In this document: in pieces, positions 1 to 64,000 of the stretch | Layout: every line of letters starts with the position of its first letter | Position numbering within the stretch: position 1 is the first letter of the stretch | Assembly (NCBI RefSeq): GCF_001021385.1 | Contig: NZ_CP011773.1 | Coordinates: 186,001 to 250,000 of the forward strand | DNA: 64,000 nucleotides | Direction of reading: 5' to 3' | Source of the DNA: Mycobacterium sp. EPa45 | GTDB lineage: Bacteria > Actinomycetota > Actinomycetes > Mycobacteriales > Mycobacteriaceae | Position numbers and translations under genes: made by a program | The notes under the pieces: generated by a model | What the model saw: only the letters and a program-made list of their open reading frames with translations | Told to the model about the DNA's origin: nothing | Database searches by the model: none

Positions 1-116
1 GCATCGGAGAGATTCGGATGCATGTGCGATGCCGATACCCATCGCGGCGCGGCCCAAACGGTCGGCTGTGCAGAAGACAGCACCTTCGACGCAACCTCGC
101 AGGTACGTTGTCGAGC

Positions 117-593
117 ATGGGTCAGGACACGAATTTCACTGGTGAGGAAAGCGACCGGATCGAAGAGGAGCTGGCCGAACTGCGCCAACGGCGTGATCAG
201 CTCCGCGCCGAACTGCAGGGTGGCGCCGACACCGTCGGGGACAGTGGCGACGCGGCCGATGCGCTGCAGCGGTCCGAGGATCTGGCCGGCATCGACGAGC
301 AGATCAACCGGTTGACCTGGCTGCTGGCCGGCGGAAATGCGGACACCCCTGGGCAATTGCCCAGCGGCACGGAGGTGACCCTGCGCTTTCCGGGCGACGA
401 GCCGTTGCGAATGCGGATCATCCACTTCTTGGAGGAGACGCCCGCCGGCGAAGAGGACACCACGCTGACCTCCGACAGCCCGCTCGGTCTAGCGTTGTTC
501 GGGCGCCGTGCCGGTGAGACCGTCACCTACTCGACGCCCAGGGGCGAACTGCAGGTCGAGCTGCTCGCCATCGATCTTCCGAACGAGCGATAG
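117..593 (+). CDS. GreA/GreB-family-like protein
   Basis: A 158-residue protein. An N-terminal helical, coiled-coil-like part (EEELAELRQRRDQLRAEL, about residues 13-30) is followed by a compact C-terminal beta domain ending in GLALFGRRAGETVTYSTPRG. That last motif is typical of the Gre-factor C-terminal FKBP-like fold (SPLG.AL.G...GD). Such proteins bind RNA polymerase near its secondary channel. M. tuberculosis Rv3788 is a comparable Gre-like protein that does not act as a cleavage factor. I chose the ATG at 117 because the upstream in-frame codons are Arg-rich and unlike the family. The stop lies 7 bp before the next start, so the two genes are probably cotranscribed. The exact role is inferred. 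Confidence 0.75.
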   Translation: MGQDTNFTGEESDRIEEELAELRQRRDQLRAELQGGADTVGDSGDAADALQRSEDLAGIDEQINRLTWLLAGGNADTPGQLPSGTEVTLRFPGDEPLRMRIIHFLEETPAGEEDTTLTSDSPLGLALFGRRAGETVTYSTPRGELQVELLAIDLPNER

Positions 594-600
594 AGGTGTA

Positions 601-1575
601 ATGCGGGCGATAAGGGTGACTGAGCTGGCTGGTCCGGAGTCAGTGCAGCTGGTCGAGATCGACGAACCCGCCGACGAGGGCGCAATCCTGGTCGACGTTC
701 ACGCGGCCGGGGTGGCGTTCCCGGACGCCTTGCTCACCCGCGGGCTCTATCAGTACAAGCCGGAGCTGCCGTTCACCCTCGGTGCGGAGGTCGCGGGCGT
801 CGTGCGGTCCGCCCCGTCCGACGCACAAGTCAAGGCCGGTGACCGGGTGGTCGGTTTGACGATGATCACCGGTGCGATGGCCGAGACGGTCGTGCTCACG
901 CCGGAACGGGTGTTCCCGCTGCCGGACAACGTCAGTTTCGAGGCCGGAGCGGGCCTGCTGTTCAACGACCTGACGGTGTACTTCGCATTGACCGTGCGCG
1001 GGCGGCTGGCCAAGGGCGAGTCGGTGCTGGTGCACGGGGCCGCAGGCGGTATCGGCACCTCGACATTGCGACTGGCGCCCGCGCTGGGCGCCAGCAGGGT
1101 GATCGCGGTGGTCAGCAGCGAGGAGAAGGCGGACGTCGCCCGGGCGGCCGGCGCCACCGACGTCGTGCTGGCCGACGGCTTCAAGGACGCGGTCGCCGAG
1201 CTGACCGGTGGGAAAGGCGTCGACATCGTGATGGATCCGGTGGGCGGCGACCGGTTCACCGACTCGCTGCGCTCGCTGGCTCCGGCGGGGCGGCTGCTGG
1301 TGGTCGGTTTCACCGGTGGCGAGATCCCCACCGTCAAGGTCAATCGGCTGCTGCTCAACAACATCGACGTCGTCGGGGTCGGGTGGGGCGCCTGGACCAT
1401 GACGCATCCCGGGGCGCTGACCGAACAGTGGGACGGACTGGCCGAGCTGCTGACATCCGGCAAACTGGCTGCACCGCAGCCCGAGGTGTACCCGCTCGAC
1501 CAGGCCGCCGCCGCCGTCGCCTCGCTGGAGAATCGCACCGCCAAGGGCAAGGTCGTCGTTCGCGTTCGGGACTGA
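601..1575 (+). CDS. NADPH:quinone oxidoreductase family protein (zinc-free MDR)
   Basis: A 324-residue medium-chain dehydrogenase/reductase. The N-terminal GroES-like domain covers about residues 25-120. The Rossmann NADPH site is VLVHGAAGGIGTSTLRLA near residues 142-159 (AxxGGxG type), followed by VMDPVGGDRF. The zinc-ligand cysteines of alcohol dehydrogenases are absent, as expected for the QorA/quinone reductase subgroup. It likely reduces quinones or enones in the cytosol with NADPH. The ATG at 601 follows a GAGGTG ribosome site and lies 7 bp after the Gre-like gene. The substrate is unknown. Confidence 0.85.
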   Translation: MRAIRVTELAGPESVQLVEIDEPADEGAILVDVHAAGVAFPDALLTRGLYQYKPELPFTLGAEVAGVVRSAPSDAQVKAGDRVVGLTMITGAMAETVVLTPERVFPLPDNVSFEAGAGLLFNDLTVYFALTVRGRLAKGESVLVHGAAGGIGTSTLRLAPALGASRVIAVVSSEEKADVARAAGATDVVLADGFKDAVAELTGGKGVDIVMDPVGGDRFTDSLRSLAPAGRLLVVGFTGGEIPTVKVNRLLLNNIDVVGVGWGAWTMTHPGALTEQWDGLAELLTSGKLAAPQPEVYPLDQAAAAVASLENRTAKGKVVVRVRD

Positions 1576-1643
1576 CCTGGGGACGGTTCGGTTCGGGTGG
1601 TGTGGGGTAGTGGAACCTAGATGCGCCCGTCCGAGGAGAAGCA

Positions 1644-2930
1644 ATGAGCTCACCGGTGAACCTGCCCTGGAGCGAGTGGCTGCCGACCCAACGGTGGTAC
1701 GCCGGTCGCAGCCGAACATTGACGTCGGCGCACACCGCCGAAGTGGTGCCGTTACGGCCGAAGCTCGACCTGATGCTGGTCGACGTCGCCTACACCAATG
1801 GATCGGCCGAACGCTATCAGGTTGTGGTGCAATGGGATTCGGCTCCCCCATCTAGCAACGGCGCGAAGATCGATGACGGTGCCTTCGATGGCCTACACGA
1901 TCCGTCATCGGCCCAGTTCCTGCTGTCGCTGATCGACTCGGGCGCCACGATCGGGAGCGTTACGTTCACCAAGGAGCCCGATGTGACGCTGCCCCTCGAG
2001 GTCACACCGCGAGTCTCGAAGGCTGAACAGAGCAATACCAGCGTGGTGTTTGCCGATCAGGCGATCTTCAAGTTGTTCCGCCGCGTCGCCGCCGGGATCA
2101 ACCCGGATATCGAATTGAACCGGGTGCTGGGGCGTGCCAAGAATCGGCATGTGGCCCGGTTGCTGGGCTCGTTCGAAACGACGATGGACGGTCAGCCCTG
2201 TCCGTTGGGGATGGTGACGTCGTTTGCGGCGAACTCCGCCGAGGGCTGGGACATGGCCACCGCGAGCACGCGTGGTCTGACGACCGGTGCCGCAGGCGAG
2301 GATTTCGCCGCGGAGGCCTACCGGTTGGGCGAGGCGGTGGCGTCGGTGCACGCGACGCTGGCTCAGGAACTAGGAACCTCGACCGATGTGCTGCCCGTCG
2401 ACGTGATGCGGGAGCGGCTGACAGCCGCCGCGTCGGCGGTACCGGAGCTAGCCGAGTACCGGCCCGCGGTCGAGGAGCGTTACGCCAAACTGGCTGACGA
2501 GCCGGTGACTGTGCAGCGCGTCCACGGCGACCTGCATCTGGGTCAGGTGCTGCGGACCGCAGACGGTTGGCTGTTGATCGACTTCGAAGGTGAGCCCGGG
2601 CAGCCGGTGGAGGAGCGGCGCAAGCCTGACTCGGCCATGCGCGATGTCGCCGGCATGCTGCGCTCGTTCGAATACGCTGCATTTCAACAACTGGTGGATC
2701 AGACCCCCGACCCGCAACTGGCGACCCGGGTGGCGGATTGGGTCGACCGCAATTGCGCGTCCTTCTGCGCGGGGTACGCCGCCGAATCCGGCATCGACCC
2801 GCGTGATCACGCGACGGTGCTGTCGGCTTACGAGCTGGACAAGGCGGTCTACGAAGCCGGTTACGAGGCGCGGCACCGGCCCAACTGGCTGAACATTCCG
2901 ATGCGTTCGATCGCTCGACTGGTGAGCTGA
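1644..2930 (+). CDS. mak: maltokinase (maltose 1-phosphate synthesis, GlgE pathway)
   Basis: A 428-residue protein matching mycobacterial maltokinase (Mak/Pep2, Rv0127). The start region [18 protein letters not shown] is the family signature of the N-terminal cap. The aminoglycoside-kinase-like fold shows the catalytic loop [11 protein letters not shown] (about residues 292-302) and the metal-binding LIDFEGEPG (about 310-318). It phosphorylates maltose with ATP, and GlgE uses the maltose 1-phosphate to extend alpha-glucans. The ATG follows GAGGAGAA. In many mycobacteria mak sits beside treS or is fused to it; here the upstream neighbour is a quinone reductase, so maltose supply from trehalose must be encoded elsewhere. 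Confidence 0.93.
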
Positions 2931-2954
2931 GGGATTGCTGGTGTAGCTCTCGTT

Positions 2955-3013
2955 CATTGAGAAACCATGCGCGGGCGTACTCGCACTTTGGCTGCGAGAG
3001 TTCCCACTCAATG
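2955..3013. terminator. nested inverted repeat between convergent genes
   Basis: The outer arms CATTGAG (2955-2961) and CTCAATG (3007-3013) enclose a second stem, CTCGCA (2980-2985) and TGCGAG (2993-2998), with a 7-base loop. It lies between the convergent mak and cellulase genes, which fits a bidirectional terminator, but there is no U-tract. It could also be a small palindromic repeat element; its organisation resembles the inverted repeat at 60223-60277. Confidence 0.4.
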
Positions 3014-3063
3014 TGCGGATGGTCCCCGAACGCAACGCCATTGCGACTGCGAGCTACGGCAGG

Positions 3064-6000
3064 CTAGGCAACACTGCGGTTGAGGATCGTGCCGGTGCCC
3101 GACCCGTCGCTGATCGTCGCGCCAACCGGACTGGACAACAGGATCGAGAAGGTCTCGTTGCCTTCCACCAGAGAATCGCTCTTCACGGGGACCGTGATGA
3201 TCTTCTGGGTTTCGCCCGGGGCAAACGTGAGAGTGCCCGCCACGGAGATGTAGTCGAGGCCCGCCGTCGCCGTGCCGTTGGACGTCGCGTACTGCACCGT
3301 CACCGACTGGGTGGACGGGGCGGCCAATGTCACGACGAACGACGCCAAGGAGGTGCCGCTTCCTCCGCTGAACTCGATCGGCGTCAGGTAGACCATCTTG
3401 TTTGCGTTGATGGTCCTCCAGTCATCGGCCAGAATGCCGCCGGTGTCACCGGAATTCGGATTCCACGACCAGAACGTCCAGCTCATGTCTTCAGTACCCG
3501 ACGGGATGTCGATCGTCCCGTTGTTGTCGAAGTCGCCCGACAAGTACGAGGTGAGCGCTTCGAGCCACACGGCATCTTTGGGGTCCTGCAATTTCGTGCC
3601 GAATTCACCGACATAGATTGGCGCGATGTTGTTTTCGTAGATGTAGCCCCAGGCCTGGCGGAACACGTTGGGCAGATTGGTGCCGAAATTGCTGGACTGG
3701 AACCAGGTTTGGGGATAGACGGAGTTCGGATAATCGTGGGGGGAGTAGACGACCCGGTTGGGCACGTTGAGCACGATCGGCCGGTCCTTGACCCCCATCA
3801 GGTTGCCGCCCCACCAGTAGCTCTGTCCCTGGTAAGTTCCCACGCCCTCGACGAAAATCAGCAGGTTCGGATTCGACTGCAGGACAGCGTTTCCGGCACG
3901 CTCTGCGGCACGGGCCCAGTCGTTCGTGCCGCCGCCGCCCCAGGTCCCGTTGTACGGCTCGTTGTGGAGATCGAAACCGATGACGGTCGGGTTGTTCTTG
4001 TAGCGGGTCGCCAGGGTCTGCCAGTCCGCGACCCACTGGTCTTCGGAGTACTGGCTGTTGTACCAGAGACCGTTCTCGCTCGTCCCCGCGCCGGCTGTGC
4101 TGCGGTGATGGTCGAGGATGACCCGCATTCCGTCCTGGCCGGCGTAGGCGATGATCTGATCCAGCACCTGAATACGGGAGAGCCCCTGAAGGTCGGGGTT
4201 CAGGGCGTAGTTGATGCCCGACGGCGCTGAGGTGGTGTGCAACATCTCGCTGGAGTAGGGGATGCGAATGGTGTTGAACCCCTGGGCCGACATCTGATCG
4301 ATCATGTCTTTGTAGTTGCGTGTCCATAGACCGTCCGGCACCCCGTTGGTGCCTTCCGCGCCGAACCAGTTGACACCGGAGATCTGTACGGGCTTGCCCT
4401 GTGAATCCAGGATCTGGTTGCCCGAGGTGTGCAGGAAGCCCGCGGCGATACCGGTCGAACCCGGTTCGGTCGCCGACGCGTCGGAGATACTGAGCCCCGG
4501 CGTCGTTGCGACATCGTCGTTGGTGATCGTGCCGATCGCGGTGCCGTGGGAGAGCGTCGCGCCGGACGGGTTGGACAGCGCGACGGTGAAGGTCTCGGCT
4601 GCCTCGACCGCGGTGTCGCCGGTGATCTTGACGATGACCGTCTGGGAGGTCACGCCGGGGTTGAAGGTGAGAGTGCCTGCAGTGCTGGTGAAGTCCGTTC
4701 CCGCGGTGGCGGTGCCATTGGCGGTGGAGTAGCCCACCGTGACGGGTGCGGTGGATGCCTGAGACAGGGTGACGGTGAACGTGGCGTTGGCTGTGCCGCT
4801 GTTGCCCTCGGCGACAGTAGTATCGGCGATCGAGATGCTGGGTGTGGTCGGTGGGGTGCTGACCGCGACGCCGTTGACCGTGAGATTGGTCGGTGCCGAA
4901 CCAACGGCGCCGGGGGTGGCTTGGTAGCCGAACGTGGCGCTCTGTCCGGATGCGACGGTGCCGTTGTAGGGCATGTTGCTGATGACGTAGTGGTTGCCCA
5001 AGTGGCTGGTGATCTGGCCGTTCCAAAGACCGACAATCTGTGCGGGCGAGTCGAATTCGACCGTCCAGCCGTTGAGATTCTGGCCTGCGGTCAGCGTGAT
5101 GTTCGCGGTGTGGCCCGAACCCCAGTCGTCTACCACCTTGTAGGTCACCGAATTGATGCCCGGGTTCGTCGCGACGTCGTCGTTGGTGATGGTGGCCGTG
5201 GCGGTGCCGCGGGAGATGGTGGCCCCGCTCGGGTTGGACAGCGTGACGGTGAACGATTCGTCGGTCTCGACCGCGGTGTCGCCGCTGACCTTCACGGTGA
5301 CCGTTTGGGAGGTCTGGCCCGCGGCGAAGGTCACGGTTCCGGCGGCGGCGGTGTAGTCGGCGCCGGCGGTGGCGGTGCCGTTGACAGTGGTGTAGGCGAC
5401 CGTGACGGGCGCGGCGGCGGCCTTGGACAGGGTGAGCGTGAAGGTGGCGTTACCGGAGCCGGAGTTGCCCTCGGCGAGGGTGGTGTCGGCGATCGAAATG
5501 GTGGGAGTGGTCGGTGGGGTGCTGACCCCGACGCCGTTGACCTTGAGGTTGGTGGGTGTCGATGCGAGCGCACCGGGGGTGGCTTGGTAGCCGAATGGGG
5601 TGCTCTGCCCGGCGGCAACGGTGCCGTTGTACGCCATGTTGGTGATGACGTAGTGGGTGCCGACGTGGCTGGCGATCTGGCCGTTCCAGATGTTCGAGAT
5701 CTGGGCGGATGAGTCGAACTCGACCGTCCAACCGTTCAGCGTCGCGCTACCTGCAGTCACGGTCACGTTGGCGGTGTGGCCCGAACCCCAGTCGCTGACC
5801 ACGCCGTACGTGACGCTCGGCGTCGACGTCGTCGTTGTCGCGCTGAGTGCGGCCGACTTTCCGGCCGACTGGGGTGTCGCGAGCAGCGATTCGATCTGCC
5901 GGTACAGGCCCGACAACAGGTCCTGGATCGGGTTGCCGGCCGGTAGTGATGGAGCGATCGGGGCCATGCCCAGGGCGCGCAGCACCTGCGCCGGCGTCGG

Positions 6001-6528
6001 GAGGGACGCGGGGATGTGCACGAGGCTCGGCGGCGCGAACGTGGACACCAGCTTGCTCGCCGTCGTCTCGGTCGTTGACGCTGCAAGATTGGGTGTCGAT
6101 GACGCGGCGGCGTTGCTCACCGTCCCCGACGAGTAGGAGCCGCGAGATGCGGTTGCCGCTGCAATCTCGTTGCTGGATGCCGACGGCTTCGCGGGTGTAG
6201 CAGTTAGCGCACTCGCCTGCCTGACTGCCTTGGTCCCCGACTTGCGACCATCGGGTGTGCCGGGTTTCGGCCCCGACTGCCGACCGGTGTGACCGCCGGG
6301 TGCCTTGCCCGCGGAGGTTCCGCCAGCCACGCTATCCGACGACGAGCCACCGGTGGCGGGTGCAGTATCGGCATGTGCGACGCCCGAACCGGTCGCCAGA
6401 GCCGCGCCGACACTCAGGCTGAGCGCCCCGGCACCCAGCCAGCCGTACGGCTGCGTCCGGCGGCGGCGACGGTGCCGGCCGGCAGTGGCGTTGGCCGCAT
6501 TCCCGATACGACATGCCGCAGCATTCAT
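3064..6528 (-). CDS. secreted modular GH5 cellulase with CBM2 and Calx-beta domains
   Basis: A 1154-residue exported endoglucanase-type enzyme. An Arg-rich N terminus precedes the mycobacterial signal YGWLGAGALSLSVGAAL with cleavage near HAD (about residue 54), then a low-complexity Ser/Thr/Ala linker (55-235). Domains follow in this order: CBM2-like (about 238-333, DWGSGHTANVTV, NGWTVEF), Calx-beta (341-453), second CBM2-like (458-555), second Calx-beta (563-673), and GH5 catalytic (about 693-1053). The acid/base Glu is about 857 in GFDLHNEP and the nucleophile Glu about 975 in IYVGEFGTK. The C-terminal ~100 residues are a Calx-beta domain lacking its first strand; a matching strand (LSISDASATEPGS) sits before GH5. 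The ATG at 6528 was chosen over an upstream in-frame ATG because an AG-rich site precedes it. The gene diverges from recC. Confidence 0.9.
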   Translation of the reverse strand: MNAAACRIGNAANATAGRHRRRRRTQPYGWLGAGALSLSVGAALATGSGVAHADTAPATGGSSSDSVAGGTSAGKAPGGHTGRQSGPKPGTPDGRKSGTKAVRQASALTATPAKPSASSNEIAAATASRGSYSSGTVSNAAASSTPNLAASTTETTASKLVSTFAPPSLVHIPASLPTPAQVLRALGMAPIAPSLPAGNPIQDLLSGLYRQIESLLATPQSAGKSAALSATTTTSTPSVTYGVVSDWGSGHTANVTVTAGSATLNGWTVEFDSSAQISNIWNGQIASHVGTHYVITNMAYNGTVAAGQSTPFGYQATPGALASTPTNLKVNGVGVSTPPTTPTISIADTTLAEGNSGSGNATFTLTLSKAAAAPVTVAYTTVNGTATAGADYTAAAGTVTFAAGQTSQTVTVKVSGDTAVETDESFTVTLSNPSGATISRGTATATITNDDVATNPGINSVTYKVVDDWGSGHTANITLTAGQNLNGWTVEFDSPAQIVGLWNGQITSHLGNHYVISNMPYNGTVASGQSATFGYQATPGAVGSAPTNLTVNGVAVSTPPTTPSISIADTTVAEGNSGTANATFTVTLSQASTAPVTVGYSTANGTATAGTDFTSTAGTLTFNPGVTSQTVIVKITGDTAVEAAETFTVALSNPSGATLSHGTAIGTITNDDVATTPGLSISDASATEPGSTGIAAGFLHTSGNQILDSQGKPVQISGVNWFGAEGTNGVPDGLWTRNYKDMIDQMSAQGFNTIRIPYSSEMLHTTSAPSGINYALNPDLQGLSRIQVLDQIIAYAGQDGMRVILDHHRSTAGAGTSENGLWYNSQYSEDQWVADWQTLATRYKNNPTVIGFDLHNEPYNGTWGGGGTNDWARAAERAGNAVLQSNPNLLIFVEGVGTYQGQSYWWGGNLMGVKDRPIVLNVPNRVVYSPHDYPNSVYPQTWFQSSNFGTNLPNVFRQAWGYIYENNIAPIYVGEFGTKLQDPKDAVWLEALTSYLSGDFDNNGTIDIPSGTEDMSWTFWSWNPNSGDTGGILADDWRTINANKMVYLTPIEFSGGSGTSLASFVVTLAAPSTQSVTVQYATSNGTATAGLDYISVAGTLTFAPGETQKIITVPVKSDSLVEGNETFSILLSSPVGATISDGSGTGTILNRSVA
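4513..5820 (-). repeat. tandem CBM2 + Calx-beta module duplication inside the cellulase gene
   Basis: The stretch 5176-5820 encodes the first CBM2/Calx-beta module and 4513-5154 the second. The translated copies share long runs such as GVSTPPTTP/AVSTPPTTP, SIADTT.AEGNSG and DTAVE, and their DNA is closely similar. This indicates an intragenic duplication of roughly 650 bp. Confidence 0.8.
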
Positions 6529-6750
6529 TGCTCTGCCCTTCCCTCCACGAAGGAACACAGCTTTGCTGACGGGGCGCCACAAGTCACGCATTTCGCCGAA
6601 AATGGCGTCGAAAACGTCTTTGCTCTGTACAAGCGCTGGACAAAACCAGCGGAGGCGTCAATGGTCTGGACGCAGCGCCGGGTGCAGCGCCAGCACGCGC
6701 CGGACCCACAAGCCGTCGCGATGTCCGCCGCCGCGGCTACGGTATTGCCG

Positions 6751-9700
6751 ATGGCCCTGCACCTGCACCGCGCCGAGCGAACGGACTTGCTCGCCGACGG
6801 CCTCGGTGCGCTGCTGGCCGTCCCGCAACCCGACCCATTCGCCGAGGAACTGGTCGTGGTGCCGGCCCGCGGAGTGGAACGGTGGCTCAGTCAGCGGTTG
6901 TCGCACATCCTCGGCGGTGGGGAGGCTGTCGGGGGCGTCTGCGCGGGGGTGGCGTTCCGGTCGCCGGCGTCGTTGATCAGTGAGATCGCGGGCACCGGCG
7001 ACGACGACCCCTGGTCGGCCGACGCGATGACGTGGCCGCTGCTCACCGTCATCGACGCCAGCCTCGACGAGCCGTGGTGCCGAACCCTGGCCGCGCACCT
7101 CGGGCGCTTCGTGGCCGGCGAGGAGAAGGAGTTGCGGCAGGGTCGGCGCTACGCCGTGGCCCGCAGGCTCGCCGGGCTCTTCGCCTCCTATGCCCGGCAG
7201 CGTCCGCAGGTTTTGCTCGATTGGCTGGCCGGTGAGCCCGGCGGTTTGGACGCCGACCTGCACTGGCAGCCGCATCTGTGGCGGGCCCTGGTTGCCGCGA
7301 TGGGCATCGATGCACCACCCGAGCGGCATGCGAAAACCCTTGCTCGCCTGCGTGAGTCGGGGGCGGACCTGCCGGCAAGGCTGTCATTGTTCGGGCACAC
7401 CCGGTTGCCGAGCACCGAGATCGAATTGGTCGGCGCGCTGGCTGAGCACCACGAGGTGCATCTGTGGTTGCCGCATCCCAGCGCCGCATTGTGGACGGCG
7501 TTGAGCGATGTGCGCGGCGTCGTAACGCGCAGCGACGACACCAGCCACCGGCTCGCCGTCCATCCGCTGCTGGCCACGCTCGGCCGCGATGTCCGGGAAC
7601 TCCAGCGCAGCCTGCCCGCGTCGCCGGCCACCGACGAGTTCCTGGGCGCCGGCCGTCTCCCGGAGACGCTGCTGGGCTGGCTGCAATCCGACATCGCGGC
7701 CAATGCCGTACGGCCGCAGGGTCGTGCGTATGCCGACGATCGCTCGGTCCAGGTGCACAGCTGCCACGGACCGGCCCGCCAGGTCGATGTGCTGCGCGAG
7801 GTCCTGCTGGGTCTACTCGCCGAGGACCGCACCCTGGAACCCCGCGACATCCTGGTGATGTGCCCGGACATCGAGACCTACGCCCCGCTGATCGTCGCGG
7901 ACTTCGGCCTCGGTGACGTGGTGCCCGGTGCGCATCCCGCCCACCAGTTGCGGGTGCGGCTGGCCGACCGTGCCCTGATCCAGACCAACCCGCTACTCGG
8001 TGTGGCGGCCAAGCTGCTGACGCTGGCCGGCAGCCGCGTCACCGCGACCGAGGTGCTCGACTTCGCCCGCCTCGAGCCGGTGCGGGCGCGCTTTGCGTTC
8101 ACCGATGATGACCTGGAGACCGTCACCCGCTGGGTTCAGCAGGCCAACATCCGCTGGGGCTTCGACGCCGAACACCGCGCCCCCTTCGGAATCCCGTTCA
8201 TCCAGAACACCTGGCGGTTCGGCCTGGACCGCGTGTTGGCCGGGGTCGCCATGTCCGACGACTCGAAGGACTGGCTGGGCGTCACCCTGCCGCTCGACGA
8301 CGTCGGCAGTAACAGCGTGGAGCTGGCGGGGCGGCTCGCCGAGTATGTGGGCCGCCTACAGCGGACCGTCGACTCGCTGCGCGGCGTGCGGCCGTTGGCT
8401 CAGTGGCTGACCGCATTACAGGACGGCGTCGACCTGCTGACGCTGACCGGTGGGGACGACGGCTGGCAGACGAGCCAGCTCCAGCGTGAGTTCGGCGACG
8501 TGCTCGCCTTGGCCGGACAGCGCGGTGATATCGGCCTGCGGCTGCCGGACATCACCGCCCTCCTGGGCCGGCACCTGTCGGGTCGGCCGACGCGAGCGAA
8601 CTTCCGCACCGGCACACTGACGGTCTGCACGATGGTGCCGATGCGTTCGGTGCCGCACCGGGTGGTCTGCCTGGTCGGCTTGGATGACACCGTCTTTCCC
8701 CGAATCGGGGCGGTCGACGGGGACGACGCACTGGCCCGCGATCCACGGACCGGCGAGCGTGACATCCGGTCCGAAGACCGCCAGCTGCTGCTGGACGCGA
8801 TCTGCGCCGCCACCGACAAGTTGGTGGTCACCTATACGGGCGCCAACGAGTACTCCGGCCAACCGCGTCCGCCAGCGGTCCCGCTGGCCGAACTCCTCGA
8901 CGCGCTGGACCGCACGACCGAGGCGCCGGTGCGCGATGCGGTTCTGATCCGGCACCCGTTGCAGCCCTTCGATATTCGGAATGTCACGCGTGGTGCGCTC
9001 GGCGTGCCCGGGGAACCGTTCACCTTCGATTCGAGCGCGCTGGCGGCCGCATCAATCGCAGGCGGTCAGCGCCCCGAACAACCCGACCTGCTGGCGCGTC
9101 CGCTGCCGGCACCCGGCCCCGACGATGTGACGCTGGCTGATCTGTCGAAGTTCTTCGCCAACCCGGTCAGGGGTTTCTTCACCGCACTCGACGTGACGTT
9201 GCCGTGGGATGTCGAGGGTGTCGAGGACGCCATGCCGGTCGAGATCGACAATCTGCAGCAGTGGACCGTCGGCCAGCGGTTGCTCACCGACATGCTGGCC
9301 GGCATGGACCCCGAGCGTGCCGGGCAGGCGGAGTGGCGCCGGGGCGCGCTGCCGCCCGGGCGACTGGGTTGGCGAACGGCCAGTGAATTACGAGACCAGG
9401 CAGAAGAATTGGCGCGGGCGGCGCTGATCCATCGGACCGGTAGTCCGCAAGCCTACGACGTCGACGTCGACCTGGGCGGCGGCCGTCGCCTCACCGGCAC
9501 CGTCTCGGGCGTTTTCGGCAACCTGCTGCTGGAGGTGACGTTCTCCAAGCTCGACGCCCCGCATCTGCTGCGGGCCTGGATTCCGATGCTGGCCCTGTGC
9601 GCCGCGTATCCGGGGCAGTGGTCTGGGGTGTGCATCGGCCGGCAGCGGCGGCGCGGGGTGGCCGAGCGCGTGCTGGGGCCACCGCATGAGGATCCCGTCG

Positions 9701-10011
9701 CTCTGTTGCGGGATCTGGTCGCGATTTATGACGCCGGCCGGCGCGAGCCGATTCCGCTGCCCATCAAGACCTCTCACGCCTGGGCTGTGGCGCGGATCAG
9801 CGGCCAGGACCCCCGCAGCGAGGCCTGGAAGAAGTGGCGGTACGAACGCGACGACCGCGCCGTCGAACGAGTCTGGGGCCGGGAGCCGGATCTGGACGTG
9901 CTGCTGACGGAGCCCAAACCCGGTGAGGAAGCACCGGGCGAGGCAACCAGGCTGGGCGCCTACGCGGCGCGCCTGTGGGCACCGCTGCTGCGCGCCGAGG
10001 ACGGTGCGTGA
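6751..10011 (+). CDS. recC: exodeoxyribonuclease V subunit gamma (RecC)
   Basis: A 1086-residue RecC subunit of the RecBCD helicase-nuclease. The N terminus MALHLHRAERTDLLADGLG matches mycobacterial RecC; family size is about 1,100 residues. RecC carries inactivated helicase folds and scaffolds the complex. The segment SVPHRVVCLVGLDDTVFPR near residues 630-650 is characteristic. In mycobacteria RecBCD is known to act mainly in single-strand annealing, with AdnAB doing end resection for recombination. The reading frame is open far upstream to 6289, but that part overlaps the divergent cellulase start. I took ATG 6751 by homology; ATG 6721 is an alternative. The stop overlaps the recB start by one base. 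Confidence 0.93.
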   Translation: MALHLHRAERTDLLADGLGALLAVPQPDPFAEELVVVPARGVERWLSQRLSHILGGGEAVGGVCAGVAFRSPASLISEIAGTGDDDPWSADAMTWPLLTVIDASLDEPWCRTLAAHLGRFVAGEEKELRQGRRYAVARRLAGLFASYARQRPQVLLDWLAGEPGGLDADLHWQPHLWRALVAAMGIDAPPERHAKTLARLRESGADLPARLSLFGHTRLPSTEIELVGALAEHHEVHLWLPHPSAALWTALSDVRGVVTRSDDTSHRLAVHPLLATLGRDVRELQRSLPASPATDEFLGAGRLPETLLGWLQSDIAANAVRPQGRAYADDRSVQVHSCHGPARQVDVLREVLLGLLAEDRTLEPRDILVMCPDIETYAPLIVADFGLGDVVPGAHPAHQLRVRLADRALIQTNPLLGVAAKLLTLAGSRVTATEVLDFARLEPVRARFAFTDDDLETVTRWVQQANIRWGFDAEHRAPFGIPFIQNTWRFGLDRVLAGVAMSDDSKDWLGVTLPLDDVGSNSVELAGRLAEYVGRLQRTVDSLRGVRPLAQWLTALQDGVDLLTLTGGDDGWQTSQLQREFGDVLALAGQRGDIGLRLPDITALLGRHLSGRPTRANFRTGTLTVCTMVPMRSVPHRVVCLVGLDDTVFPRIGAVDGDDALARDPRTGERDIRSEDRQLLLDAICAATDKLVVTYTGANEYSGQPRPPAVPLAELLDALDRTTEAPVRDAVLIRHPLQPFDIRNVTRGALGVPGEPFTFDSSALAAASIAGGQRPEQPDLLARPLPAPGPDDVTLADLSKFFANPVRGFFTALDVTLPWDVEGVEDAMPVEIDNLQQWTVGQRLLTDMLAGMDPERAGQAEWRRGALPPGRLGWRTASELRDQAEELARAALIHRTGSPQAYDVDVDLGGGRRLTGTVSGVFGNLLLEVTFSKLDAPHLLRAWIPMLALCAAYPGQWSGVCIGRQRRRGVAERVLGPPHEDPVALLRDLVAIYDAGRREPIPLPIKTSHAWAVARISGQDPRSEAWKKWRYERDDRAVERVWGREPDLDVLLTEPKPGEEAPGEATRLGAYAARLWAPLLRAEDGA

Positions 10012-13000
10012 TGGAGCAGTTCGATCTGCTGGGGCCGTTGCCCGAACACGGCTCGACGACGGTGCTCGAGGCCAGCGCCGGGACCGGCAAGACGTTCACT
10101 CTTGCAAGCCTGGTGACACGCTATGTCGCCGAGGGCCGCGCCAGGCTGGACCAGATGCTGCTGATCACGTTCAGCCGCGCGGCCACCCAGGAGCTGCGGG
10201 AGCGGGTTCGCCACGCACTTCAGGATGCTTTGCGCGCATTCGATGACCCGGAGTGCGCGCAGCGCAACGATGTCCTGGCCGCACTGACCACGGGGGAGGC
10301 GACCGAGCTGGCCGACCGCAGGCGGCGGCTGCGCGACGCGCTGGCCGGCTTCGACGCCGCGACGATCGCAACCACCCACCAATTCTGCCATCTGGTACTC
10401 AAATCCCTTGGTGTCGCCGGGGATACCGATTCTCACGTGACGCTGGCAGAAAGTCTGGACGACCTCGTCGCGGAGATCGTCGACGACCTCTATCTGGCGC
10501 ATTTCGGGCAGGACCGCGAGCCGCCCCCGATCAGTCGCGGGGAGGCACTCAAGCTCGCCCGCGAGGTCGTCGCCAATCCGTGCACTGAACTGCGGCCGCT
10601 GGACCCGGCTGCCGGCTCGCCACCCGCGGTGCGAGTCGAGTTCGCCAATAATGTTCTCGCCGAACTGGATCGGCGCAAGCGGCGGCGCGGCATCCTGAGC
10701 TACGACGACCTGCTCGGCCGACTGGCCGATGCGCTGGAATCGGCCGATTCGGCGGCCGCGACCCGCATGCACCAACGCTGGTCGGTGGTCATGGTCGACG
10801 AGTTCCAGGACACCGACCCGGTGCAGTGGCAGGTGATCGAGCGCGCCTTCAACGGGCAGTCGACACTGATCCTCATCGGTGATCCCAAACAGGCGATCTA
10901 TGCCTTCCGCGGCGGCGACATCTTCACCTATCTGCATGCGGCCAAAACCGCGGGGCAGCGCCGCACGCTCGGGGTGAACTGGCGCAGCGACTCCGTCTTG
11001 GTCGACCGCTTGCAGAAGGTGCTCGGCGGCGCCGAACTCGGCGATCCCGATATCAAGGTCCTCCCGGTCCGGGCCCGCCACGACGGCCACCGCCTGGCGG
11101 GTGCGCCGCACAACGACCCATTTCGCCTGCGAGTTGTCCGCCGAGAAAGCTTCGGGCAGAAGGGGACCCGAACCATCCGGATGGACGCGCTGCGCCCGCA
11201 CATCGCCGCTGATCTGGCGGCCGACATCGCAGCATTGTTGGCGAGCGAGGCCACGTTCTGCGGTGAGGCATTGCAAGCCCATCACATCGCGGTCATCACC
11301 GAAAGCCACGCCGACGCCAGGGCATGCTTCGACGCTCTGGTGGCTGCCGGCGTGCCCGCCGTCTACACCGGTGACACCGATGTGTTGAAATCTCAGGCCG
11401 CCGACGACTGGCTGACTCTGCTGGAAGCCTTCGACCAGCTGCACCGGCCCGGGCTGGTCCGTGCGGCGGCCACCACGATGTTCTTCGGCAAGACCGCCGA
11501 AGACCTCGCCGACGGCGGCGACGAGCTGACCGATCGGATCGCGGATACCCTGCGGCAGTGGGCCGACCATGCGCGCGAAGCCGGGGTGGCGGCGGTGTTC
11601 GAGGCGGCGCAGCTGGCCGGAATGGGCCGCCGGGTACTGTCCTGGGCCGGCGGCGAGCGCAACATGACCGACCTTGCGCACGTCACCCAGCTTCTGCACG
11701 ACGTCGCGCATCGGGAACGCTTCAGCCTCACCGCGTTACGTGACTGGCTGCGTACCCAGCGCGACGAGCGCAGCGGCGCCCCCGAGCGTAACCGCCGCCT
11801 CGACAGCGACGCGGCCGCGGTGCAGATCATGACGGTGTGGGTCAGCAAGGGGCTCCAGTTCCCGATCGTCTACCTGCCGTTGGCCTTCAATCGCTATGTG
11901 CGCAACGAGGATCTCGTCCGGTTCCACGACGAAGGAAGACGCTGCCTGCATGTCGGCGGCGACCAGAGCGCCGAATTGGCGACCGCCCAGCGGCTCGGCC
12001 GACAGGAGTCCGCGGGTGAGGAGACCCGACTGACCTACGTCGCGATGACTCGGGCGCAGTCGCAGGTGGTGACGTGGTGGGCGCCCTCCTGGGATGAACC
12101 CAACGGCGGCCTGTCGCGCCTGCTGCGGGGGCGGCGTCCGGGACAGAGCACGGTCCCGGACCGCTGCGATCCCGAGCGGATCGACGACGCCGATGCGATG
12201 GCGCTGCTGAGGGAGTGGGAGACCGCCGGGGGGCCGGTCCTGGAAGAGTCGATCATCGCCCCGGTGGCTGAGCTGGCCGGCCCGCAGCCGCGAGACGACC
12301 TCGGCGTCAGGCACTTTCACCGCAGCATCGACACCACCTGGCGGCGCACCTCGTATTCCGCATTGATCCGCGCTGCGGAGACCACTGGTGTGACCAGCGA
12401 GCCGGAGGTGATCCAGCTCGACGACGAGGTCGCTGACATCGCGGTGAGTACACCGCCGGCGGGGGCTGACCTGCCGTCGCCGATGGCCGACCTGCCGACC
12501 GGCGCGACGTTCGGCAGCCTGGTGCACGCGGTGCTCGAGACCGCCGACCCGTTCTCCGCCGACCTCGCGGCTGAGCTGCAGGCCCAGATCGACCGGCACT
12601 CGGTGTGGTGGCCGGTGGACGTCGATGCCCCGGAGCTGGCGGCGGCCCTGGTACCGATGCACGACACGCCGCTGGGTCCATTGGCCGGCGGCCTGACGTT
12701 GCGCCAGATCGGGTTGCAGGACCGATTGTGCGAGATGGACTTCGAGTTCCCGCTGGCCGGCGGTGACCTGGCGGGGGTGCGGTCCGAGATCCGGCTGGCC
12801 GACGTCGGCCGCCTGCTTCGGCAGCATCTGCCCGCCGATGACCCGCTGGCGCCGTATATCGACCGGCTCAGTGGCGGCGCGCTCGGAGCACAGTCGTTGC
12901 GCGGCTACCTGTCCGGATCCGTCGACGCGGTGCTGCGGATACCCGACGGAGCGGGGCACCGCTACCTGGTCGTCGACTACAAGACCAACTGGCTGGGGGA

Positions 13001-13310
13001 GGCCGATCGGCCGCTGCACGCCGGCGACTATGACCGCGCGCGGATGGCCGAAGCGATGCTGCATTCCGACTATCCGCTGCAGGCGTTGCTGTATAGCGTT
13101 GTGCTGCACCGGTTCCTGAGGTGGCGCCAGCCCGCCTACGACCCCGGCCGCCACCTTGGTGGCGTGCTGTATCTGTTTGTCCGCGGCATGTGTGGCCCGG
13201 ATACGCCCCTATCCGACGGGCATCCCGCCGGGGTGTTCAGCTGGCGGCCACCCGCGGAGTTGGTGGTGGCGGTGTCCGATCTGCTCGATGGGCGACAGGT
13301 GGCGGCATGA
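10011..13310 (+). CDS. recB: exodeoxyribonuclease V subunit beta (RecB helicase-nuclease)
   Basis: A 1099-residue UvrD-like 3'-5' helicase fused to a C-terminal nuclease. Walker A is ASAGTGKT (residues 21-28); Walker B/motif II is VMVDEFQDTDP (about 262-272). Further helicase motifs are GDPKQAIYAFRGGD and TYVAMTRAQ. The RecB nuclease motif VVDYKTN lies near residues 986-992 and keeps the Asp-x-Lys pair, so nuclease activity is probably intact. Its ATG sits in a TGATG overlap with recC and its stop overlaps recD (ATGA), indicating one operon and coupled translation. Confidence 0.94.
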   Translation: MEQFDLLGPLPEHGSTTVLEASAGTGKTFTLASLVTRYVAEGRARLDQMLLITFSRAATQELRERVRHALQDALRAFDDPECAQRNDVLAALTTGEATELADRRRRLRDALAGFDAATIATTHQFCHLVLKSLGVAGDTDSHVTLAESLDDLVAEIVDDLYLAHFGQDREPPPISRGEALKLAREVVANPCTELRPLDPAAGSPPAVRVEFANNVLAELDRRKRRRGILSYDDLLGRLADALESADSAAATRMHQRWSVVMVDEFQDTDPVQWQVIERAFNGQSTLILIGDPKQAIYAFRGGDIFTYLHAAKTAGQRRTLGVNWRSDSVLVDRLQKVLGGAELGDPDIKVLPVRARHDGHRLAGAPHNDPFRLRVVRRESFGQKGTRTIRMDALRPHIAADLAADIAALLASEATFCGEALQAHHIAVITESHADARACFDALVAAGVPAVYTGDTDVLKSQAADDWLTLLEAFDQLHRPGLVRAAATTMFFGKTAEDLADGGDELTDRIADTLRQWADHAREAGVAAVFEAAQLAGMGRRVLSWAGGERNMTDLAHVTQLLHDVAHRERFSLTALRDWLRTQRDERSGAPERNRRLDSDAAAVQIMTVWVSKGLQFPIVYLPLAFNRYVRNEDLVRFHDEGRRCLHVGGDQSAELATAQRLGRQESAGEETRLTYVAMTRAQSQVVTWWAPSWDEPNGGLSRLLRGRRPGQSTVPDRCDPERIDDADAMALLREWETAGGPVLEESIIAPVAELAGPQPRDDLGVRHFHRSIDTTWRRTSYSALIRAAETTGVTSEPEVIQLDDEVADIAVSTPPAGADLPSPMADLPTGATFGSLVHAVLETADPFSADLAAELQAQIDRHSVWWPVDVDAPELAAALVPMHDTPLGPLAGGLTLRQIGLQDRLCEMDFEFPLAGGDLAGVRSEIRLADVGRLLRQHLPADDPLAPYIDRLSGGALGAQSLRGYLSGSVDAVLRIPDGAGHRYLVVDYKTNWLGEADRPLHAGDYDRARMAEAMLHSDYPLQALLYSVVLHRFLRWRQPAYDPGRHLGGVLYLFVRGMCGPDTPLSDGHPAGVFSWRPPAELVVAVSDLLDGRQVAA

Positions 13311-15040
13311 CCATCGAGGTGACTGACGCGGCGGATTGGCGGCTGTGCGCTGACGCCACCGGCATGCTGCGGGTCTTCAACGAAGCCGGTGCCATCGAGG
13401 CGTCCGATGTGCTTGTCGCCCAGCGCTTGACGGCACTGGGTAAAGAGCCCGACGAGCTGGTGGCATTGGCGATCGCGTTCGTGGTGCGCGCGGTGCGCGG
13501 CGGGTCGGTGTGCGTGCAACTCTCGGCGGTACCCGAGCAGGTCGAGATCGAAGACCTGCCGTGGCCGGAGCCGGGAGCCTGGCTCGCCGCAGTCGCGGCC
13601 AGCCCGCTGCTGAGCTCGCCGGCCGTGCTGCACCTCGACGAAGACCTCCTGTACTTCGATCGGTACTGGCTCGAAGAACGTCAGGTCGCCACCGACGTGC
13701 TGGCGTTGGCGGCGGACCGGCCGCAGCGGCAATTGCCGGACATCGCAAGGCTTTTCCCGACCGGTTACGACGAACAGCGGCGGGTTGCCGAGGTCGCGCT
13801 GTCCCAGGGCCTGACTGTGCTGACCGGCGGGCCGGGCACCGGGAAGACCACCACCGTGGCCCGGCTGCTGGCGCTGCTGGCCGAGCAGGCCGAGTTGGAG
13901 GCCAAGCCGCCGTTGCGCATCGCGCTGGCCGCTCCGACCGGCAAGGCCGCCGCCCGACTGCAGGAGGCGGTCCAGGCCGAGGTCGACAAGCTGGAGCCCG
14001 CCGATCGCACCCGTCTGCAGGGACTGCGTGCCACCACGCTGCACCGCCTGCTGGGTCCGTTGCCCAGGACGTCGGCACGGTTCCGGCATCACCGGGAGAA
14101 TCGGCTGCCGCACGACGTGATCGTCGTCGACGAGACGTCGATGGTCTCGTTGACAATGATGGCGCGCCTGGTCGAGGCCGTCCGCCCGGAGTCCCGGCTG
14201 TTGCTGGTCGGCGATCCCGACCAGCTGGCCTCGGTGGAAGCCGGTGCGGTATTGGCCGATCTGGTGGAGGGGCTCAGCGCGCGCGGCGATACGCCGGTGG
14301 CCAAGCTGATCACTCCGCACCGATTCGGCGCCTCGATCGGTGCGCTGGCGCTGGCGATCCGAATAGGTGATGCCAACCGCGCCATCGACATCCTGAATGC
14401 CGGCGGTGAGCACATCGAATGGATCGACACCGAAGAACCCGCCGAAGCCCTACGCCGGGTTCTGGTTCCACCCGCGATCCGGCTGCGTGAGGCGGCGGTA
14501 CTCGGCAACGGGCCGGCGGCACTGGACGCGCTCGAGCAGCACCGGCTGCTGTGCGCGCACCGGCGCGGGCCGCACGGGGTCGCCTACTGGAACCGTCAGG
14601 TCGAGCGGTGGCTGGCCGAGGAGACAGATGCACCACAGTGGGCCTCGTGGTACGCGGGCCGACCGGTGTTGGTCACCGCCAACGACTACGGGCTGCGGCT
14701 GTACAACGGTGACGTGGGAGTGACCGTGCTGCGCGACGGGGTGCTGCGGGCGGTGATGGCCGGTGCGGACGGGCCGTCCGAGTTCGCGACCAGCCGACTG
14801 GCCGATATCGAGACCATGCATGCGATGACCATCCACAAGAGCCAGGGAAGTCAGGTCGCAGAGGTGACTGTGCTTCTGCCACCGACGGATTCGCGACTGC
14901 TCAGCCGGGAGCTGTTGTACACCGCGGTCACCCGGGCCAAGACCAAGGTCCGGGTGGTGGGCTCGGCCGAGCAGCTGCGCGCCGCGGTGGGCCGCCGGGC
15001 CGCACGGGCCAGCGGGCTCAGCCGTCGGCTGACGGAGTGA
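13307..15040 (+). CDS. recD: exodeoxyribonuclease V subunit alpha (RecD helicase)
   Basis: A 577-residue SF1B 5'-3' helicase, close to the length I recall for the M. tuberculosis protein. Walker A is TGGPGTGKTTTVARLL (about residues 173-188), Walker B VIVVDETSMVS (about 271-281), and the C-terminal motif MTIHKSQGSQ (about 507-516) precedes the arginine-containing YTAVTRAK. It forms RecBCD with the two upstream products. The ATG at 13307 overlaps the recB stop by four bases; an APH-like gene begins three bases after its stop. Confidence 0.94.
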   Translation: MTIEVTDAADWRLCADATGMLRVFNEAGAIEASDVLVAQRLTALGKEPDELVALAIAFVVRAVRGGSVCVQLSAVPEQVEIEDLPWPEPGAWLAAVAASPLLSSPAVLHLDEDLLYFDRYWLEERQVATDVLALAADRPQRQLPDIARLFPTGYDEQRRVAEVALSQGLTVLTGGPGTGKTTTVARLLALLAEQAELEAKPPLRIALAAPTGKAAARLQEAVQAEVDKLEPADRTRLQGLRATTLHRLLGPLPRTSARFRHHRENRLPHDVIVVDETSMVSLTMMARLVEAVRPESRLLLVGDPDQLASVEAGAVLADLVEGLSARGDTPVAKLITPHRFGASIGALALAIRIGDANRAIDILNAGGEHIEWIDTEEPAEALRRVLVPPAIRLREAAVLGNGPAALDALEQHRLLCAHRRGPHGVAYWNRQVERWLAEETDAPQWASWYAGRPVLVTANDYGLRLYNGDVGVTVLRDGVLRAVMAGADGPSEFATSRLADIETMHAMTIHKSQGSQVAEVTVLLPPTDSRLLSRELLYTAVTRAKTKVRVVGSAEQLRAAVGRRAARASGLSRRLTE

Positions 15041-15043
15041 GGA

Positions 15044-15838
15044 ATGCGCACGACCTCAGGCGCGGACATCATCGTCGACGGGGACGTCGTCATCAAGGTG
15101 CACCGGCTCGGCACGGACCCCGAGGCGCTGAGGGTGCGGTTGCGGATCGCGACGCAGCTCGGCGGGGACGCCGACGGTTGCCTGTTGGCGCCGTTGGACA
15201 CCGAACCGCAGCCGGTTGACGGCGGGGCAGGCCGCCGCTGGTGCACCAGATGGCCGCGGGTCGAGACCGTCCCGGTGCGGCCGGAAGGGCTGCCGTGGAG
15301 TGACGCGGCGCGCCTGCTCGCGCAACTACATCGCACTGCGCACGAGGCGGTGATCCCGCATGGCGCCGCGGCGCGCACCGTGCGGTCCGTCGCGGCGCTG
15401 CCGGCGGGAGCGGCGTCGGTCATCGGTCGGGCTGCGGCCCGGTTGCCCGACCCCGCCCGGCGGCCGTGGTCGCCCGGCAGACCCAACACGCTCGTGCACG
15501 GCGATTTCCATCTCGGGCAACTGGGCCGTCGGCCCGCCGCGCGGTGGCGGCTGATCGACGTCGACGATCTGGGCGTCGGCGATCCGGCGTGGGATCTGGC
15601 CCGGCCTGCCGGGTTCTGGGCCGCGGGCTTGCTTCCGGACGACGACTGGCATGCCTTTGTGGCTGCCTATCGGACGGCTGGTGGGCCGGCGGTGCCGGCC
15701 GGTGGTGATCCGTGGCCGGTTCTGGAGCCGGTGGCCCGGGCTGCCGTCGTCCAGGCCGCGGCATCAGGCGCGCGTCGCGACCCTGATGAAACCCAGGAGC
15801 AGTTGGTCGCGGCCTGCGCGCGGATGGCGCACGACTAG
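15044..15838 (+). CDS. APH/choline-kinase-like phosphotransferase
   Basis: A 264-residue protein of the aminoglycoside phosphotransferase superfamily. The catalytic loop is LVHGDFHLGQLG (about residues 148-159) and the metal-binding motif LIDVDDLGVGDPAWDLA (about 169-185). The N-terminal lobe is short. The substrate is unknown; families like this phosphorylate small hydroxyl compounds, and a resistance role cannot be assumed. It starts three bases after recD, so it is probably the last gene of the recCBD operon. Its TAG stop shares bases with the stop of the opposite-strand zinc-ribbon gene (CTAG overlap). Confidence 0.8.
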   Translation: MRTTSGADIIVDGDVVIKVHRLGTDPEALRVRLRIATQLGGDADGCLLAPLDTEPQPVDGGAGRRWCTRWPRVETVPVRPEGLPWSDAARLLAQLHRTAHEAVIPHGAAARTVRSVAALPAGAASVIGRAAARLPDPARRPWSPGRPNTLVHGDFHLGQLGRRPAARWRLIDVDDLGVGDPAWDLARPAGFWAAGLLPDDDWHAFVAAYRTAGGPAVPAGGDPWPVLEPVARAAVVQAAASGARRDPDETQEQLVAACARMAHD

Positions 15839-16155
15839 CTGGAGAAGAACAGCCGGCCGAATCCGCCCTTGCGGTAGCGGTGGTTACCGTGATTGCCCCA
15901 GGCCGGGCCGTAGCCGTGGCCGGACCCGTAACCGGGCTGCGGTGGCGGGGCGGCGGTGAAGCGGTTCTCGAGCTGAGTCAGGGCCTCCAGCTCGCCGAAA
16001 TCCAGGAAGATGCCCCGGCAGCTGTCACATTGTTCGAGGTGGACGCCATTACGTTCGTATGTGCGCATCACTCCCGAGCACTTCGGGCACAGCAGCATGT
16101 TGCCGGGGTTGGGCGATCCGGGAGACTTCGGTGGCTCGTACGGCGGTATCGACAT
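15835..16155 (-). CDS. zinc-ribbon (TFIIB-type) protein
   Basis: A 106-residue protein. One zinc ribbon occupies residues 23-60: CPKCSGVMRTYERNGVHLEQCDSCRGIFLD, with CxxC pairs about 20 residues apart and the trailing ELEAL helix typical of the zf-TFIIB family. The C terminus is Gly/His/Tyr-rich (GYGSGHGYGPAWGNHGNH) and ends in RYRKGGFGRLFFSS. The biochemical role is unknown. It is convergent with the APH-like gene. Confidence 0.8.
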   Translation of the reverse strand: MSIPPYEPPKSPGSPNPGNMLLCPKCSGVMRTYERNGVHLEQCDSCRGIFLDFGELEALTQLENRFTAAPPPQPGYGSGHGYGPAWGNHGNHRYRKGGFGRLFFSS

Positions 16156-16215
16156 ACCTCACCAACGCCCGAACGGCCGCGGAAGATCCCGTCCGCCAGA
16201 ACCCGGCGCCCACGG

Positions 16216-17064
16216 TCAGCGCGCGGACGGGTCGGCGGTTGCCTCGAGCTTGGCGATCTGGCCGTCGTGGATCGTGAGGACGACGACGGCGAATAAACGC
16301 CGGTCGCTGAACGCCAGCACGACCGGACGCCCGACCGGACCGGTGACGAGCGTCGCGCCGGTGAGGTAGCGCAGCAGATTCGTGCCGACGGCCAGCCGGC
16401 CGCGGTTCACCTGTGCCGGCGGCGCCGGGTCGGCGAGGATCGTGCCGACGCCCCATACGTCGGGCGCCAGCACCTCGGTCAGGGCGGCCAGGTCTCCGCC
16501 GGCGCAGGCCGCGATGAACCGTTCGGTGACCAGATGATGTTCGGTGTCGTCGACCGCGGCGGTGGCGGGTGCGGCGGCGTGGATCTTGGCCCGCGCCCGC
16601 CGCGCCAACTGACGGCACGTCGCCGTCGGGCGGCCGACGGTATCGGCGATCTCGTCGAACGGCACACCGAAGACGTCGTGCAGCACGAACGCCACCCGCT
16701 CCGGCGGACTGAGCCGGCCCAGTACCTCGAACAGCGCATTGTGCACCTCGTCGTCGAGGGTGACCCGGTCGCCGGGGTCAGGCATGGCACTGTGCAGCAG
16801 CGGTGTTCGTTCCAAGAGGTCGGGCTCGGCGGTGGTCACCCGCCGGTGCCGCGCTGAGCGCACGTGATCGAGGCAGAGTCGGCTGCTCACCACGGTGAGC
16901 CAGCCGCGCGGATCGTCGATGCCATCGAGCTCCGACTGTGACAGCCGTAGGAAGGCCTCCTGCACAACGTCTTCCGCATCACCGATGTCGCCGACCATCT
17001 GGTAGGCCAGATTGATCAGGTACGGGCGGTGGGCCTGCAGCAGGCCGGCAAGACGATCGCTCAT
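16216..17064 (-). CDS. ECF sigma factor with C-terminal SnoaL-like domain (SigI/SigJ type)
   Basis: A 282-residue sigma factor. Region 2 covers residues 1-75 (LINLAYQMVGDIGDAEDVVQEAFLRL), region 4 about 108-165 (LSPPERVAFVLHDVFGVPFDEIADTVGRPTATCRQLARRAR), and an NTF2/SnoaL-like extension about 175-282. It resembles M. tuberculosis SigI in sequence from memory. In SnoaL-extended ECF groups such as ECF41 the C-terminal domain modulates activity and no anti-sigma factor is needed; none is encoded here. The ATG at 17064 gives the family N terminus MSDRLAGLL. It diverges from an oxidoreductase gene that carries an ECF41-like promoter. Confidence 0.88.
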   Translation of the reverse strand: MSDRLAGLLQAHRPYLINLAYQMVGDIGDAEDVVQEAFLRLSQSELDGIDDPRGWLTVVSSRLCLDHVRSARHRRVTTAEPDLLERTPLLHSAMPDPGDRVTLDDEVHNALFEVLGRLSPPERVAFVLHDVFGVPFDEIADTVGRPTATCRQLARRARAKIHAAAPATAAVDDTEHHLVTERFIAACAGGDLAALTEVLAPDVWGVGTILADPAPPAQVNRGRLAVGTNLLRYLTGATLVTGPVGRPVVLAFSDRRLFAVVVLTIHDGQIAKLEATADPSAR

Positions 17065-17109
17065 GTCAGAGACGACGAATCGGCATGGCGAAAAGTTACC
17101 GCTTCGCGC

Positions 17110-17136
17110 TGTCACTTTGCATGACGCTGCGCCGTC
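17110..17136 (+). promoter_or_regulatory. candidate ECF41-type promoter
   Basis: The sequence TGTCACT at 17110-17116 is separated by 16 bases from CGTC at 17133-17136, 30 bp upstream of the oxidoreductase start. The published ECF41 target consensus is TGTCACA-N16-CGTC, so the match is 10 of 11 specified bases with exact spacing. The site faces the gene divergent from the sigma factor, the usual ECF41 arrangement. Confidence 0.6.
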
Positions 17137-17166
17137 CTTGTCTTGTACCCACAGAAAGGACGCGAG

Positions 17167-18012
17167 ATGACCGTCGTGGTAACCGGAGCGAGCGGCAACG
17201 TCGGCCGGCCGATCGTCGAGCAACTACTCAAGGCGGGCGCGCACGTACGGGCGGTGACCCGGCGGCCGGGCCGGGCCGGGTTCCCGCCCGCTGTCGATGA
17301 AGTGCCCGATGCGGCAGAGGCGTTGAAAGGTGCGTCGGCAGTGTTCCTCAACTCCCGAGCGCTCGGAGCGGGGCTGACCGATGTGGTGTCCTCGGCATAC
17401 CGGCACGACGTCGGCAAGCTGGTGGCATTGTCGGCGATCAACGCCGACGATGACGACACACGCCAACCGTCGCGATATCGCGACGACCGGAACCGGGAGT
17501 GTGAACAACTCGCCGCCGGGTCGGGTGTGCCGTGGGTCAGCCTGCGCCCGACGGTGTTCGCATCCAACTTTCCCGGCATGTGGGGGGCACAAATCCGCGC
17601 GGGCGACGTGGTCGCCGGGCCGTACTCCTCGGCCTCCATCGCGCCGATCGCCGAGGCCGATATCGCGGCGGTCGCGACTCGTGCGCTGCTGACCGATGAA
17701 CTTGATGGGCAACGGGTTCCGCTGACCGGGCCGCAATCGCTGACCAATGCCGAGCTGGTCGAGATCCTCGGTGCGGTCCTGCACCGGCCGCTGCGCTATC
17801 AGGAAATTCCTGCCGAGTTCGTGCGCAAGCGCTTCATCGAGAACGGATTCTCCGCCGACTTCGCCGACGCTTACATCGCGATGCTGGCGACCACCGCGAC
17901 ATCACCCGCCCTTGTCACCCATGACGTCGAGAAGATCCTGGGCCGCCCGGCAACCCCGTTCGCGCAATGGGCGCACGCCCACACGGCGTTGTTCACCGAG
18001 GAGCTGACATGA
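17167..18012 (+). CDS. NmrA-like NAD(P)-binding oxidoreductase
   Basis: A 281-residue atypical SDR. The N-terminal dinucleotide site VVTGASGNVGRPIVEQL (residues 3-19) is followed by ALSAIN and a C-terminal half with PLTGPQSLTNAELVEILG, as in NmrA/YtfG-type proteins. It likely binds NADPH and either reduces a quinone-like substrate or acts as a redox sensor. It is divergent from the SnoaL-extended ECF sigma gene, and such sigma factors are often paired with an epimerase/oxidoreductase target. The stop overlaps the next start by four bases. Confidence 0.82.
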   Translation: MTVVVTGASGNVGRPIVEQLLKAGAHVRAVTRRPGRAGFPPAVDEVPDAAEALKGASAVFLNSRALGAGLTDVVSSAYRHDVGKLVALSAINADDDDTRQPSRYRDDRNRECEQLAAGSGVPWVSLRPTVFASNFPGMWGAQIRAGDVVAGPYSSASIAPIAEADIAAVATRALLTDELDGQRVPLTGPQSLTNAELVEILGAVLHRPLRYQEIPAEFVRKRFIENGFSADFADAYIAMLATTATSPALVTHDVEKILGRPATPFAQWAHAHTALFTEELT

Positions 18013-18455
18013 CCAACCCCCAACCACCGCGCTGGCTCAAGCCGATGAATCGGCTCATGATGGCCGTGCAGAAGCTCGGGGTACACACCGGGCCCGCCTG
18101 TGTGCTCACCGTCCCGGGCCGCAAGTCCGGCAAGCCACGCAGCACACCGATGACACCGTTCGAGTTCGACGGCGGCCTGTACACCGTCGCCGGCTACCCC
18201 GGCGCGGACTGGGCGCGCAACGCCAAGGCGGCCGGCGCCGGAACGCTGAGCCGCGGACGTCGATCCCGCTCGGTCAGAATCGTCGAACTCGGTGCCGAGG
18301 AGTCCAGGCCGGTGTTGCGCGCCTTCCCCGAACAGGTCCCCGTCGGCGTGATGTTCGCCAAGCATTCGGGGCTGGTGCAGCAGGGCACTCCCGACGAGTT
18401 CGAGGCGCTGGCAGGCACACTCGCGGTGTTCCGCTTCGACGATCTACCGGACTAG
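18009..18455 (+). CDS. Ddn-like nitroreductase-family protein (F420-dependent)
   Basis: A 148-residue split-barrel protein of the deazaflavin-dependent nitroreductase (DUF385) family. It shows the conserved LTVPGRKSGKPRSTPMTP (about residues 33-50) and YTVAGYPGADWARNAKA (about 58-74) segments. Relatives use reduced F420 to reduce quinones or nitro compounds. It is translationally coupled (ATGA) to the NmrA-like gene and probably under the same ECF promoter. Its last 12 bases overlap the end of the convergent ABC permease gene. Confidence 0.82.
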   Translation: MTNPQPPRWLKPMNRLMMAVQKLGVHTGPACVLTVPGRKSGKPRSTPMTPFEFDGGLYTVAGYPGADWARNAKAAGAGTLSRGRRSRSVRIVELGAEESRPVLRAFPEQVPVGVMFAKHSGLVQQGTPDEFEALAGTLAVFRFDDLPD

Positions 18456-19268
18456 CCGGCGCAGCAGTCCCGACGCGGCGGCGATACCGACCACCGCGGC
18501 CAACGCCAGCACACCGAGGTCCAGCCACGGATGGGCCGAGGGCATGCCCACCAAGAGCAGCCGCAGCGAATCCACCTCGTAGCTCAGCGGATTCACCCGA
18601 GACAACCACCGCAGCCATTCCGGCATGACCGCGACCGGATACAACGCATTCGACGCGAAGAACAGCGGCATGGTGATCGCCTGCCCGATGCCCATCAGCC
18701 GGTCCCGGTTGCGCACCAGCCCGGCCAGCGTCATCGACAGGCAGGCGAAGAACGCCGACCCGAGCATCACCACACCCATCGCGGCCACGATCCGCAGCGG
18801 GTTGTGCGTCATCTGGATGCCCATCAGGTAGGCCAGCACCAGCACGCCGATCACCTGCGCCACCGACCGCACTCCGGCGGCGAACGCCTTGCCGGTGACC
18901 AACGCCGATGCCGGAGTCGGGGTCACCATCAACTTGGCCAGGATCCCGGCATCCCGGTCCCAGATGATCTGGATGCCGTAGAAGATCGAGATGAACAGCG
19001 CCGACTGCGCGATGATGCCCGGTGCCAGGAACTCCAGATACGGCACCGAGCCGGTGTTGATCACGTGCAGCCGGTTGAACGTGGTGCCGAAGATCAACAG
19101 CCACAACGCCGGTTGCACCGTCCGGGTGATCAGCTCGGTGCGGTCATGGCGCAGCTTCTGCAATTCGACCCAGGCGAACGTCTGCATCCGGGCGGCCAGG
19201 CTGGGCACCCGCCGCCAGCCGCGCGGTGCCCGCAGTATCCGGGTACCGGCAGCGGAATCAACCGGCAT
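18444..19268 (-). CDS. ABC-2 type exporter permease
   Basis: A 274-residue integral membrane protein with about six hydrophobic segments, starting near LWLLIFGTTFN and ending near LALAAVVGIAAASGLL. It has the ABC-2 family signature ALYPVAVMPEWLRWLSRVNPLSYEVDSLR. It pairs with the upstream ATPase, as in DrrAB-like drug or lipid exporters. The start ATG at 19268 lies inside the end of the ATPase gene (11 bp overlap). The substrate is unknown. Confidence 0.88.
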   Translation of the reverse strand: MPVDSAAGTRILRAPRGWRRVPSLAARMQTFAWVELQKLRHDRTELITRTVQPALWLLIFGTTFNRLHVINTGSVPYLEFLAPGIIAQSALFISIFYGIQIIWDRDAGILAKLMVTPTPASALVTGKAFAAGVRSVAQVIGVLVLAYLMGIQMTHNPLRIVAAMGVVMLGSAFFACLSMTLAGLVRNRDRLMGIGQAITMPLFFASNALYPVAVMPEWLRWLSRVNPLSYEVDSLRLLLVGMPSAHPWLDLGVLALAAVVGIAAASGLLRRLVR

Positions 19269-20067
19269 TGCGCGCCGCCTTCCGTCCCGCCCTGATCCCA
19301 CCGAGGCCGGATTGGGTTGCGGTGTCGTCGAGTCCGGATCCGGCGTAGTGCCGGAAGACGTCCTCCAGGGTCGCTTCTGGACCGACCGTGGCCTTGAGTT
19401 CGCCCGGGGTTCCGACCGCCCGCAGCCGGCCGTGGTGCATCAACGCCACTCGGTCGCACAGCACGTCGGCCTCCTCCATGTAGTGGGTGGTCAGCAGCAC
19501 CGTCATGCCGAACTCTTGTTGCATGTTCTGCACCTGCGTCCAGACACCGTCGCGGGCAATGGGATCCAGGCCGACCGTCGGCTCGTCGAGAATCAGCAGC
19601 GACGGCTGGTTCACCAGGGCCTGGGCCAGCTCCAGGCGGCGGACCATGCCGCCGGAATAGGTGTTGGCCAGCCGGTCGGCGACGTCGGTCAGCTGCATGG
19701 CATCCAGCGCCTCGTCGACCCGCCGCTTACGCGCCGCGCGCGGCACGTCGTACAGCCGGGCGAACCACTCCACGTTCTGCCGCCCGGTCAGCGCCGGCTC
19801 GATCGAAAGCTGTTGCGGCACATAGCCGAGGTTGTACCGGATGTCCATGGTGTCGCGTCGCGAGTCGAGGCCGAACACGCGGACCCGCCCGTGCTGCACC
19901 GGGGTCAGCGTCGTCAACACCCGCACCACGGTGGTCTTGCCGGCACCGTTGGGCCCCAGCAGCCCCAGGGTCTCGCCGGGTTGCACCTGCAACGTCAGGT
20001 CGTCGACGGCGGTGAAGTCGCCGTAACGGTGCGTCAGGTTCTGGCAGTCGATCGCGGGCGCGGTCAT
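19258..20067 (-). CDS. ABC exporter ATP-binding protein (DrrA-like)
   Basis: A 269-residue ATPase. Walker A is GLLGPNGAGKTT (about residues 35-46), the Q-loop is YVPQQLS, the signature is YSGGMVRRLELA, Walker B is LLILDEPTVGLD, and the switch His lies in LLTTHYMEE. The C-terminal extension LKATVGPEATLEDVFRHYAG is typical of the DrrA/daunorubicin-resistance subgroup. It forms the exporter with the downstream permease. The upstream MarR gene overlaps its start by four bases, so regulator, ATPase and permease form one operon. Confidence 0.92.
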   Translation of the reverse strand: MTAPAIDCQNLTHRYGDFTAVDDLTLQVQPGETLGLLGPNGAGKTTVVRVLTTLTPVQHGRVRVFGLDSRRDTMDIRYNLGYVPQQLSIEPALTGRQNVEWFARLYDVPRAARKRRVDEALDAMQLTDVADRLANTYSGGMVRRLELAQALVNQPSLLILDEPTVGLDPIARDGVWTQVQNMQQEFGMTVLLTTHYMEEADVLCDRVALMHHGRLRAVGTPGELKATVGPEATLEDVFRHYAGSGLDDTATQSGLGGIRAGRKAARNAG

Positions 20068-20510
20068 GAACGCTTCTCTCGCAGTTTCGTGGTGAGCTCG
20101 GCCAGCACCCGCATCCCCGCAGCCAGGGCACGAGTGTCGTCCTCGTCGAGTTCGTCGAGTGCTTCGGCCAGCGCTGCGCGCCGTGCCGCCCGGGAGGCGT
20201 CGGCGAGCTTCTGCGCCGGCGGGGTGAGCTCGAGGCGACCGACGCGGCGATCGTCGGGATCGGGGGTGCGCACCAGCAGGCCCTCCGCCGAGAGCTTGGA
20301 CACCAGTGTCGAGGCGGTGTTGGCCGCCAGCCCCAGTTCAGCGGCGGCCGCACTGACCGAGATGCCCGGCTGCCGGCCGACCAAGCGCAACAACTCGGCC
20401 TGCGATTCGGTCAGCCCGACGAAGGAGGCACCCGCAGCGCGACGGACAGTACGGCGAAATCTGCCGACAGTGCCGAACAGCTCGGCGACGAGATCGGTGC
20501 GAAGGCTCAC
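20064..20510 (-). CDS. MarR-family transcriptional regulator
   Basis: A 148-residue winged-helix protein. The HTH lies at about residues 50-75 (ISVSAAAAELGLAANTASTLVSKLSAEGLL) and the wing has DPDDRRVGRLELT, the MarR DxRxxx motif. As first gene of the marR-ABC operon it probably represses its own promoter and the exporter until a ligand binds. A strong palindrome lies 10-30 bp upstream of its start. Confidence 0.9.
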   Translation of the reverse strand: MSLRTDLVAELFGTVGRFRRTVRRAAGASFVGLTESQAELLRLVGRQPGISVSAAAAELGLAANTASTLVSKLSAEGLLVRTPDPDDRRVGRLELTPPAQKLADASRAARRAALAEALDELDEDDTRALAAGMRVLAELTTKLREKRS

Positions 20511-20519
20511 CCCTCCACA

Positions 20520-20540
20520 TTAGCTCTGTTGCAGAGCTAA
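20520..20540. promoter_or_regulatory. MarR operator candidate (perfect palindrome)
   Basis: Perfect 9-bp arms TTAGCTCTG (20520-20528) and CAGAGCTAA (20532-20540) flank TTG, immediately upstream of the marR start at 20510. Size and symmetry fit a MarR dimer site. The palindrome overlaps the stop codon of the upstream phosphoesterase gene. The short AT-containing patch stands out in this GC-rich DNA. Confidence 0.65.
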
Positions 20541-21037
20541 GTCTTCTCGATGCGGTGCGCCCGCACATCGGAGAGCACCCCCGGACGGGTGTCGACGGTC
20601 ATGTAGGTACAGAACGGCTGACGGCGCCGGTCGGTCGGTGAGCCCGGGTTCAGCAGCCGCAGGCCGGTCCGCGCGGTGGTATCCCACGGGATGTGGCTGT
20701 GCCCGAAGACCAGCACGTCGGTATGCGGATACTGCTGCGCCATCCGGGCTTCCCGGCCGGACGCCGCACCTGTTTCGTGCACGACGGTGAAGCGCAGACC
20801 GTCCAACGTCGCCTCGGCGCGCTCCGGCAGACGCGCCCGCAGTTCCGGGCCATCGTTGTTGCCCCAGCACGCGATCAGACGCCGCGACCGCGCGGCCAAC
20901 TCATCGAGCAGGCCGACCTCGACCCAGTCACCGGCGTGGATGACGACGTCGGACCGCTCGACTTCGTCCCAGACCTGGGGCGGCAGGTCGCGGGCGCGCT
21001 TGGGGAGGTGTGTGTCGGCCAGCAGCAGCAGGCGCAT
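20537..21037 (-). CDS. metallophosphoesterase (YfcE/MJ0936-like)
   Basis: A 166-residue calcineurin-like phosphoesterase. Metal-binding motifs appear in order: DTH (residues 8-10), GDW (36-38), GNND (59-62), and FGHSHIP near residue 110. Members hydrolyse phosphodiesters or phosphomonoesters with Mn2+. The physiological substrate is unknown. It lies 26 bp upstream of marR on the same strand, with the operator in between. Confidence 0.88.
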   Translation of the reverse strand: MRLLLLADTHLPKRARDLPPQVWDEVERSDVVIHAGDWVEVGLLDELAARSRRLIACWGNNDGPELRARLPERAEATLDGLRFTVVHETGAASGREARMAQQYPHTDVLVFGHSHIPWDTTARTGLRLLNPGSPTDRRRQPFCTYMTVDTRPGVLSDVRAHRIEKT

Positions 21038-21058
21038 ACGGCGATCCTCTCACCGATC

Positions 21059-21229
21059 TCAGCCCTCGCTGCGGGCCTCCGCGCCGGTCTCGCCGGCGTC
21101 GAACGAGTCGTCGGGTCCCGTCTCGCCGACGTAGGAGCCGTCGTCGCCGTCCTTGCCCTCCCGCGAGGACGCGACCTTCGGGTCCTCGTGGACGTCCTCT
21201 TCGCTCTTGTCGTTCGTGGGGTTAGTCAT
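21059..21229 (-). CDS. small acidic hypothetical protein
   Basis: A 56-residue reading frame beginning MTNPTNDKSEEDVHEDPKVA. It contains two GETG motifs (GSYVGETGPDDSF and DAGETGAEA) and ends EARSEG. About a third of residues are Asp or Glu and no hydrophobic segment is visible, so it is probably soluble and disordered. The codon pattern is typical GC-rich coding sequence. No strong ribosome site precedes the ATG. It sits 21 bp upstream of the phosphoesterase gene on the same strand. Function is unknown. Confidence 0.6.
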   Translation of the reverse strand: MTNPTNDKSEEDVHEDPKVASSREGKDGDDGSYVGETGPDDSFDAGETGAEARSEG

Positions 21230-21305
21230 GGACGCGGGACTACCCCGTGGCCAGGGCAGCCAACCGCTCGCACCAGTGTTTATCCAGGCCTACGCTGGAA
21301 ACGCG

Positions 21306-21611
21306 ATGAACATGAACCGCAATGATGTGGAGAAGCGCTGGCACGATCCGGCGGCCTTCCGTGCGGCGGTCACCTATGTGGTCGCCGTGGTGGTGGTTGC
21401 CGGTGTGGCACTGGCGGCGGCATGGGGGTGGCACTCTCGGGTCGCGGGCATCCTGGTGCCGGTCACCTTGTTCGTCGGTGGGGTCGGTGCGCTGGTGCAG
21501 ACCTATCGCGTTTGGCGCGCCGAGGGCACCTGGCCCATCTGGCAGGGCGCGGGCTGGTTTCTGCTGGCGCTGATGCTGCTGTGCCTGGGTGTGCCCGTCG
21601 CGGTGTGGTGA
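21306..21611 (+). CDS. small membrane protein, three predicted TM segments
   Basis: A 101-residue protein with three hydrophobic stretches: VTYVVAVVVVAGVALAAAWG (about residues 22-41), VAGILVPVTLFVGGVGALVQ (about 46-65) and AGWFLLALMLLCLGVPVAV (about 82-100). The basic N terminus MNMNRNDVEKRWH suggests a cytosolic N end. The family is not recognised. It ends 25 bp before the CoA-transferase gene, which may be cotranscribed. The ATG at 21312 is an alternative start. Confidence 0.65.
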   Translation: MNMNRNDVEKRWHDPAAFRAAVTYVVAVVVVAGVALAAAWGWHSRVAGILVPVTLFVGGVGALVQTYRVWRAEGTWPIWQGAGWFLLALMLLCLGVPVAVW

Positions 21612-21636
21612 GCGGGGCACCCGCCATACTCGTCGG

Positions 21637-22851
21637 GTGACCGATACGCCTGACCTGCCGCTGGCCGGTGTCCGCATCGTCGAGATCTCCAGCTTCGTGG
21701 CCGTGCCGTTGGCCGGGATGACACTGGCCCAGTTGGGCGCTGAAGTCATCCGGGTCGACCCGGTCGGCGGTGCCGCCGACTACAAGCGCTGGCCCTTGAC
21801 CGAGGCCGGCGAGAGCATCTATTGGGCCGGTCTCAACAAGAGCAAACGCTCGGTGGGCGCCGACATGCGCTCGGCGGACGGGCAGCAGCTGGTTTCCCGG
21901 TTGATCGCGGATGCGGGCATTCTGATCACCAATGTCGCTGGGCGGCAATGGCATTCATACGAAGAGCTCAGCGCTGTGCGCCCAGACCTGATCCATTTGG
22001 AAGTCGTCGGACGCGGCGACGGATCCACCGGGGTGGACTACACCGTCAACGCCGCCACCGGTTTTCCGCTGGTCACCGGGTCGCCAACCCAGAGCGGCCC
22101 GGTCAACCACGTGCTCCCGGCCTGGGACGTCAGCTGCGGTCTGTATGCCGCGCTGGCGATCCTGGTCGCTCTGCGCCGGCGTGACACCGCCGGGGTGGGC
22201 AGCCGCATCCGGCTGCCGCTGGACGACGTGGCGCTGGCCACCGCGGCCAACCTCGGCTTCCTCACCGAGCCGATGGTCACCGGCGCGCAGCGGCCCCGTC
22301 TGGGCAACTCGATCTACGGCCAGTACGGCGAGAACTACACGAGCAGTGACGGCGCGACCTTCATGCTGGTGGCACTGACCAACCGGCACTTCCGGGATCT
22401 CGCCGAGCTGACCGGGACCACGAAAGCCGTTGCCGCCGTTGCCGAAGCGCTGGGCGCGGACTTTACCGACGAGGGTCAGCGCTACGAACACCGTGCGGTG
22501 CTGACCGGCCTGTTCGCGCCGTGGTTCGCCGGCCACACCGCCGAGGAGGTGACCGCCGCGCTGTCGGCCAGTTCGGTCCTCTGGGATCGCTACCTGGACT
22601 TCGCGGAGGTCGCCCGACATCCGCGCGTGACGAACAACCCGTTGTTCAGCGTGCTGTCGCAGCCCCGGATCGGCGACTATCTGGCGCCCGGACTGCCGAT
22701 GTCGGTCGACGGTGCCCACATCGCGGCCCAGCCCGCACCCGCGCTCGGCGACGACACCGCGGCGGTACTGGCCGAGCTCGGGCTGGCTGACGATGAGATC
22801 GCTACGCTGGTCGAATCTGGAACTGTCACAATGGGATCCGGTCCGAAGTGA
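21637..22851 (+). CDS. CoA transferase family III (CaiB/BaiF type)
   Basis: A 404-residue family III CoA transferase. The N terminus LAGVRIVEISSFVAVPLAGMTLAQLGAEVIRVD is the family hallmark, as is GLNKSKRSVGADMRS. The catalytic Asp is likely in GVDYTVNAATG near residue 130. It moves CoA between carboxylic acids or activates a racemase-type substrate. I use GTG 21637 (VTDTPDLPLAGVRI), since upstream codons are not family-like. Its end overlaps the thioesterase start by four bases (GTGA), suggesting joint acyl-CoA metabolism. Confidence 0.88.
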   Translation: MTDTPDLPLAGVRIVEISSFVAVPLAGMTLAQLGAEVIRVDPVGGAADYKRWPLTEAGESIYWAGLNKSKRSVGADMRSADGQQLVSRLIADAGILITNVAGRQWHSYEELSAVRPDLIHLEVVGRGDGSTGVDYTVNAATGFPLVTGSPTQSGPVNHVLPAWDVSCGLYAALAILVALRRRDTAGVGSRIRLPLDDVALATAANLGFLTEPMVTGAQRPRLGNSIYGQYGENYTSSDGATFMLVALTNRHFRDLAELTGTTKAVAAVAEALGADFTDEGQRYEHRAVLTGLFAPWFAGHTAEEVTAALSASSVLWDRYLDFAEVARHPRVTNNPLFSVLSQPRIGDYLAPGLPMSVDGAHIAAQPAPALGDDTAAVLAELGLADDEIATLVESGTVTMGSGPK

Positions 22852-23642
22852 GCGTGCTGTCCCGGCTCCTGAACGTCGCACCCGCTGAATCCGGCTTCGT
22901 GGGCGAAGCGAGCGGGCCGCCGGACAAACGCGCCTACGGTGGCCACCTCGCCGCGCAGGCCATGGCCGCGGCCTGCCACACCGTCGACGCCGACAAGGCA
23001 CACAGGGTGCACGTCCAGTTCTTGCGCGGCGGGGACGCGGGCGCGCCGGTCCACTACGAGGTCGAGTACGTCTACGACGGCCGCACCACGGCGTCGCGGC
23101 GGGTACTGGCCCGCCAGGAAGGCCGGTTGCTGACCGCCGCGACGGTGTCGTTCTCCGCCGCGGCCGACGGTCCCGAGCACGCTGCACAGGCGACAACCTC
23201 CGGTGAGCCCGAGCAATTGCCCGCCACCGGCCCCATCGGCCCGGCCCCGTCGCTGCCGCTCGACGAGATCGACATCCGCACCGACGATGACCGCAGCACA
23301 GGCGAATTCGTGCGCCGGCTGTGGTGGCGGGTCACCGTGCCGCTGGACGGTCCGGCGTGGCTGGGCGCCTGCGCTGCGGTCTACGTCACCGACATCTACG
23401 GCATCGATCCGGTGCTACAGGTGCACGGCCATTCGATGGTCGACCGCAGCCACCGGACCGCCACCACCGACTCGTCGATTTGGTTTCACCGGCCGATCCA
23501 CGCCGAACAGTGGAACCTGCTCGAGTCCCGGTCACCGGCCGCCGCCCGCGGCCGCGGCCTGGTGACTCTGAACCTCTATGACGCCGACCGGATCTTGACC
23601 GCCACGCTGGTTCAGGAAGGGCTGGCGATCGTCCGCACCTGA
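22848..23642 (+). CDS. acyl-CoA thioesterase, TesB-like double hotdog
   Basis: A 264-residue protein of the thioesterase II family. The first hotdog carries YGGHLAAQAMAAACHTVDADKAHRVHVQFLRGGDAGAPVHYEVE (residues 30-73) and the second SSIWFHRPIHAEQWNLLESRSPAAARGRGL (about 213-242). Both are typical of TesB. It hydrolyses acyl-CoA to acid and CoA. The GTG start lies in a GTGA overlap with the CoA-transferase gene. The last 31 bases overlap the convergent TetR gene. Confidence 0.88.
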   Translation: MSVLSRLLNVAPAESGFVGEASGPPDKRAYGGHLAAQAMAAACHTVDADKAHRVHVQFLRGGDAGAPVHYEVEYVYDGRTTASRRVLARQEGRLLTAATVSFSAAADGPEHAAQATTSGEPEQLPATGPIGPAPSLPLDEIDIRTDDDRSTGEFVRRLWWRVTVPLDGPAWLGACAAVYVTDIYGIDPVLQVHGHSMVDRSHRTATTDSSIWFHRPIHAEQWNLLESRSPAAARGRGLVTLNLYDADRILTATLVQEGLAIVRT

Positions 23643-24277
23643 GGCCGCGACCGGCGGGCCTGCCGTTCTGTGGCCAGCGAGCGGGTCTCCTCCGACAGGG
23701 GCGCGGCCAGCATCGCGGCGACGGTGTCGACAAGATGGCTGGTGAACAGGCGGTCGTCCGCATGCGGTGCCGTGGTGGCGCGGCGGCCCAACTCCACCGC
23801 GGCGTACACCAGCGCACCCAGCCGGGGATGCAGCGTGACGGCCACCGGGTCGAGTGTCGGCTCCAGCAGCGTCCGCCAGCGCTGCAGGCTGCCGGAGCGT
23901 CCGGTCAGGTCGAACGAAGGCACCGGACGATTCAGCAGGTCGGCATGAATCCGCAGGAACGCCGGACCGCCGTCGGCGTCGGCCAGCTTGGCGGCCAGCG
24001 GGCGGACCAGCGCCGAGGCCATCGCCCGCATGGAGGGCTCAGTGTCGCTCTCGATGCCGTCGAGCAGCGCATCGCGGCGAGCGTCCACCACCGGCAGGTG
24101 CTTGTCGGCGATCGCGGCCAGCACCCCGGCCCGGTCGGTGAAGTGGTACTGGACCGCCATCACGTTGCGGGCCCCCGCCTCACGGGCGATCTCCCGCAGG
24201 CTGACCGCGTCGACCCCGCGTTCGGCGAACAGCCGCTCGGCCGTCGACACCAGATTGGCCGAGGTGTCGGCAGCCAT
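23612..24277 (-). CDS. TetR-family regulator
   Basis: A 221-residue TetR protein. The HTH is at residues 8-50 (LVSTAERLFAERGVDAVSLREIAREAGARNVMAVQYHFTDRAGVLAAIA). It lies 11 bp downstream of the acyl-CoA dehydrogenase gene on the same strand, so regulator and enzyme probably form one autoregulated operon controlled from the region upstream of 25584. The ligand is likely an acyl-CoA or related compound (inference from context). Confidence 0.88.
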   Translation of the reverse strand: MAADTSANLVSTAERLFAERGVDAVSLREIAREAGARNVMAVQYHFTDRAGVLAAIADKHLPVVDARRDALLDGIESDTEPSMRAMASALVRPLAAKLADADGGPAFLRIHADLLNRPVPSFDLTGRSGSLQRWRTLLEPTLDPVAVTLHPRLGALVYAAVELGRRATTAPHADDRLFTSHLVDTVAAMLAAPLSEETRSLATERQARRSRPQVRTIASPS

Positions 24278-24288
24278 CTACTGCGCCG

Positions 24289-25584
24289 TCACAGCTGTGC
24301 GACCTCGTGTTCGAGAAGTTCGGCCAGCGTGGCCTGGGCCGCCGCGCGCCGGGTCGGGATGTGCTGCGACGGGAACAGGGTGTCCACGGGCTCGTACTCC
24401 TTGAGCGTGCGGCGGGCCACGGTCAGCTTGTGGACCTCGGTGGGACCGTCGGCGATCGCCAGCGACTCCGCACCCACCAACATCTTCACGAACGGCATCT
24501 CGTCGGAAACACCCAGTGCCCCATGCAGATGCATCGCCCGCTGCACCACGTCATGCAGCACCTGCGGCATCGCGACCTTCACCGCGGCGATGTCGCGGCG
24601 CACCTTCTGGTAGTCGTGGTACTTGTCGATCTTCCACGCGGTGCGCAGCACCAGCAGCCGGAACTGTTCGATCTGAATCCAGCTGTCGGCGATCTTCTCC
24701 TGCGTCATCTGGTAGTCGCCGAGCGGACCGCGGCGGGTCTGGCGCGACACCGCCCGCTCGCACATCATGTCGAAAGCCTTGCGCGCCAATGCGATTGTGC
24801 GCATGGCGTGATGCACGCGGCCGCCGCCGAGCCGGGTCTGCGCGATCGCGAAGGCCTGGCCCTCGCCGCCGAGTACGTGGTCGGCAGGCACCCGGACGTC
24901 GTTGTAACGGATGTAGCCGTGCCCGGCCCGGTCGTCGGACTCACCGCCGACGCCGACGTTGCGAATGATCTCGATGCCGGGTGTCTCGGCCGGCACGATG
25001 AACAGCGACATCTTCTGGTGCGTGCGGGCTTCCGGGCTGGTGACCACCATGACGATGAAGAAGCTGGCGTTGCGGGCATTGGAAGAGAACCACTTCTCGC
25101 CGTTGATCACCCACTCGTCACCGTCGCGCTCGGCGTGGGTGGTGAACAGTCCGGGATCCGAGCCGCCGTGCGGTTCGGTCATCGAGTAGCACGACGAGAT
25201 CTCACCGTTGAGCAGTGGCTGCAGGTAGCGCTCCTTCTGCTCGTCGGTGCCGAACATGGCCAGGATCTCGGCGTTGCCGGAGTCGGGTGCCTGCGATCCG
25301 AAAACCGAAGGGGCCCAACGGGACCGCCCGACGATCTCATTCAACAGCGCCAGCTTGACCTGCCCGTAGCCCTGGCCGCCCAGCTCCGGGCCCAGATGTG
25401 CCGCCCACAAACCCTGCTCGCGGACCGCCTGCTGCAGCGGGCGCAATACCTTGAGCACCTGGGGGTTGGTTTTCTCGTACGGGTCCAGCGGGGCGAAGTC
25501 GAGGGGCTCCAGCTTCTCGCGCATGAACTCCTCGACCCAGTCGAGCTTCTCCTGGTATTCCGGGTCGGTCTCGAAGTCCCACAT
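24289..25584 (-). CDS. acyl-CoA dehydrogenase (FadE-type)
   Basis: A 431-residue flavoprotein of the ACAD family. Visible features include the FAD/substrate motif CYSMTEPHGGSDPG (about residues 130-143), INGEKWFSSNARNASF, the Arg-rich RRGPLGDYQMTQEKIADSWIQIEQ, and the C-terminal HGALGVSDEMPF...ADGPTEVHKLTVAR. That C-terminal part is closest to the ACAD10/11-like subgroup. It catalyses alpha,beta-dehydrogenation of an acyl-CoA, with electrons passing to ETF. It is the first gene of an operon with the downstream TetR gene. Confidence 0.9.
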   Translation of the reverse strand: MWDFETDPEYQEKLDWVEEFMREKLEPLDFAPLDPYEKTNPQVLKVLRPLQQAVREQGLWAAHLGPELGGQGYGQVKLALLNEIVGRSRWAPSVFGSQAPDSGNAEILAMFGTDEQKERYLQPLLNGEISSCYSMTEPHGGSDPGLFTTHAERDGDEWVINGEKWFSSNARNASFFIVMVVTSPEARTHQKMSLFIVPAETPGIEIIRNVGVGGESDDRAGHGYIRYNDVRVPADHVLGGEGQAFAIAQTRLGGGRVHHAMRTIALARKAFDMMCERAVSRQTRRGPLGDYQMTQEKIADSWIQIEQFRLLVLRTAWKIDKYHDYQKVRRDIAAVKVAMPQVLHDVVQRAMHLHGALGVSDEMPFVKMLVGAESLAIADGPTEVHKLTVARRTLKEYEPVDTLFPSQHIPTRRAAAQATLAELLEHEVAQL

Positions 25585-25627
25585 GGTGTCGTCCTCAGGT
25601 CGGGTGTTAAGGCGCCGCGATCATAAC

Positions 25628-25645
25628 TTCATGCATCTGCATTAA
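25628..25645. promoter_or_regulatory. imperfect palindrome upstream of fadE-tetR
   Basis: An 18-bp imperfect palindrome: arms TTCATGCA (25628-25635) and TGCATTAA (25638-25645) flank TC with one mismatched pair. It lies 44 bp upstream of the acyl-CoA dehydrogenase start in a locally AT-rich patch. It is a reasonable operator for the TetR encoded at 23612-24277. Confidence 0.4.
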
Positions 25646-25692
25646 TCAATGACTTGCGATGAAGCGCCGCAGCGATCAGGCATGCTTCCACC

Positions 25693-26529
25693 GTGCTGTT
25701 GCTCAGCCGGATCACCGGTCAAGATGTGCGAGGGCCCGACGGCCAGGTGATCGGCCGGCTGGCCGATCTGACCGTCAGCCTCGCCCAGAAGTCCGGCCTG
25801 CATCGGGTCGAGCGGGTGCTGGTCAAACGCCCTCACGGCGCGGCACTGCTGGTTCCGTGGGATCAGGTGGCCAGGTTCGGCTACCACCACATCGTCCTTG
25901 CCGGTCGCTTCGACCGGTACGCGACCGCGGAGCTGGGTGAGCACGAAATTCGGTTGGCGCGAGACGTGCTGGACACCCAGGTCGTCGACATCGTCGGTCA
26001 GCGACTGGCCCGCGTCGCCGACGTCGTCCTGGCTCGCACCGGGTACGGCGGCATCGAACTCGTGGGGGTCGAGGTCGGCTTCGCGGCGGTGCTGCGCCGA
26101 CTCGGCCTGGGCCGATTGGCCACACGTCCCGGCCCGGACGTCATCGCCTGGTCGGATCTACATCTGACGTCGGAGCGCGGGCACGCCGTTCAGCTGGCCA
26201 GTCCGCGGGCTGCCGTGCACCACCTCGATGCACGCGGACTTGCCGCACTGGTCAGTCACGTGGATACCGAGTCGGCTGCCGAGATATTGGCGGCCGAAGG
26301 ACCCGATGTCGCCGCCGACGTCGTCCGCACCGCCCACCCGGCGGTGGGCGAACGGGTTCTGCGGGCAATGCGCCCCGCCGAGGCCGCACGGATCATGGCA
26401 GCGATGCCGATCGAACATGCCGGTACGTGGCGTCGGCGGCTGGAACACGCGTCGGCATGGCAGGGCCGGCCCTTCCTGCGCTCGCGGGTCTGGCCGCGGC
26501 GTCGGCACGTCCGGAGAGTGTCGTCGTGA
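25693..26529 (+). CDS. PRC-barrel and MgtE N-domain protein (metal-transport regulator)
   Basis: A 278-residue soluble protein. Residues 1-150 hold two PRC-barrel-like units (MLLLSRITGQDVRGPDGQVIGRLADLTVSL and TQVVDIVGQRLARVADVVL). Residues 175-255 resemble the helical MgtE N domain, with repeats such as LVSHVDTESAAEILA and VLRAMRPAEAARIMAAMP. In MgtE that domain senses cytosolic Mg2+. The C terminus is strongly basic (RSRVWPRRRHVRRVSS). The GTG at 25693 gives the family start. It overlaps the downstream Nramp-like gene by four bases (GTGA), so it probably works as that transporter's cytosolic partner. Confidence 0.78.
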   Translation: MLLLSRITGQDVRGPDGQVIGRLADLTVSLAQKSGLHRVERVLVKRPHGAALLVPWDQVARFGYHHIVLAGRFDRYATAELGEHEIRLARDVLDTQVVDIVGQRLARVADVVLARTGYGGIELVGVEVGFAAVLRRLGLGRLATRPGPDVIAWSDLHLTSERGHAVQLASPRAAVHHLDARGLAALVSHVDTESAAEILAAEGPDVAADVVRTAHPAVGERVLRAMRPAEAARIMAAMPIEHAGTWRRRLEHASAWQGRPFLRSRVWPRRRHVRRVSS

Positions 26530-27764
26530 CCGCACCAGGGCGTACCACGAAGAGGTTCGGTGCGCTGCTCGCCGTCGTGGGACCCGGACTGCTCGCCGGA
26601 CTGTCCGACGACGATCCGGCCGGGATCACCACCTACTCGGTGCTCGGGGCCGACCACGGCTACCAGCTGCTGTGGGTCCTGCTGTTGTCCACGGTCGCCC
26701 TGATCGTGTTCCACAGCCTGGCCGCCCGGATGGGTGTGGTCACCGGTCAGGGACTGATCGGGCTGGTGCGCCAGCGTTACGGCGTCCGGGTGGGCGGCGC
26801 CGTACTGGCCGCCCTCGTCGTTGCGAACATCGGCACGACATGTGCCGAATTCGCCGGCATTGCAGCAGGTTCCGAGCTGTTCGGGGTCAGCCGGTACATC
26901 AGCGTGCCGGTGGCGGCGGCGATGGTTTCGCTGCTCGTCCTGCGTGGCAGCTTCCACCGCGTCGAGCATCTCCTGCTGGCTTTGTCCACCGTGTTCCTGG
27001 CCTACATCGCTTCGGGATTCCTGGCCGGCCCGGACTGGGGGGCGGCACTGCGCGGGACTTTCGTGCCGACGATGCCGATGACCGGGTCCGCGATCGCGAT
27101 CGTCACCGCAACGCTGGGCACCACTCTGGCGCCGTGGGGTCTGTCGTTCATGCAGTCCTACGCCGTCGACAAGAAACTGCGCACCGACGATCTGCCGCTC
27201 GAGCGGGTGGACGTCGTGACCGGGGCCGTACTGACCGGGGTCATCGGGTTCTTCGTCGTGGTCGCCTGCGCGGCGACGCTGCACCGCGACGGGCACCACA
27301 TCGCCGACGCCGCCGACGCCGCCGTCGCACTGCAACCGCTCGCCGGTAAGGCCGCCGGAACGCTGTTCGGGATCGGGTTGATCGGTGCCGCGTTCCTGGC
27401 TGCATCGATCCTGCCGCTGTCCACCGCCTATTCGGTCTGCGAATACGCCGGTGTGGAAGCCGCGGTCGACGACAAATACCCCGAGGCCCGCACGTTCTAC
27501 CTGACCTACGGGATCGTCACCCTGATCGGCGCGGCCATCGTCTTGTCTCCGAATGCACCGCTGGTGGCGATCCTGGTCGGTACCCAGGTGCTCAACGCCG
27601 TGCTGCTGGTGCCACTGCTGTTCGCGATGATCGGGCTGGGCTGCGACGCCGACCTCATGGGCCGGTTCGTCATCGGTCGCACCGCGCTGATCGGCTACGT
27701 CGTGACCACCGCGGTGGTGGTGTTGTGCGTTCTGACGCTCGGCGTCACCACCGTGCTCGGTTGA
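26526..27764 (+). CDS. Nramp-related divalent metal transporter, non-canonical site
   Basis: A 412-residue polytopic membrane protein with roughly ten to eleven hydrophobic helices. GPGLLAGLSDDDPAGITTYS (residues 19-38) is Nramp helix 1, but the canonical DPGN metal motif reads DPAG. In helix 6 the canonical MPH reads APW (LGTTLAPWGLSFMQS). Loss of the Asn and the Met is what distinguishes Nramp-related Mg2+ transporters from Mn/Fe transporters. With the adjacent MgtE_N protein this points to Mg2+ uptake (inference). The GTG at 26526 overlaps the preceding stop; upstream in-frame codons belong to the neighbour gene. Confidence 0.82.
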   Translation: MTAPGRTTKRFGALLAVVGPGLLAGLSDDDPAGITTYSVLGADHGYQLLWVLLLSTVALIVFHSLAARMGVVTGQGLIGLVRQRYGVRVGGAVLAALVVANIGTTCAEFAGIAAGSELFGVSRYISVPVAAAMVSLLVLRGSFHRVEHLLLALSTVFLAYIASGFLAGPDWGAALRGTFVPTMPMTGSAIAIVTATLGTTLAPWGLSFMQSYAVDKKLRTDDLPLERVDVVTGAVLTGVIGFFVVVACAATLHRDGHHIADAADAAVALQPLAGKAAGTLFGIGLIGAAFLAASILPLSTAYSVCEYAGVEAAVDDKYPEARTFYLTYGIVTLIGAAIVLSPNAPLVAILVGTQVLNAVLLVPLLFAMIGLGCDADLMGRFVIGRTALIGYVVTTAVVVLCVLTLGVTTVLG

Positions 27765-27781
27765 GCAGGAAGGACCGCGCC

Positions 27782-28576
27782 ATGACCACCACAGTTCGCA
27801 TCGACGTCGACGACTGCGGCGTCGCCCTGATCACCCTGGACGGCCCGGAGCGGCTCAACGCGTTCTCGCCGGACACCGCCCGCCGGCTCGGCGACGCCTA
27901 CCGCCGGTGCGACACCGACGACGCCGTCCGCGCAGTGGTCGTCACCGGTGCCGGCCGGGCATTCTGCGCCGGGGCCGACATGACCGCCGCCGCCGCAGCC
28001 TTCGGCAGCCCGCAGCCGGGCTTCAGCGCCTCTCCCGTCCAGCCGCCGGCCTGGCGGGTGCGCAAGCTGGTGATCGCCGCGATCAACGGGCCCGCGATCG
28101 GCATCGGCCTGACTCTGGCGCTGCAGTGCGACATCCGGCTGGTCGCCGAGGATGCCACACTCGCGATCCCGCAGGTGCGCCGCGGCATGGTCGGCGACTG
28201 TGGCGTGCACTCCACCCTCAAGCGCGCCGTCGGGCTGGCCGTGGCCGCCGACATCCTGCTCACCGGACGCGGCTTCACCGGCGCGCAGGCCGCCGAGTTC
28301 GGGATCGCCAGCCGCGCGCTGCCCGCCGGCGACGTGCTGGCTACGGCGCTGGAGCTGGCCCGCGATGTCGCGGTCAACGCCAACCCGGCCTCGGTGGCCT
28401 ACAGCAAGCGGCTGTTGTGGAGTGAGACCGACGCCGACACCGTTGCGGCCGAGGAGACTACGGTGCACCTGAAACTGATGGGCGGGCCGGACGCGGCCGA
28501 GGGGCCGGCCGCCTGGCGGGAGAAGCGGCCCCCGGTGTGGCGGTCCACGGCCAGCGAGACGGGAGACCCCGCATGA
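27782..28576 (+). CDS. enoyl-CoA hydratase/isomerase family protein
   Basis: A 264-residue crotonase-fold enzyme. The first oxyanion segment is VVTGAGRAFCAGADM (about residues 56-70) and the second AINGPAIGIGLTLALQCDIRLVAEDA (about 101-126). At the catalytic Glu positions I see MVGDCGVHSTLKRAVG, where the second canonical Glu appears replaced by His/Ser, so the reaction may not be plain hydration. It has an AGGA ribosome site. The stop overlaps the downstream SDR start (ATGA), forming a two-gene acyl-CoA unit. Confidence 0.82.
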   Translation: MTTTVRIDVDDCGVALITLDGPERLNAFSPDTARRLGDAYRRCDTDDAVRAVVVTGAGRAFCAGADMTAAAAAFGSPQPGFSASPVQPPAWRVRKLVIAAINGPAIGIGLTLALQCDIRLVAEDATLAIPQVRRGMVGDCGVHSTLKRAVGLAVAADILLTGRGFTGAQAAEFGIASRALPAGDVLATALELARDVAVNANPASVAYSKRLLWSETDADTVAAEETTVHLKLMGGPDAAEGPAAWREKRPPVWRSTASETGDPA

Positions 28577-29487
28577 GCACGACCGCCGAGGTTCTCTCTG
28601 GTGTCGACCTGACCGGTCGCACCGTCGTCATCACTGGGGCTTCGACGGGACTGGGGTTGCAGACCGCCCGCGTCATGCAAGCGGCAGGCGCCGAGATCGT
28701 CGCCGCGGTACGCGATCTGGACAAGACGCGGGCGGCGATCGACTGCGAGACCGTGCAACTCGAACTCGGCGACCTGCGCTCGGCGCGCGACGCAGCCGAA
28801 GCGATCGCCGCGCGGCATGACCGCATCGACGTGTTGATCAACAACGCCGGGGTGATGGCGCCACCACTGATGCGCACCGAGCAGGGCTACGAAATGCAGC
28901 TCGGCACCAACCATCTCGGCCACTTCGTGTTCACCACCGGGCTGGCCGCCCGCTTCGTGGACGGCAGCCGGATCGTCAACGTCAGTAGTCGCGGGCACCA
29001 GCTCGGCGGAATCCGTTGGGATGACCCGAACTATGACGACGAGAGTTCGTATGACAAGTGGCAGGCCTACGGGCAGAGCAAGACCGCCAATGTGCTGTTC
29101 GCCGTCGAAGCCGAGCGGCGATGGGGACCGCGCGGGGTGCACTCGTTCGCGGTGCATCCCGGGGTGGTGTTCACCGACCTCGCCCGGCACATGACCCGCG
29201 ACGACTTCGGCGCGGGCGGCACCCTGGCCAATCTCGAGGTGACCGACGTCGAGCATGGTGCGGCGACCACGGTGTGGGCGGCGACCAGCTCCGAGCTCGA
29301 CGGGCGCGGCGGGCTCTATCTCGAGGACTGCCGCATCGCCGATGCGATGGCCGACGGCGTCGAGGGCGGATACGCGCCGTGGGCGGTCGACCCCGAGCAG
29401 GCCGCCCGGCTGTGGGACTGGTCGCAGCGCCAGGCTGCGCTCAATTTGGGTGCGGGAGTCTGGTCGGACACGCCGGCGGAAGGTTGA
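28573..29487 (+). CDS. short-chain dehydrogenase/reductase (WWOX/retinol-DH-like)
   Basis: A 304-residue SDR. The cofactor motif is VVITGASTGLGLQTARV (about residues 17-33), then NNAGVMAPP, the catalytic Ser in VNVSSRGHQ, and YGQSKTANVL with the YxxxK pair. The C terminus ends DPEQAARLWDWSQRQAALNLG. It probably oxidises or reduces a lipid or steroid-like alcohol. It overlaps the hydratase stop by four bases. A second copy of its C-terminal coding stretch lies as a relic near 32004-32050. Confidence 0.87.
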   Translation: MSTTAEVLSGVDLTGRTVVITGASTGLGLQTARVMQAAGAEIVAAVRDLDKTRAAIDCETVQLELGDLRSARDAAEAIAARHDRIDVLINNAGVMAPPLMRTEQGYEMQLGTNHLGHFVFTTGLAARFVDGSRIVNVSSRGHQLGGIRWDDPNYDDESSYDKWQAYGQSKTANVLFAVEAERRWGPRGVHSFAVHPGVVFTDLARHMTRDDFGAGGTLANLEVTDVEHGAATTVWAATSSELDGRGGLYLEDCRIADAMADGVEGGYAPWAVDPEQAARLWDWSQRQAALNLGAGVWSDTPAEG

Positions 29488-29657
29488 CTCGAACTCCGCG
29501 TACATCACGCGGTGCGGCAGAAGCAATTGCTTTGTGCTGCTTCGAGTTCGGCATCGAGCCTGGTTGGGCACCGCGGAGGCGGGTTGAGCTGAACGTGAGT
29601 GGGAACACCCCTTCAATGACGCACGCGCGGTCACGCGGCAGCAGGGAGGGAGCGGCC

Positions 29658-31106
29658 ATGGTGTCCCTGGGTGCTGGGCGGCATCCACGCACGCGATTCG
29701 GGCCCTACGAGCTGCAGGAACTGATCGGTCTCGGCGGTATGGGCGAGGTCTACCGGGCCTACGACACCGTGCGGGAGCGGACGGTGGCGCTCAAGCTGCT
29801 TCGCGCCGACGTGGCGGCCGACCCGAGCTATCGGGACCGGTTCCGCCGCGAGTCCCGCATCGCCGCACGCCTCCAGGAGCCGCATGTCATCCCGGTGCAC
29901 GACTTCGGCGAGATCGACGGTGTGCTGTACATCGACATGCGGTTGGTCGAGGGCGGCAGCGTCAGGGACGAGTTGCGGGTCAAGGGTGTGCTAACCCCAG
30001 CGCGGGCGGTGTCGATCGTCGGGCAGGTCGCCGCCGCGCTGGACGCGGCCCATGCCAACGGGCTGGTCCACCGGGACGTCAAGCCGGAAAACGTGCTGCT
30101 CACCGCTGACGACTTCGCCTACCTGGTCGACTTCGGCATCGCCTATGGCGGCGGCGAGGCGAGCGTCACCAAGACCGGCTTGATCATCGGGTCGTGTGCG
30201 TACATGGCCAGCGAGCGGCTGAGCGGCGAGCCGGGCGGTCCGCCGTCGGACGTCTACTCGCTGACGTGTCTGCTGTTCGAGTCCCTGACCGGCCGGGCCC
30301 CGTTCGAGGCGGCCGACATCCGGCAGCTGATGAGCGCGCACATGTTCGCGCCACCGCCACGTCCCAGCGAGGCGCGGCCCGGCCTGAGCCCCGCCTTCGA
30401 CGCCGTCGTCGCCAGGGGCGTGGCGAAGAACCCGGCCGAGCGGTTCTCGTCGGCGGGCGAGTTGGCCAGGGCGGCGTCGGCTGCTCTGCACACGGCGCCG
30501 GGGGTGTCGACCCCGCCGCACACCCGGCAGTTCCCGGCCGAACGGCCCCACCGCCTGCAGCCGGCCCCGGCGCCGGTCGTGAGCTCACGGTTCAGCAGGA
30601 CCCAAAAGGCTCTGCTCGCCGGGACGGTCGCGATGTTCGCCATGGCGGCGGGCTTGGCGGCGGCGATCGTGTTCACTGGCGGCGGGACGGCGTCGCAGCC
30701 GCAGAGTCCGCTGGCCGCACCCCCGGCGTCGACCGCCAAGTCGATTACCGGCCCGCCGAGCAGCGTCGCGCGCGTCGCCGGCGTGTCCAACACCGATGCG
30801 CTGGGCTTCGTCGATCATGCTGCCCGGTGCGACGCGGGCAGCTCGCTGGTGTCCGCGATCCGGACCTCGTTGTCGCTGGCGGTGATCTGCCGCGATGCGC
30901 CCGGCAGCTACTACTACCACGGCGAACGCCTGCGCGACGGCGCCAACGTGCGCCTGTCCAACGCGGTGCCGGCCGACGGCGGCTATGACGCCGTAAACCC
31001 GGCCGATGGCGCCCGCTATCTGTTGCGGCCCGACGAGCTGACGATCGTCAGCAACGGGCACGTCGACTCGGCGGAGCCGGCGCTGGAGTACGGGTCGGCC
31101 GACTAA
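29658..31106 (+). CDS. membrane Ser/Thr protein kinase (PknE/PknH-like)
   Basis: A 482-residue receptor-type kinase. The kinase domain (about residues 12-275) has the Gly loop LIGLGGMGEVYRAYD, the ATP lysine in VALKLLRAD, the catalytic HRDVKPEN, DFG in LVDFGIAYGG, and an APE equivalent reading ASERLSG. A Pro-rich juxtamembrane linker follows, then one TM helix (LLAGTVAMFAMAAGLAAAIVF, about 317-337). The extracellular domain of about 130 residues has two Cys (HAARCDAG, AVICRDA) that could form a disulfide. This sensor domain is much shorter than those of PknE or PknH. ATG 29658 follows GGGAGGGAGCGG; ATG 29616 is an alternative. Confidence 0.88.
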   Translation: MVSLGAGRHPRTRFGPYELQELIGLGGMGEVYRAYDTVRERTVALKLLRADVAADPSYRDRFRRESRIAARLQEPHVIPVHDFGEIDGVLYIDMRLVEGGSVRDELRVKGVLTPARAVSIVGQVAAALDAAHANGLVHRDVKPENVLLTADDFAYLVDFGIAYGGGEASVTKTGLIIGSCAYMASERLSGEPGGPPSDVYSLTCLLFESLTGRAPFEAADIRQLMSAHMFAPPPRPSEARPGLSPAFDAVVARGVAKNPAERFSSAGELARAASAALHTAPGVSTPPHTRQFPAERPHRLQPAPAPVVSSRFSRTQKALLAGTVAMFAMAAGLAAAIVFTGGGTASQPQSPLAAPPASTAKSITGPPSSVARVAGVSNTDALGFVDHAARCDAGSSLVSAIRTSLSLAVICRDAPGSYYYHGERLRDGANVRLSNAVPADGGYDAVNPADGARYLLRPDELTIVSNGHVDSAEPALEYGSAD

Positions 31107-31143
31107 CCGGCGGTGAGACCGTCGAGCGAGAGAGTGCGGCTTC

Positions 31144-31887
31144 CTAGCCGTTGGGCGGGCCCGAGGCGGCGGCCACCGGAACCGGGGCGATGCGGTCGAC
31201 GGCGTAGCTCGCGGCCTGAGCGGTCATCCCGTTGAACCCGTAGGACGCGTGCGCCACGGTCGGTCCGCCGCTGGGTGTGCCGTCGCAGATGGTGTCGCCC
31301 TGCGCGCACAGCTGCAGTGTCTTGGTGGCGAAGTTCGATCCGATGGTCAACTGCGGTGCGTCGTACTGGGCGAGGAACTCCGGCGACGGCGTGCCGAACA
31401 GTGCCACCGACGCAACGTGGTTCGCTGCGCTGGCGGGCACCGCCGCGGGCACCGCAGAGGCGGGCACACCGGCAGGCGCGCGGTCGGCGGTGACGTACGC
31501 GGCGAGCGCTGCGCCCTGGGAGTACCCGCCGAGCACGATCCTGGTGTTGGGGCAATTCGCCGCCGTGGCCTCGATGTGGTTGTCCGCGTCGCGGACGCCG
31601 TCGATCACGGTGCGGGCCAGCCCCTCTCGATCGTTGAAGTCGTTACTGGCGGCGTAGTTGACCGCGTAGACGTTCAGCGATCGCGGGCCGAGCTGCGCGC
31701 GCAACGCGTCCACAAACGACTGGCCGACACCGCCGACGCCGGGCTGCTCTCCGGTGCCGCGCGCAAAGACGACCTCCACGTCGGAGCAGGGCGCGGCCGA
31801 CGCGGCCGGGACGACAGTCCCGCAGAGGATTGCGCTCGCAGAGACGGTGGCGGCGCCGAGGAGCCGAGGCAGGTGTCGAAGTGTCAT
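31144..31887 (-). CDS. secreted cutinase-like esterase
   Basis: A 247-residue cutinase family protein. A signal peptide covers residues 1 to about 32 (cleavage near ASA-AP). The mature enzyme begins APCSDVEVVFARGTGEQPGVGGVG. The nucleophile Ser123 is in GGYSQGAAL. Asp198 lies between Cys194 and Cys201 (CAQGDTIC), and His213 follows in TVAHASYG, completing the triad. Mycobacterial cutinase-like proteins hydrolyse lipid esters or phospholipids at the cell surface. It converges on the kinase gene. Confidence 0.92.
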   Translation of the reverse strand: MTLRHLPRLLGAATVSASAILCGTVVPAASAAPCSDVEVVFARGTGEQPGVGGVGQSFVDALRAQLGPRSLNVYAVNYAASNDFNDREGLARTVIDGVRDADNHIEATAANCPNTRIVLGGYSQGAALAAYVTADRAPAGVPASAVPAAVPASAANHVASVALFGTPSPEFLAQYDAPQLTIGSNFATKTLQLCAQGDTICDGTPSGGPTVAHASYGFNGMTAQAASYAVDRIAPVPVAAASGPPNG

Positions 31888-32003
31888 GTCGGGTCCTCGG
31901 GTCGATTCGTGGCATGACCGAGGGGATCGGCCGGCAAAGTCGACCTACCCATGGCCAATACCGGGTAAACCAGCACGGGTCTTACGCCTCGAGGTCGAAC
32001 AGT

Positions 32004-32050
32004 CCGCCCGGCTGTGGGAGTGGTCGCAGCGCCAGGCTGCGCTTAATTTG
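32004..32050 (+). pseudogene. relic of an SDR C-terminal coding sequence
   Basis: These 47 bases match 29402-29448, near the 3' end of the intact SDR gene, with two mismatches. The frame reads ARLWEWSQRQAALNLSD and stops at 32059, against ARLWDWSQRQAALNLGAG in the intact gene. Upstream of the match the similarity ends and no SDR domain is present. It looks like the tail of a lost or truncated SDR paralogue, just upstream of the GNAT gene. Confidence 0.6.
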
Positions 32051-32068
32051 AGTGACTAGCCTGCAGTA

Positions 32069-32674
32069 GTGCCCATCGAAGTCCGTCCCACCCGCAGGGC
32101 CGATATTCCGGCATTGGCGCGGGTGTTGGCGAGGGCCTTCCACGACGATCCGGTGATGGCGTGGGTGCAACCCGACGCCGCGCGCCGCAAGGCCGCACTG
32201 CCGGGGTTGTTCAGCGCCCTGACTCGCCACCACTTTCTGGCCGGGCGTGGCACGGAGGTGGCGGTGTCCGAGGGCGGCATCACGGCGGCCGCGCTGTGGG
32301 ACCCACCCGGCGGCTGGCAGCAGTCACCGCGCGAGCAGCTGGCGATGCTGCCCGGCGTGATCCGGGCATTCCGGGGCCGGCTCGCTGCCGGCCGGATGGT
32401 CACCGACCTGATGAAGGAGCATCATCCGGAGGAGCCGCACTGGTATTTGGGCATCATCGGCAGCGACCCCGCAGTGCGCGGCAGCGGCTTTGGCCATGCG
32501 TTGATGAGCTCGCGGCTGGATCGGTGCGACGCCGAATACGCCCCGGCCTACCTGGAGTCCAGCAACCCCGACAATATCCCCTACTACCAACGGTTCGGCT
32601 TCGAGGTGACCGGGGAACTCGCCCTGCCCGAGGGTGGCCCATCACTGTGGCCGATGTGGCGGGCGCCTCGATGA
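32069..32674 (+). CDS. GNAT-family N-acetyltransferase
   Basis: A 201-residue acetyltransferase. The acetyl-CoA site lies in WYLGIIGSDPAVRGSGFGHALMSSRLDRCD (about residues 127-156), with the RGSGFG version of the RxxGxG/A motif. The C-terminal YLESSNPDNIPYYQRFGFEVTGEL is typical of small-molecule GNATs. It acetylates an unknown amine. The start codon is GTG 32069; no strong ribosome site is apparent. Confidence 0.85.
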   Translation: MPIEVRPTRRADIPALARVLARAFHDDPVMAWVQPDAARRKAALPGLFSALTRHHFLAGRGTEVAVSEGGITAAALWDPPGGWQQSPREQLAMLPGVIRAFRGRLAAGRMVTDLMKEHHPEEPHWYLGIIGSDPAVRGSGFGHALMSSRLDRCDAEYAPAYLESSNPDNIPYYQRFGFEVTGELALPEGGPSLWPMWRAPR

Positions 32675-32720
32675 CGGTGCCGCCGGTTTAGTCATCCGGA
32701 CCGCAGGGCACGCGGTTCGC

Positions 32721-33044
32721 ATGACCAATCCAGCGGATTTCCCCGCAGAAGGCGGCCCCGGAGACACCTTGAGCGGGAGCGAGTCGCTCGACTCCGACGA
32801 GGTGCGCAACGCCGATGGCGACGAGGTCGTCGATCCGCCCGACGGCTGGAGTGGGGCGACGAAATTCGGCATGACCGCGCGCGAGGAGCGCGGGGGCGAA
32901 TCGCTGGAGGCAAAGCTCAGCGAAGAGGAGCCGGACGTGATCGAGGACATCGAACCCGATGACACGCCCCCGGATCGCGCCCACCACGGTCAGGTCAGCG
33001 GCACACCCGAGGACGGCGAGTCGCTGTACCCCGTCGTGGAGTGA
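32721..33044 (+). CDS. acidic hypothetical protein (DUF5709-like)
   Basis: A 107-residue, very acidic protein starting MTNPADFPAEGGPGDTLSGSESLDSDEV. It contains VDPPDGWSGATKFGMTAREERGGESL and a poly-acidic segment (SEEEPDVIEDIEPDD), with no TM helix or signal. The GDTLSGSESLDSDEV...PPDGW...ERGGESL layout is that of an uncharacterised actinobacterial family I associate with DUF5709 (assignment from memory). Function is unknown. Confidence 0.7.
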   Translation: MTNPADFPAEGGPGDTLSGSESLDSDEVRNADGDEVVDPPDGWSGATKFGMTAREERGGESLEAKLSEEEPDVIEDIEPDDTPPDRAHHGQVSGTPEDGESLYPVVE

Positions 33045-33176
33045 TGGCGGCGCGCCGAGCCCGGAGCTAGACGTGTCGCATCAGCGGCAATTGATGTATG
33101 CGGCGATGTGTGACGGTTTGCTGGGTCATGAAAATTCTCGAATTCAAGTTGGTGAAAACTGCGCATCGAGCGTGCC

Positions 33177-33193
33177 CCGATTGTGATAATCGG
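33177..33193. terminator. short hairpin downstream of glgX
   Basis: CCGATT (33177-33182) and AATCGG (33188-33193) form a perfect 6-bp stem with a 5-base loop, about 80 bp past the glgX stop. There is no U-tract, so terminator function is uncertain. The rest of this 229-bp gap (33045-33273) holds a locally AT-rich patch near 33120-33165 and no convincing gene. Confidence 0.3.
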
Positions 33194-33273
33194 CCCAGCG
33201 CTGCAGCGGATCATGGCGGGTCCCCCGGAGGGGAGGGGATCGGCCATGATCCGTTGTCTGAAGTCGGAGGTGT

Positions 33274-35406
<2,133 letters not shown>

Positions 35407-35504
35407 GAAACTCCTCGATCGACAGGATGGACTGTGCCGGGTACCCCGGAACAGGGCCCGCCAAATCACTCAGAACAGGTTTGTGACGGGGGTGACAAAT
35501 GCCG

Positions 35505-35930
35505 TCACGGAGTCGCTTCGTGACCAGGCCGACCGTGGGTCCGTCGACGGTCTTTCATCTCCGCCTCGAACACGTGGCGTTGCCCGCCCATCAGCTGGTC
35601 ACGGACCTCGCGCTCCCGTTCGCGCACCAGTGACCAGTAGTTGTCGTCGAATTCTTCGACGATCTGAAAGGTCCAGCGGCCGTAGAGGACGTTACGACCG
35701 ACCAGTTCGTCGGCCAGCTGATCGGCGACCTCGGCGTGACCCGAGTCGCGCAGTTTGTCGCAGGTGTCCCCGAGCAGCAGGTCGGCGTGGCCCATCAATT
35801 GATGGAACGAATACAGATGGCCGCGGGCCCGCTCGATGTACTCCAGGGCCTCGGACAGCGATCCGACCGCTTCGACGGTGTCGTCGTCGACACCGTCGGG
35901 TCGGCGGCTGCGCAGTTCCTCCCCGCTCAT
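35505..35930 (-). CDS. uncharacterised protein, translationally coupled to a RibD-like gene
   Basis: A 141-residue soluble, charged, mostly helical protein (MSGEELRSRRPDGVDDDTVEAV, then LSEALEYIERARGHLYSFHQLMGHADLLLG and ELVGRNVLYGRWTFQIVEEFDDNYW). It shows no catalytic motif I recognise. The ATG at 35930 overlaps the stop of the upstream RibD-like gene (ATGA), so the two are cotranscribed. Function is unknown. Confidence 0.72.
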   Translation of the reverse strand: MSGEELRSRRPDGVDDDTVEAVGSLSEALEYIERARGHLYSFHQLMGHADLLLGDTCDKLRDSGHAEVADQLADELVGRNVLYGRWTFQIVEEFDDNYWSLVREREREVRDQLMGGQRHVFEAEMKDRRRTHGRPGHEATP

Positions 35931-36670
35931 GTGCCGGCCCGCCTCTCGTTGTTTCGGACATAACGCAGGTACACGTAGTCCTCGAGGATCACCGAGTGCC
36001 CCAGGGTCAGACGCGTGGGTACGCTCAGCGCCGGTGCGCCCGGCCGGGCGGTGGTCGCCGTCGCGGCGAGCGTGGGCGAGATCGTCAGACACATCTCATC
36101 GACCAGGTCGCCCGCGACCAGCTCGTCGAGCAACGTGGGGCCGCCCTCGCAGAGGATCCGGCGCATGCCTTTGGCCTGGAGCGTGCGAAGGGCCGATTCC
36201 AGGTTGACCGCGCTGTCCCCGGCGATCAGCAGGTCGGCGTGGTCGGCGAGCTGGGGGCGCTCGCGCGCGACGACGGCGGTGGTGATCAGGATGGGCCGCT
36301 GCGCTGGTTCGGCGAACAACGATGCGGGGACACGGCCGGTGTGGGTGACCACCGCGATCGGCGGGATGGCGTCGGTTCCCCAGCGCTCCCGTCGTTCGGC
36401 CACTTGCGCGGCGGTCAAGCGCACCGGGCCGTAGCCCTCGGCGCGCACTGTGCCCGCACCGACCAGCACGACGTCGGCGTAGGAGCGCAACGCCAGCAGC
36501 AGGCTTTGGTCGTTCGCGTCCGAGAGCGGGCCGGCCACGCCGTCGAAAGCGGCGGATCCGTCGAGCGACAGGATCATGTTGGCGCGCACCCCGTCGGGCT
36601 GGTCACGATAGAGCGCGATCAGCTCCTCCGGTGCCGTAGCCCGTTTCGGCTCTTGCACCGCCTGCGTCAT
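35927..36670 (-). CDS. RibD C-terminal domain reductase (pyrimidine reductase family)
   Basis: A 247-residue protein with the DHFR-like RibD_C fold. Typical segments are ANMILSLDGSAAFDGVAGPLSDANDQ (about residues 30-55), RSYADVVLVGAGTVRAEGY (about 62-80) and RILCEGGPTLLDELVAGDLVDEMCLTISP (about 169-197). It should be an NADPH-dependent reductase of riboflavin-precursor or folate-like substrates. M. tuberculosis Rv2671 is a relative that can substitute for dihydrofolate reductase. It lacks the N-terminal deaminase domain of full RibD. It is the first gene of a two-gene unit. Confidence 0.85.
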   Translation of the reverse strand: MTQAVQEPKRATAPEELIALYRDQPDGVRANMILSLDGSAAFDGVAGPLSDANDQSLLLALRSYADVVLVGAGTVRAEGYGPVRLTAAQVAERRERWGTDAIPPIAVVTHTGRVPASLFAEPAQRPILITTAVVARERPQLADHADLLIAGDSAVNLESALRTLQAKGMRRILCEGGPTLLDELVAGDLVDEMCLTISPTLAATATTARPGAPALSVPTRLTLGHSVILEDYVYLRYVRNNERRAGT

Positions 36671-36710
36671 GGGCAGTCTCTACCCGGCGGTGGGTAGGGC
36701 AAAACCCCGG

Positions 36711-37373
36711 TCACAACAGTGCGCTGATCGGGGATCGATCGAGGTTGTCCACCAGATCCTGGGTGTCGTCGAAAATGGCTGCGGCCCCTGCGGTTTCGAG
36801 CTCACCGCGGGACACTCCGCCGGACAGCACCGCGATGCACGGCACGCCGGCGCGGGCGCTGGCCTCGACATCCCACACTGTGTCGCCGATGAATACCGCC
36901 TGCTGCGCCGTCACCCCGGCCTTCTCCAGTGCGACGTTGACAATGTCCGGCCGGGGTTTGGCCTGCTCGACGTCCTCTGACGAGGTGATCGCCGAGACGA
37001 GCTCGTCACACCCCAGCGTCTTGCGCAGCAGGGCCAGTTCGTTGTCCGGTGCAGACGTCGCCAGCACGACCTGCAGGCCCAGGCCCCCCACCCGCTCCAG
37101 GAGGTCGCGTGCGCCCGGCAGAGCTTTCAGCAGCTCGGCGCTGGCCTCGTAGTGGCGGGTGTGTAACTCCTTGAGCCGCTTCTGCACATCGTCATCGGCA
37201 CCGTTGGACAACTCCTCGACCAGAGTCGACCCGTCCATGCCGATCGAGCGGTGGACGTGCCAGGCCTGGACGGGCAGACCGGCCTCGTGGAAGGCCTGCT
37301 GCCAGGCGTGGACGTGCAGGTAGTTGGAGTCGACGAGGGTGCCGTCGATGTCGAAGAGCACAGCGGGGTTCAT
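36711..37373 (-). CDS. HAD-superfamily phosphatase (phosphoglycolate-phosphatase-like)
   Basis: A 220-residue HAD subfamily IA hydrolase. Motif I is VLFDIDGTLVDSN (residues 5-17), motif II VVLATSAPDN (about 101-110), the motif III lysine is in AKPRPDIVN, and motif IV is VFIGDTVWDVEASARAG. A helical cap lies between motifs I and II. It dephosphorylates a small phosphate ester of unknown identity. ATG 37373 gives the normal family N terminus MNPAVLFDIDGTL. Confidence 0.88.
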   Translation of the reverse strand: MNPAVLFDIDGTLVDSNYLHVHAWQQAFHEAGLPVQAWHVHRSIGMDGSTLVEELSNGADDDVQKRLKELHTRHYEASAELLKALPGARDLLERVGGLGLQVVLATSAPDNELALLRKTLGCDELVSAITSSEDVEQAKPRPDIVNVALEKAGVTAQQAVFIGDTVWDVEASARAGVPCIAVLSGGVSRGELETAGAAAIFDDTQDLVDNLDRSPISALL

Positions 37374-37431
37374 GGGACCCGGGGTACCCGGTTTTCGTGA
37401 CTTCGCGAGACTGAACCCACGCAGCGGTCTA

Positions 37432-37450
37432 CCCGCAGTTTCGCTGCGGG
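37432..37450. terminator. hairpin between HAD and TetR genes
   Basis: CCCGCAG (37432-37438) and CTGCGGG (37444-37450) form a perfect 7-bp stem with loop TTTCG. It lies 64 bp beyond the TetR stop on the minus strand, upstream of the HAD gene. There is no long U-tract; it is a plausible weak intrinsic terminator. Confidence 0.4.
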
Positions 37451-37513
37451 ACTTCAATTTCGCGCGCTCACCGTTGCCGGCAGGGGCGGCTGAGGCTGAC
37501 GGGGCCGGTGGTG

Positions 37514-38245
37514 TCAGGCCTCGGGAGCGCCGGCGGCGTCGGCCGACTCGATTTCCTCGTCCTCGTCACTTGCCGGCGCCGGATGCCAGGCGTTGACGCC
37601 CACCGTGATCATCCGCAGCTGCTTGACCGCCGTGCGCTTGATCTCGTCGAGCGCGGCAGCGTCGTGGGCATCCTCGATGGCCTCGGCGATGATGATCATC
37701 GAGTTCACGAACAGGCTGGCCAAGATGTTGAGGTCCTCGGTGCTCCACTCGTTCAGGCCGGGGAACCGCGCGAGGTCGGTGGCCAGCTCGGAGGTGATCA
37801 GCCGGATCTCGGTGCGGATCGCATAGCGCAGCACCGTCACACCACTGGAGCGCTCACGCCCGATGAACCGCCAGTGCTCACGCTGCTCGGCCACGCCGGC
37901 GACGAGGATCTCGACTGTCGACTCGATGACCCGGTTCGGGTCAAGCTTGCCCGCGCGGGCGCTGCGCAACATTTCGCGAAGCGTGCGGAACGACTCGTCG
38001 ATGAGAACCAGGCCCAGTGCGTCCATGGACTCGAAATGCCGGTAGAACGCCGCAGGCACGATCCCGGCCTCACGGGTGACTTCACGCAGGCTCAGACCGC
38101 TGAAGCTGCGTTCGTCGAGGAGCTTCAGTGCGGCCGCGATGATGGCCCGGCGGGTGGCCTCTTTGCGCTCTTCCCGCGATGGCGTTTCCCGGGAGCGTGA
38201 CTTCCCTGAACGCTCACGACGTGAGCTGGGCGTACGACTGTTCAC
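37514..38245 (-). CDS. TetR-family repressor of desaturase operon (DesT-like)
   Basis: A 243-residue TetR protein. The HTH is about residues 30-78 (ATRRAIIAAALKLLDERSFSGLSLREVTREAGIVPAAFYRHFESMDALG), and the acidic C terminus reads ASDEDEEIESADAAGAPEA. It diverges from a ferredoxin reductase-desaturase operon. This matches Pseudomonas DesT, which controls an acyl-CoA desaturase and its reductase in response to acyl-CoA saturation (functional analogy, inferred). GTG 38245 is preferred because upstream in-frame codons overlap the divergent promoter; that GTG lies inside a palindrome. Confidence 0.82.
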   Translation of the reverse strand: MNSRTPSSRRERSGKSRSRETPSREERKEATRRAIIAAALKLLDERSFSGLSLREVTREAGIVPAAFYRHFESMDALGLVLIDESFRTLREMLRSARAGKLDPNRVIESTVEILVAGVAEQREHWRFIGRERSSGVTVLRYAIRTEIRLITSELATDLARFPGLNEWSTEDLNILASLFVNSMIIIAEAIEDAHDAAALDEIKRTAVKQLRMITVGVNAWHPAPASDEDEEIESADAAGAPEA

Positions 38246-38255
38246 TGGTGTGAAC
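38240..38255. promoter_or_regulatory. operator palindrome 1, desaturase divergon
   Basis: Perfect palindrome with arms GTTCAC (38240-38245) and GTGAAC (38250-38255) around TGGT. The TetR GTG start at 38245 is part of the left arm. Its GTTCAC/GTGAAC half-sites recur in the second site at 38307-38324, supporting binding by the same TetR protein. Confidence 0.6.
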
Positions 38256-38306
38256 CCTACCACAGACTGGTCGGATTCCTTGACGACGTGCACTTTCACA
38301 ATGAAC

Positions 38307-38324
38307 AGTGTACATATGTTCACT
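38307..38324. promoter_or_regulatory. operator palindrome 2, desaturase divergon
   Basis: An 18-bp near-perfect palindrome, AGTGTACATATGTTCACT (eight of nine pairs match). It contains the ATG at 38316 of the ferredoxin reductase. A weaker TTCA-N3-TGAA element sits beside it at 38295-38305. Bound repressor would occlude the start region. Lack of a ribosome site suggests leaderless mRNA. Confidence 0.6.
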
Positions 38325-39362
38325 GAAACTCTGACCAAGAAGGTGCTTCGCTCACCGCTGGTCGATCTGCTCACCGGTCCGCACGGCGTCGACCGCTACA
38401 CGGAGCTGGTGGACCCGACTTGGACCACCGATGCACGGGCCAGGGTGGTCGACGTGCGCCGGTCCACCCCGCGCAGCGTCACCCTGCTTCTCGACCCGAA
38501 CGCGGCTGTCACCGGCTACCGCGCCGGCCAATACCTGAACCTGACGGTGGAGATCGACGGCCGTCGCCACACCCGCTGCTACTCGCCCGCCAGCGCCGAG
38601 GGGTCCCCGCTGATCGAGCTGACGATCGGATCCCACGACGGCGGCCTGGTGTCCAACCACCTCTACCGGCACGCCCGCCCGGGCATGGTGGTCGACCTGT
38701 CCGAGCCCGCGGGCGACTTCGTGTTGCCCGAGGAGCGGCCCGGCCGCATCCTGTTCGTCTCCGGCGGCAGCGGCATCACCCCGGTGATGTCCATGCTGCG
38801 GACGCTGCTGGCCGAGGGCTTCGACGGTGAGATCGCCTTCGTCCACTACGCCCGCACCCCGCAAGAGGCGTGCTACCGACCTGAGCTCGCCGCGACCGGA
38901 GTCCGGGTGTTGCACGGCTACACCCGCTCACCCGGTGGTGAGCTCGATGGCCGATTCGGCCCGGAGCACCTGCAGCGCGCCATGCCCGACCCCGACGCCG
39001 TCTTCGTGTGCGGGCCGCCCGCGCTCGTCGACGCAGTGCGCGAGCACTGCCCCAATGCGCTGTCGGAAAGCTTCGTCCCCGCGCCGTTCGTGGTGCCCGA
39101 CGCCCCGTCGGGTGGGCGAATCAGCTTCCGGGACAGCGGTATCGACGCCGACGACGACGGTCGTCCCCTCCTCGATCAGGCGGAGGACGCCGGATTGAAC
39201 CCGACCAGCGGATGCCGGATGGGCATCTGCCACACCTGCACTCGCCGCAAGCATCGTGGCGCCGTGCGCAACCTGACCACCGGCGCGGTCTCCACCGCTG
39301 ACGAAGAGGACGTGCAGATCTGCGTGTCCGTGCCCGTCGGTGACGTCGAGATCGCGCTGTGA
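38316..39362 (+). CDS. ferredoxin reductase-type flavoprotein for desaturase (Rv3230c-like)
   Basis: A 348-residue electron-transfer protein. The FAD domain shows CYSPASAEGSPLIELTI (RxYS-type motif), the NAD(P) domain LFVSGGSGITPVMSMLRTLL, and the C-terminal plant-type [2Fe-2S] ferredoxin domain GCRMGICHTCTRRK plus a distal Cys in VQICVSV (C-x4-C-x2-C...C). It passes electrons from NADPH to the downstream membrane desaturase, as Rv3230c does for DesA3. ATG 38316 lacks a ribosome site; ATG 38301, five codons upstream, is an alternative. Confidence 0.9.
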   Translation: MFTETLTKKVLRSPLVDLLTGPHGVDRYTELVDPTWTTDARARVVDVRRSTPRSVTLLLDPNAAVTGYRAGQYLNLTVEIDGRRHTRCYSPASAEGSPLIELTIGSHDGGLVSNHLYRHARPGMVVDLSEPAGDFVLPEERPGRILFVSGGSGITPVMSMLRTLLAEGFDGEIAFVHYARTPQEACYRPELAATGVRVLHGYTRSPGGELDGRFGPEHLQRAMPDPDAVFVCGPPALVDAVREHCPNALSESFVPAPFVVPDAPSGGRISFRDSGIDADDDGRPLLDQAEDAGLNPTSGCRMGICHTCTRRKHRGAVRNLTTGAVSTADEEDVQICVSVPVGDVEIAL

Positions 39363-39378
39363 GATGAAAGGGAAAACC

Positions 39379-40476
39379 ATGACCCAGCAACGCATCACAC
39401 TGACCCGCGAGCAGGCCGACGCATTCGGCCGCGAACTCGACGCAATCAAGGAGCGGGTGATCGCCGACCTCGGCCAGACCGACGTCGACTACATCCGCCG
39501 CGTCATCAAGGCCCAGCGCGCCATGGAGATCAGCGGCCGCGCCCTGCTGTTCGCCGGGATCTTCCCGCCTGCCTGGCTGGCCGGCACCGCCCTGCTCGGG
39601 ATCTCCAAGATCCTGGACAACATGGAGATCGGCCACAACGTCATGCACGGGCAGTACGAGTGGACCGGTGACCCGGCCCTGCGTGGCCGCACCTTCGAGT
39701 GGGACACCGCCTGCCCGGCCGACCAGTGGCGGCACTCGCACAACTACTCCCACCACACGTTCACCAACATCGTCGGCATGGACCGCGACATCGGCTACGG
39801 CATCTTGCGGATGAGCCCGGATCAGCGCTGGCACCCCTACTACCTCGGCAACCCGGTGTACGCCTTCCTGCTGATGGTGCTGTTCCAGTACGGCGTCGCG
39901 CTGCACGAGCTGGAAACCGAGCGCATTCGCGCCGGCGAGATCTCGCTGGAGGACAAGCGTGACGTGCTGCGCCAGATCTGGCGCAAGACCCGTCGTCAAC
40001 TGCTCAAAGACTACGTCGCCTTCCCGCTGCTGGCGGGCCCGATGGCGCCGTTCGTGTTCACCGGCAACCTGACGGCCAACCTGATGCGCAACGTGTGGTC
40101 GTACGCGATCATCTTTTGTGGCCACTTCCCGGACGGCACACAGGAATTCACCGTCGAGGAGACCCGCGACGAGTCACGCGGCCAGTGGTATTTCCGGCAG
40201 GTGCTCGGCTCGGCCAACCTGACCGGTGGCAAGCTGTTCCACCTGCTGTCGGGCAACCTGTCCCACCAGATCGAGCACCACCTGTTCCCCGACATTCCGG
40301 CGCGACGCTACGCCGAGATGGCCCCCCATGTCCGCGAGATCTGCGAGCGCTACGGCATTCCCTACAACGCTGGGCCACTGCCCAAGCAGTTCGCCTCCGT
40401 GGTGCGCAAGATCGTCAAGCTGGCGCTGCCCACCCGGCAGCGCCGCGAGGACGAAGCGCTGGTCGAGGCGGCCTGA
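39379..40476 (+). CDS. membrane acyl-CoA desaturase (DesA3-like)
   Basis: A 365-residue integral membrane diiron desaturase. The three His boxes are GHNVMHGQ (about residues 84-91), HSHNYSHH (about 115-122) and HQIEHHLFP (about 308-316). Hydrophobic helices flank the first box and the centre. It introduces a double bond in stearoyl-type acyl-CoA to make oleate, using the adjacent reductase. Regulation is likely by the divergent TetR. The ATG follows GAAAGGGA. Its stop abuts the convergent GT39 gene stop. Confidence 0.9.
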   Translation: MTQQRITLTREQADAFGRELDAIKERVIADLGQTDVDYIRRVIKAQRAMEISGRALLFAGIFPPAWLAGTALLGISKILDNMEIGHNVMHGQYEWTGDPALRGRTFEWDTACPADQWRHSHNYSHHTFTNIVGMDRDIGYGILRMSPDQRWHPYYLGNPVYAFLLMVLFQYGVALHELETERIRAGEISLEDKRDVLRQIWRKTRRQLLKDYVAFPLLAGPMAPFVFTGNLTANLMRNVWSYAIIFCGHFPDGTQEFTVEETRDESRGQWYFRQVLGSANLTGGKLFHLLSGNLSHQIEHHLFPDIPARRYAEMAPHVREICERYGIPYNAGPLPKQFASVVRKIVKLALPTRQRREDEALVEAA

Positions 40477-42390
40477 TCACTTGGGGCGGGACAGGTCATA
40501 GACGTCGGCGTCGCCGACCTTGGACATCGGGAACGTCGCGGTCACCCAGTCGGTGATGCCGCTGTGATTGCGGCTGTTGCCGGGCCATCCGCCGGCCCGG
40601 CCCCGCCAATCCCTGGTGACGATGTAGTAGGCCACCTTGCCCGCCGACACGTCGGCCTTGAATTGGCCCAGGCTCGGCGCGGGGTCACTTCCGGTGAAGC
40701 CACCGATCGCCATAACGGCGGTGCCGGTTGACAATTCGAGCCCCGCGGCGGCCGACGAGCCGGAGATCGCCGCCGACCACCTGGTTGTGGTGGCACGCAG
40801 CAGAGCGTCCAATTTCGGGTTGTCCTGCACATCACCGAATCCCCCTCCCGAGCCGGGCTTCGCCGCAGACGCCGGCCCGACGGTGGGCCCACCGCCGTGA
40901 TGTGCCGCGCCCAGCGTGGCTACCGCATACGCGGCCGGACCGGCAAGCACCGCGACAACCCCCAATGCGGCGGCGGCCACTGCGATCCGGCGCCGGCGGG
41001 GCGCCGACAACGCGACGACGACGGCGGCCAGCACGGCGCCGACGAGAATCGTCCACCGCAGTGCGGGCATCCAGTCCTCGTTGCGGCCCAGCACCCACCA
41101 ACTCCAGATGCCGGTCACCGCGATCAGGGCGGTCACGCCGACCCGGCCGAACCAGGACCGCCTGCGCGTCCACATCTCGTGCGCGCCGATGGCGACGGTG
41201 CCGGTCACCGCAGGGGCCAAAGACAGGCAGTAGTACGGGTGCACCATCCCCTTCATGTAACTGAGCACCAGACCGTCGATCAGCAGCCAGCCACCGAACA
41301 GCAGCACGCCGGCCCGCACCGGATCGGTGCGCGGTGCGCGCCCGCGCGCGATCAACACGAGCACCACGGCGAGCAGCGCCGCGGGGATCAGCCAGCCGAT
41401 CTCGAAACCGAATTCCCCGGCGAACAGGCGGCTCAGCCCTTCCTTCTGATTCCCCATACCGCCGAAGCCGCCGACGTGGCGGAGCTGGTCGCCGGCCGAG
41501 TCACCGATCGGGTCGGTCGGCCCGAGGCTCAGGTGATTACGGCCGAGCACGCGCGCAAAACCGTTGTATCCCAGAACGAGGTTCATGAAATTGTTGTCGG
41601 TCGAACCGGCGATGTAGGGGCGCGACGACGCCGGCCACACCAGTGTGAGCACCACGAACCAGCCCGCCGACACCACGAACGCCGCCGCGGCGCCCAGCAG
41701 GTGCAGCAGCCGCCGGCGCAGCGTCGTCGGCGCGGCGACCAGATACGCCAGTCCCACCGCCGGAGCGATCATCAGGCCTTCCAGCATCTTGGCCAGAAAT
41801 GCGAATCCGAGTGCAATCCCCGCCCACGCCAGCCACTTGCCGCCGGCCCGCTCCAGCGCCCGCACCGTGCAGTACGCGCAGGCCGTCATGAGCAGCACCA
41901 TCGCCGCATCGGGGTTGTTGAACCGGAACATCAGTGCGGCGACCGGGGTCAGCGCGAGCGCCGCCCCGGCCAGCAGGCCTGCGCGCGGGCCGCAGATGCG
42001 CGTGATGGCGGCGTAGAGCAGCCAGACCGTCGCCACGGCCATCAGAGCCTCAGGCACCAGCATGCTGGCGCTGCTGAAACCGAACAGCTGACCCGACAAA
42101 CCCATGACCCATTGCGAGACAGGCGGTTTGTCGACGGTGATGAAGTTCTCGGCATCAAGCGAACCGAAGAGCAGCGCCTCCCAGTTCTTGGAACCGGCCT
42201 CAGCGGCGCCGGCATAGAACTGGTTGCCCATCCCGTTGACGGTGATGTTCCACAGGTACATGACCGCCGTCGCGGCAAGCAGCACCATCAGGCCGAGCCG
42301 CTCCCATCGCGAGGGCCGCACCGGTGACCGGGCGACCTCGGCGGAATCCTCCGGCGCCGCGGCCGGAAACGTCGTCGTCACACCAGCCAT
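40477..42390 (-). CDS. GT39/ArnT-like membrane glycosyltransferase
   Basis: A 637-residue polytopic protein. The first luminal loop has NGMGNQFYAGAAEAGSKNWEALLFGSLDAENFITVDKPPVSQW, the GT39/PMT_2 signature with acidic residues and the conserved DKPP. About eleven to twelve TM helices follow, then a C-terminal extracytoplasmic domain (about 500-637) with ATTTRWSAAISGSSAAAGLELSTGTAVMAIGGF. It probably transfers a sugar from polyprenyl phosphate to a cell-envelope acceptor; the sugar is unknown. It is convergent with the desaturase gene. Confidence 0.88.
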   Translation of the reverse strand: MAGVTTTFPAAAPEDSAEVARSPVRPSRWERLGLMVLLAATAVMYLWNITVNGMGNQFYAGAAEAGSKNWEALLFGSLDAENFITVDKPPVSQWVMGLSGQLFGFSSASMLVPEALMAVATVWLLYAAITRICGPRAGLLAGAALALTPVAALMFRFNNPDAAMVLLMTACAYCTVRALERAGGKWLAWAGIALGFAFLAKMLEGLMIAPAVGLAYLVAAPTTLRRRLLHLLGAAAAFVVSAGWFVVLTLVWPASSRPYIAGSTDNNFMNLVLGYNGFARVLGRNHLSLGPTDPIGDSAGDQLRHVGGFGGMGNQKEGLSRLFAGEFGFEIGWLIPAALLAVVLVLIARGRAPRTDPVRAGVLLFGGWLLIDGLVLSYMKGMVHPYYCLSLAPAVTGTVAIGAHEMWTRRRSWFGRVGVTALIAVTGIWSWWVLGRNEDWMPALRWTILVGAVLAAVVVALSAPRRRRIAVAAAALGVVAVLAGPAAYAVATLGAAHHGGGPTVGPASAAKPGSGGGFGDVQDNPKLDALLRATTTRWSAAISGSSAAAGLELSTGTAVMAIGGFTGSDPAPSLGQFKADVSAGKVAYYIVTRDWRGRAGGWPGNSRNHSGITDWVTATFPMSKVGDADVYDLSRPK

Positions 42391-42440
42391 TGACCCATTC
42401 GGGCCTGACCGTTGGCTGAAAGCGCGCTGTGCGGTGAGAA

Positions 42441-43070
42441 CTACTTGGTGCCGAACAACCGATCACCGGCGTCGCCGAGACCGGGCACGATGTATCCCTG
42501 CTCGTCGAGCCCGCGGTCAACCGCAGCGGTGAAGATCGGCACCTCCGGATGGGCGTCGTGCAGGACCGAGATCCCTTCCGGGCACGTGAGCAGGCAGACG
42601 AATTTGATGGACCGGGGCCGGAATTCCTTGAGCCGGTCCACTGCAGCCACCGCCGAGTTGCCGGTGGCGAGCATCGGGTCGACGACGACCACCTCGCGCT
42701 CGTGGAGGTCACCCGGCACCTTGAAGTAATACTCCACGGCGACAAGCGTTTTGGGGTCTCGATATAGCCCGACGTGTCCGATGCGGGCGCCCGGCACGAC
42801 GGTCAGCATCCCGTCGAGGATGCCGGTGCCGGCACGCAGGATCGAGACGAACACCAGCTTCTTGCCGTCGATGACGGCGCCGGTCGTCGTCTCCATCGGC
42901 GTTTCCACCGCGACTTCGTGGGTCGGGGTGTCCCGCAGCACCTCGTAGGCCAGCAGGGTGGCGATCTCATTGGCCAGCCGGCGAAACGTGTTGGTGGAGG
43001 TTTCCTTGCGTCGCATCAGCGTCAATTTGTGCTGCACCAGAGGGTGGTCGATGACGTGGACGTCGCGCAT
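42441..43070 (-). CDS. upp: uracil phosphoribosyltransferase
   Basis: A 209-residue type I phosphoribosyltransferase. The PRPP loop is [21 protein letters not shown] (about residues 124-144), the uracil-site loop is [17 protein letters not shown] at the C terminus, and [13 protein letters not shown] is near residue 77. It converts uracil and PRPP to UMP. Its ATG overlaps the stop of the DUF1688 gene by one base. In this context it matches Urc6/urg2, the phosphoribosyltransferase of the uracil catabolic pathway, besides serving salvage. Confidence 0.95.
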
Positions 43071-44286
43071 CAGAACACCGTGCCATCACTGGTTATGGAC
43101 AGCGGCGGCAACCCGCCGCGCAGCTGCTGGGCAAGTGCCCTGCCAGCCGCCCAGGTGCCGCCCTCCAGCACGCGTGCCAGCGGCAGCTGATCTGCGTCGA
43201 CGCCAAGCCGCTCGCGGACCCCGGTAGCCAGCTCATCCAGGAGGGCCACGGTCAACGCGCGCCACTCGACTACCAATTCGTCGGCGACGGTGAAACTTCG
43301 GTCTGCGTGTGTGTTGTCGCGCAGGCGCAGCACCCCGGTGTCGAGCAGCAGTCCGCCGTTGCGGTACTCCGGTAATCCGGTCAGCTCGTCGAGGTCGGTT
43401 ACCGTGACGCCGGCCCAACCGAACGGCTCGAGCAACGAATAGGTGAGCCACTGGGACAGCTTGTGAAACGGCATCCAGCCTGCGGTCAGGCCGGGGCCGT
43501 CCAGCGCGGAATGCCGCCAGCAATCACCGAGCGGCTGATTGTCGATCACATTGCTGCCCAGCCAGATTGGTGCGAACGAGGCCAGCACCGCGGACAGGAT
43601 GTCGTGTGCGCGCACCGACTGTCCAGGCGTCGCGTCGAGCAACCCGCCAGGACGGCCGCCAGCTCCGAACAGTTCGGGAGACGCGGCGGTGACCGCGCCC
43701 AACCGGTGCAGCAGCGCGACGCGGCCGTCGAGCCCGACGAGGGGGTTGGCGTCGTCGACCTGAAATGCCTCGGCCAGCTGGTATGCCGTCAGAGCGGTGA
43801 GCCCGGTGGCGTCGGCGCGCAGCGGGTCGTCGGGATCGGAGGAGAACAGCCCGGCGGTAAACGCGTGAAAGCTGGCCACTCCCAGACCTTCTGAACGACC
43901 CAGCCGAAGGCCGGTCTGCGGCTCGACGTAGGACCACGCGGACCCGGCACCGGCGTCGAGCAGCACGCTCACCACGGTGAGATCGACCATCGCCCGGGGG
44001 TCGGCGTCGCGCAGCAGTTCGGCCTTCCGGTTGACTCCGCCGGCCTCGAAGTGGCGCCAGCGGCTGTGAAACGGGATCTGCAGATCCGGATAATTGTGAC
44101 GGGTGACGTCGGCCACGACCGTGGCAGCCGCGTCCAGTGCGTCGTCGTGCACGGTGAACCACCGGGAGCCGCCGTCGCGGGCGCGTGTGGTCAACATCCC
44201 GGCCCGATCCCGGATGGCGCGCGTGCTGCGTAACGCCGCGGCAGCACCTGCCGGGTTGTCCACGTCGACTTCGGTGGCCGATCCCA

Positions 44287-44287
<1 letters not shown>
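43070..44287 (-). CDS. URC4/urg3 family protein (DUF1688), uracil catabolism
   Basis: A 405-residue protein recognised as DUF1688, the Urc4/urg3 family. Conserved-looking segments are [23 protein letters not shown] (about residues 72-94), [37 protein letters not shown], and [25 protein letters not shown]. In yeast Urc4 is required, with Urc1, to degrade uracil to urea and a C3 acid; its chemistry is not established. ATG 44287 overlaps the preceding stop (ATGA) and the stop overlaps upp (TGATG), giving a tight urc1-urc4-upp operon. Confidence 0.88.
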
Positions 44288-45540
<1,253 letters not shown>

Positions 45541-45602
45541 GTGTGCTCCTTATCGGAAGCTCGCCAGCTTAGTCACTTCGCGCCGTGTGCGCCGCCTGGC
45601 GG

Positions 45603-46256
45603 TTACATCCCGAACCGGGTGCTCTGCACGGTCCTGACGGCGTGTGGTGAGCCGAGGATGCCGACCCGCGCCGCGGCTTGGCGCCCGAACAGGTACAGCA
45701 GCAGTTCACCTGGGGAACCACTGAGCTCGGCAGCCACCTCCCCGGCGCGGACCGTGATCCGCTGAGGGCTCCCGGCCCAGCCAATGTCCAGCCCCGTCCC
45801 GCGCAGCCGGCGGGACAAGAAGCGGCTGCCGCGCGCGACGTTGCGCCACAGCGCGTGCTCCATGTCCGCGGGCAGGTCCGCACGCGGCGCCAAACCGTTG
45901 GCGCGCCGGACGTCCTCGTGGTGGACGAAGAACTCGTTGAGGCTGGGGAAGTCACGCACCCAACGCAGCCGGAAGAAGCCGAAGGGTGGACCGGCTCGCA
46001 GACGGGCGAGCAGCGCCGGGAATTCGTGGCGGCCCATCAGCGCGATCGTGCGCCGTTCGGCGAATCGTGCGGGCGGCCCCGGAAGCACCAGACACGGCGC
46101 GGCAAGGGCATCCCGCTCGCGCAGCAGCAGGTGGGCGGCGAGTTTTCTGGTGGTCCATCCGTCCAGAAGAGTCGGCGCGTCCGGCCCGACGCGTTCGAAG
46201 AGATCGCACAACGCCGCGCGTTCCCGGGCGTCGAAGGGTGGATCAGCGTTCGGCAT
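45603..46256 (-). CDS. TIGR03085-like metal-binding protein (maleylpyruvate isomerase fold)
   Basis: A 217-residue protein of the DinB/mycothiol-dependent isomerase-like group. It begins FDARERAALCDLFERVGPDAPTLLDGWTTRKLAAHLLLRERD, with the family WTTRKLAAHL motif. FFVHHEDVRRANG (about residues 109-121) holds the second conserved His pair, and SGSPGELLLYLFGR is the C-terminal signature. Members bind a metal through three His; the function of this subfamily is unknown. The start overlaps the end of the methyltransferase gene by 14 bp. Confidence 0.8.
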   Translation of the reverse strand: MPNADPPFDARERAALCDLFERVGPDAPTLLDGWTTRKLAAHLLLRERDALAAPCLVLPGPPARFAERRTIALMGRHEFPALLARLRAGPPFGFFRLRWVRDFPSLNEFFVHHEDVRRANGLAPRADLPADMEHALWRNVARGSRFLSRRLRGTGLDIGWAGSPQRITVRAGEVAAELSGSPGELLLYLFGRQAAARVGILGSPHAVRTVQSTRFGM

Positions 46257-47106
46257 AGACGGCTCTTTCGATTTCCGATACCGCATCGTCGCGCCCCGCC
46301 GGGCGCAGGTAGCGCTCCGCATACTCCGACGGTCCGGCCTGATCGGCCTCGCGCCAGCCGTACTCGGCAAGAAACGGTGCGACTTCGGCCGGGTCGAGCC
46401 CAAAGCGCCACAGCGCGTACTCGACCACGAATTGCTGACGAGCCCGCTCGGCCCCGTACATCCGCCGGCCCGTCAGGAAGTCCTCTCGGAGGAACGTGAA
46501 CGCCAGGCCGCTGCCCGGCGCCGCTTGCGCGAGGTAGTCGAACATGCGGCGCGCAGCCGCCTCCGTCAGGTACTGGGTGACCGCCTCCCAGATGTAGAAC
46601 GTTCGCTGGTCGGCACCGAACCCGTTGCGCCGCAGACTCTCTGCGAGGTCATCGGTCTCGAAGTCGACCGGCAGGAGCGTGACCCCGGCCGGCACGCCAC
46701 CCAACGTTCGGTTCAACGCGGCGAGCTTGCCCGCGGTATTGCGGGGTAAGTCGACCTCACACACCGGAACTGCGGCCAGCTCCGGCAGTCGATACGCCCG
46801 GGTGTCGTAACCGGCGCCGAGAATGACCACGGTATCAACACCTTTGGCGATCGCGGCGCGCAGCTGGTCGTCGATGTAGCGCTTGCGGCACAGGAAGCTT
46901 GCCCAACCGCCGGCGATCCGCCGATCGGTCGCCGCCCTCAACGCACGGCGCACCGGCGACCAGCGCGTGGCCGCCGCGATGAATCGCGTCGGAGCCGGCA
47001 ACACCTTGGCCGCCAGCGGGTCGTGAACCAGGGGCGTCGCCTCGTACTGATCGGCCGCCACGACGACCATCGGGCCAAGCGCGGTCGCAGCCGCAGAGGC
47101 GCTCAA
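46243..47106 (-). CDS. class I SAM-dependent methyltransferase (TIGR00027 family)
   Basis: A 287-residue methyltransferase of the family expanded in mycobacteria. The SAM-binding motif is VVILGAGYDTRAYRLPEL (about residues 83-100), then VCEVDLP and IWEAVTQYLTEAAARRMFDYLA. Substrates are unknown for most members. I use TTG 47106 because it gives the family-like lead LSASAAATALGPMVVVA and sits in a TTGA overlap with the alcohol dehydrogenase stop; ATG 47067 would drop 13 residues. Upstream in-frame codons are antisense-like and were excluded. Confidence 0.82.
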   Translation of the reverse strand: MSASAAATALGPMVVVAADQYEATPLVHDPLAAKVLPAPTRFIAAATRWSPVRRALRAATDRRIAGGWASFLCRKRYIDDQLRAAIAKGVDTVVILGAGYDTRAYRLPELAAVPVCEVDLPRNTAGKLAALNRTLGGVPAGVTLLPVDFETDDLAESLRRNGFGADQRTFYIWEAVTQYLTEAAARRMFDYLAQAAPGSGLAFTFLREDFLTGRRMYGAERARQQFVVEYALWRFGLDPAEVAPFLAEYGWREADQAGPSEYAERYLRPAGRDDAVSEIERAVYAER

Positions 47107-48143
47107 GGCTGTACGAGCACCCGGATCGGATCGCCCTCGGCGTGGTCGAGAATGCGGATGCCGTCGGCGATGTACTCGAGCGGGATGATCTGGCTGATCG
47201 AGCGCGACAGATCCAGCCGGCCCCGGGAGACCAGCTGCGCCAGCGTCTCGATGTCCTTGTTGTGATAGCCGAGGTGGCCGAGCACCTGCCGTCGCGTCAG
47301 ACCGAACATCGACGTGGGTCCGACCGTTGGCGACTCGGCGCTCATGCCGACCCCGACCAGCCGGCCACCGCTGGTCAGTGAGTTCAGGGCCTGCTCGAAG
47401 GTGACCTTGAGCCCGACGGCGTCGAAGGCGACGTCGAGTCCGCGCCCGCCGGTGATCTCGGCCAGCTTGTCGGCGAAATCCGGGTCGCGCGAATCGAATG
47501 CGTAGTCGGCGCCGAGCTCGAGTGCCCGGTCGCGGACCGCTGCGTTGATGTCGACCGCGATGATCGGTACGGCCCCGACCAGCCGGGCGAGTTGGACGAT
47601 GTGGGTTCCGACGCCGCCGACGCCCCATACCCCGACCGATTCGCCGATCACCACCTTGCCGGTGTTCACCACCGCGCCGAACGGGGTGGACACCGCGTCG
47701 GCAAGGATCGCGGCCTGCTCCAGCGGCACATTGTCCGGAACGCGGGTCAGGCCCGCGGCCTGCGCGACGGTGTACTCCGCCCACGCGCCGTCGTAGGCGA
47801 ACGCCATGAGCTGCATCCGCAGGCAGGTGGCCATGTCACCGCGGCGGCAGTTCGCGCACTGCCCGCACGGCCGCCCCGCGGCGACCACCACCCGGTCACC
47901 CTCGGACCATCCGGTCACTCCGGGGCCCAGCTTGGCGATCGTGCCGGAGGCTTCGTGGCCCTGGATCACCACGGGACGCTGCGCGGGGAAGGTGCCGTTG
48001 ATCAGGCTGAGGTCGGAATGGCAGATGCCGCAGAACGCCACCTTGACCAGGACTTCGCCCTCGCCCGGCTCGGGGATCGGGACATCTTCGAGCACAACGG
48101 TTTTGGTGTCGGCGTAGAAGCGTTCCGCGCGCATGGTGCCCAA
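47103..48143 (-). CDS. zinc-dependent alcohol dehydrogenase
   Basis: A 346-residue MDR enzyme. Catalytic zinc ligands are in FCGICHSDLS (about residues 37-46) and GHEASGTIA (His about 62). The structural zinc cysteines are in GRPCGQCANCRRGDMATC. The cofactor site is VGVWGVGGVGTHIVQLA (about residues 170-186). It oxidises an alcohol or reduces an aldehyde with NAD(P). A strong GAGGAG site lies 5-6 bases before a TTG at 48143, which I take as the start; ATG 48134 is three codons downstream with poor spacing. It heads an operon with methyltransferase and TIGR03085-like genes. Confidence 0.88.
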   Translation of the reverse strand: MGTMRAERFYADTKTVVLEDVPIPEPGEGEVLVKVAFCGICHSDLSLINGTFPAQRPVVIQGHEASGTIAKLGPGVTGWSEGDRVVVAAGRPCGQCANCRRGDMATCLRMQLMAFAYDGAWAEYTVAQAAGLTRVPDNVPLEQAAILADAVSTPFGAVVNTGKVVIGESVGVWGVGGVGTHIVQLARLVGAVPIIAVDINAAVRDRALELGADYAFDSRDPDFADKLAEITGGRGLDVAFDAVGLKVTFEQALNSLTSGGRLVGVGMSAESPTVGPTSMFGLTRRQVLGHLGYHNKDIETLAQLVSRGRLDLSRSISQIIPLEYIADGIRILDHAEGDPIRVLVQP

Positions 48144-48210
48144 TTTCTCCTCCTCAGGTCAGTCACAAACGTACGCCGCGGGTCCGCGGCGCAGGCCTAG
48201 AGTGGGCAAT

Positions 48211-48666
48211 ATGTCTCCCAAGTTCGCCACCGCCGACTCCGTCGACCTCGACCGGCTGTTGGAGTTCGTCCGTCCCCGGCACCGCATGGTGCTGACCACC
48301 TTCCGCGCCGATGGCTCCCTGCAGAGTTCTCCCGTAACCGGCGGAGTCGATGAGCAGGGCCGGCTGGTGATCGCCAGCTATCCGCAGCGGGCCAAGGCGG
48401 TGAACGTCCGCCGGACCGGGCGCGCCAGCGTGGTGGTGCTCTCCGACGAGTTCAATGACGCCTACGTCCAGGTCGACGGGCCAGCCGAAGTGATCGACCT
48501 GCCCGAGGCCGTCGAGCCGCTGGTTGACTACTTCCGCGCGGTGGCCGGCGAGCACTCCGACTGGGCCGAGTATCGGGAGGCGATGGTGAAGCAGGGCAAG
48601 TGCCTGATCCGGGTCACTCCGCAGCGCTGGGGTCCGGTGGCGACGGGCGGCTTCCCGCCGTCGTGA
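48211..48666 (+). CDS. PPOX-class F420-dependent enzyme (Rv1155-like)
   Basis: A 151-residue split-barrel protein. The N-terminal sheet has RHRMVLTTFRADGSLQSSPVTGGVDEQGRLVIASYPQRAKAVNVRRTGRASVVVLSDEF (about residues 24-82), typical of the pyridoxamine-phosphate-oxidase-like F420-binding group. It likely uses F420 or a flavin for an unknown reduction. Its last 53 bases overlap the convergent sucrase/ferredoxin-like gene, and both frames look genuinely coding there. Confidence 0.82.
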   Translation: MSPKFATADSVDLDRLLEFVRPRHRMVLTTFRADGSLQSSPVTGGVDEQGRLVIASYPQRAKAVNVRRTGRASVVVLSDEFNDAYVQVDGPAEVIDLPEAVEPLVDYFRAVAGEHSDWAEYREAMVKQGKCLIRVTPQRWGPVATGGFPPS

Positions 48667-49537
48667 GCGACGCCAGCGTGTAAACCCGCACCCGGCCCGG
48701 CACTTTGGCGTGGCATTGCGACAGCAGCGGCTCGGAGAGCTCCTCGTTCAGTACGACCTCGACGGGCTCTGGATCGGCGCCCAGCACCACGCGGGTGATG
48801 CCATCGCCCGACTCGACGCTCAGCGGCGGGAACGCATCGATGCGGTCGTCGCCGGTGGCTTCGCGGGCGAAATGCTGCGCGGCCTGGACGGCGTGGGGCA
48901 GTGACGTGCGGCCGCGCAGGAATCGGTCGTCCAGCCGGCCATCCAGGGCGCGCGCCACGAGCGCGGCCGCATCGGTGCCGTCCACCCGTCCGTAGCACAA
49001 GCCGACAGGCAGTACGAGCATCGTCGCCGCGAACCGGTCACCGCCCAGATGTGAACACTCCCAGGCGAATTCGGGGTAGGCGGCCGATATCTCGGCCGCG
49101 GCCGAGCGACCCCGCACCGCGCAACACATGTCGTGACGGCCGTGTGCGCAGACCGCTACCAGCGGATCCGACAAGGCGGCACCGTCGGAGCCGTCCAGCG
49201 CGAGGTCGAGGTACCCGCGCGGGCCGTCGACCTCGCCGGCGTACAACGCCTCACTGCCGACGGCGCACTGCGCGACGAACCAGCGCCACCGCGGGGTGGC
49301 CGCACGGCGGCCGTGCTTGCGGATCGCCGCAATCCGCATCCCCGCCGCCTCGGCACGCCGCACGACGGCCAGCCCGAGCTTCGGATCGATGGATGCCGGC
49401 GACTCCAGAAACGCCGAAGACCCCCAACCGCCGGACAATTCGAGCAGCAGCCACGATGTGCCTGCCGACGCCGTGCCGTACATCGGGTCGTTGCGGGCCA
49501 GCGACTGGTCGCTGCAGCCGTCGCCGGATCTGCTCAT
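48614..49537 (-). CDS. sucrase/ferredoxin-like [2Fe-2S] protein
   Basis: A 307-residue protein of the Suc_Fer-like family, a thioredoxin-like ferredoxin fold related to yeast Apd1. Cluster-ligand candidates lie in VCAHGRHDMCCAVRG (about residues 129-143) and WECSHLGGDRFAATMLVLPVG (about 159-179), with Cys and His residues at the expected places. It probably carries electrons. Its start overlaps the stop of the JmjC oxygenase gene by four bases (ATGA), so it may supply electrons to that locus (inference). Confidence 0.82.
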   Translation of the reverse strand: MSRSGDGCSDQSLARNDPMYGTASAGTSWLLLELSGGWGSSAFLESPASIDPKLGLAVVRRAEAAGMRIAAIRKHGRRAATPRWRWFVAQCAVGSEALYAGEVDGPRGYLDLALDGSDGAALSDPLVAVCAHGRHDMCCAVRGRSAAAEISAAYPEFAWECSHLGGDRFAATMLVLPVGLCYGRVDGTDAAALVARALDGRLDDRFLRGRTSLPHAVQAAQHFAREATGDDRIDAFPPLSVESGDGITRVVLGADPEPVEVVLNEELSEPLLSQCHAKVPGRVRVYTLASLTTAGSRPSPPDPSAAE

Positions 49538-50739
49538 CGCAGCTGCACGGGGACGACGACCGCTTCCCTGAGCAGCCGCCGGATCAGCACTGCGCCGTCG
49601 GCAGCGTCGAGGCCGGGCAGGGCGGCCGACCGCAGCACGTCACCGCGGTGCAGTGCGTGCACGGCCTCGGCGCAGGATGCGGGGAAGGTGATGGTCCGGT
49701 CGGGTAGCCGCAGCACCACCCGGTCTGCAGTCCGTTCCAGGGTGCTCACGAGCCCGTGCCGCCAGCGCACCTCGATCTCAGCCTCCTCGGCGGCGAGGGT
49801 GGCCAGCGGGCGGACCGCGACAGGCCGGGTCTGCGAGGCATAGCGTTTGGACAATCGCGTAGCCGCCCCGGAGCCCAGTGTTGCGGCGTTGTCGCGCAAG
49901 GCCGCCACGACCTCGGCCATCACCTTGTTCACCGTCGCCACGGCCTCGTCCTGGTCTGTCGGCGTGCGGCCCATCGGGAGGGATTGGCGAAAGGCCTCGA
50001 TGCTCGACAACTCGTCGAGCACCGCGCGGGCGACGTCCAGACCGGTGGTCGCCGAGACTCCGACAGTCAGATGAATCGACGTCGTATCGAGAGCCTCGGC
50101 GGCGTGCAGCCAGCCCCGCGGCAGATAAAGCGCGTCACCTGCAGTCAGCACGGTGTCGATCACCGGCGCGCCGCGCACCCGGTCGGCGATCGCCGCCCGG
50201 TGCTCGGTCCACGGCTGAGACGGCAGGGGATGGTGATGCACCGGCTCGTGCACCACCCAGCGCTTCTGCCCGGACACCTGCAGAACGAAGACGTCGTGCA
50301 CGTCGTAGTGCGGCTCGAAACCGCGGTTGCCCGGTGGCGTGATGTAGGCATTGGCCTGCACCGGGTGTCCGATGTCGTCGACGGCATGGCGGACGAACTC
50401 GATCAGTGGGGGCCACAGGCGGTGTAGCCCCTGCAGAACAACCGTTGCGCCCGAGCTCAATTCGGCGAGCACCTTCGCCGAGTCGACCTGATCGGTGATC
50501 TCGGCGCCGAATCCGGCCGGCCCCAGATAGCAGTCCTTGGCCAGGATCTCGCCGTCGCGGGCCAGCCTGACGAAGGGTGCGCGAACGCCGCGCTCGGCGA
50601 TCAGCTCGTCGACTGCCCCGGGAGACAGCAGGTCGCTGAAGTCCCGGGGCAGGTCGACGGACTTGCTGAGTAGCGGCTTACGGCCCCAGTACTCGTCGGC
50701 GAACGTCTGTGCGTCGACCGCACTGCAGCGGCTCAGCAT
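49534..50739 (-). CDS. JmjC/cupin-4 2-oxoglutarate oxygenase (ROX-like)
   Basis: A 401-residue protein of the cupin_4/JmjC family, related to ribosomal oxygenases. The Fe(II) facial triad is visible: His144-x-Asp146 in GFEPHYDVHDVF and His212 in LYLPRGWLHAAEAL. A dimerisation and winged-helix-like region follows (230-401). ROX enzymes hydroxylate His or Arg in protein substrates using Fe(II) and 2-oxoglutarate. ATG 50739 starts seven bases after the stop of a repeat-rich peptide gene and lacks its own ribosome site, implying coupling. The longer frame merely reads the peptide repeats out of frame. Confidence 0.87.
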   Translation of the reverse strand: MLSRCSAVDAQTFADEYWGRKPLLSKSVDLPRDFSDLLSPGAVDELIAERGVRAPFVRLARDGEILAKDCYLGPAGFGAEITDQVDSAKVLAELSSGATVVLQGLHRLWPPLIEFVRHAVDDIGHPVQANAYITPPGNRGFEPHYDVHDVFVLQVSGQKRWVVHEPVHHHPLPSQPWTEHRAAIADRVRGAPVIDTVLTAGDALYLPRGWLHAAEALDTTSIHLTVGVSATTGLDVARAVLDELSSIEAFRQSLPMGRTPTDQDEAVATVNKVMAEVVAALRDNAATLGSGAATRLSKRYASQTRPVAVRPLATLAAEEAEIEVRWRHGLVSTLERTADRVVLRLPDRTITFPASCAEAVHALHRGDVLRSAALPGLDAADGAVLIRRLLREAVVVPVQLR

Positions 50740-50746
50740 GAAGAGG

Positions 50747-50932
50747 TCAGGCGGTTCCGTCGGCTCCGCCGTCGTGGCCTTCGGGGTTGGCGCCGCCGTC
50801 AGCGGTGCCTTCGCCGGCACCATCCGCGGTTCCGTCGGCACCGCCGTCGTGGCCTTCGGGGTTGGAGCCGCCGTCAGCGGTGCCTTCACCGCCGGGGGTG
50901 GAGGTGGTCATGTCGTCATCGTCGAGCGCCAT
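50747..50932 (-). CDS. repeat-containing 61-aa peptide, candidate modified-peptide precursor
   Basis: A 61-residue peptide starting MALDDDDMTTSTPG. The rest is two near-identical 25-residue units (GEGTADGGxNPEGHDGGADG then TADGA; the second copy is cut at 22). It is rich in Gly, Asp, Ala and Thr, has two His (one per repeat), and has no Cys, Lys or Arg. The ribosome site GAAAGGA stands 6-7 bases before the ATG. It sits just upstream of a JmjC oxygenase and opposite a C39-like peptidase, which suggests a ribosomally made precursor whose repeats are the modification sites. Alternatively it is a secreted or structural peptide. I do not recognise the family. Confidence 0.7.
   Translation of the reverse strand: MALDDDDMTTSTPGGEGTADGGSNPEGHDGGADGTADGAGEGTADGGANPEGHDGGADGTA
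50753..50891. repeat. 75-bp-period tandem direct repeat in the peptide gene
   Basis: Bases 50753-50816 and 50828-50891 match at 61 of 64 positions with a 75-bp offset. The three differences are consistent with slow drift after duplication. The period is a multiple of three and keeps the peptide frame. It is not a CRISPR array: only two units are present and the repeats are coding. Confidence 0.85.
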
Positions 50933-51031
50933 GTCGATCCTTTCTCACACGCGCACAAGCGCGGCACACTGTGCAGGGATTGGTTGATTGGGAGTTACCG
51001 CACCGACCGAGAACGAAACAGGGCAGAGCAG

Positions 51032-51550
51032 ATGGATGTGTCCGGCTGGCCGCGCCAGCGCGACGGCGTGAGCTGCGGGCCGAGTGTCGCGGTGATGGCG
51101 GGCGCACTGCTCGATGCCGACTACGGCGCCGCTTTGCGGGCCGAGCAGCCGCAATCGTGGTTCGACGCTGAACAGGCTCGGGTGCACCGCGCGGTCAACG
51201 TGGTGTGGCCGCATGCCCTGGGCACCACCCCCGCCGGAGTGGCACGGGCGATGACCGCGCACAGCGCCGCCCGGGGGGTGCGCTACCGGTGGCGGCCGGC
51301 GCGGTGCGGGGACCGATTGGCCGACGTCTGCGACGCGGTGGGCGCGGGGTGGCCGGTAGCGATGCTGATCGGTGCGGGGCTGCCGCGGCATTGGGTGCTG
51401 CTGGTCGACATCGACGGCGCCACCCTGCGCTGCTACGAGCCGTCATCCGGGGCGCTGCTGGACGTCGCGATCGGCGACGTCCGGCACGGCCGGTTGACGC
51501 GCCTGGGATTTCCGCGCGCGTTCGCGTTCGTGACGCCGCACTGTGTTTGA
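51032..51550 (+). CDS. C39-like cysteine peptidase family protein
   Basis: A 172-residue papain-like fold protein. The probable nucleophile Cys15 is in RQRDGVSCGPSVAVMAGALL, the GxxCGPxxxxM pattern of C39-like peptidases. His120 is in LPRHWVLLVDIDGATLRCYEPSSG. At the expected acidic position it has Glu-Pro (YEPSSG) where relatives have Asp-Pro. There is no signal peptide or ABC domain. It is divergent from the repeat peptide gene with starts 99 bp apart, so it may process that peptide (inference). The frame is open far upstream, but those codons are antisense to the oxygenase. Confidence 0.75.
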   Translation: MDVSGWPRQRDGVSCGPSVAVMAGALLDADYGAALRAEQPQSWFDAEQARVHRAVNVVWPHALGTTPAGVARAMTAHSAARGVRYRWRPARCGDRLADVCDAVGAGWPVAMLIGAGLPRHWVLLVDIDGATLRCYEPSSGALLDVAIGDVRHGRLTRLGFPRAFAFVTPHCV

Positions 51551-51602
51551 AGAGGTGGCGAGCGGGCATGCGGGCGTTGACCCCAATTGCGAGGAGAATC
51601 CC

Positions 51603-52781
51603 ATGCGCGCAGTGACCTGGCAGGGCCGCCGAAACGTCGCGGTCGACACCGTTCCCGACCCTCAGATCAAGGAGCCGACCGACGCGATCATCCGCGTCAC
51701 GAGCACCAACATCTGCGGATCCGATCTGCACCTGTATGAAGTTCTCGGTGCTTTCATGTCGCCGGGTGACATCCTCGGCCACGAAGCGATGGGCGTCGTC
51801 GAAGAGGTTGGCGATCAGGTCGGTGAGCTCAAAGTCGGTGACCGCGTGGTGATTCCGTTCAACATCTCCTGCGGGCACTGCTTCATGTGTGGTCAGGGTC
51901 TGCAAAGTCAGTGCGAGACAACGCAGAACCGCGATCAGGGCACCGGCGCCGCCCTGTTCGGCTATTCCAAGCTTTACGGCGAGGTGGCGGGCGGGCAGGC
52001 TGAATACCTGCGCGTGCCGCAGGCCAACTACACCCATATCAAGGTGCCTGTCGGCGGCCCGGACGATCGGTATGTGTACCTGTCCGACGTGTTGCCGACC
52101 GCCTGGCAGGGTCTGGAGTACGCCGACGTGCCCGACGGCGGCACGCTGGTGGTGCTCGGCCTCGGCCCCATCGGGTCGATGGCCTGCCGGATCGCGGCGC
52201 ACCGAAATCGGCACCGGGTCATCGGCGTCGATCTGGTGGCCGATCGGTTGGAGCGGGCACGGCCCTACTGCGACCAGGTGATCGACCTTCGCGACGGAGA
52301 TGTGGTGGAGCGGGTGCAAGACCTCACCGAGGGGCGCGGCGCCGACTCCGTGATCGACGCGGTGGGGATGGAGGCGCACGGTTCGCCTGTCGCCGAATTC
52401 GCCCAGACCGCAGCGGGATACCTGCCGTCACCGGTGGGCCGGGCGGTCATGCGCAACGCCGGTGTCGACCGGTTGGCCGCACTGCATACCGCGATCGCCG
52501 TGGTGCGCCGCGGCGGGACCATCTCGTTGTCGGGTGTCTACGGCGGCGCGGCGGATCCGATGAACCTGATGGTGATGTTCGACAAGCAGATTCAGCTGCG
52601 CATGGGGCAGGCCAACGTGAAGCGGTGGATTCCGGACATCATGCCGCTGCTCACCGATGACGACCCACTCGGAGTGGACACGTTCGCCACTCATCGGCTG
52701 CCGTTGTCGGACGCGCCGAAGGCCTACGAGTCTTTCCAGAAGAAAGCAGACGGCATGGTGAAAGTGGTTCTAAAACCGTAG
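51603..52781 (+). CDS. zinc-dependent alcohol/formaldehyde dehydrogenase-like MDR
   Basis: A 392-residue MDR enzyme resembling glutathione-independent formaldehyde dehydrogenases. Catalytic zinc ligands are in TNICGSDLHLYE (Cys about residue 38) and LGHEAMG (His about 61). Structural zinc cysteines are in ISCGHCFMCGQGLQSQC. The cofactor motif is LVVLGLGPIGSMACRIAA (about residues 182-199). It likely oxidises an aldehyde or alcohol with NAD. The ATG follows GAGGAGAA. It sits between the peptide locus and the mymA-like operon and could serve the latter, since the M. tuberculosis mymA operon also contains an alcohol dehydrogenase. Confidence 0.87.
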   Translation: MRAVTWQGRRNVAVDTVPDPQIKEPTDAIIRVTSTNICGSDLHLYEVLGAFMSPGDILGHEAMGVVEEVGDQVGELKVGDRVVIPFNISCGHCFMCGQGLQSQCETTQNRDQGTGAALFGYSKLYGEVAGGQAEYLRVPQANYTHIKVPVGGPDDRYVYLSDVLPTAWQGLEYADVPDGGTLVVLGLGPIGSMACRIAAHRNRHRVIGVDLVADRLERARPYCDQVIDLRDGDVVERVQDLTEGRGADSVIDAVGMEAHGSPVAEFAQTAAGYLPSPVGRAVMRNAGVDRLAALHTAIAVVRRGGTISLSGVYGGAADPMNLMVMFDKQIQLRMGQANVKRWIPDIMPLLTDDDPLGVDTFATHRLPLSDAPKAYESFQKKADGMVKVVLKP

Positions 52782-52803
52782 GTTTGGGGGCCCGGCTGGA
52801 CGG

Positions 52804-53697
52804 CTATTCGCCGGCGGCTTCGGCACCGCGCGCGATGAGATCGCCGAGCAGTTGCGCCACAGCCGATTCCACCGCCGCCTCAACCGACGCCGCCAGCGTC
52901 GAGCTGACTGCGGTCAGCGCCTGGGTGCGGAAGCGCACCAGGGTGGTGATCAGGGCGGTCACCTCGACGTCATCGGGTACCGCCGCACCGGGGTTCACCT
53001 TCTCCAGAACCTCCTCGACACCGGCCTGAACCAGGATGGTGCTGATTTGGTCGAGCAGCGGTGACACCTGCTCGTGGATGTCGATGAGCTTGTCCAGCCG
53101 TACCCCGAAATCCCGGATGTCGGTGAGCACGTCGACGAGGGTGGGCCGCACCACCGTGGCTGTCTCCGCGTCGTCGATGCGGATGATGCCCAGCGCGACC
53201 AGCCGCTCGAACGCGGCGTCGTCGTCGATCAGCTTCCGCGCCTGCGCCAGCCCCATCCGCCGAGGCTTCTCGGTGGCCCAGCTGCCCGCGATCGCCGATT
53301 CGAGCCCGAGCATGTCGCCCAGGTCCTTGCCCTGTTCCCAGGCCGACAGCATTTCGTTGACATGCGAGATGTTGTAGCCCCGGTCAAGCATCGAGGTGAT
53401 CAGCCGCAGCCGGGTCAGGTGGGTGTCGTTGAACAGCGCGATGCGCCCGACACGCAGCGGCGGGTGCAGCAGACCGCGGTCGCGGTACACGCGGATGTTG
53501 CGGGTGGTCGTGCCGGCCAACTGGGCCAGTTCGTCGATCCGGTACTCGCCGGAGGCCGCGGAACCGTGCGGCTTGACCGCGGCGTCGAACAACTGCGACA
53601 CCGCCGCCTCGACGACGTCCCGGGAACCACGGCGGATCCTGCGCAGAATCCCCGGAATCGGCCCGGTCGGCTGGCGAGGCGGCTTGGTGTCGGACAT
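52804..53697 (-). CDS. MerR-family transcriptional regulator
   Basis: A 297-residue MerR protein. The N-terminal HTH is YRIDELAQLAGTTTRNIRVYRDRGLLHPPLRVGRIALFNDTHLTRLRLITSMLDRGYNI (about residues 52-111), preceded by a basic tail (GILRRIRRGSRDV). The C-terminal effector region is long, helical and Val/Ala-rich with no Cys metal site, so it probably senses an organic ligand. It is the last gene of the minus-strand operon with the FMO, five bases past that gene's stop, and probably regulates that operon. Confidence 0.86.
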   Translation of the reverse strand: MSDTKPPRQPTGPIPGILRRIRRGSRDVVEAAVSQLFDAAVKPHGSAASGEYRIDELAQLAGTTTRNIRVYRDRGLLHPPLRVGRIALFNDTHLTRLRLITSMLDRGYNISHVNEMLSAWEQGKDLGDMLGLESAIAGSWATEKPRRMGLAQARKLIDDDAAFERLVALGIIRIDDAETATVVRPTLVDVLTDIRDFGVRLDKLIDIHEQVSPLLDQISTILVQAGVEEVLEKVNPGAAVPDDVEVTALITTLVRFRTQALTAVSSTLAASVEAAVESAVAQLLGDLIARGAEAAGE

Positions 53698-53702
53698 CCG
53701 GG

Positions 53703-55226
53703 TCAGCCCGTGGGGACCCGGCGCAGTTCGCGCTCGGATGCGGCTCCGAGCGCGCACCTGTCGTAGTCCTCGATCCGGAACCGGCGCATCTGTCGAAGAT
53801 ACTGCGTGGCGAAGCCCGGGAACATCGAGGCGTTGAAACCGTCGGGGGTCAGGTACCAGCTCTGGCAGCCCGTCATCCATGTCGTCTTCGTCAGCCGCTG
53901 CTGGAGCCGCTCGTTGTAGCGCCGCTGGACCTCCGGGCGCACGTCGAGAATCCGCAGGTCTTGATTCAGGATGGTCGTGATGCCCGCGACGGCGTAGTCG
54001 ATCTGGCCCTCGGCATAGACCAGCAGGGAATTGTGGCCGGGGCCGGAGTTGGGCCCGGTCATGAAGAACATGTTCGGGAAGCCATGTGCGCTGGCGCTCT
54101 TGTACGCCTGCGCGTGCCCGGACCATTCGTGCTGCAGTGTGCGACCGCCCAGGCCCGTCACCGGAAACGGCGGCCCGGTCAGGTGGACGTCGTACCCGGT
54201 GGCGAAGACGATGGCGTCGAGGTGGTGTTCGATACCGTCGCTGGTGCGGATCCCGGCGGGGCTGATCGTCGCGATCGGCCAGTCGATCAGCTTGCAGTTG
54301 TCCCGCTGCAATGCGGGGTAGTAGTCGCTGGAGATGAGTAGCCTCTTGCAGCCGGGGGTGAAGCGCGGGGTCAGCTGTCGGCGCAGCCACGGGTCGGATA
54401 CCGAGGCGCGCAGGTGCAGCCGACCCAGTTTGGCCACCAGACCGGATAGCGGGGTGTCCCACACCAGTGCGGTGGCGCTGGCCTCGTGACCCCAGAACAG
54501 CGCCTGGCGCAGGAGTTCCTGTGTGGCAGGCACTTTCGAGAACACAGTGCGGGCCAACGGGTGCAGCTCAACGTCGTAGCGGGGCAGTACCCACCCCGGC
54601 GTGCGCTGGAACACCTTGACGAAGGCCGCGGTCTTGACCAGTTCGGGGACGATCTGCACGGCGCTCGCACCGGTGCCGATGACGGCGACTCGTTTACCGG
54701 CGAAGTCGTAGTCGTGATCCCAGGCTGCGCTGTGGATCTTGGGGCCGTGGAAGGTGTCGATGCCCCGGATCTGCGGCCAGGTGTGGTCAGCCAGCGGCCC
54801 GGCGGCCAGCACCACGGTGCGGGCCTGGAACCGCTCACGGTTGTCGGTATCCGCGGTCCACACGCCGGTGCCTTCGTCGAAGCTGAGCCCGGTGACCTCG
54901 GTGCCGAACCGGATGGACGGCCGAAGGCCGTGCCGGTCGGTGAACTCCTCGATGTGGGCGCAGATCTCCGCGCCGGACGGGTAGGCGCGCGACCAGTCCG
55001 GATTCTTGACGAAGGAGAAGGAGTACAGCAGCGACGGGATGTCGCAGGCGACTCCCGGGTAGGTGTTGTCGCGCCAGGTACCACCGACCCGGTCGCTGCG
55101 TTCGACGATGACGACGTCGTCGACGCCGGCCTCGCGCAGTTTGATCGCCGCACCCAAGCCGCTGAAACCGGCACCGACGATGAGGGTGTCGTGCACGCGG
55201 GTGCGCGTGAGCGTCTGCGTGGCCAT
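53703..55226 (-). CDS. flavin-containing monooxygenase, Baeyer-Villiger type (MymA-like)
   Basis: A 507-residue class B flavoprotein monooxygenase. The FAD motif is LIVGAGFSGLGAAIKL (residues 15-30), followed by VGGTWRDNTYPGVACD. The Baeyer-Villiger fingerprint FHGPKIHSAAWD (FxGxxxHxxxW) is near residue 160, and the NADPH motif is VAVIGTGASAVQI. It inserts oxygen next to ketones using NADPH and O2. Its operon of esterase, SDR, diiron protein and FMO resembles the M. tuberculosis mymA (Rv3083) operon. It starts one base after the upstream gene's stop. Confidence 0.9.
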   Translation of the reverse strand: MATQTLTRTRVHDTLIVGAGFSGLGAAIKLREAGVDDVVIVERSDRVGGTWRDNTYPGVACDIPSLLYSFSFVKNPDWSRAYPSGAEICAHIEEFTDRHGLRPSIRFGTEVTGLSFDEGTGVWTADTDNRERFQARTVVLAAGPLADHTWPQIRGIDTFHGPKIHSAAWDHDYDFAGKRVAVIGTGASAVQIVPELVKTAAFVKVFQRTPGWVLPRYDVELHPLARTVFSKVPATQELLRQALFWGHEASATALVWDTPLSGLVAKLGRLHLRASVSDPWLRRQLTPRFTPGCKRLLISSDYYPALQRDNCKLIDWPIATISPAGIRTSDGIEHHLDAIVFATGYDVHLTGPPFPVTGLGGRTLQHEWSGHAQAYKSASAHGFPNMFFMTGPNSGPGHNSLLVYAEGQIDYAVAGITTILNQDLRILDVRPEVQRRYNERLQQRLTKTTWMTGCQSWYLTPDGFNASMFPGFATQYLRQMRRFRIEDYDRCALGAASERELRRVPTG

Positions 55227-55227
55227 C

Positions 55228-56157
55228 TCAGGCCGCCGGCTCGTGGGTCAGTTCCTTGAACCAGGAGGGGATGGGCCGCAGCAGCGCCCTGGGGTAGTAG
55301 TCGGACGCCTTGACCAGTGGATTGGCTATCCAGTGGTAGGGATGTCGGGGGTTGACGACCGCCCGTCCGTGGAACTTGAGCAGCTGGTAGGTGGGCACGC
55401 GCCAGGTCTTCGAGCCCCGCTCGCCCAGGGTCTGGAACCGCTTCATGGCGTTGTAGAGCTTCTCGGGTTGCAGCCCCATTCCGACGATGTTGTTGCGCAT
55501 GCGGTTGAGCAGCGGCACGTACATGATCATGCCGATGATGAGGGCGGGGGAAGCCACGTTGCCGGCGAACTGGACGAGCAGGTGGCGCAGATCGCTGTGG
55601 CCGATCATGTCGAGCACCGCGAAATCGACTGCGATGTGCCGGGACTCGTCGTTGTTGATCTTTTCGAACACCTGATGGCAGACCGGGTCGTGAACCTCCT
55701 CGAGGAGGAACTTGAGCAGCGCGCCGTCGAGGGCCACCTCGAGCATCGGGATCACGGTGCCGAGGATGGACAGCGACATGTCGTCGGCGTAGGTGTCGAG
55801 CCAGTCGATGGAGAGGCGGATGTTGACGTTGGGCTCGGGCATCTCGCCGTCGTCGAGCATGCCCCAGCGCTTCATCAGGGCCAGTTCGGCATTGGCGTGA
55901 CGCTGCTCCTCGGCGTGGAAGTAGCGGTAGATCTCGGCGATCGTCGGGGTGGGCGCCTTCGTGGCCAGGGCGGCGAAACCGCGGGCGCCGATGTTTTCGA
56001 TCCAGCACAGGTCGGCCATGAAGGCCTTGAGCTTGGGCCGCATCTCGTCGGTGATCGTCTCGGCACCCGGGGCGTCCCAGTCGATATCGGCCAGTGCCCA
56101 CTGCCGGTCCTTGATTTTGGCGAGCATGGCGTCCATGTCCATGGTGCTGTTGGCCAT
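55228..56157 (-). CDS. ferritin-like diiron protein (metal-dependent hydrolase family)
   Basis: A 309-residue helical protein. Two ExxH motifs (HAEEQRHANAE, about residues 81-91, and NNDESRHIAVDF, about 165-176) with further acidic residues suggest a diiron carboxylate site, similar to AurF-type oxygenases. Relatives are usually annotated as metal-dependent hydrolases on weak grounds. A hydrophobic stretch LIIGMIMYVPLL lies near residue 200. It is inside the FMO operon, so it could be an additional oxygenase or an accessory protein. Enzymatic activity is not known. Confidence 0.78.
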   Translation of the reverse strand: MANSTMDMDAMLAKIKDRQWALADIDWDAPGAETITDEMRPKLKAFMADLCWIENIGARGFAALATKAPTPTIAEIYRYFHAEEQRHANAELALMKRWGMLDDGEMPEPNVNIRLSIDWLDTYADDMSLSILGTVIPMLEVALDGALLKFLLEEVHDPVCHQVFEKINNDESRHIAVDFAVLDMIGHSDLRHLLVQFAGNVASPALIIGMIMYVPLLNRMRNNIVGMGLQPEKLYNAMKRFQTLGERGSKTWRVPTYQLLKFHGRAVVNPRHPYHWIANPLVKASDYYPRALLRPIPSWFKELTHEPAA

Positions 56158-56169
56158 CAGTCTCTCCTT

Positions 56170-57006
56170 CTAGGTGGTGACGCGGGTGACGAGGCCGGCG
56201 GCGCGGGTGTACACCGTCGGGGTGAATCGTTTGATGCCCCAGCCGATTCGGGCTTCGGGCTGCGGCATGCAATACAGGCCACCCCGGTCCATGGTGTCCA
56301 GGCACATGCGGGCCACGCGGTCGGCAGAGAAACCGGTCCACCGCATGAGGCGTTCGGCGAGCTGGGTGGACTGCGCGGAGATGGCGCCGGATTCGGCGCC
56401 GGCGCTGACGATGTTGGTCTTGACGAAGGTGGGGCACAGCGCGGTGACGGTGATGCCGGTGCCGGCGAGTTCGGCGGCGAGGGTCTCCGACAGGGACAGC
56501 GTCCCGGCCTTGCTGACGTTGTAGGCGGCCATGCCGGGCGCGGCACCGAAGGCGGCCGCGGAGGCGACGTTGATGATCCCGGCGGGCCGTGCGGCGGCCC
56601 GCAGGATCGGGGTGAAGACGTGGCAGCCGTGGATGGGTCCCCATAGGTTGATGCCGAGTACCCGCTGCCAGTCGGCGAGGTCGGTGTCGCCGATGCCGGC
56701 GCCGCCCGCGCCGACCCCGGCGTTGTTGATCACCAGTGTCGGTGCGCCGCCAAAGAATTCCCGGCTGTGCTCGGCGAGACGGTGGACGTCGTCGATGTCG
56801 GTGACGTCGCACCGCACGGCGGCGGCGCCGATGTCGTCGGCGGTGACCCGGGCGGCGGCGAGGTCGATGTCGCTGCACATCACGCGGCCACCGCGGCGGA
56901 CCAGTTCGCGCGCGAAGGCGGCGCCGATGCCGCTGCCCGCGCCGGTGATCACGGCGTCCGCCGACCGGCTGCGACGGTGGCCGAGGACGGGGAGGGAAAG
57001 GGTCAT
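56170..57006 (-). CDS. short-chain dehydrogenase (SadH-like)
   Basis: A 278-residue classical SDR. The cofactor motif is AVITGAGSGIGAAFARELV (about residues 18-36), then NNAGVGAGG, the catalytic Ser in INVASAAAFG, and YNVSKAG with YxxxK. The extended C-terminal tail (FTPTVYTRAAGLVTRVTT) matches the SadH-type SDRs of mycobacterial mymA-like operons. It oxidises an alcohol to a ketone, which would create a substrate for the FMO. The start overlaps the esterase stop by one base. Confidence 0.88.
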   Translation of the reverse strand: MTLSLPVLGHRRSRSADAVITGAGSGIGAAFARELVRRGGRVMCSDIDLAAARVTADDIGAAAVRCDVTDIDDVHRLAEHSREFFGGAPTLVINNAGVGAGGAGIGDTDLADWQRVLGINLWGPIHGCHVFTPILRAAARPAGIINVASAAAFGAAPGMAAYNVSKAGTLSLSETLAAELAGTGITVTALCPTFVKTNIVSAGAESGAISAQSTQLAERLMRWTGFSADRVARMCLDTMDRGGLYCMPQPEARIGWGIKRFTPTVYTRAAGLVTRVTT

Positions 57007-58004
57007 CAGCCGACCTGTCCGACGCGGGAATCATTGTCGCGCAGAGCCTTGGCGATGAACGCGGTGATCTGCGCCATGGCGGGCGCGGCCTCCGGGGTGA
57101 GCCGCGGCAGTGCCTGGAAGACGTGCACCTGGTCGGGCCAGATCTGCAGGTGGGAACTGCCGCCGGCAGCGCGCAGGTCCTCGTCGAGGGCCAAGGCGTC
57201 GGCGGCGAGCATCTCAGCGCCGCCCGCCTGGATCAGGGTGTGGGGCAGCGGCCGCCCGCCGGCGACGTCAAGCCGCAGCCGGGGATGACCCGGTTCGATT
57301 CCGGCGCAGTACAACTGAATCAGCCGTGCCGCGTCGCGGCTGCGGATGGCCGGGTCGGCGCGGACGGCCTCCTGGGATCGGGCCAGGCTGAACGTCAGGT
57401 CGAGCAGGGGGGACAGCAGGACGACGCCGGCGGGATGGTCGACCTCGGGTTGCAGGAGCATGTCCACCGTCAGGTGCCCGCCCGCGGAATCCCCGGCGAC
57501 CACCACGTTCTCGGGCGCGAAGCCGCCGCTGGTGGTGAGCCAGTCCCAGCCGCGGTGGACGTCCTCGGCGGCGGCGGGGAACCGGTGGCGGGGGGCGAGC
57601 CGATAGTCGACCGTGAAGACCGGCAGCCCGGTCGAGGCCGACAGCCAGGCGGCGAGCCGACGGTGCGTGCGGGGGGAGCACAGCGCATATCCGCTGCCGT
57701 GCACGTAGTAGACGGCCTGCGAGGCGCTGCGCCGGGAGACGCCGCGGCCCCATACCCACTCACCGACGACACGGCCGCCGCCGTGCGCGGTGTCGACCCC
57801 GATGGTGGTGGAGCCGGCGAGCGACGGGCCGAAGGTGTCCATGACCCGGGCAATGATCTGGCGGGCGGTCCACAGCCCCCAGGTCTGCTCGGGCGGGAGC
57901 ACGCTGCCGATCTGGCGCAGGGTCAGGCTGGACAGGGTGGCGGCCCCGCGGGACCGCCACGATCCGCGGTCGGGGAGGCCACCGGCCGTCTCATCGATGA
58001 GCAC
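57006..58004 (-). CDS. alpha/beta hydrolase, HSL-type esterase (LipR-like)
   Basis: A 332-residue esterase of the hormone-sensitive-lipase group. The oxyanion motif is VYYVHGSGYALCSP (HGGG variant reading HGSG), followed by VDYRLAPRHRFPAA, the nucleophile Ser in VVAGDSAGGHL, and the catalytic His in PDQVHVFQ. It would hydrolyse the ester made by the FMO or a related lipid ester. I use GTG 58004 because the GTG at 58046 would place codons across palindromic operators; the exact start is uncertain. It is the first gene of the FMO operon. Confidence 0.82.
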   Translation of the reverse strand: MLIDETAGGLPDRGSWRSRGAATLSSLTLRQIGSVLPPEQTWGLWTARQIIARVMDTFGPSLAGSTTIGVDTAHGGGRVVGEWVWGRGVSRRSASQAVYYVHGSGYALCSPRTHRRLAAWLSASTGLPVFTVDYRLAPRHRFPAAAEDVHRGWDWLTTSGGFAPENVVVAGDSAGGHLTVDMLLQPEVDHPAGVVLLSPLLDLTFSLARSQEAVRADPAIRSRDAARLIQLYCAGIEPGHPRLRLDVAGGRPLPHTLIQAGGAEMLAADALALDEDLRAAGGSSHLQIWPDQVHVFQALPRLTPEAAPAMAQITAFIAKALRDNDSRVGQVG

Positions 58005-58020
58005 CCTTCGGATGCAATCG

Positions 58021-58039
58021 CAAATGATGACATTTGTCA
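58021..58039. promoter_or_regulatory. overlapping palindromes upstream of the FMO operon
   Basis: CAAATG-ATGA-CATTTG (58021-58036) and the perfect TGACATTTGTCA (58028-58039) overlap in a short AT-rich patch just upstream of the esterase gene. Two further TGTCAC-like half sites follow within 25 bp. This is a good operator candidate for the operon's MerR regulator or the nearby TetR. Confidence 0.5.
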
Positions 58040-58153
58040 ATGTCACTATTCTGCGATGTCACAGTAGATGCCTGCATCCACCGGCAGCCGCTGTCGGAGC
58101 GCCGAAGGCCTAGGAGACCGCCGAAAAGTAGGACGGCGCGATCAAAGTGGTTG

Positions 58154-58771
58154 TCAAACCACGGGTTTGGGGCCCAGAAGGGCCAGTGACACCGCGAGCG
58201 CGGGCTCGATGATGTCGGTGGCGGGCTCGCCGTCCTCCATGGTCTGTGCGGTCAGCTCACGCAGGCCACCGACCAGGATGACGGCTGCCGCATGCGAGAT
58301 CGGCGGCAGGCCGGCGGCGCGGAACCCGTCGTTGCCGGACAGGTCGACGATCATGGTGGCGAGCCGGGCGAATCCGCGGCGCAGGGTGGGCCGGGCGTAC
58401 TCGCCCAGCGCCGGCAGTTCCCGGATCCAGCTCAACGTGATCGCCCGCCGCTCGTCGATGTGGTGGACATAGGTGACGACGGCTTGGCGAATCTGCTCAT
58501 GCCAGGGCGCCTGCGGGTCGACGGCAGCGCTGATCGTCTCGACGAGTTCGTCGTTGTTGGCGGTGAGCAGTTCGGCGAAGCAGTCTTCTTTGGTGGAGAA
58601 CTGGCTGTAAAAGGTGCGCTTGGAGGTCCGGGCATGCCGGACGATGTCGGCAACGGTGGAGTCGCGGTAGCCGCGTTCCTCGATCGACGCTGCCAGCCCG
58701 TCGAGCAGCCGGCGCCGGAAGTCGTCGCTGCGACCGACGTCGGGCACTTGGGGAACGGCCGCGGTGGTCAC
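58154..58771 (-). CDS. TetR-family regulator (Rv0135c-like position)
   Basis: A 205-residue TetR protein. The HTH is about residues 18-65 (DFRRRLLDGLAASIEERGYRDSTVADIVRHARTSKRTFYSQFSTKEDCFAELL). The GTG start has a strong AGGAGG site four bases upstream. It is divergent from a CYP138-like P450 with GGTAC-type palindromes between them, so it most likely represses the P450 and itself. In M. tuberculosis a TetR gene occupies the same position beside cyp138. Confidence 0.9.
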   Translation of the reverse strand: MTTAAVPQVPDVGRSDDFRRRLLDGLAASIEERGYRDSTVADIVRHARTSKRTFYSQFSTKEDCFAELLTANNDELVETISAAVDPQAPWHEQIRQAVVTYVHHIDERRAITLSWIRELPALGEYARPTLRRGFARLATMIVDLSGNDGFRAAGLPPISHAAAVILVGGLRELTAQTMEDGEPATDIIEPALAVSLALLGPKPVV

Positions 58772-58807
58772 CTGACCTCCTTTCGCGCACTGCTCTTGTC
58801 AGGTCTG

Positions 58808-58857
58808 GTACCGAAGGGTACCGTACCCCATAAGCCGGTGGTACAACGCGGTACCAC
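58808..58857. promoter_or_regulatory. TetR operator array between tetR and P450
   Basis: Two palindromes share GGTAC half sites: GGGTAC-C-GTACCC (58816-58828) and GTGGTAC-N6-GTACCAC (58838-58857). A further GGTACC lies at 58808-58813. All lie in the 110-bp divergent promoter region, as expected for autoregulated TetR control of the P450. Confidence 0.65.
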
Positions 58858-58881
58858 GACAGTTTTGGGAGGGTCTCGCCA

Positions 58882-60210
58882 ATGAGTCAAGCGCCTACCG
58901 TCCAACCGTCGGTCCGTGCCGATCCGAAACTGCCGCCGTCGCCTGCACTACCGAACGCGTTGGTCAGCCTGGCATTCATGGTGGCCCGCCGGCCCACGAC
59001 CGACTGGCTGACCCGGCGCTACGGACGGTGCCTGACGGTGCGGGTACCGGTGTTCGGCAACACCGTCGTCGTGTCGGATCCCGCCCTGACCAAGCAGATC
59101 TTCACCACCAGCCCCGACATCCTCTACAACATCCAGCCCAACCTGAGCAGGCTACTGGGACCTGGATCGGTGTTCGCGCTCGACGGCGTCGAGCATCGGG
59201 TGCGGCGCAAGCTGCTGACCCCGCCGTTCCACGGCAAGAGCATCCGCGCCTACGAGCAGATCGTGGTTGAGGAGACGTTGCGGGAGATCGAATCCTGGCC
59301 GCAGGGAACCGAATTCGAAACCCTCGAACCGATGATGCACATCACCCTCAACATCATCCTGCGGGCGATTTTCGGCGCCGGCGGCTTCGAGCTGCAGCGC
59401 CTGCGCGAGCTCATCCCCAAGTGGGTGACACTCGGCTCGCGGCTGGCCGTGCTGCCGTCGCCGAAGCGGGCACTGCCCTGGACACCGTGGGGACGGCTCG
59501 TCGAATACCGCAGGCAGTACGAGAGCCTGGTCGATACGTTGATCAGCCGCGCGCAGAACGATCCTCACTTCGAGGACCGCACCGATGTTCTGTCGCTGTT
59601 CCTGCGCAGCACCTACGAAGACGGCTCGAGGATGACGCGCGGCGAGATCGGCGATGAGTTGCTGACCCTGCTTGCCGCCGGACACGAGACCACCGCCTCC
59701 ACGCTCGCCTGGGCGTTCGAGCGGATCTCCCGGCACCCCGAGGTGCTGAGCCGGCTGGTGGCCGAGGCCGAAACCGACGACAACGCCTACCGGCAGGCCA
59801 CCATCCTGGAGGTCCAGCGCAACCGGACGGTGATCGACTTCTCTGGCCGCCACGTCGCGGTGCCGACCTATGAACTCGGTGATTGGCGTGTGCCGCAAGG
59901 CTATTCGGTGATGGTCAGCCTCTGTCAGCTGCACGAGAACCCGGAGATGTTCCCCGCCCCCGAGCGCTTCGACCCGCAGCGGTTTCTCGACACCAAGCTC
60001 AACACGTTCGCCTGGGTCCCGTTCGGCGGCGGCACCCGGCGCTGCATCGGCGCGGCGTTCGCGAATATGGAGATGGACCTGGTTCTGCGGACAGTGTTGC
60101 GGCACTTCACGATTGCGACCACCAGTGCGCCCGGAGAGAAGTGGCACTCCCGCGGTGTGGCGTTCACCCCGAAGAAGGGTGGGCGGGTCGTGGTGCACCG
60201 GCGGTCGTGA
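58882..60210 (+). CDS. cytochrome P450, CYP138-like
   Basis: A 442-residue P450. The I-helix oxygen motif is LLAAGHETTAST (about residues 262-273), the K-helix ExxR is in ILEVQRNRTVIDF, and the heme loop is FGGGTRRCIGAAFANMEMD with Cys388 as heme ligand. The N-terminal part NIQPNLSRLLGPGSVFALDGVEHRVRRKLL strongly resembles M. tuberculosis CYP138 (Rv0136). It is a soluble monooxygenase needing a ferredoxin; none is adjacent. The substrate is unknown. The ribosome site is GGGAGGG. It is probably controlled by the divergent TetR. Confidence 0.92.
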   Translation: MSQAPTVQPSVRADPKLPPSPALPNALVSLAFMVARRPTTDWLTRRYGRCLTVRVPVFGNTVVVSDPALTKQIFTTSPDILYNIQPNLSRLLGPGSVFALDGVEHRVRRKLLTPPFHGKSIRAYEQIVVEETLREIESWPQGTEFETLEPMMHITLNIILRAIFGAGGFELQRLRELIPKWVTLGSRLAVLPSPKRALPWTPWGRLVEYRRQYESLVDTLISRAQNDPHFEDRTDVLSLFLRSTYEDGSRMTRGEIGDELLTLLAAGHETTASTLAWAFERISRHPEVLSRLVAEAETDDNAYRQATILEVQRNRTVIDFSGRHVAVPTYELGDWRVPQGYSVMVSLCQLHENPEMFPAPERFDPQRFLDTKLNTFAWVPFGGGTRRCIGAAFANMEMDLVLRTVLRHFTIATTSAPGEKWHSRGVAFTPKKGGRVVVHRRS

Positions 60211-60222
60211 CGCCGGCGCGCT

Positions 60223-60277
60223 GAGTGTGCGGCCTCATACGCCGATCACGGCGTGTTGGGTACGAAACCGCACACTC
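60223..60277. repeat. nested inverted repeat between P450 and msrA
   Basis: Outer arms GAGTGTGCGG (60223-60232) and CCGCACACTC (60268-60277) enclose an inner perfect hairpin ACGCCG-ATCA-CGGCGT (60239-60254). It fills the gap between two convergent genes. It could be a bidirectional terminator or a dispersed mycobacterial palindromic element. It lacks a U-tract. Confidence 0.6.
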
Positions 60278-60288
60278 GAGCGCGGGGG

Positions 60289-60798
60289 TTAGACCTCCGC
60301 CCGCTTGGGCAGCTTCCAGCCCGGGCGCGGGAAGTGGCAGGTGTAGCCGTTCGGGTAATGCAGCAGGTAGTCCTGATGCTCGGGCTCGGCATCCCAGAAG
60401 TCGCCGGCCGGCGTCACTTCGGTGACGACCTTACCCGGCCACAGCCCGGAGGCGTCGACGTCGGCGATGGTGTCCAGGGCGACCTGCTTCTGCTCGTCGT
60501 CGAGATAGAAGATCGCCGAGCGGTAGCTGGTCCCGACGTCGTTGCCCTGCCGGTTCTTCGTGCTCGGATCGTGGATCTGGAAGAAGAACTCCAGCAACGC
60601 GCGGTAGTCGGTCTGCGCGGGGTCGTACTCGATCTCGATCGCCTCGGCATGGCCGGGATGATTGCGGTAGGTGGGGTGATCGTTCTGGCCGCCGGTGTAG
60701 CCGACCCGGGTGGATACCACGCCGGGCTGCTTGCGGATCAGATCCTGCATGCCCCAGAAACACCCGCCGGCCAGGATCGCCCTCTTGGTGTCGGTCAC
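60289..60798 (-). CDS. msrA: peptide methionine sulfoxide reductase A
   Basis: A 169-residue MsrA. The catalytic Cys13 lies in [10 protein letters not shown]. Other hallmarks are [24 protein letters not shown] and [24 protein letters not shown]. It reduces the S-epimer of methionine sulfoxide with thioredoxin-type electrons. The GTG start has an AAGGAGG site and overlaps the msrB stop by four bases. The neighbourhood matches Rv0137c beside cyp138. Confidence 0.95.
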
Positions 60799-61256
60799 GC
60801 GTCCTCCTTGGAAGTCTCGAACAACTTGGTGTACTCGCCGTAGCCCTGCGCCTCGAGGTCGTCGAGTCCGATGAACCTCAGCGAAGCGGAGTTGATGCAG
60901 TAGCGCAACCCTCCCTCGGCACGGGGACCGTCTTTGAAGACGTGCCCCAGATGGCTGTCGCCACCCGCCGAGCGGACCTCGGTGCGGACCATCAGATGAC
61001 TGAAGTCCCGTTTGGTCACCACGTTGGACTTCTCGATCGGCTTGGTGAAGCTGGGCCACCCGGAGCCGCTGTCGAACTTGTCGACCGAGGCGAACAACGG
61101 CTCGCCCGAGACGACGTCGACGTAGATACCCGGCTCGTGGTTGTCCCAGTACTCGCCGGTGAAAGGCCGCTCGGTTCCGTTCTCCTGGGTTACCCGGTAT
61201 TGCTCCGGGGACAGTGCGGAAACCGCGGCGGGATTGCGGTGATAGTCGTGCGACAT
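60795..61256 (-). CDS. msrB: peptide methionine sulfoxide reductase B
   Basis: A 153-residue MsrB. The catalytic Cys120 lies in [36 protein letters not shown] and [13 protein letters not shown] are family-typical. The zinc-binding CxxC pairs of many MsrB proteins are absent, placing it in the metal-free form. It reduces the R-epimer of methionine sulfoxide. It heads an msrB-msrA operon by a GTGA overlap. Confidence 0.94.
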
Positions 61257-61265
61257 ATCTGGATC

Positions 61266-61293
61266 AACCCCACCTGTCGTTCAGATAGTTCCC
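61266..61293 (-). promoter_or_regulatory. possible SigH/SigE-like promoter for msrBA
   Basis: On the minus strand GGGAACT (61293-61287) is followed after 18 bases by GTT (61268-61266), close to the oxidative-stress ECF consensus GGGAAY-N16-17-cGTT but with slightly long spacing. It would start transcription a few bases before the msrB ATG. This is plausible since methionine sulfoxide reductases belong to SigH-type regulons. Confidence 0.3.
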
Positions 61294-61450
61294 GTGTCAC
61301 AGTTCGGTCAGAACCGACGCGCGCTGCAGCCGGCGAGGCTCGGTGTCACAATTGGCCAGCCGGGCAACGATGCCGGGCTTAACCAGGAAAGTTCGACGTC
61401 ATGCGTCTTCGCCAGATCTGCAGTCCGGTGCACATCAGAGGCGGGATCGC

Positions 61451-62434
61451 GTGTATCGGGTGAAGCTGCTCGCCTACACCGGCAGCGACTTCCATGGCAT
61501 GCAACAGATCCGGTTGCTGCGTATCTTTCTGGGCCTCACCACGTTCCTCTACACCTACGGCGTGGTGTTCACCGTCTGGCCGCTGCGCACGGACCTGACC
61601 TATGCGAATCCGGCGGGCGGCATCCTGGCGATCGTTCTCGGTGTCGCAGCGCTGATCTGGCTGGTCGTGAAGCCGGACAAGCCAGGGCCCGCGACGCTGG
61701 CGGCCATGTTCGCGACGCCGCTGGTGATGGGCTTCCATATCGCTATCAGCGCCGAGTTCGCCTGCCTGATCGCGCCGATGTTCCTGGCGATGTACCTGCG
61801 GGCGTTCTATCCACCCCGACGTGCTCTGGTGCTTGTCGGCCTGGTCACGGCGGCCGTGGTGATCGCACTGGCCGTCGCCCCTTTGCGCCCGCTGTTCATC
61901 GACTACTTGATCGCCGTCGTCGCGATTCTCGGGGCGAGCGAGTCCTTCGGCCTCGTGATGCGAGCACTGGTCACCAGTGCATGCACCGACCCGCTGACAG
62001 GTCTCCTGAACCGAGCCGGTTGGGAGATCGCCACGCGAGATCTGCTGGCGCGCTGGCGATCACCGAAGTCGACGATCTCAGTGGTCGTCATGGACCTGGA
62101 TGGCTTCAAACAGCTCAACGACACCAAGGGTCATCTGGCCGGCGACCAACACCTGACCAGTCACGCCCGCCGCTGGCGGGATCTGGTGCCGGCCGATGCA
62201 GTACTGGCCCGGCTCGGCGGCGACGAGTTCGCCGCGTGTATCCCCGACCGCGCATCGGGCCACACGCCGACCGTCGACCGGTTTGTCGCCGACGTCGCGC
62301 AGCACACCTCCGACACGAGCGTCGGGGTGGCGTCGCAGCCCGGTGACACCGCCGATATCGCCGCGCTCTATGCACACGCCGACGCCGGGCTGTACGCCGC
62401 CAAGAGCAGGAACCGACGCAAGACCGACCTCTGA
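61451..62434 (+). CDS. membrane GGDEF diguanylate cyclase
   Basis: A 327-residue protein with about six TM segments in the first ~165 residues (for example LLRIFLGLTTFLYTYGVVF, AIVLGVAALIWLVV, ALVLVGLVTAAVVIALAV). A GGDEF domain follows: DPLTGLLNRAGWEIA, VVVMDLDGFKQLNDTKGHLAGD, and the catalytic RLGGDEFAA near residue 257. The motif is intact, so it should make c-di-GMP from GTP. No EAL domain is present. The start is uncertain: GTG 61451 is used; GTG 61460 or ATG 61499 are possible. It diverges from msrB. Confidence 0.82.
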   Translation: MYRVKLLAYTGSDFHGMQQIRLLRIFLGLTTFLYTYGVVFTVWPLRTDLTYANPAGGILAIVLGVAALIWLVVKPDKPGPATLAAMFATPLVMGFHIAISAEFACLIAPMFLAMYLRAFYPPRRALVLVGLVTAAVVIALAVAPLRPLFIDYLIAVVAILGASESFGLVMRALVTSACTDPLTGLLNRAGWEIATRDLLARWRSPKSTISVVVMDLDGFKQLNDTKGHLAGDQHLTSHARRWRDLVPADAVLARLGGDEFAACIPDRASGHTPTVDRFVADVAQHTSDTSVGVASQPGDTADIAALYAHADAGLYAAKSRNRRKTDL

Positions 62435-62464
62435 GGCGCAATCGGGACCGATCCCGACATCCGT

Positions 62465-62482
62465 ACTAGAACTTGTTCTAGT
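62465..62482. promoter_or_regulatory. KstR-type operator
   Basis: The 18-bp perfect palindrome ACTAGAACTTGTTCTAGT contains TAGAACTTGTTCTA, an exact match to the KstR consensus TNNAACNNGTTNNA. It ends nine bases before the GTG of the SnoaL-like gene. KstR represses the cholesterol-catabolic regulon in mycobacteria and is released by a cholesterol-derived acyl-CoA. Confidence 0.7.
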
Positions 62483-62490
62483 TTGGTGCG

Positions 62491-62991
62491 GTGGCGCGAT
62501 TCTCCCGTGAAGAACTCATCGAAGCATTCGCTGTCTTCGAGAACACCGTCGCCGAGGCGGCCCGCACCCAGGATTGGGACGCCTGGGTGAGTCACTACAC
62601 CCCCGACGTCGACTACATCGAGCACGCGATGGGCACGATGAAGGGCCGCGACGAAGTGCGGGCCTGGATCACCAAAACCATGAGCACCTTCCCCGGCAGC
62701 TACATGACCGAATTCCCCTCGCTGTGGACGGTGTACGACGAAGACACCGGCCGGGTCATCTGCGAGCTGGACAACCCGATGCGCGATCCGGGAGACGGCA
62801 CGATCATCAGCGCCACCAACATCTCGATCGTCACCTATGCCGGCGACGGATTGTGGTCGCGCCAGGAGGACATCTACAACCCGCTGAAGTTCCTCCAGGC
62901 GAGCATGAGGTGGTGCAAGAAAGCCGAGAAGCTGGGCACCCTGGACGAGGAAGCGGCCGCGTGGATGCGTGCCAACGGGGGCATGAAGTGA
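62491..62991 (+). CDS. SnoaL/NTF2-like protein (Rv0138-like)
   Basis: A 166-residue protein with an NTF2-like cone fold. Residues VAEAARTQDWDAWVSHYTPDVDYIEHAMGTMKGRDEVRAWITKTM (about 20-64) are typical of SnoaL-like polyketide cyclase/isomerase relatives. Position and sequence match the Rv0138 type beside Rv0139. A role in steroid or lipid ring chemistry is possible but unproven. The GTG start lies nine bases after a KstR-type palindrome. Its stop overlaps the next GTG start by four bases. Confidence 0.85.
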   Translation: MARFSREELIEAFAVFENTVAEAARTQDWDAWVSHYTPDVDYIEHAMGTMKGRDEVRAWITKTMSTFPGSYMTEFPSLWTVYDEDTGRVICELDNPMRDPGDGTIISATNISIVTYAGDGLWSRQEDIYNPLKFLQASMRWCKKAEKLGTLDEEAAAWMRANGGMK

Positions 62992-64000
62992 GCCCCAAAC
63001 TCGTGATCGGGGCCAACGGGTTTCTCGGTTCGCACGTCACCCGCCAGCTGGTCGCCGACGGGCATCAGGTTCGGGTCATGGTGCGCCCGAACGCCTCGAC
63101 CATCTCCATCGACGACCTCGACGTGCAGCGCTTCATCGGCGACATCTGGGACAACGATGTGCTGCGCGAGGCGATGACCGGCGTCGACGACGTCTACTAC
63201 TGCGTCGTCGACACCCGCGGCTGGCTGAGCGATCCCGCCCCGCTGTTCCACACCAACGTCGAGGGCACCCGCAACGTCCTCGATGTGGCCAGAACCGCTG
63301 GCCTGCACCGCTTCATCTTCACCAGCAGCTATGTCACCGTCGGGCGCCGCCGCGGCCGGACGGTCAGCGAAGCCGACATCATCAACGACCGCGGGCTCAC
63401 CCCGTATGTCCGCTCCCGGGTACAGGCCGAGGAACTGGTGCTGCGCTACGCCCGCGAGCACGGCCTGCCCGCAATCGCGATGTGCGTGTCGACCACCTAC
63501 GGCAGCGGCGACTGGGGCCGGACCCCGCACGGCGCCATCATCGCGGGAGCGGCGTTCGGCAAGCTGCCGTTCGTCATGGGCGGTATCGAATTGGAAGCCG
63601 TCGGGGTCGACGACGCCGCACGGGCGATGATCCTGGCCGGCGAGCGCGGCCGGGTCGGCGAGCGCTACCTGATCTCGGAAAAAATGATCAGCAACGCCGA
63701 AGTGGCCCGTATCGCCGCCCTGGAGGCCAACATGCCACCACCGGCGAAGACGATCCCGCTGCCGGTCGCGTACGCGCTGGCCGCGCTGGGCACCGCCAAG
63801 GCCCGGTTGCAGAAGACCGACGAGAAGTTGTCGCTGGGCTCGCTGCGGCTGATGCGCGCCGAGGGACCGCTGGATTGCACGAAGGCCGTTCAAGAACTGG
63901 GCTGGCAGCCGCGCCCGGTGGAAGAGTCCATCCGCGAGGCCGCACGTTTCTGGGTGGGACTACGGGAGGCCAAGCGGCAAGCGAAGGCCGGCCGACCGGA
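62988..64000 (+). CDS. NAD-dependent epimerase/dehydratase (Rv0139-like), partial at window edge
   Basis: At least 337 residues of an extended SDR, still open at the right edge. The dinucleotide site is KLVIGANGFLGSHVTRQLV (residues 4-22). The catalytic segment differs from a standard YxxxK: FTSSYVTVGRRRG and then YVRSRVQAEELVLRYARE, where Arg replaces the Lys. This resembles cholesterol/3-beta-HSD-like extended SDRs. It is coupled (GTGA) to the SnoaL-like gene under the KstR-type box, suggesting a two-gene steroid or lipid unit. Confidence 0.85.
   Translation, partial: MSPKLVIGANGFLGSHVTRQLVADGHQVRVMVRPNASTISIDDLDVQRFIGDIWDNDVLREAMTGVDDVYYCVVDTRGWLSDPAPLFHTNVEGTRNVLDVARTAGLHRFIFTSSYVTVGRRRGRTVSEADIINDRGLTPYVRSRVQAEELVLRYAREHGLPAIAMCVSTTYGSGDWGRTPHGAIIAGAAFGKLPFVMGGIELEAVGVDDAARAMILAGERGRVGERYLISEKMISNAEVARIAALEANMPPPAKTIPLPVAYALAALGTAKARLQKTDEKLSLGSLRLMRAEGPLDCTKAVQELGWQPRPVEESIREAARFWVGLREAKRQAKAGRP

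Follow-up and report, generated by a model that had tools for sequence, protein, structure and literature searches.

The window, i.e. the whole 64,000-nucleotide stretch of Mycobacterium sp. EPa45 DNA that was analysed, contains a compact locus in which a short gene for an Asp-rich repeat peptide is followed on the same strand by the genes of a JmjC oxygenase and of a Suc_Fer-like protein. The features are the following:

50747..50932, (-) strand: Asp-repeat peptide gene, 61 aa; ATG at 50932, TGA ending at 50747
50888..50932, (-) strand: N-terminal acidic segment of the peptide (MALDDDDMTTSTPGG), proposed recognition region with a putative leader role
49534..50739, (-) strand: JmjC_2 (PF08007) 2-oxoglutarate/Fe(II) oxygenase, 401 aa; ATG at 50739; HYD...H triad intact
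48614..49537, (-) strand: Suc_Fer-like protein of the thioredoxin-like ferredoxin family (PF06999), with CX8C and with HX3D in place of HX3H
50994..51019, (-) strand: candidate promoter of SigF type, a pattern match (GTTTCGTTCTCGGTCGGTGCGGTAAC) ahead of the peptide gene
51032..51550, (+) strand: C39-like small protein, papain-like by appearance; divergent neighbour, judged to lie outside the cassette

All coordinates given in an earlier note on this DNA hold. The stop of the peptide gene and the start of the JmjC gene are separated by 7 nt, the JmjC and Suc_Fer genes overlap by 4 nt, and 99 nt lie between the C39-like ORF and the peptide start. The note had described a 61-residue, two-repeat peptide gene with a ribosome site; this was confirmed, as an RBS-like GAGAAAGGATCGAC stands just ahead of the ATG and the ORF is conserved. 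Its labels for the two downstream genes were also borne out by profile matches, to JmjC_2 (PF08007, E 1.3e-28) with an intact triad for the cupin_4/JmjC oxygenase and to Suc_Fer (PF06999, E 4.4e-15) for the sucrase/ferredoxin-like protein.

The window peptide begins with an acidic N-terminus (MALDDDDMTT) and continues with two GEGTADGG[SA]NPEGHDGGADGTA units, which are identical at 62 of 66 bases. It contains 15 Asp+Glu and no Lys or Arg, and its pI is 4.05. Across the peptide repeats of 40 mycobacterial loci, dN/dS was 0.057. The peptide gene, which many actinobacteria carry unannotated, is real, and its protein sequence is under strong purifying selection. The window peptide and nine relatives of different types gave no Pfam or NCBIfam match; RTX-like calcium-binding repeats were considered for the same ten peptides and judged unlikely, no Pfam repeat model being matched. 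A longer JmjC protein starting at GTG 50889, whose frame is open across the peptide, was rejected as well. The gap between the peptide and JmjC genes, taken modulo 3, is distributed 19/17/2 over 38 loci; the frame relation thus varies among loci and the fused form is not conserved, and it is the peptide frame that is under purifying selection.

The note had proposed a check for homologous loci without a repeat peptide. This check did not refute its reading: an Asp-rich peptide precedes the JmjC gene in 42/42 orthologous loci of the genus (two of them with interrupted repeats) and in 50/50 fetched class-wide loci with a JmjC of at least 240 bits, versus 4/253 control genes, with the limit that the sets of loci overlap in species (L007 and L043, for instance, seem to come from a single genome) and the counts are not independent events. 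Over all 202 loci, five failed the criterion used to call a peptide, three through interrupted repeats (L007, L021 and L043) and two at contig ends (L191 and L219). Class matches that fell below 240 bits on rescoring were covered by 13 fetched loci (set C), other low or partial matches (e.g. G654 and G683) being left out. The JmjC orthologue is present in 42 of the 118 genomes of the genus sample, and a JmjC of the peptide-linked family, at 252 bits or more, in 52 of 296 sampled class genomes. More distant JmjC homologues of the genus (29–37% identity) had neither peptide nor Suc_Fer in any of the 20 cases examined out of 24, the other four being G036, G038 and the additional copies of L133 and L140. 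Hence, a JmjC_2 domain alone does not imply the peptide.

Upstream of the peptide gene, the pattern GTTT-N16-20-G[GC]?G[TC]AA[CT] was found in 29/41 regions of the genus, against 0.06 in shuffles. It resembles the mycobacterial SigF promoter consensus GTTT-N14-19-GGGTA (PMC4694148), from which the -10 part deviates (cGGTAAC in the window). On this promoter pattern, the mycobacterial operon is probably controlled by SigF, i.e. by general stress. An IdeR (iron) box was also considered upstream and rejected, the histogram of best matches being no better than that of shuffles.

By its HxD...H triad and its ROX domain architecture, the JmjC protein belongs to the JmjC_2/ribosomal-oxygenase (ROX) fold family. 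A NO66-like fold extends along its whole length, and the nearest structures are NO66 and MINA53. Whole-length fold and Fe-ligand triad are thus common to the cassette enzyme and to NO66, MINA53 and YcfD, which, according to the titles of the PDB entries, act on His or Arg of ribosomal proteins, whereas the cassette JmjC adjoins a repeat peptide. None of these ribosomal oxygenases is known to be encoded next to such a peptide.

The note had also expected the neighbouring genes to co-occur with the peptide and the oxygenase. This expectation was upheld for Suc_Fer, whose gene directly follows that of JmjC in 42/42 genus loci and 38/50 class loci. No Suc_Fer stands beside JmjC in 11/50 class loci and in 7/80 named loci (the best 80 of 189 found); in a further class locus, L275, its position is unusual and overlapping, and in G391 and G317, which have both peptide and JmjC, nothing matches PF06999. 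These absences indicate that Suc_Fer is not essential everywhere. The cassette Suc_Fers share the PF06999 domain and the CX8C motif (C130 and C139, both invariant) with the thioredoxin-like ferredoxins Apd1 and Aim32. The latter are described, in the ligand-motif passage of PMC8482512, by a bis-histidinyl HX3H motif, whereas in 114/115 cassette proteins the second His cluster ligand is replaced by an acidic residue (HX3D in 113/115, HX3E in 1/115). In an order search that included the window, HX3H was present in 0/20 readable JmjC-adjacent Suc_Fers versus 6/10 stand-alone ones.

For the C39-like gene, the expected co-occurrence failed: it lies near the cassette in 5/42 genus loci and in 4/80 named loci (the best 80 of 189), and it is absent in the close relative L002. 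The protein has no Pfam or NCBIfam match and the C39 label reflects appearance only. The gene, which the note had counted as a cassette member, is outside the unit, a neighbour in one local group, and the model of C39-dependent Gly-Gly export was rejected on account of this confinement. The cleavage or export step itself finds no support at the locus either, as neither a leader peptidase nor an exporter is conserved beside the main family in the best 80 of 189 loci; an enzyme encoded elsewhere might still act. An S9 peptidase was found only beside a lower-scoring JmjC clade, together with a FhuF_C protein.

The peptide repeats diversify across actinomycetes (GHDGGADG, ADGG arrays, DGDATD, DADADST), and the peptides of two class loci, L268 and L269, are acidic ORFs that are hardly repetitive. 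An N-terminal motif, [LI]x(0,1)[DE][DES][DE][IM]x(0,1)[TS], is present in 29/50 class loci (0.02 in shuffles) and missing from 21/50. The recurrence of this L-x-DDD-[IM]-T segment before variable Asp/Gly/Ala(/Ser/Thr) repeats is as in leader/core precursors, an analogy that suggests a role in recognition. His, Asn, Arg and Lys are all lacking from 11/50 class cores. Of 197 peptides, 25 have no His and 61 no Asn within the C-terminal 60 residues; none is without Asp, a value that is partly built in because the peptide-picking criterion requires Asp.

Together, a ribosomally encoded precursor and an adjacent gene for a putative modifying enzyme (42/42 and 50/50 loci) give the locus the makings of a RiPP-like cassette. 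We consider it reasonably probable that the JmjC enzyme hydroxylates the peptide repeats, most likely at Asp, which is favoured as the reactive residue that the peptide subtypes share. The oxygenase, of NO66/MINA53/YcfD architecture, would bind the peptide, with the N-terminal L-x-DDD-[IM]-T segment as the probable contact, and would hydroxylate the repeats sequentially, most likely at the Asp beta carbon. Suc_Fer would probably serve as a redox partner that keeps the oxygenase iron reduced, or catalyze a second modifying step. Since the main family travels without a peptidase or exporter, the hydroxylated acidic peptide most likely remains intracellular.

The note had named the peptide as the oxygenase substrate, with the repeated His, Asn or Asp as sites. 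The constant adjacency of JmjC makes the substrate part probable; the residue counts make His or Asn unlikely as a general site. A related reading, in which JmjC acts in the manner of NO66 and MINA53 on the His (or Asn) of NPxGHDGG and His-less subtypes use another residue, appears unlikely to us. His is kept in 103/104 and Asn in 104/104 mycobacterial repeat units and the closest structures are histidyl hydroxylases, which speaks against Asp, but the peptides lacking His or Asn, and the relatives P0001, P0092 and P0114, in which R, Q or K stands in place of this His, argue the other way. That JmjC, with or without Suc_Fer, desaturates, cross-links or cyclises the repeats into a constrained RiPP is improbable: 2OG oxygenases can macrocyclise RiPPs (Xia 2025, to judge from its title), most loci encode a second protein of redox type and the lower-scoring clade brings S9 peptidase and FhuF_C, but the Fe ligands and fold are of the protein-hydroxylase type and Gly/Ala/Asp repeats would offer few cross-link partners. 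We give a similarly small probability to the peptide acting as a partner, i.e. as a small acidic protein that binds metal or has a regulatory role and supplies iron to JmjC/Suc_Fer, whose target would lie elsewhere. The extreme acidity of the peptide and two unrelated [2Fe-2S]-type families as neighbours fit this idea, but arrays of variable length, a changing core and a recurrent N-terminal segment are what a substrate would be expected to have, and the IdeR box is not enriched upstream. Finally, a ribosomal-protein hydroxylase of YcfD/NO66 type beside a chance or leader ORF, suggested by the fold family, is very hard to reconcile with the peptide association and its 4/253 control rate, the dN/dS of the peptide and an orthologue in only 42/118 genus genomes, unlike a core ribosome function.

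Among known systems, the biphenomycin-type RiPPs come close to the hydroxylation cassette proposed here. According to the passages of PMC12707348 and PMC12257519 on these clusters, they likewise encode a JmjC/cupin oxygenase with a ribosomal precursor, and the hydroxylases BipG and PbsQ (BpmG by prediction) act on the precursor of the same cluster. The residue targeted there is Orn, which arises from Arg within a motif of FHAFRF type, in contrast to Asp/Gly/Ala repeats, and they add MNIO, B12-rSAM, peptidase and transporter genes, whereas the cassette has a lone JmjC. A 2025 survey reports that some eukaryotic PF08007 JmjC proteins are fused to RRE-like domains and that their closest bacterial homologues occur in RiPP-like contexts; the passage concerned names no bacterial precursor, and the words sucrase and Mycobacter are absent from the main text (PMC12710340). 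What the cassette suggests is a type of peptide modification that has not been described before. A literature search, which included the repeat letter strings, found no paper on the cassette; Iyer et al. 2010 (NAR), who reportedly predicted that bacterial peptide metabolites are modified by JmjC-type enzymes, lay outside its coverage.

If the peptide is hydroxylated as proposed, the cassette, with its two or three genes, would be a minimal RiPP-like system whose substrates have diversified naturally, and a model for target choice by NO66-type oxygenases, and it would suggest that modified acidic small proteins act in actinobacterial stress. A more far-reaching and rather doubtful possibility is that of an undescribed, widespread actinomycete class in which JmjC reads the L-x-DDD-[IM]-T leader and makes an iron-binding poly-beta-hydroxyaspartate peptide, a ribosomal metal buffer or stress protectant, whose metal would be reduced or released by [2Fe-2S]-type partners (HX3D Suc_Fer, or FhuF_C in the sister clade).

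JmjC genes also occur on plasmids, where a survey returned 127 records, all below 60% identity and 73 of them from Streptomyces. In the two regions read, from S. virginiae and S. clavuligerus, peptides reading ...DGGGTGRSDGND and ...ADNDPSDPPIAIADPDPFDPVI, respectively, lie ahead of JmjC.

The peptide, JmjC and Suc_Fer genes are arranged as the earlier note had described them, with a 7-nt gap between the first two and a 4-nt overlap between the last two:

50932-50747, (-), peptide gene
50739-49534, (-), JmjC gene (Pfam JmjC_2)
49537-48614, (-), Suc_Fer gene (Pfam Suc_Fer-like)

The Pfam search matched JmjC_2 and Suc_Fer-like in this cassette; no Pfam or NCBIfam model matched the peptide or the divergently encoded "C39-like" protein. 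In the host genome (6.18 Mb, single contig), the JmjC protein matched only itself and the cassette Suc_Fer was the single PF06999 match. A TIGR03618-type F420-dependent PPOX gene (48208-48666) converges on the Suc_Fer gene (48614-49537), with an overlap of 53 nt at the 3' end of the latter; the PPOX gene tracks the local group of relatives, not the cassette.

A JmjC match was found in 62 of 118 genomes of the genus, and 42 of these carry an orthologue (E <= 3e-168). In each of the 42 orthologue loci the repeat peptide immediately precedes JmjC on the same strand, with repeats interrupted (frame break, or Ns) in L007 and L021; a fixed composition criterion picked it out in 40/42. Only distant matches (24, with 29-37% identity) were present in 20 genomes, and the 20 of these 24 matches that were checked had neither a peptide of this kind nor a Suc_Fer gene. 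Forty peptides, of which 24 have three units and 16 have two, gave 104 repeat units for comparison: Glu2, Ala5, Asp6, Asn10, Asp15, Ala18, Asp19 and the Gly positions are invariant, codons vary, and dN/dS is 0.057.

A scan for peptide relatives, with one genome per species, gave 189 loci. The best 80 of these span Mycobacterium/Mycolicibacterium, Gordonia, Williamsia, Dietzia, Rhodococcus, Rhodococcoides, Subtercola, Amnibacterium and Paractinoplanes; JmjC stands behind the peptide in 80/80, Suc_Fer is present in 73, the next commonest neighbour family in 11 and the C39-like gene in only 4. The earlier interpretation holds in part: the cassette comprises the peptide, JmjC and, usually, Suc_Fer, and the C39-like gene, previously counted as a member, drops out. 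An order search of 81 genomes, via Suc_Fer genes that adjoin a JmjC and show 39-52% identity (34% in a few cases), added peptides with altered repeats (EGPADGGASGTPGVHDGGADGGADGG arrays, ADGG arrays, GDADQSDSAGDADQGDSG and GDSDSGDSDEVQVDPAGSDPAG).

At E <= 1e-40 the JmjC profile matched in 85 of 296 genomes of the class, and in 52 of these the score reached 252 bits or more. Among 63 class loci fetched (L233-L295), 50 score at least 240 bits, and all 50 have an Asp-rich peptide ahead of JmjC, acidic and scarcely repetitive in L268 and L269. Suc_Fer is on the same strand in 39/50, directly behind JmjC in 38. As a control, the criterion was applied to other genes and selected 7/256; setting aside three cassette JmjC genes among them leaves 4/253. 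It selected 6 of the 13 low-scoring loci (163-218 bits); by eye, 10 have a peptide (...GGDSDGTDSSSDFI-like in 7, ...SDGND/SDTND in 3) and L277, L282 and L293 do not.

Class peptide cores share little beyond Asp amid small residues. An N-terminal [LI]x(0,1)[DE][DES][DE][IM]x(0,1)[TS] segment is kept in 29/50 (0.02 in shuffles, maximum 1), also with DADTTDGG, DADADST or DGDATD cores, and is absent from 21/50. A tree was built from 106 JmjC proteins by a quick method, with several long branches flagged; peptide type changes 13 times on it versus 50.1 in shuffles (as few in 0/200). A recurrent N-terminal segment ahead of diverse cores, together with a peptide type that tracks the JmjC tree, is what one would expect of an enzyme and its substrate family.

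Concerning the target residue, His cannot be dismissed in mycobacteria since 103/104 units keep it. In the last 60 residues of 197 peptides, His is missing from 25, Asn from 61, Arg from 175, Lys from 178 and all four from 15 (11 of the 50 class loci included); some peptides without His there, such as that of L193, have one nearer the N-terminus. Asp is missing from none, although the selection criterion itself demands Asp. Because some peptides lack all four residues and none lacks Asp, we infer from sequence, as the leading reading and not as a result, that Asp would be beta-hydroxylated.

A GTTT-N16-20-G[GC]?G[TC]AA[CT] element precedes the ATG of the peptide gene by 32-99 nt in 29/41 genus loci, where Markov shuffles gave 0.06 (maximum 2); it occurs in 22/79 loci of the named set and 7/45 of the wider set. 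Given this enrichment and its likeness to the published M. smegmatis SigF consensus, GTTT-N14-19-GGGTA (PMC4694148), SigF likely controls the cassette in mycobacteria. No IdeR box enrichment was seen upstream of the peptide.

Literature searches, in which not all points were searched singly, turned up no publication that covers the peptide families, leader motif, promoter or Suc_Fer ligand change (HX3D for HX3H); an earlier prediction may exist in Iyer et al. 2010. JmjC enzymes working on ribosomal precursors are known (PMC12707348, PMC12257519), and RiPP-like contexts have been mentioned for JmjC homologues (PMC12710340).

Several loci deviate from this organization. In L272 (G804), the mycobacterial JmjC seems split by a frame break into two overlapping pieces, beside an intact peptide and Suc_Fer gene. 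L162, L163, L178 and L183 (a contig end) have an HX3D Suc_Fer and no JmjC in the stretch read; either the change predates JmjC pairing or JmjC was lost. L196, L198 and L213, all of the large-genome family f88, share an almost unchanged 43-aa peptide with C-terminal AAADNDGNDG; it lies 12 nt ahead of a distant JmjC, which is followed by Suc_Fer. The L282 JmjC adjoins, by eye, YcaO- and TfuA-like genes, possibly a thioamide-type cluster also using a JmjC. Finally, L278, L279, L284 and L289-L292 carry conserved short MDPIEVEVEDLAEVTSRDVTAGGDSDGTDSSSDFI-type peptides between an S9 prolyl oligopeptidase and JmjC, with an FhuF_C-type [2Fe-2S] protein behind JmjC in 5/7; this arrangement resembles a more complete RiPP cluster, belonging to a sister clade of JmjC proteins.
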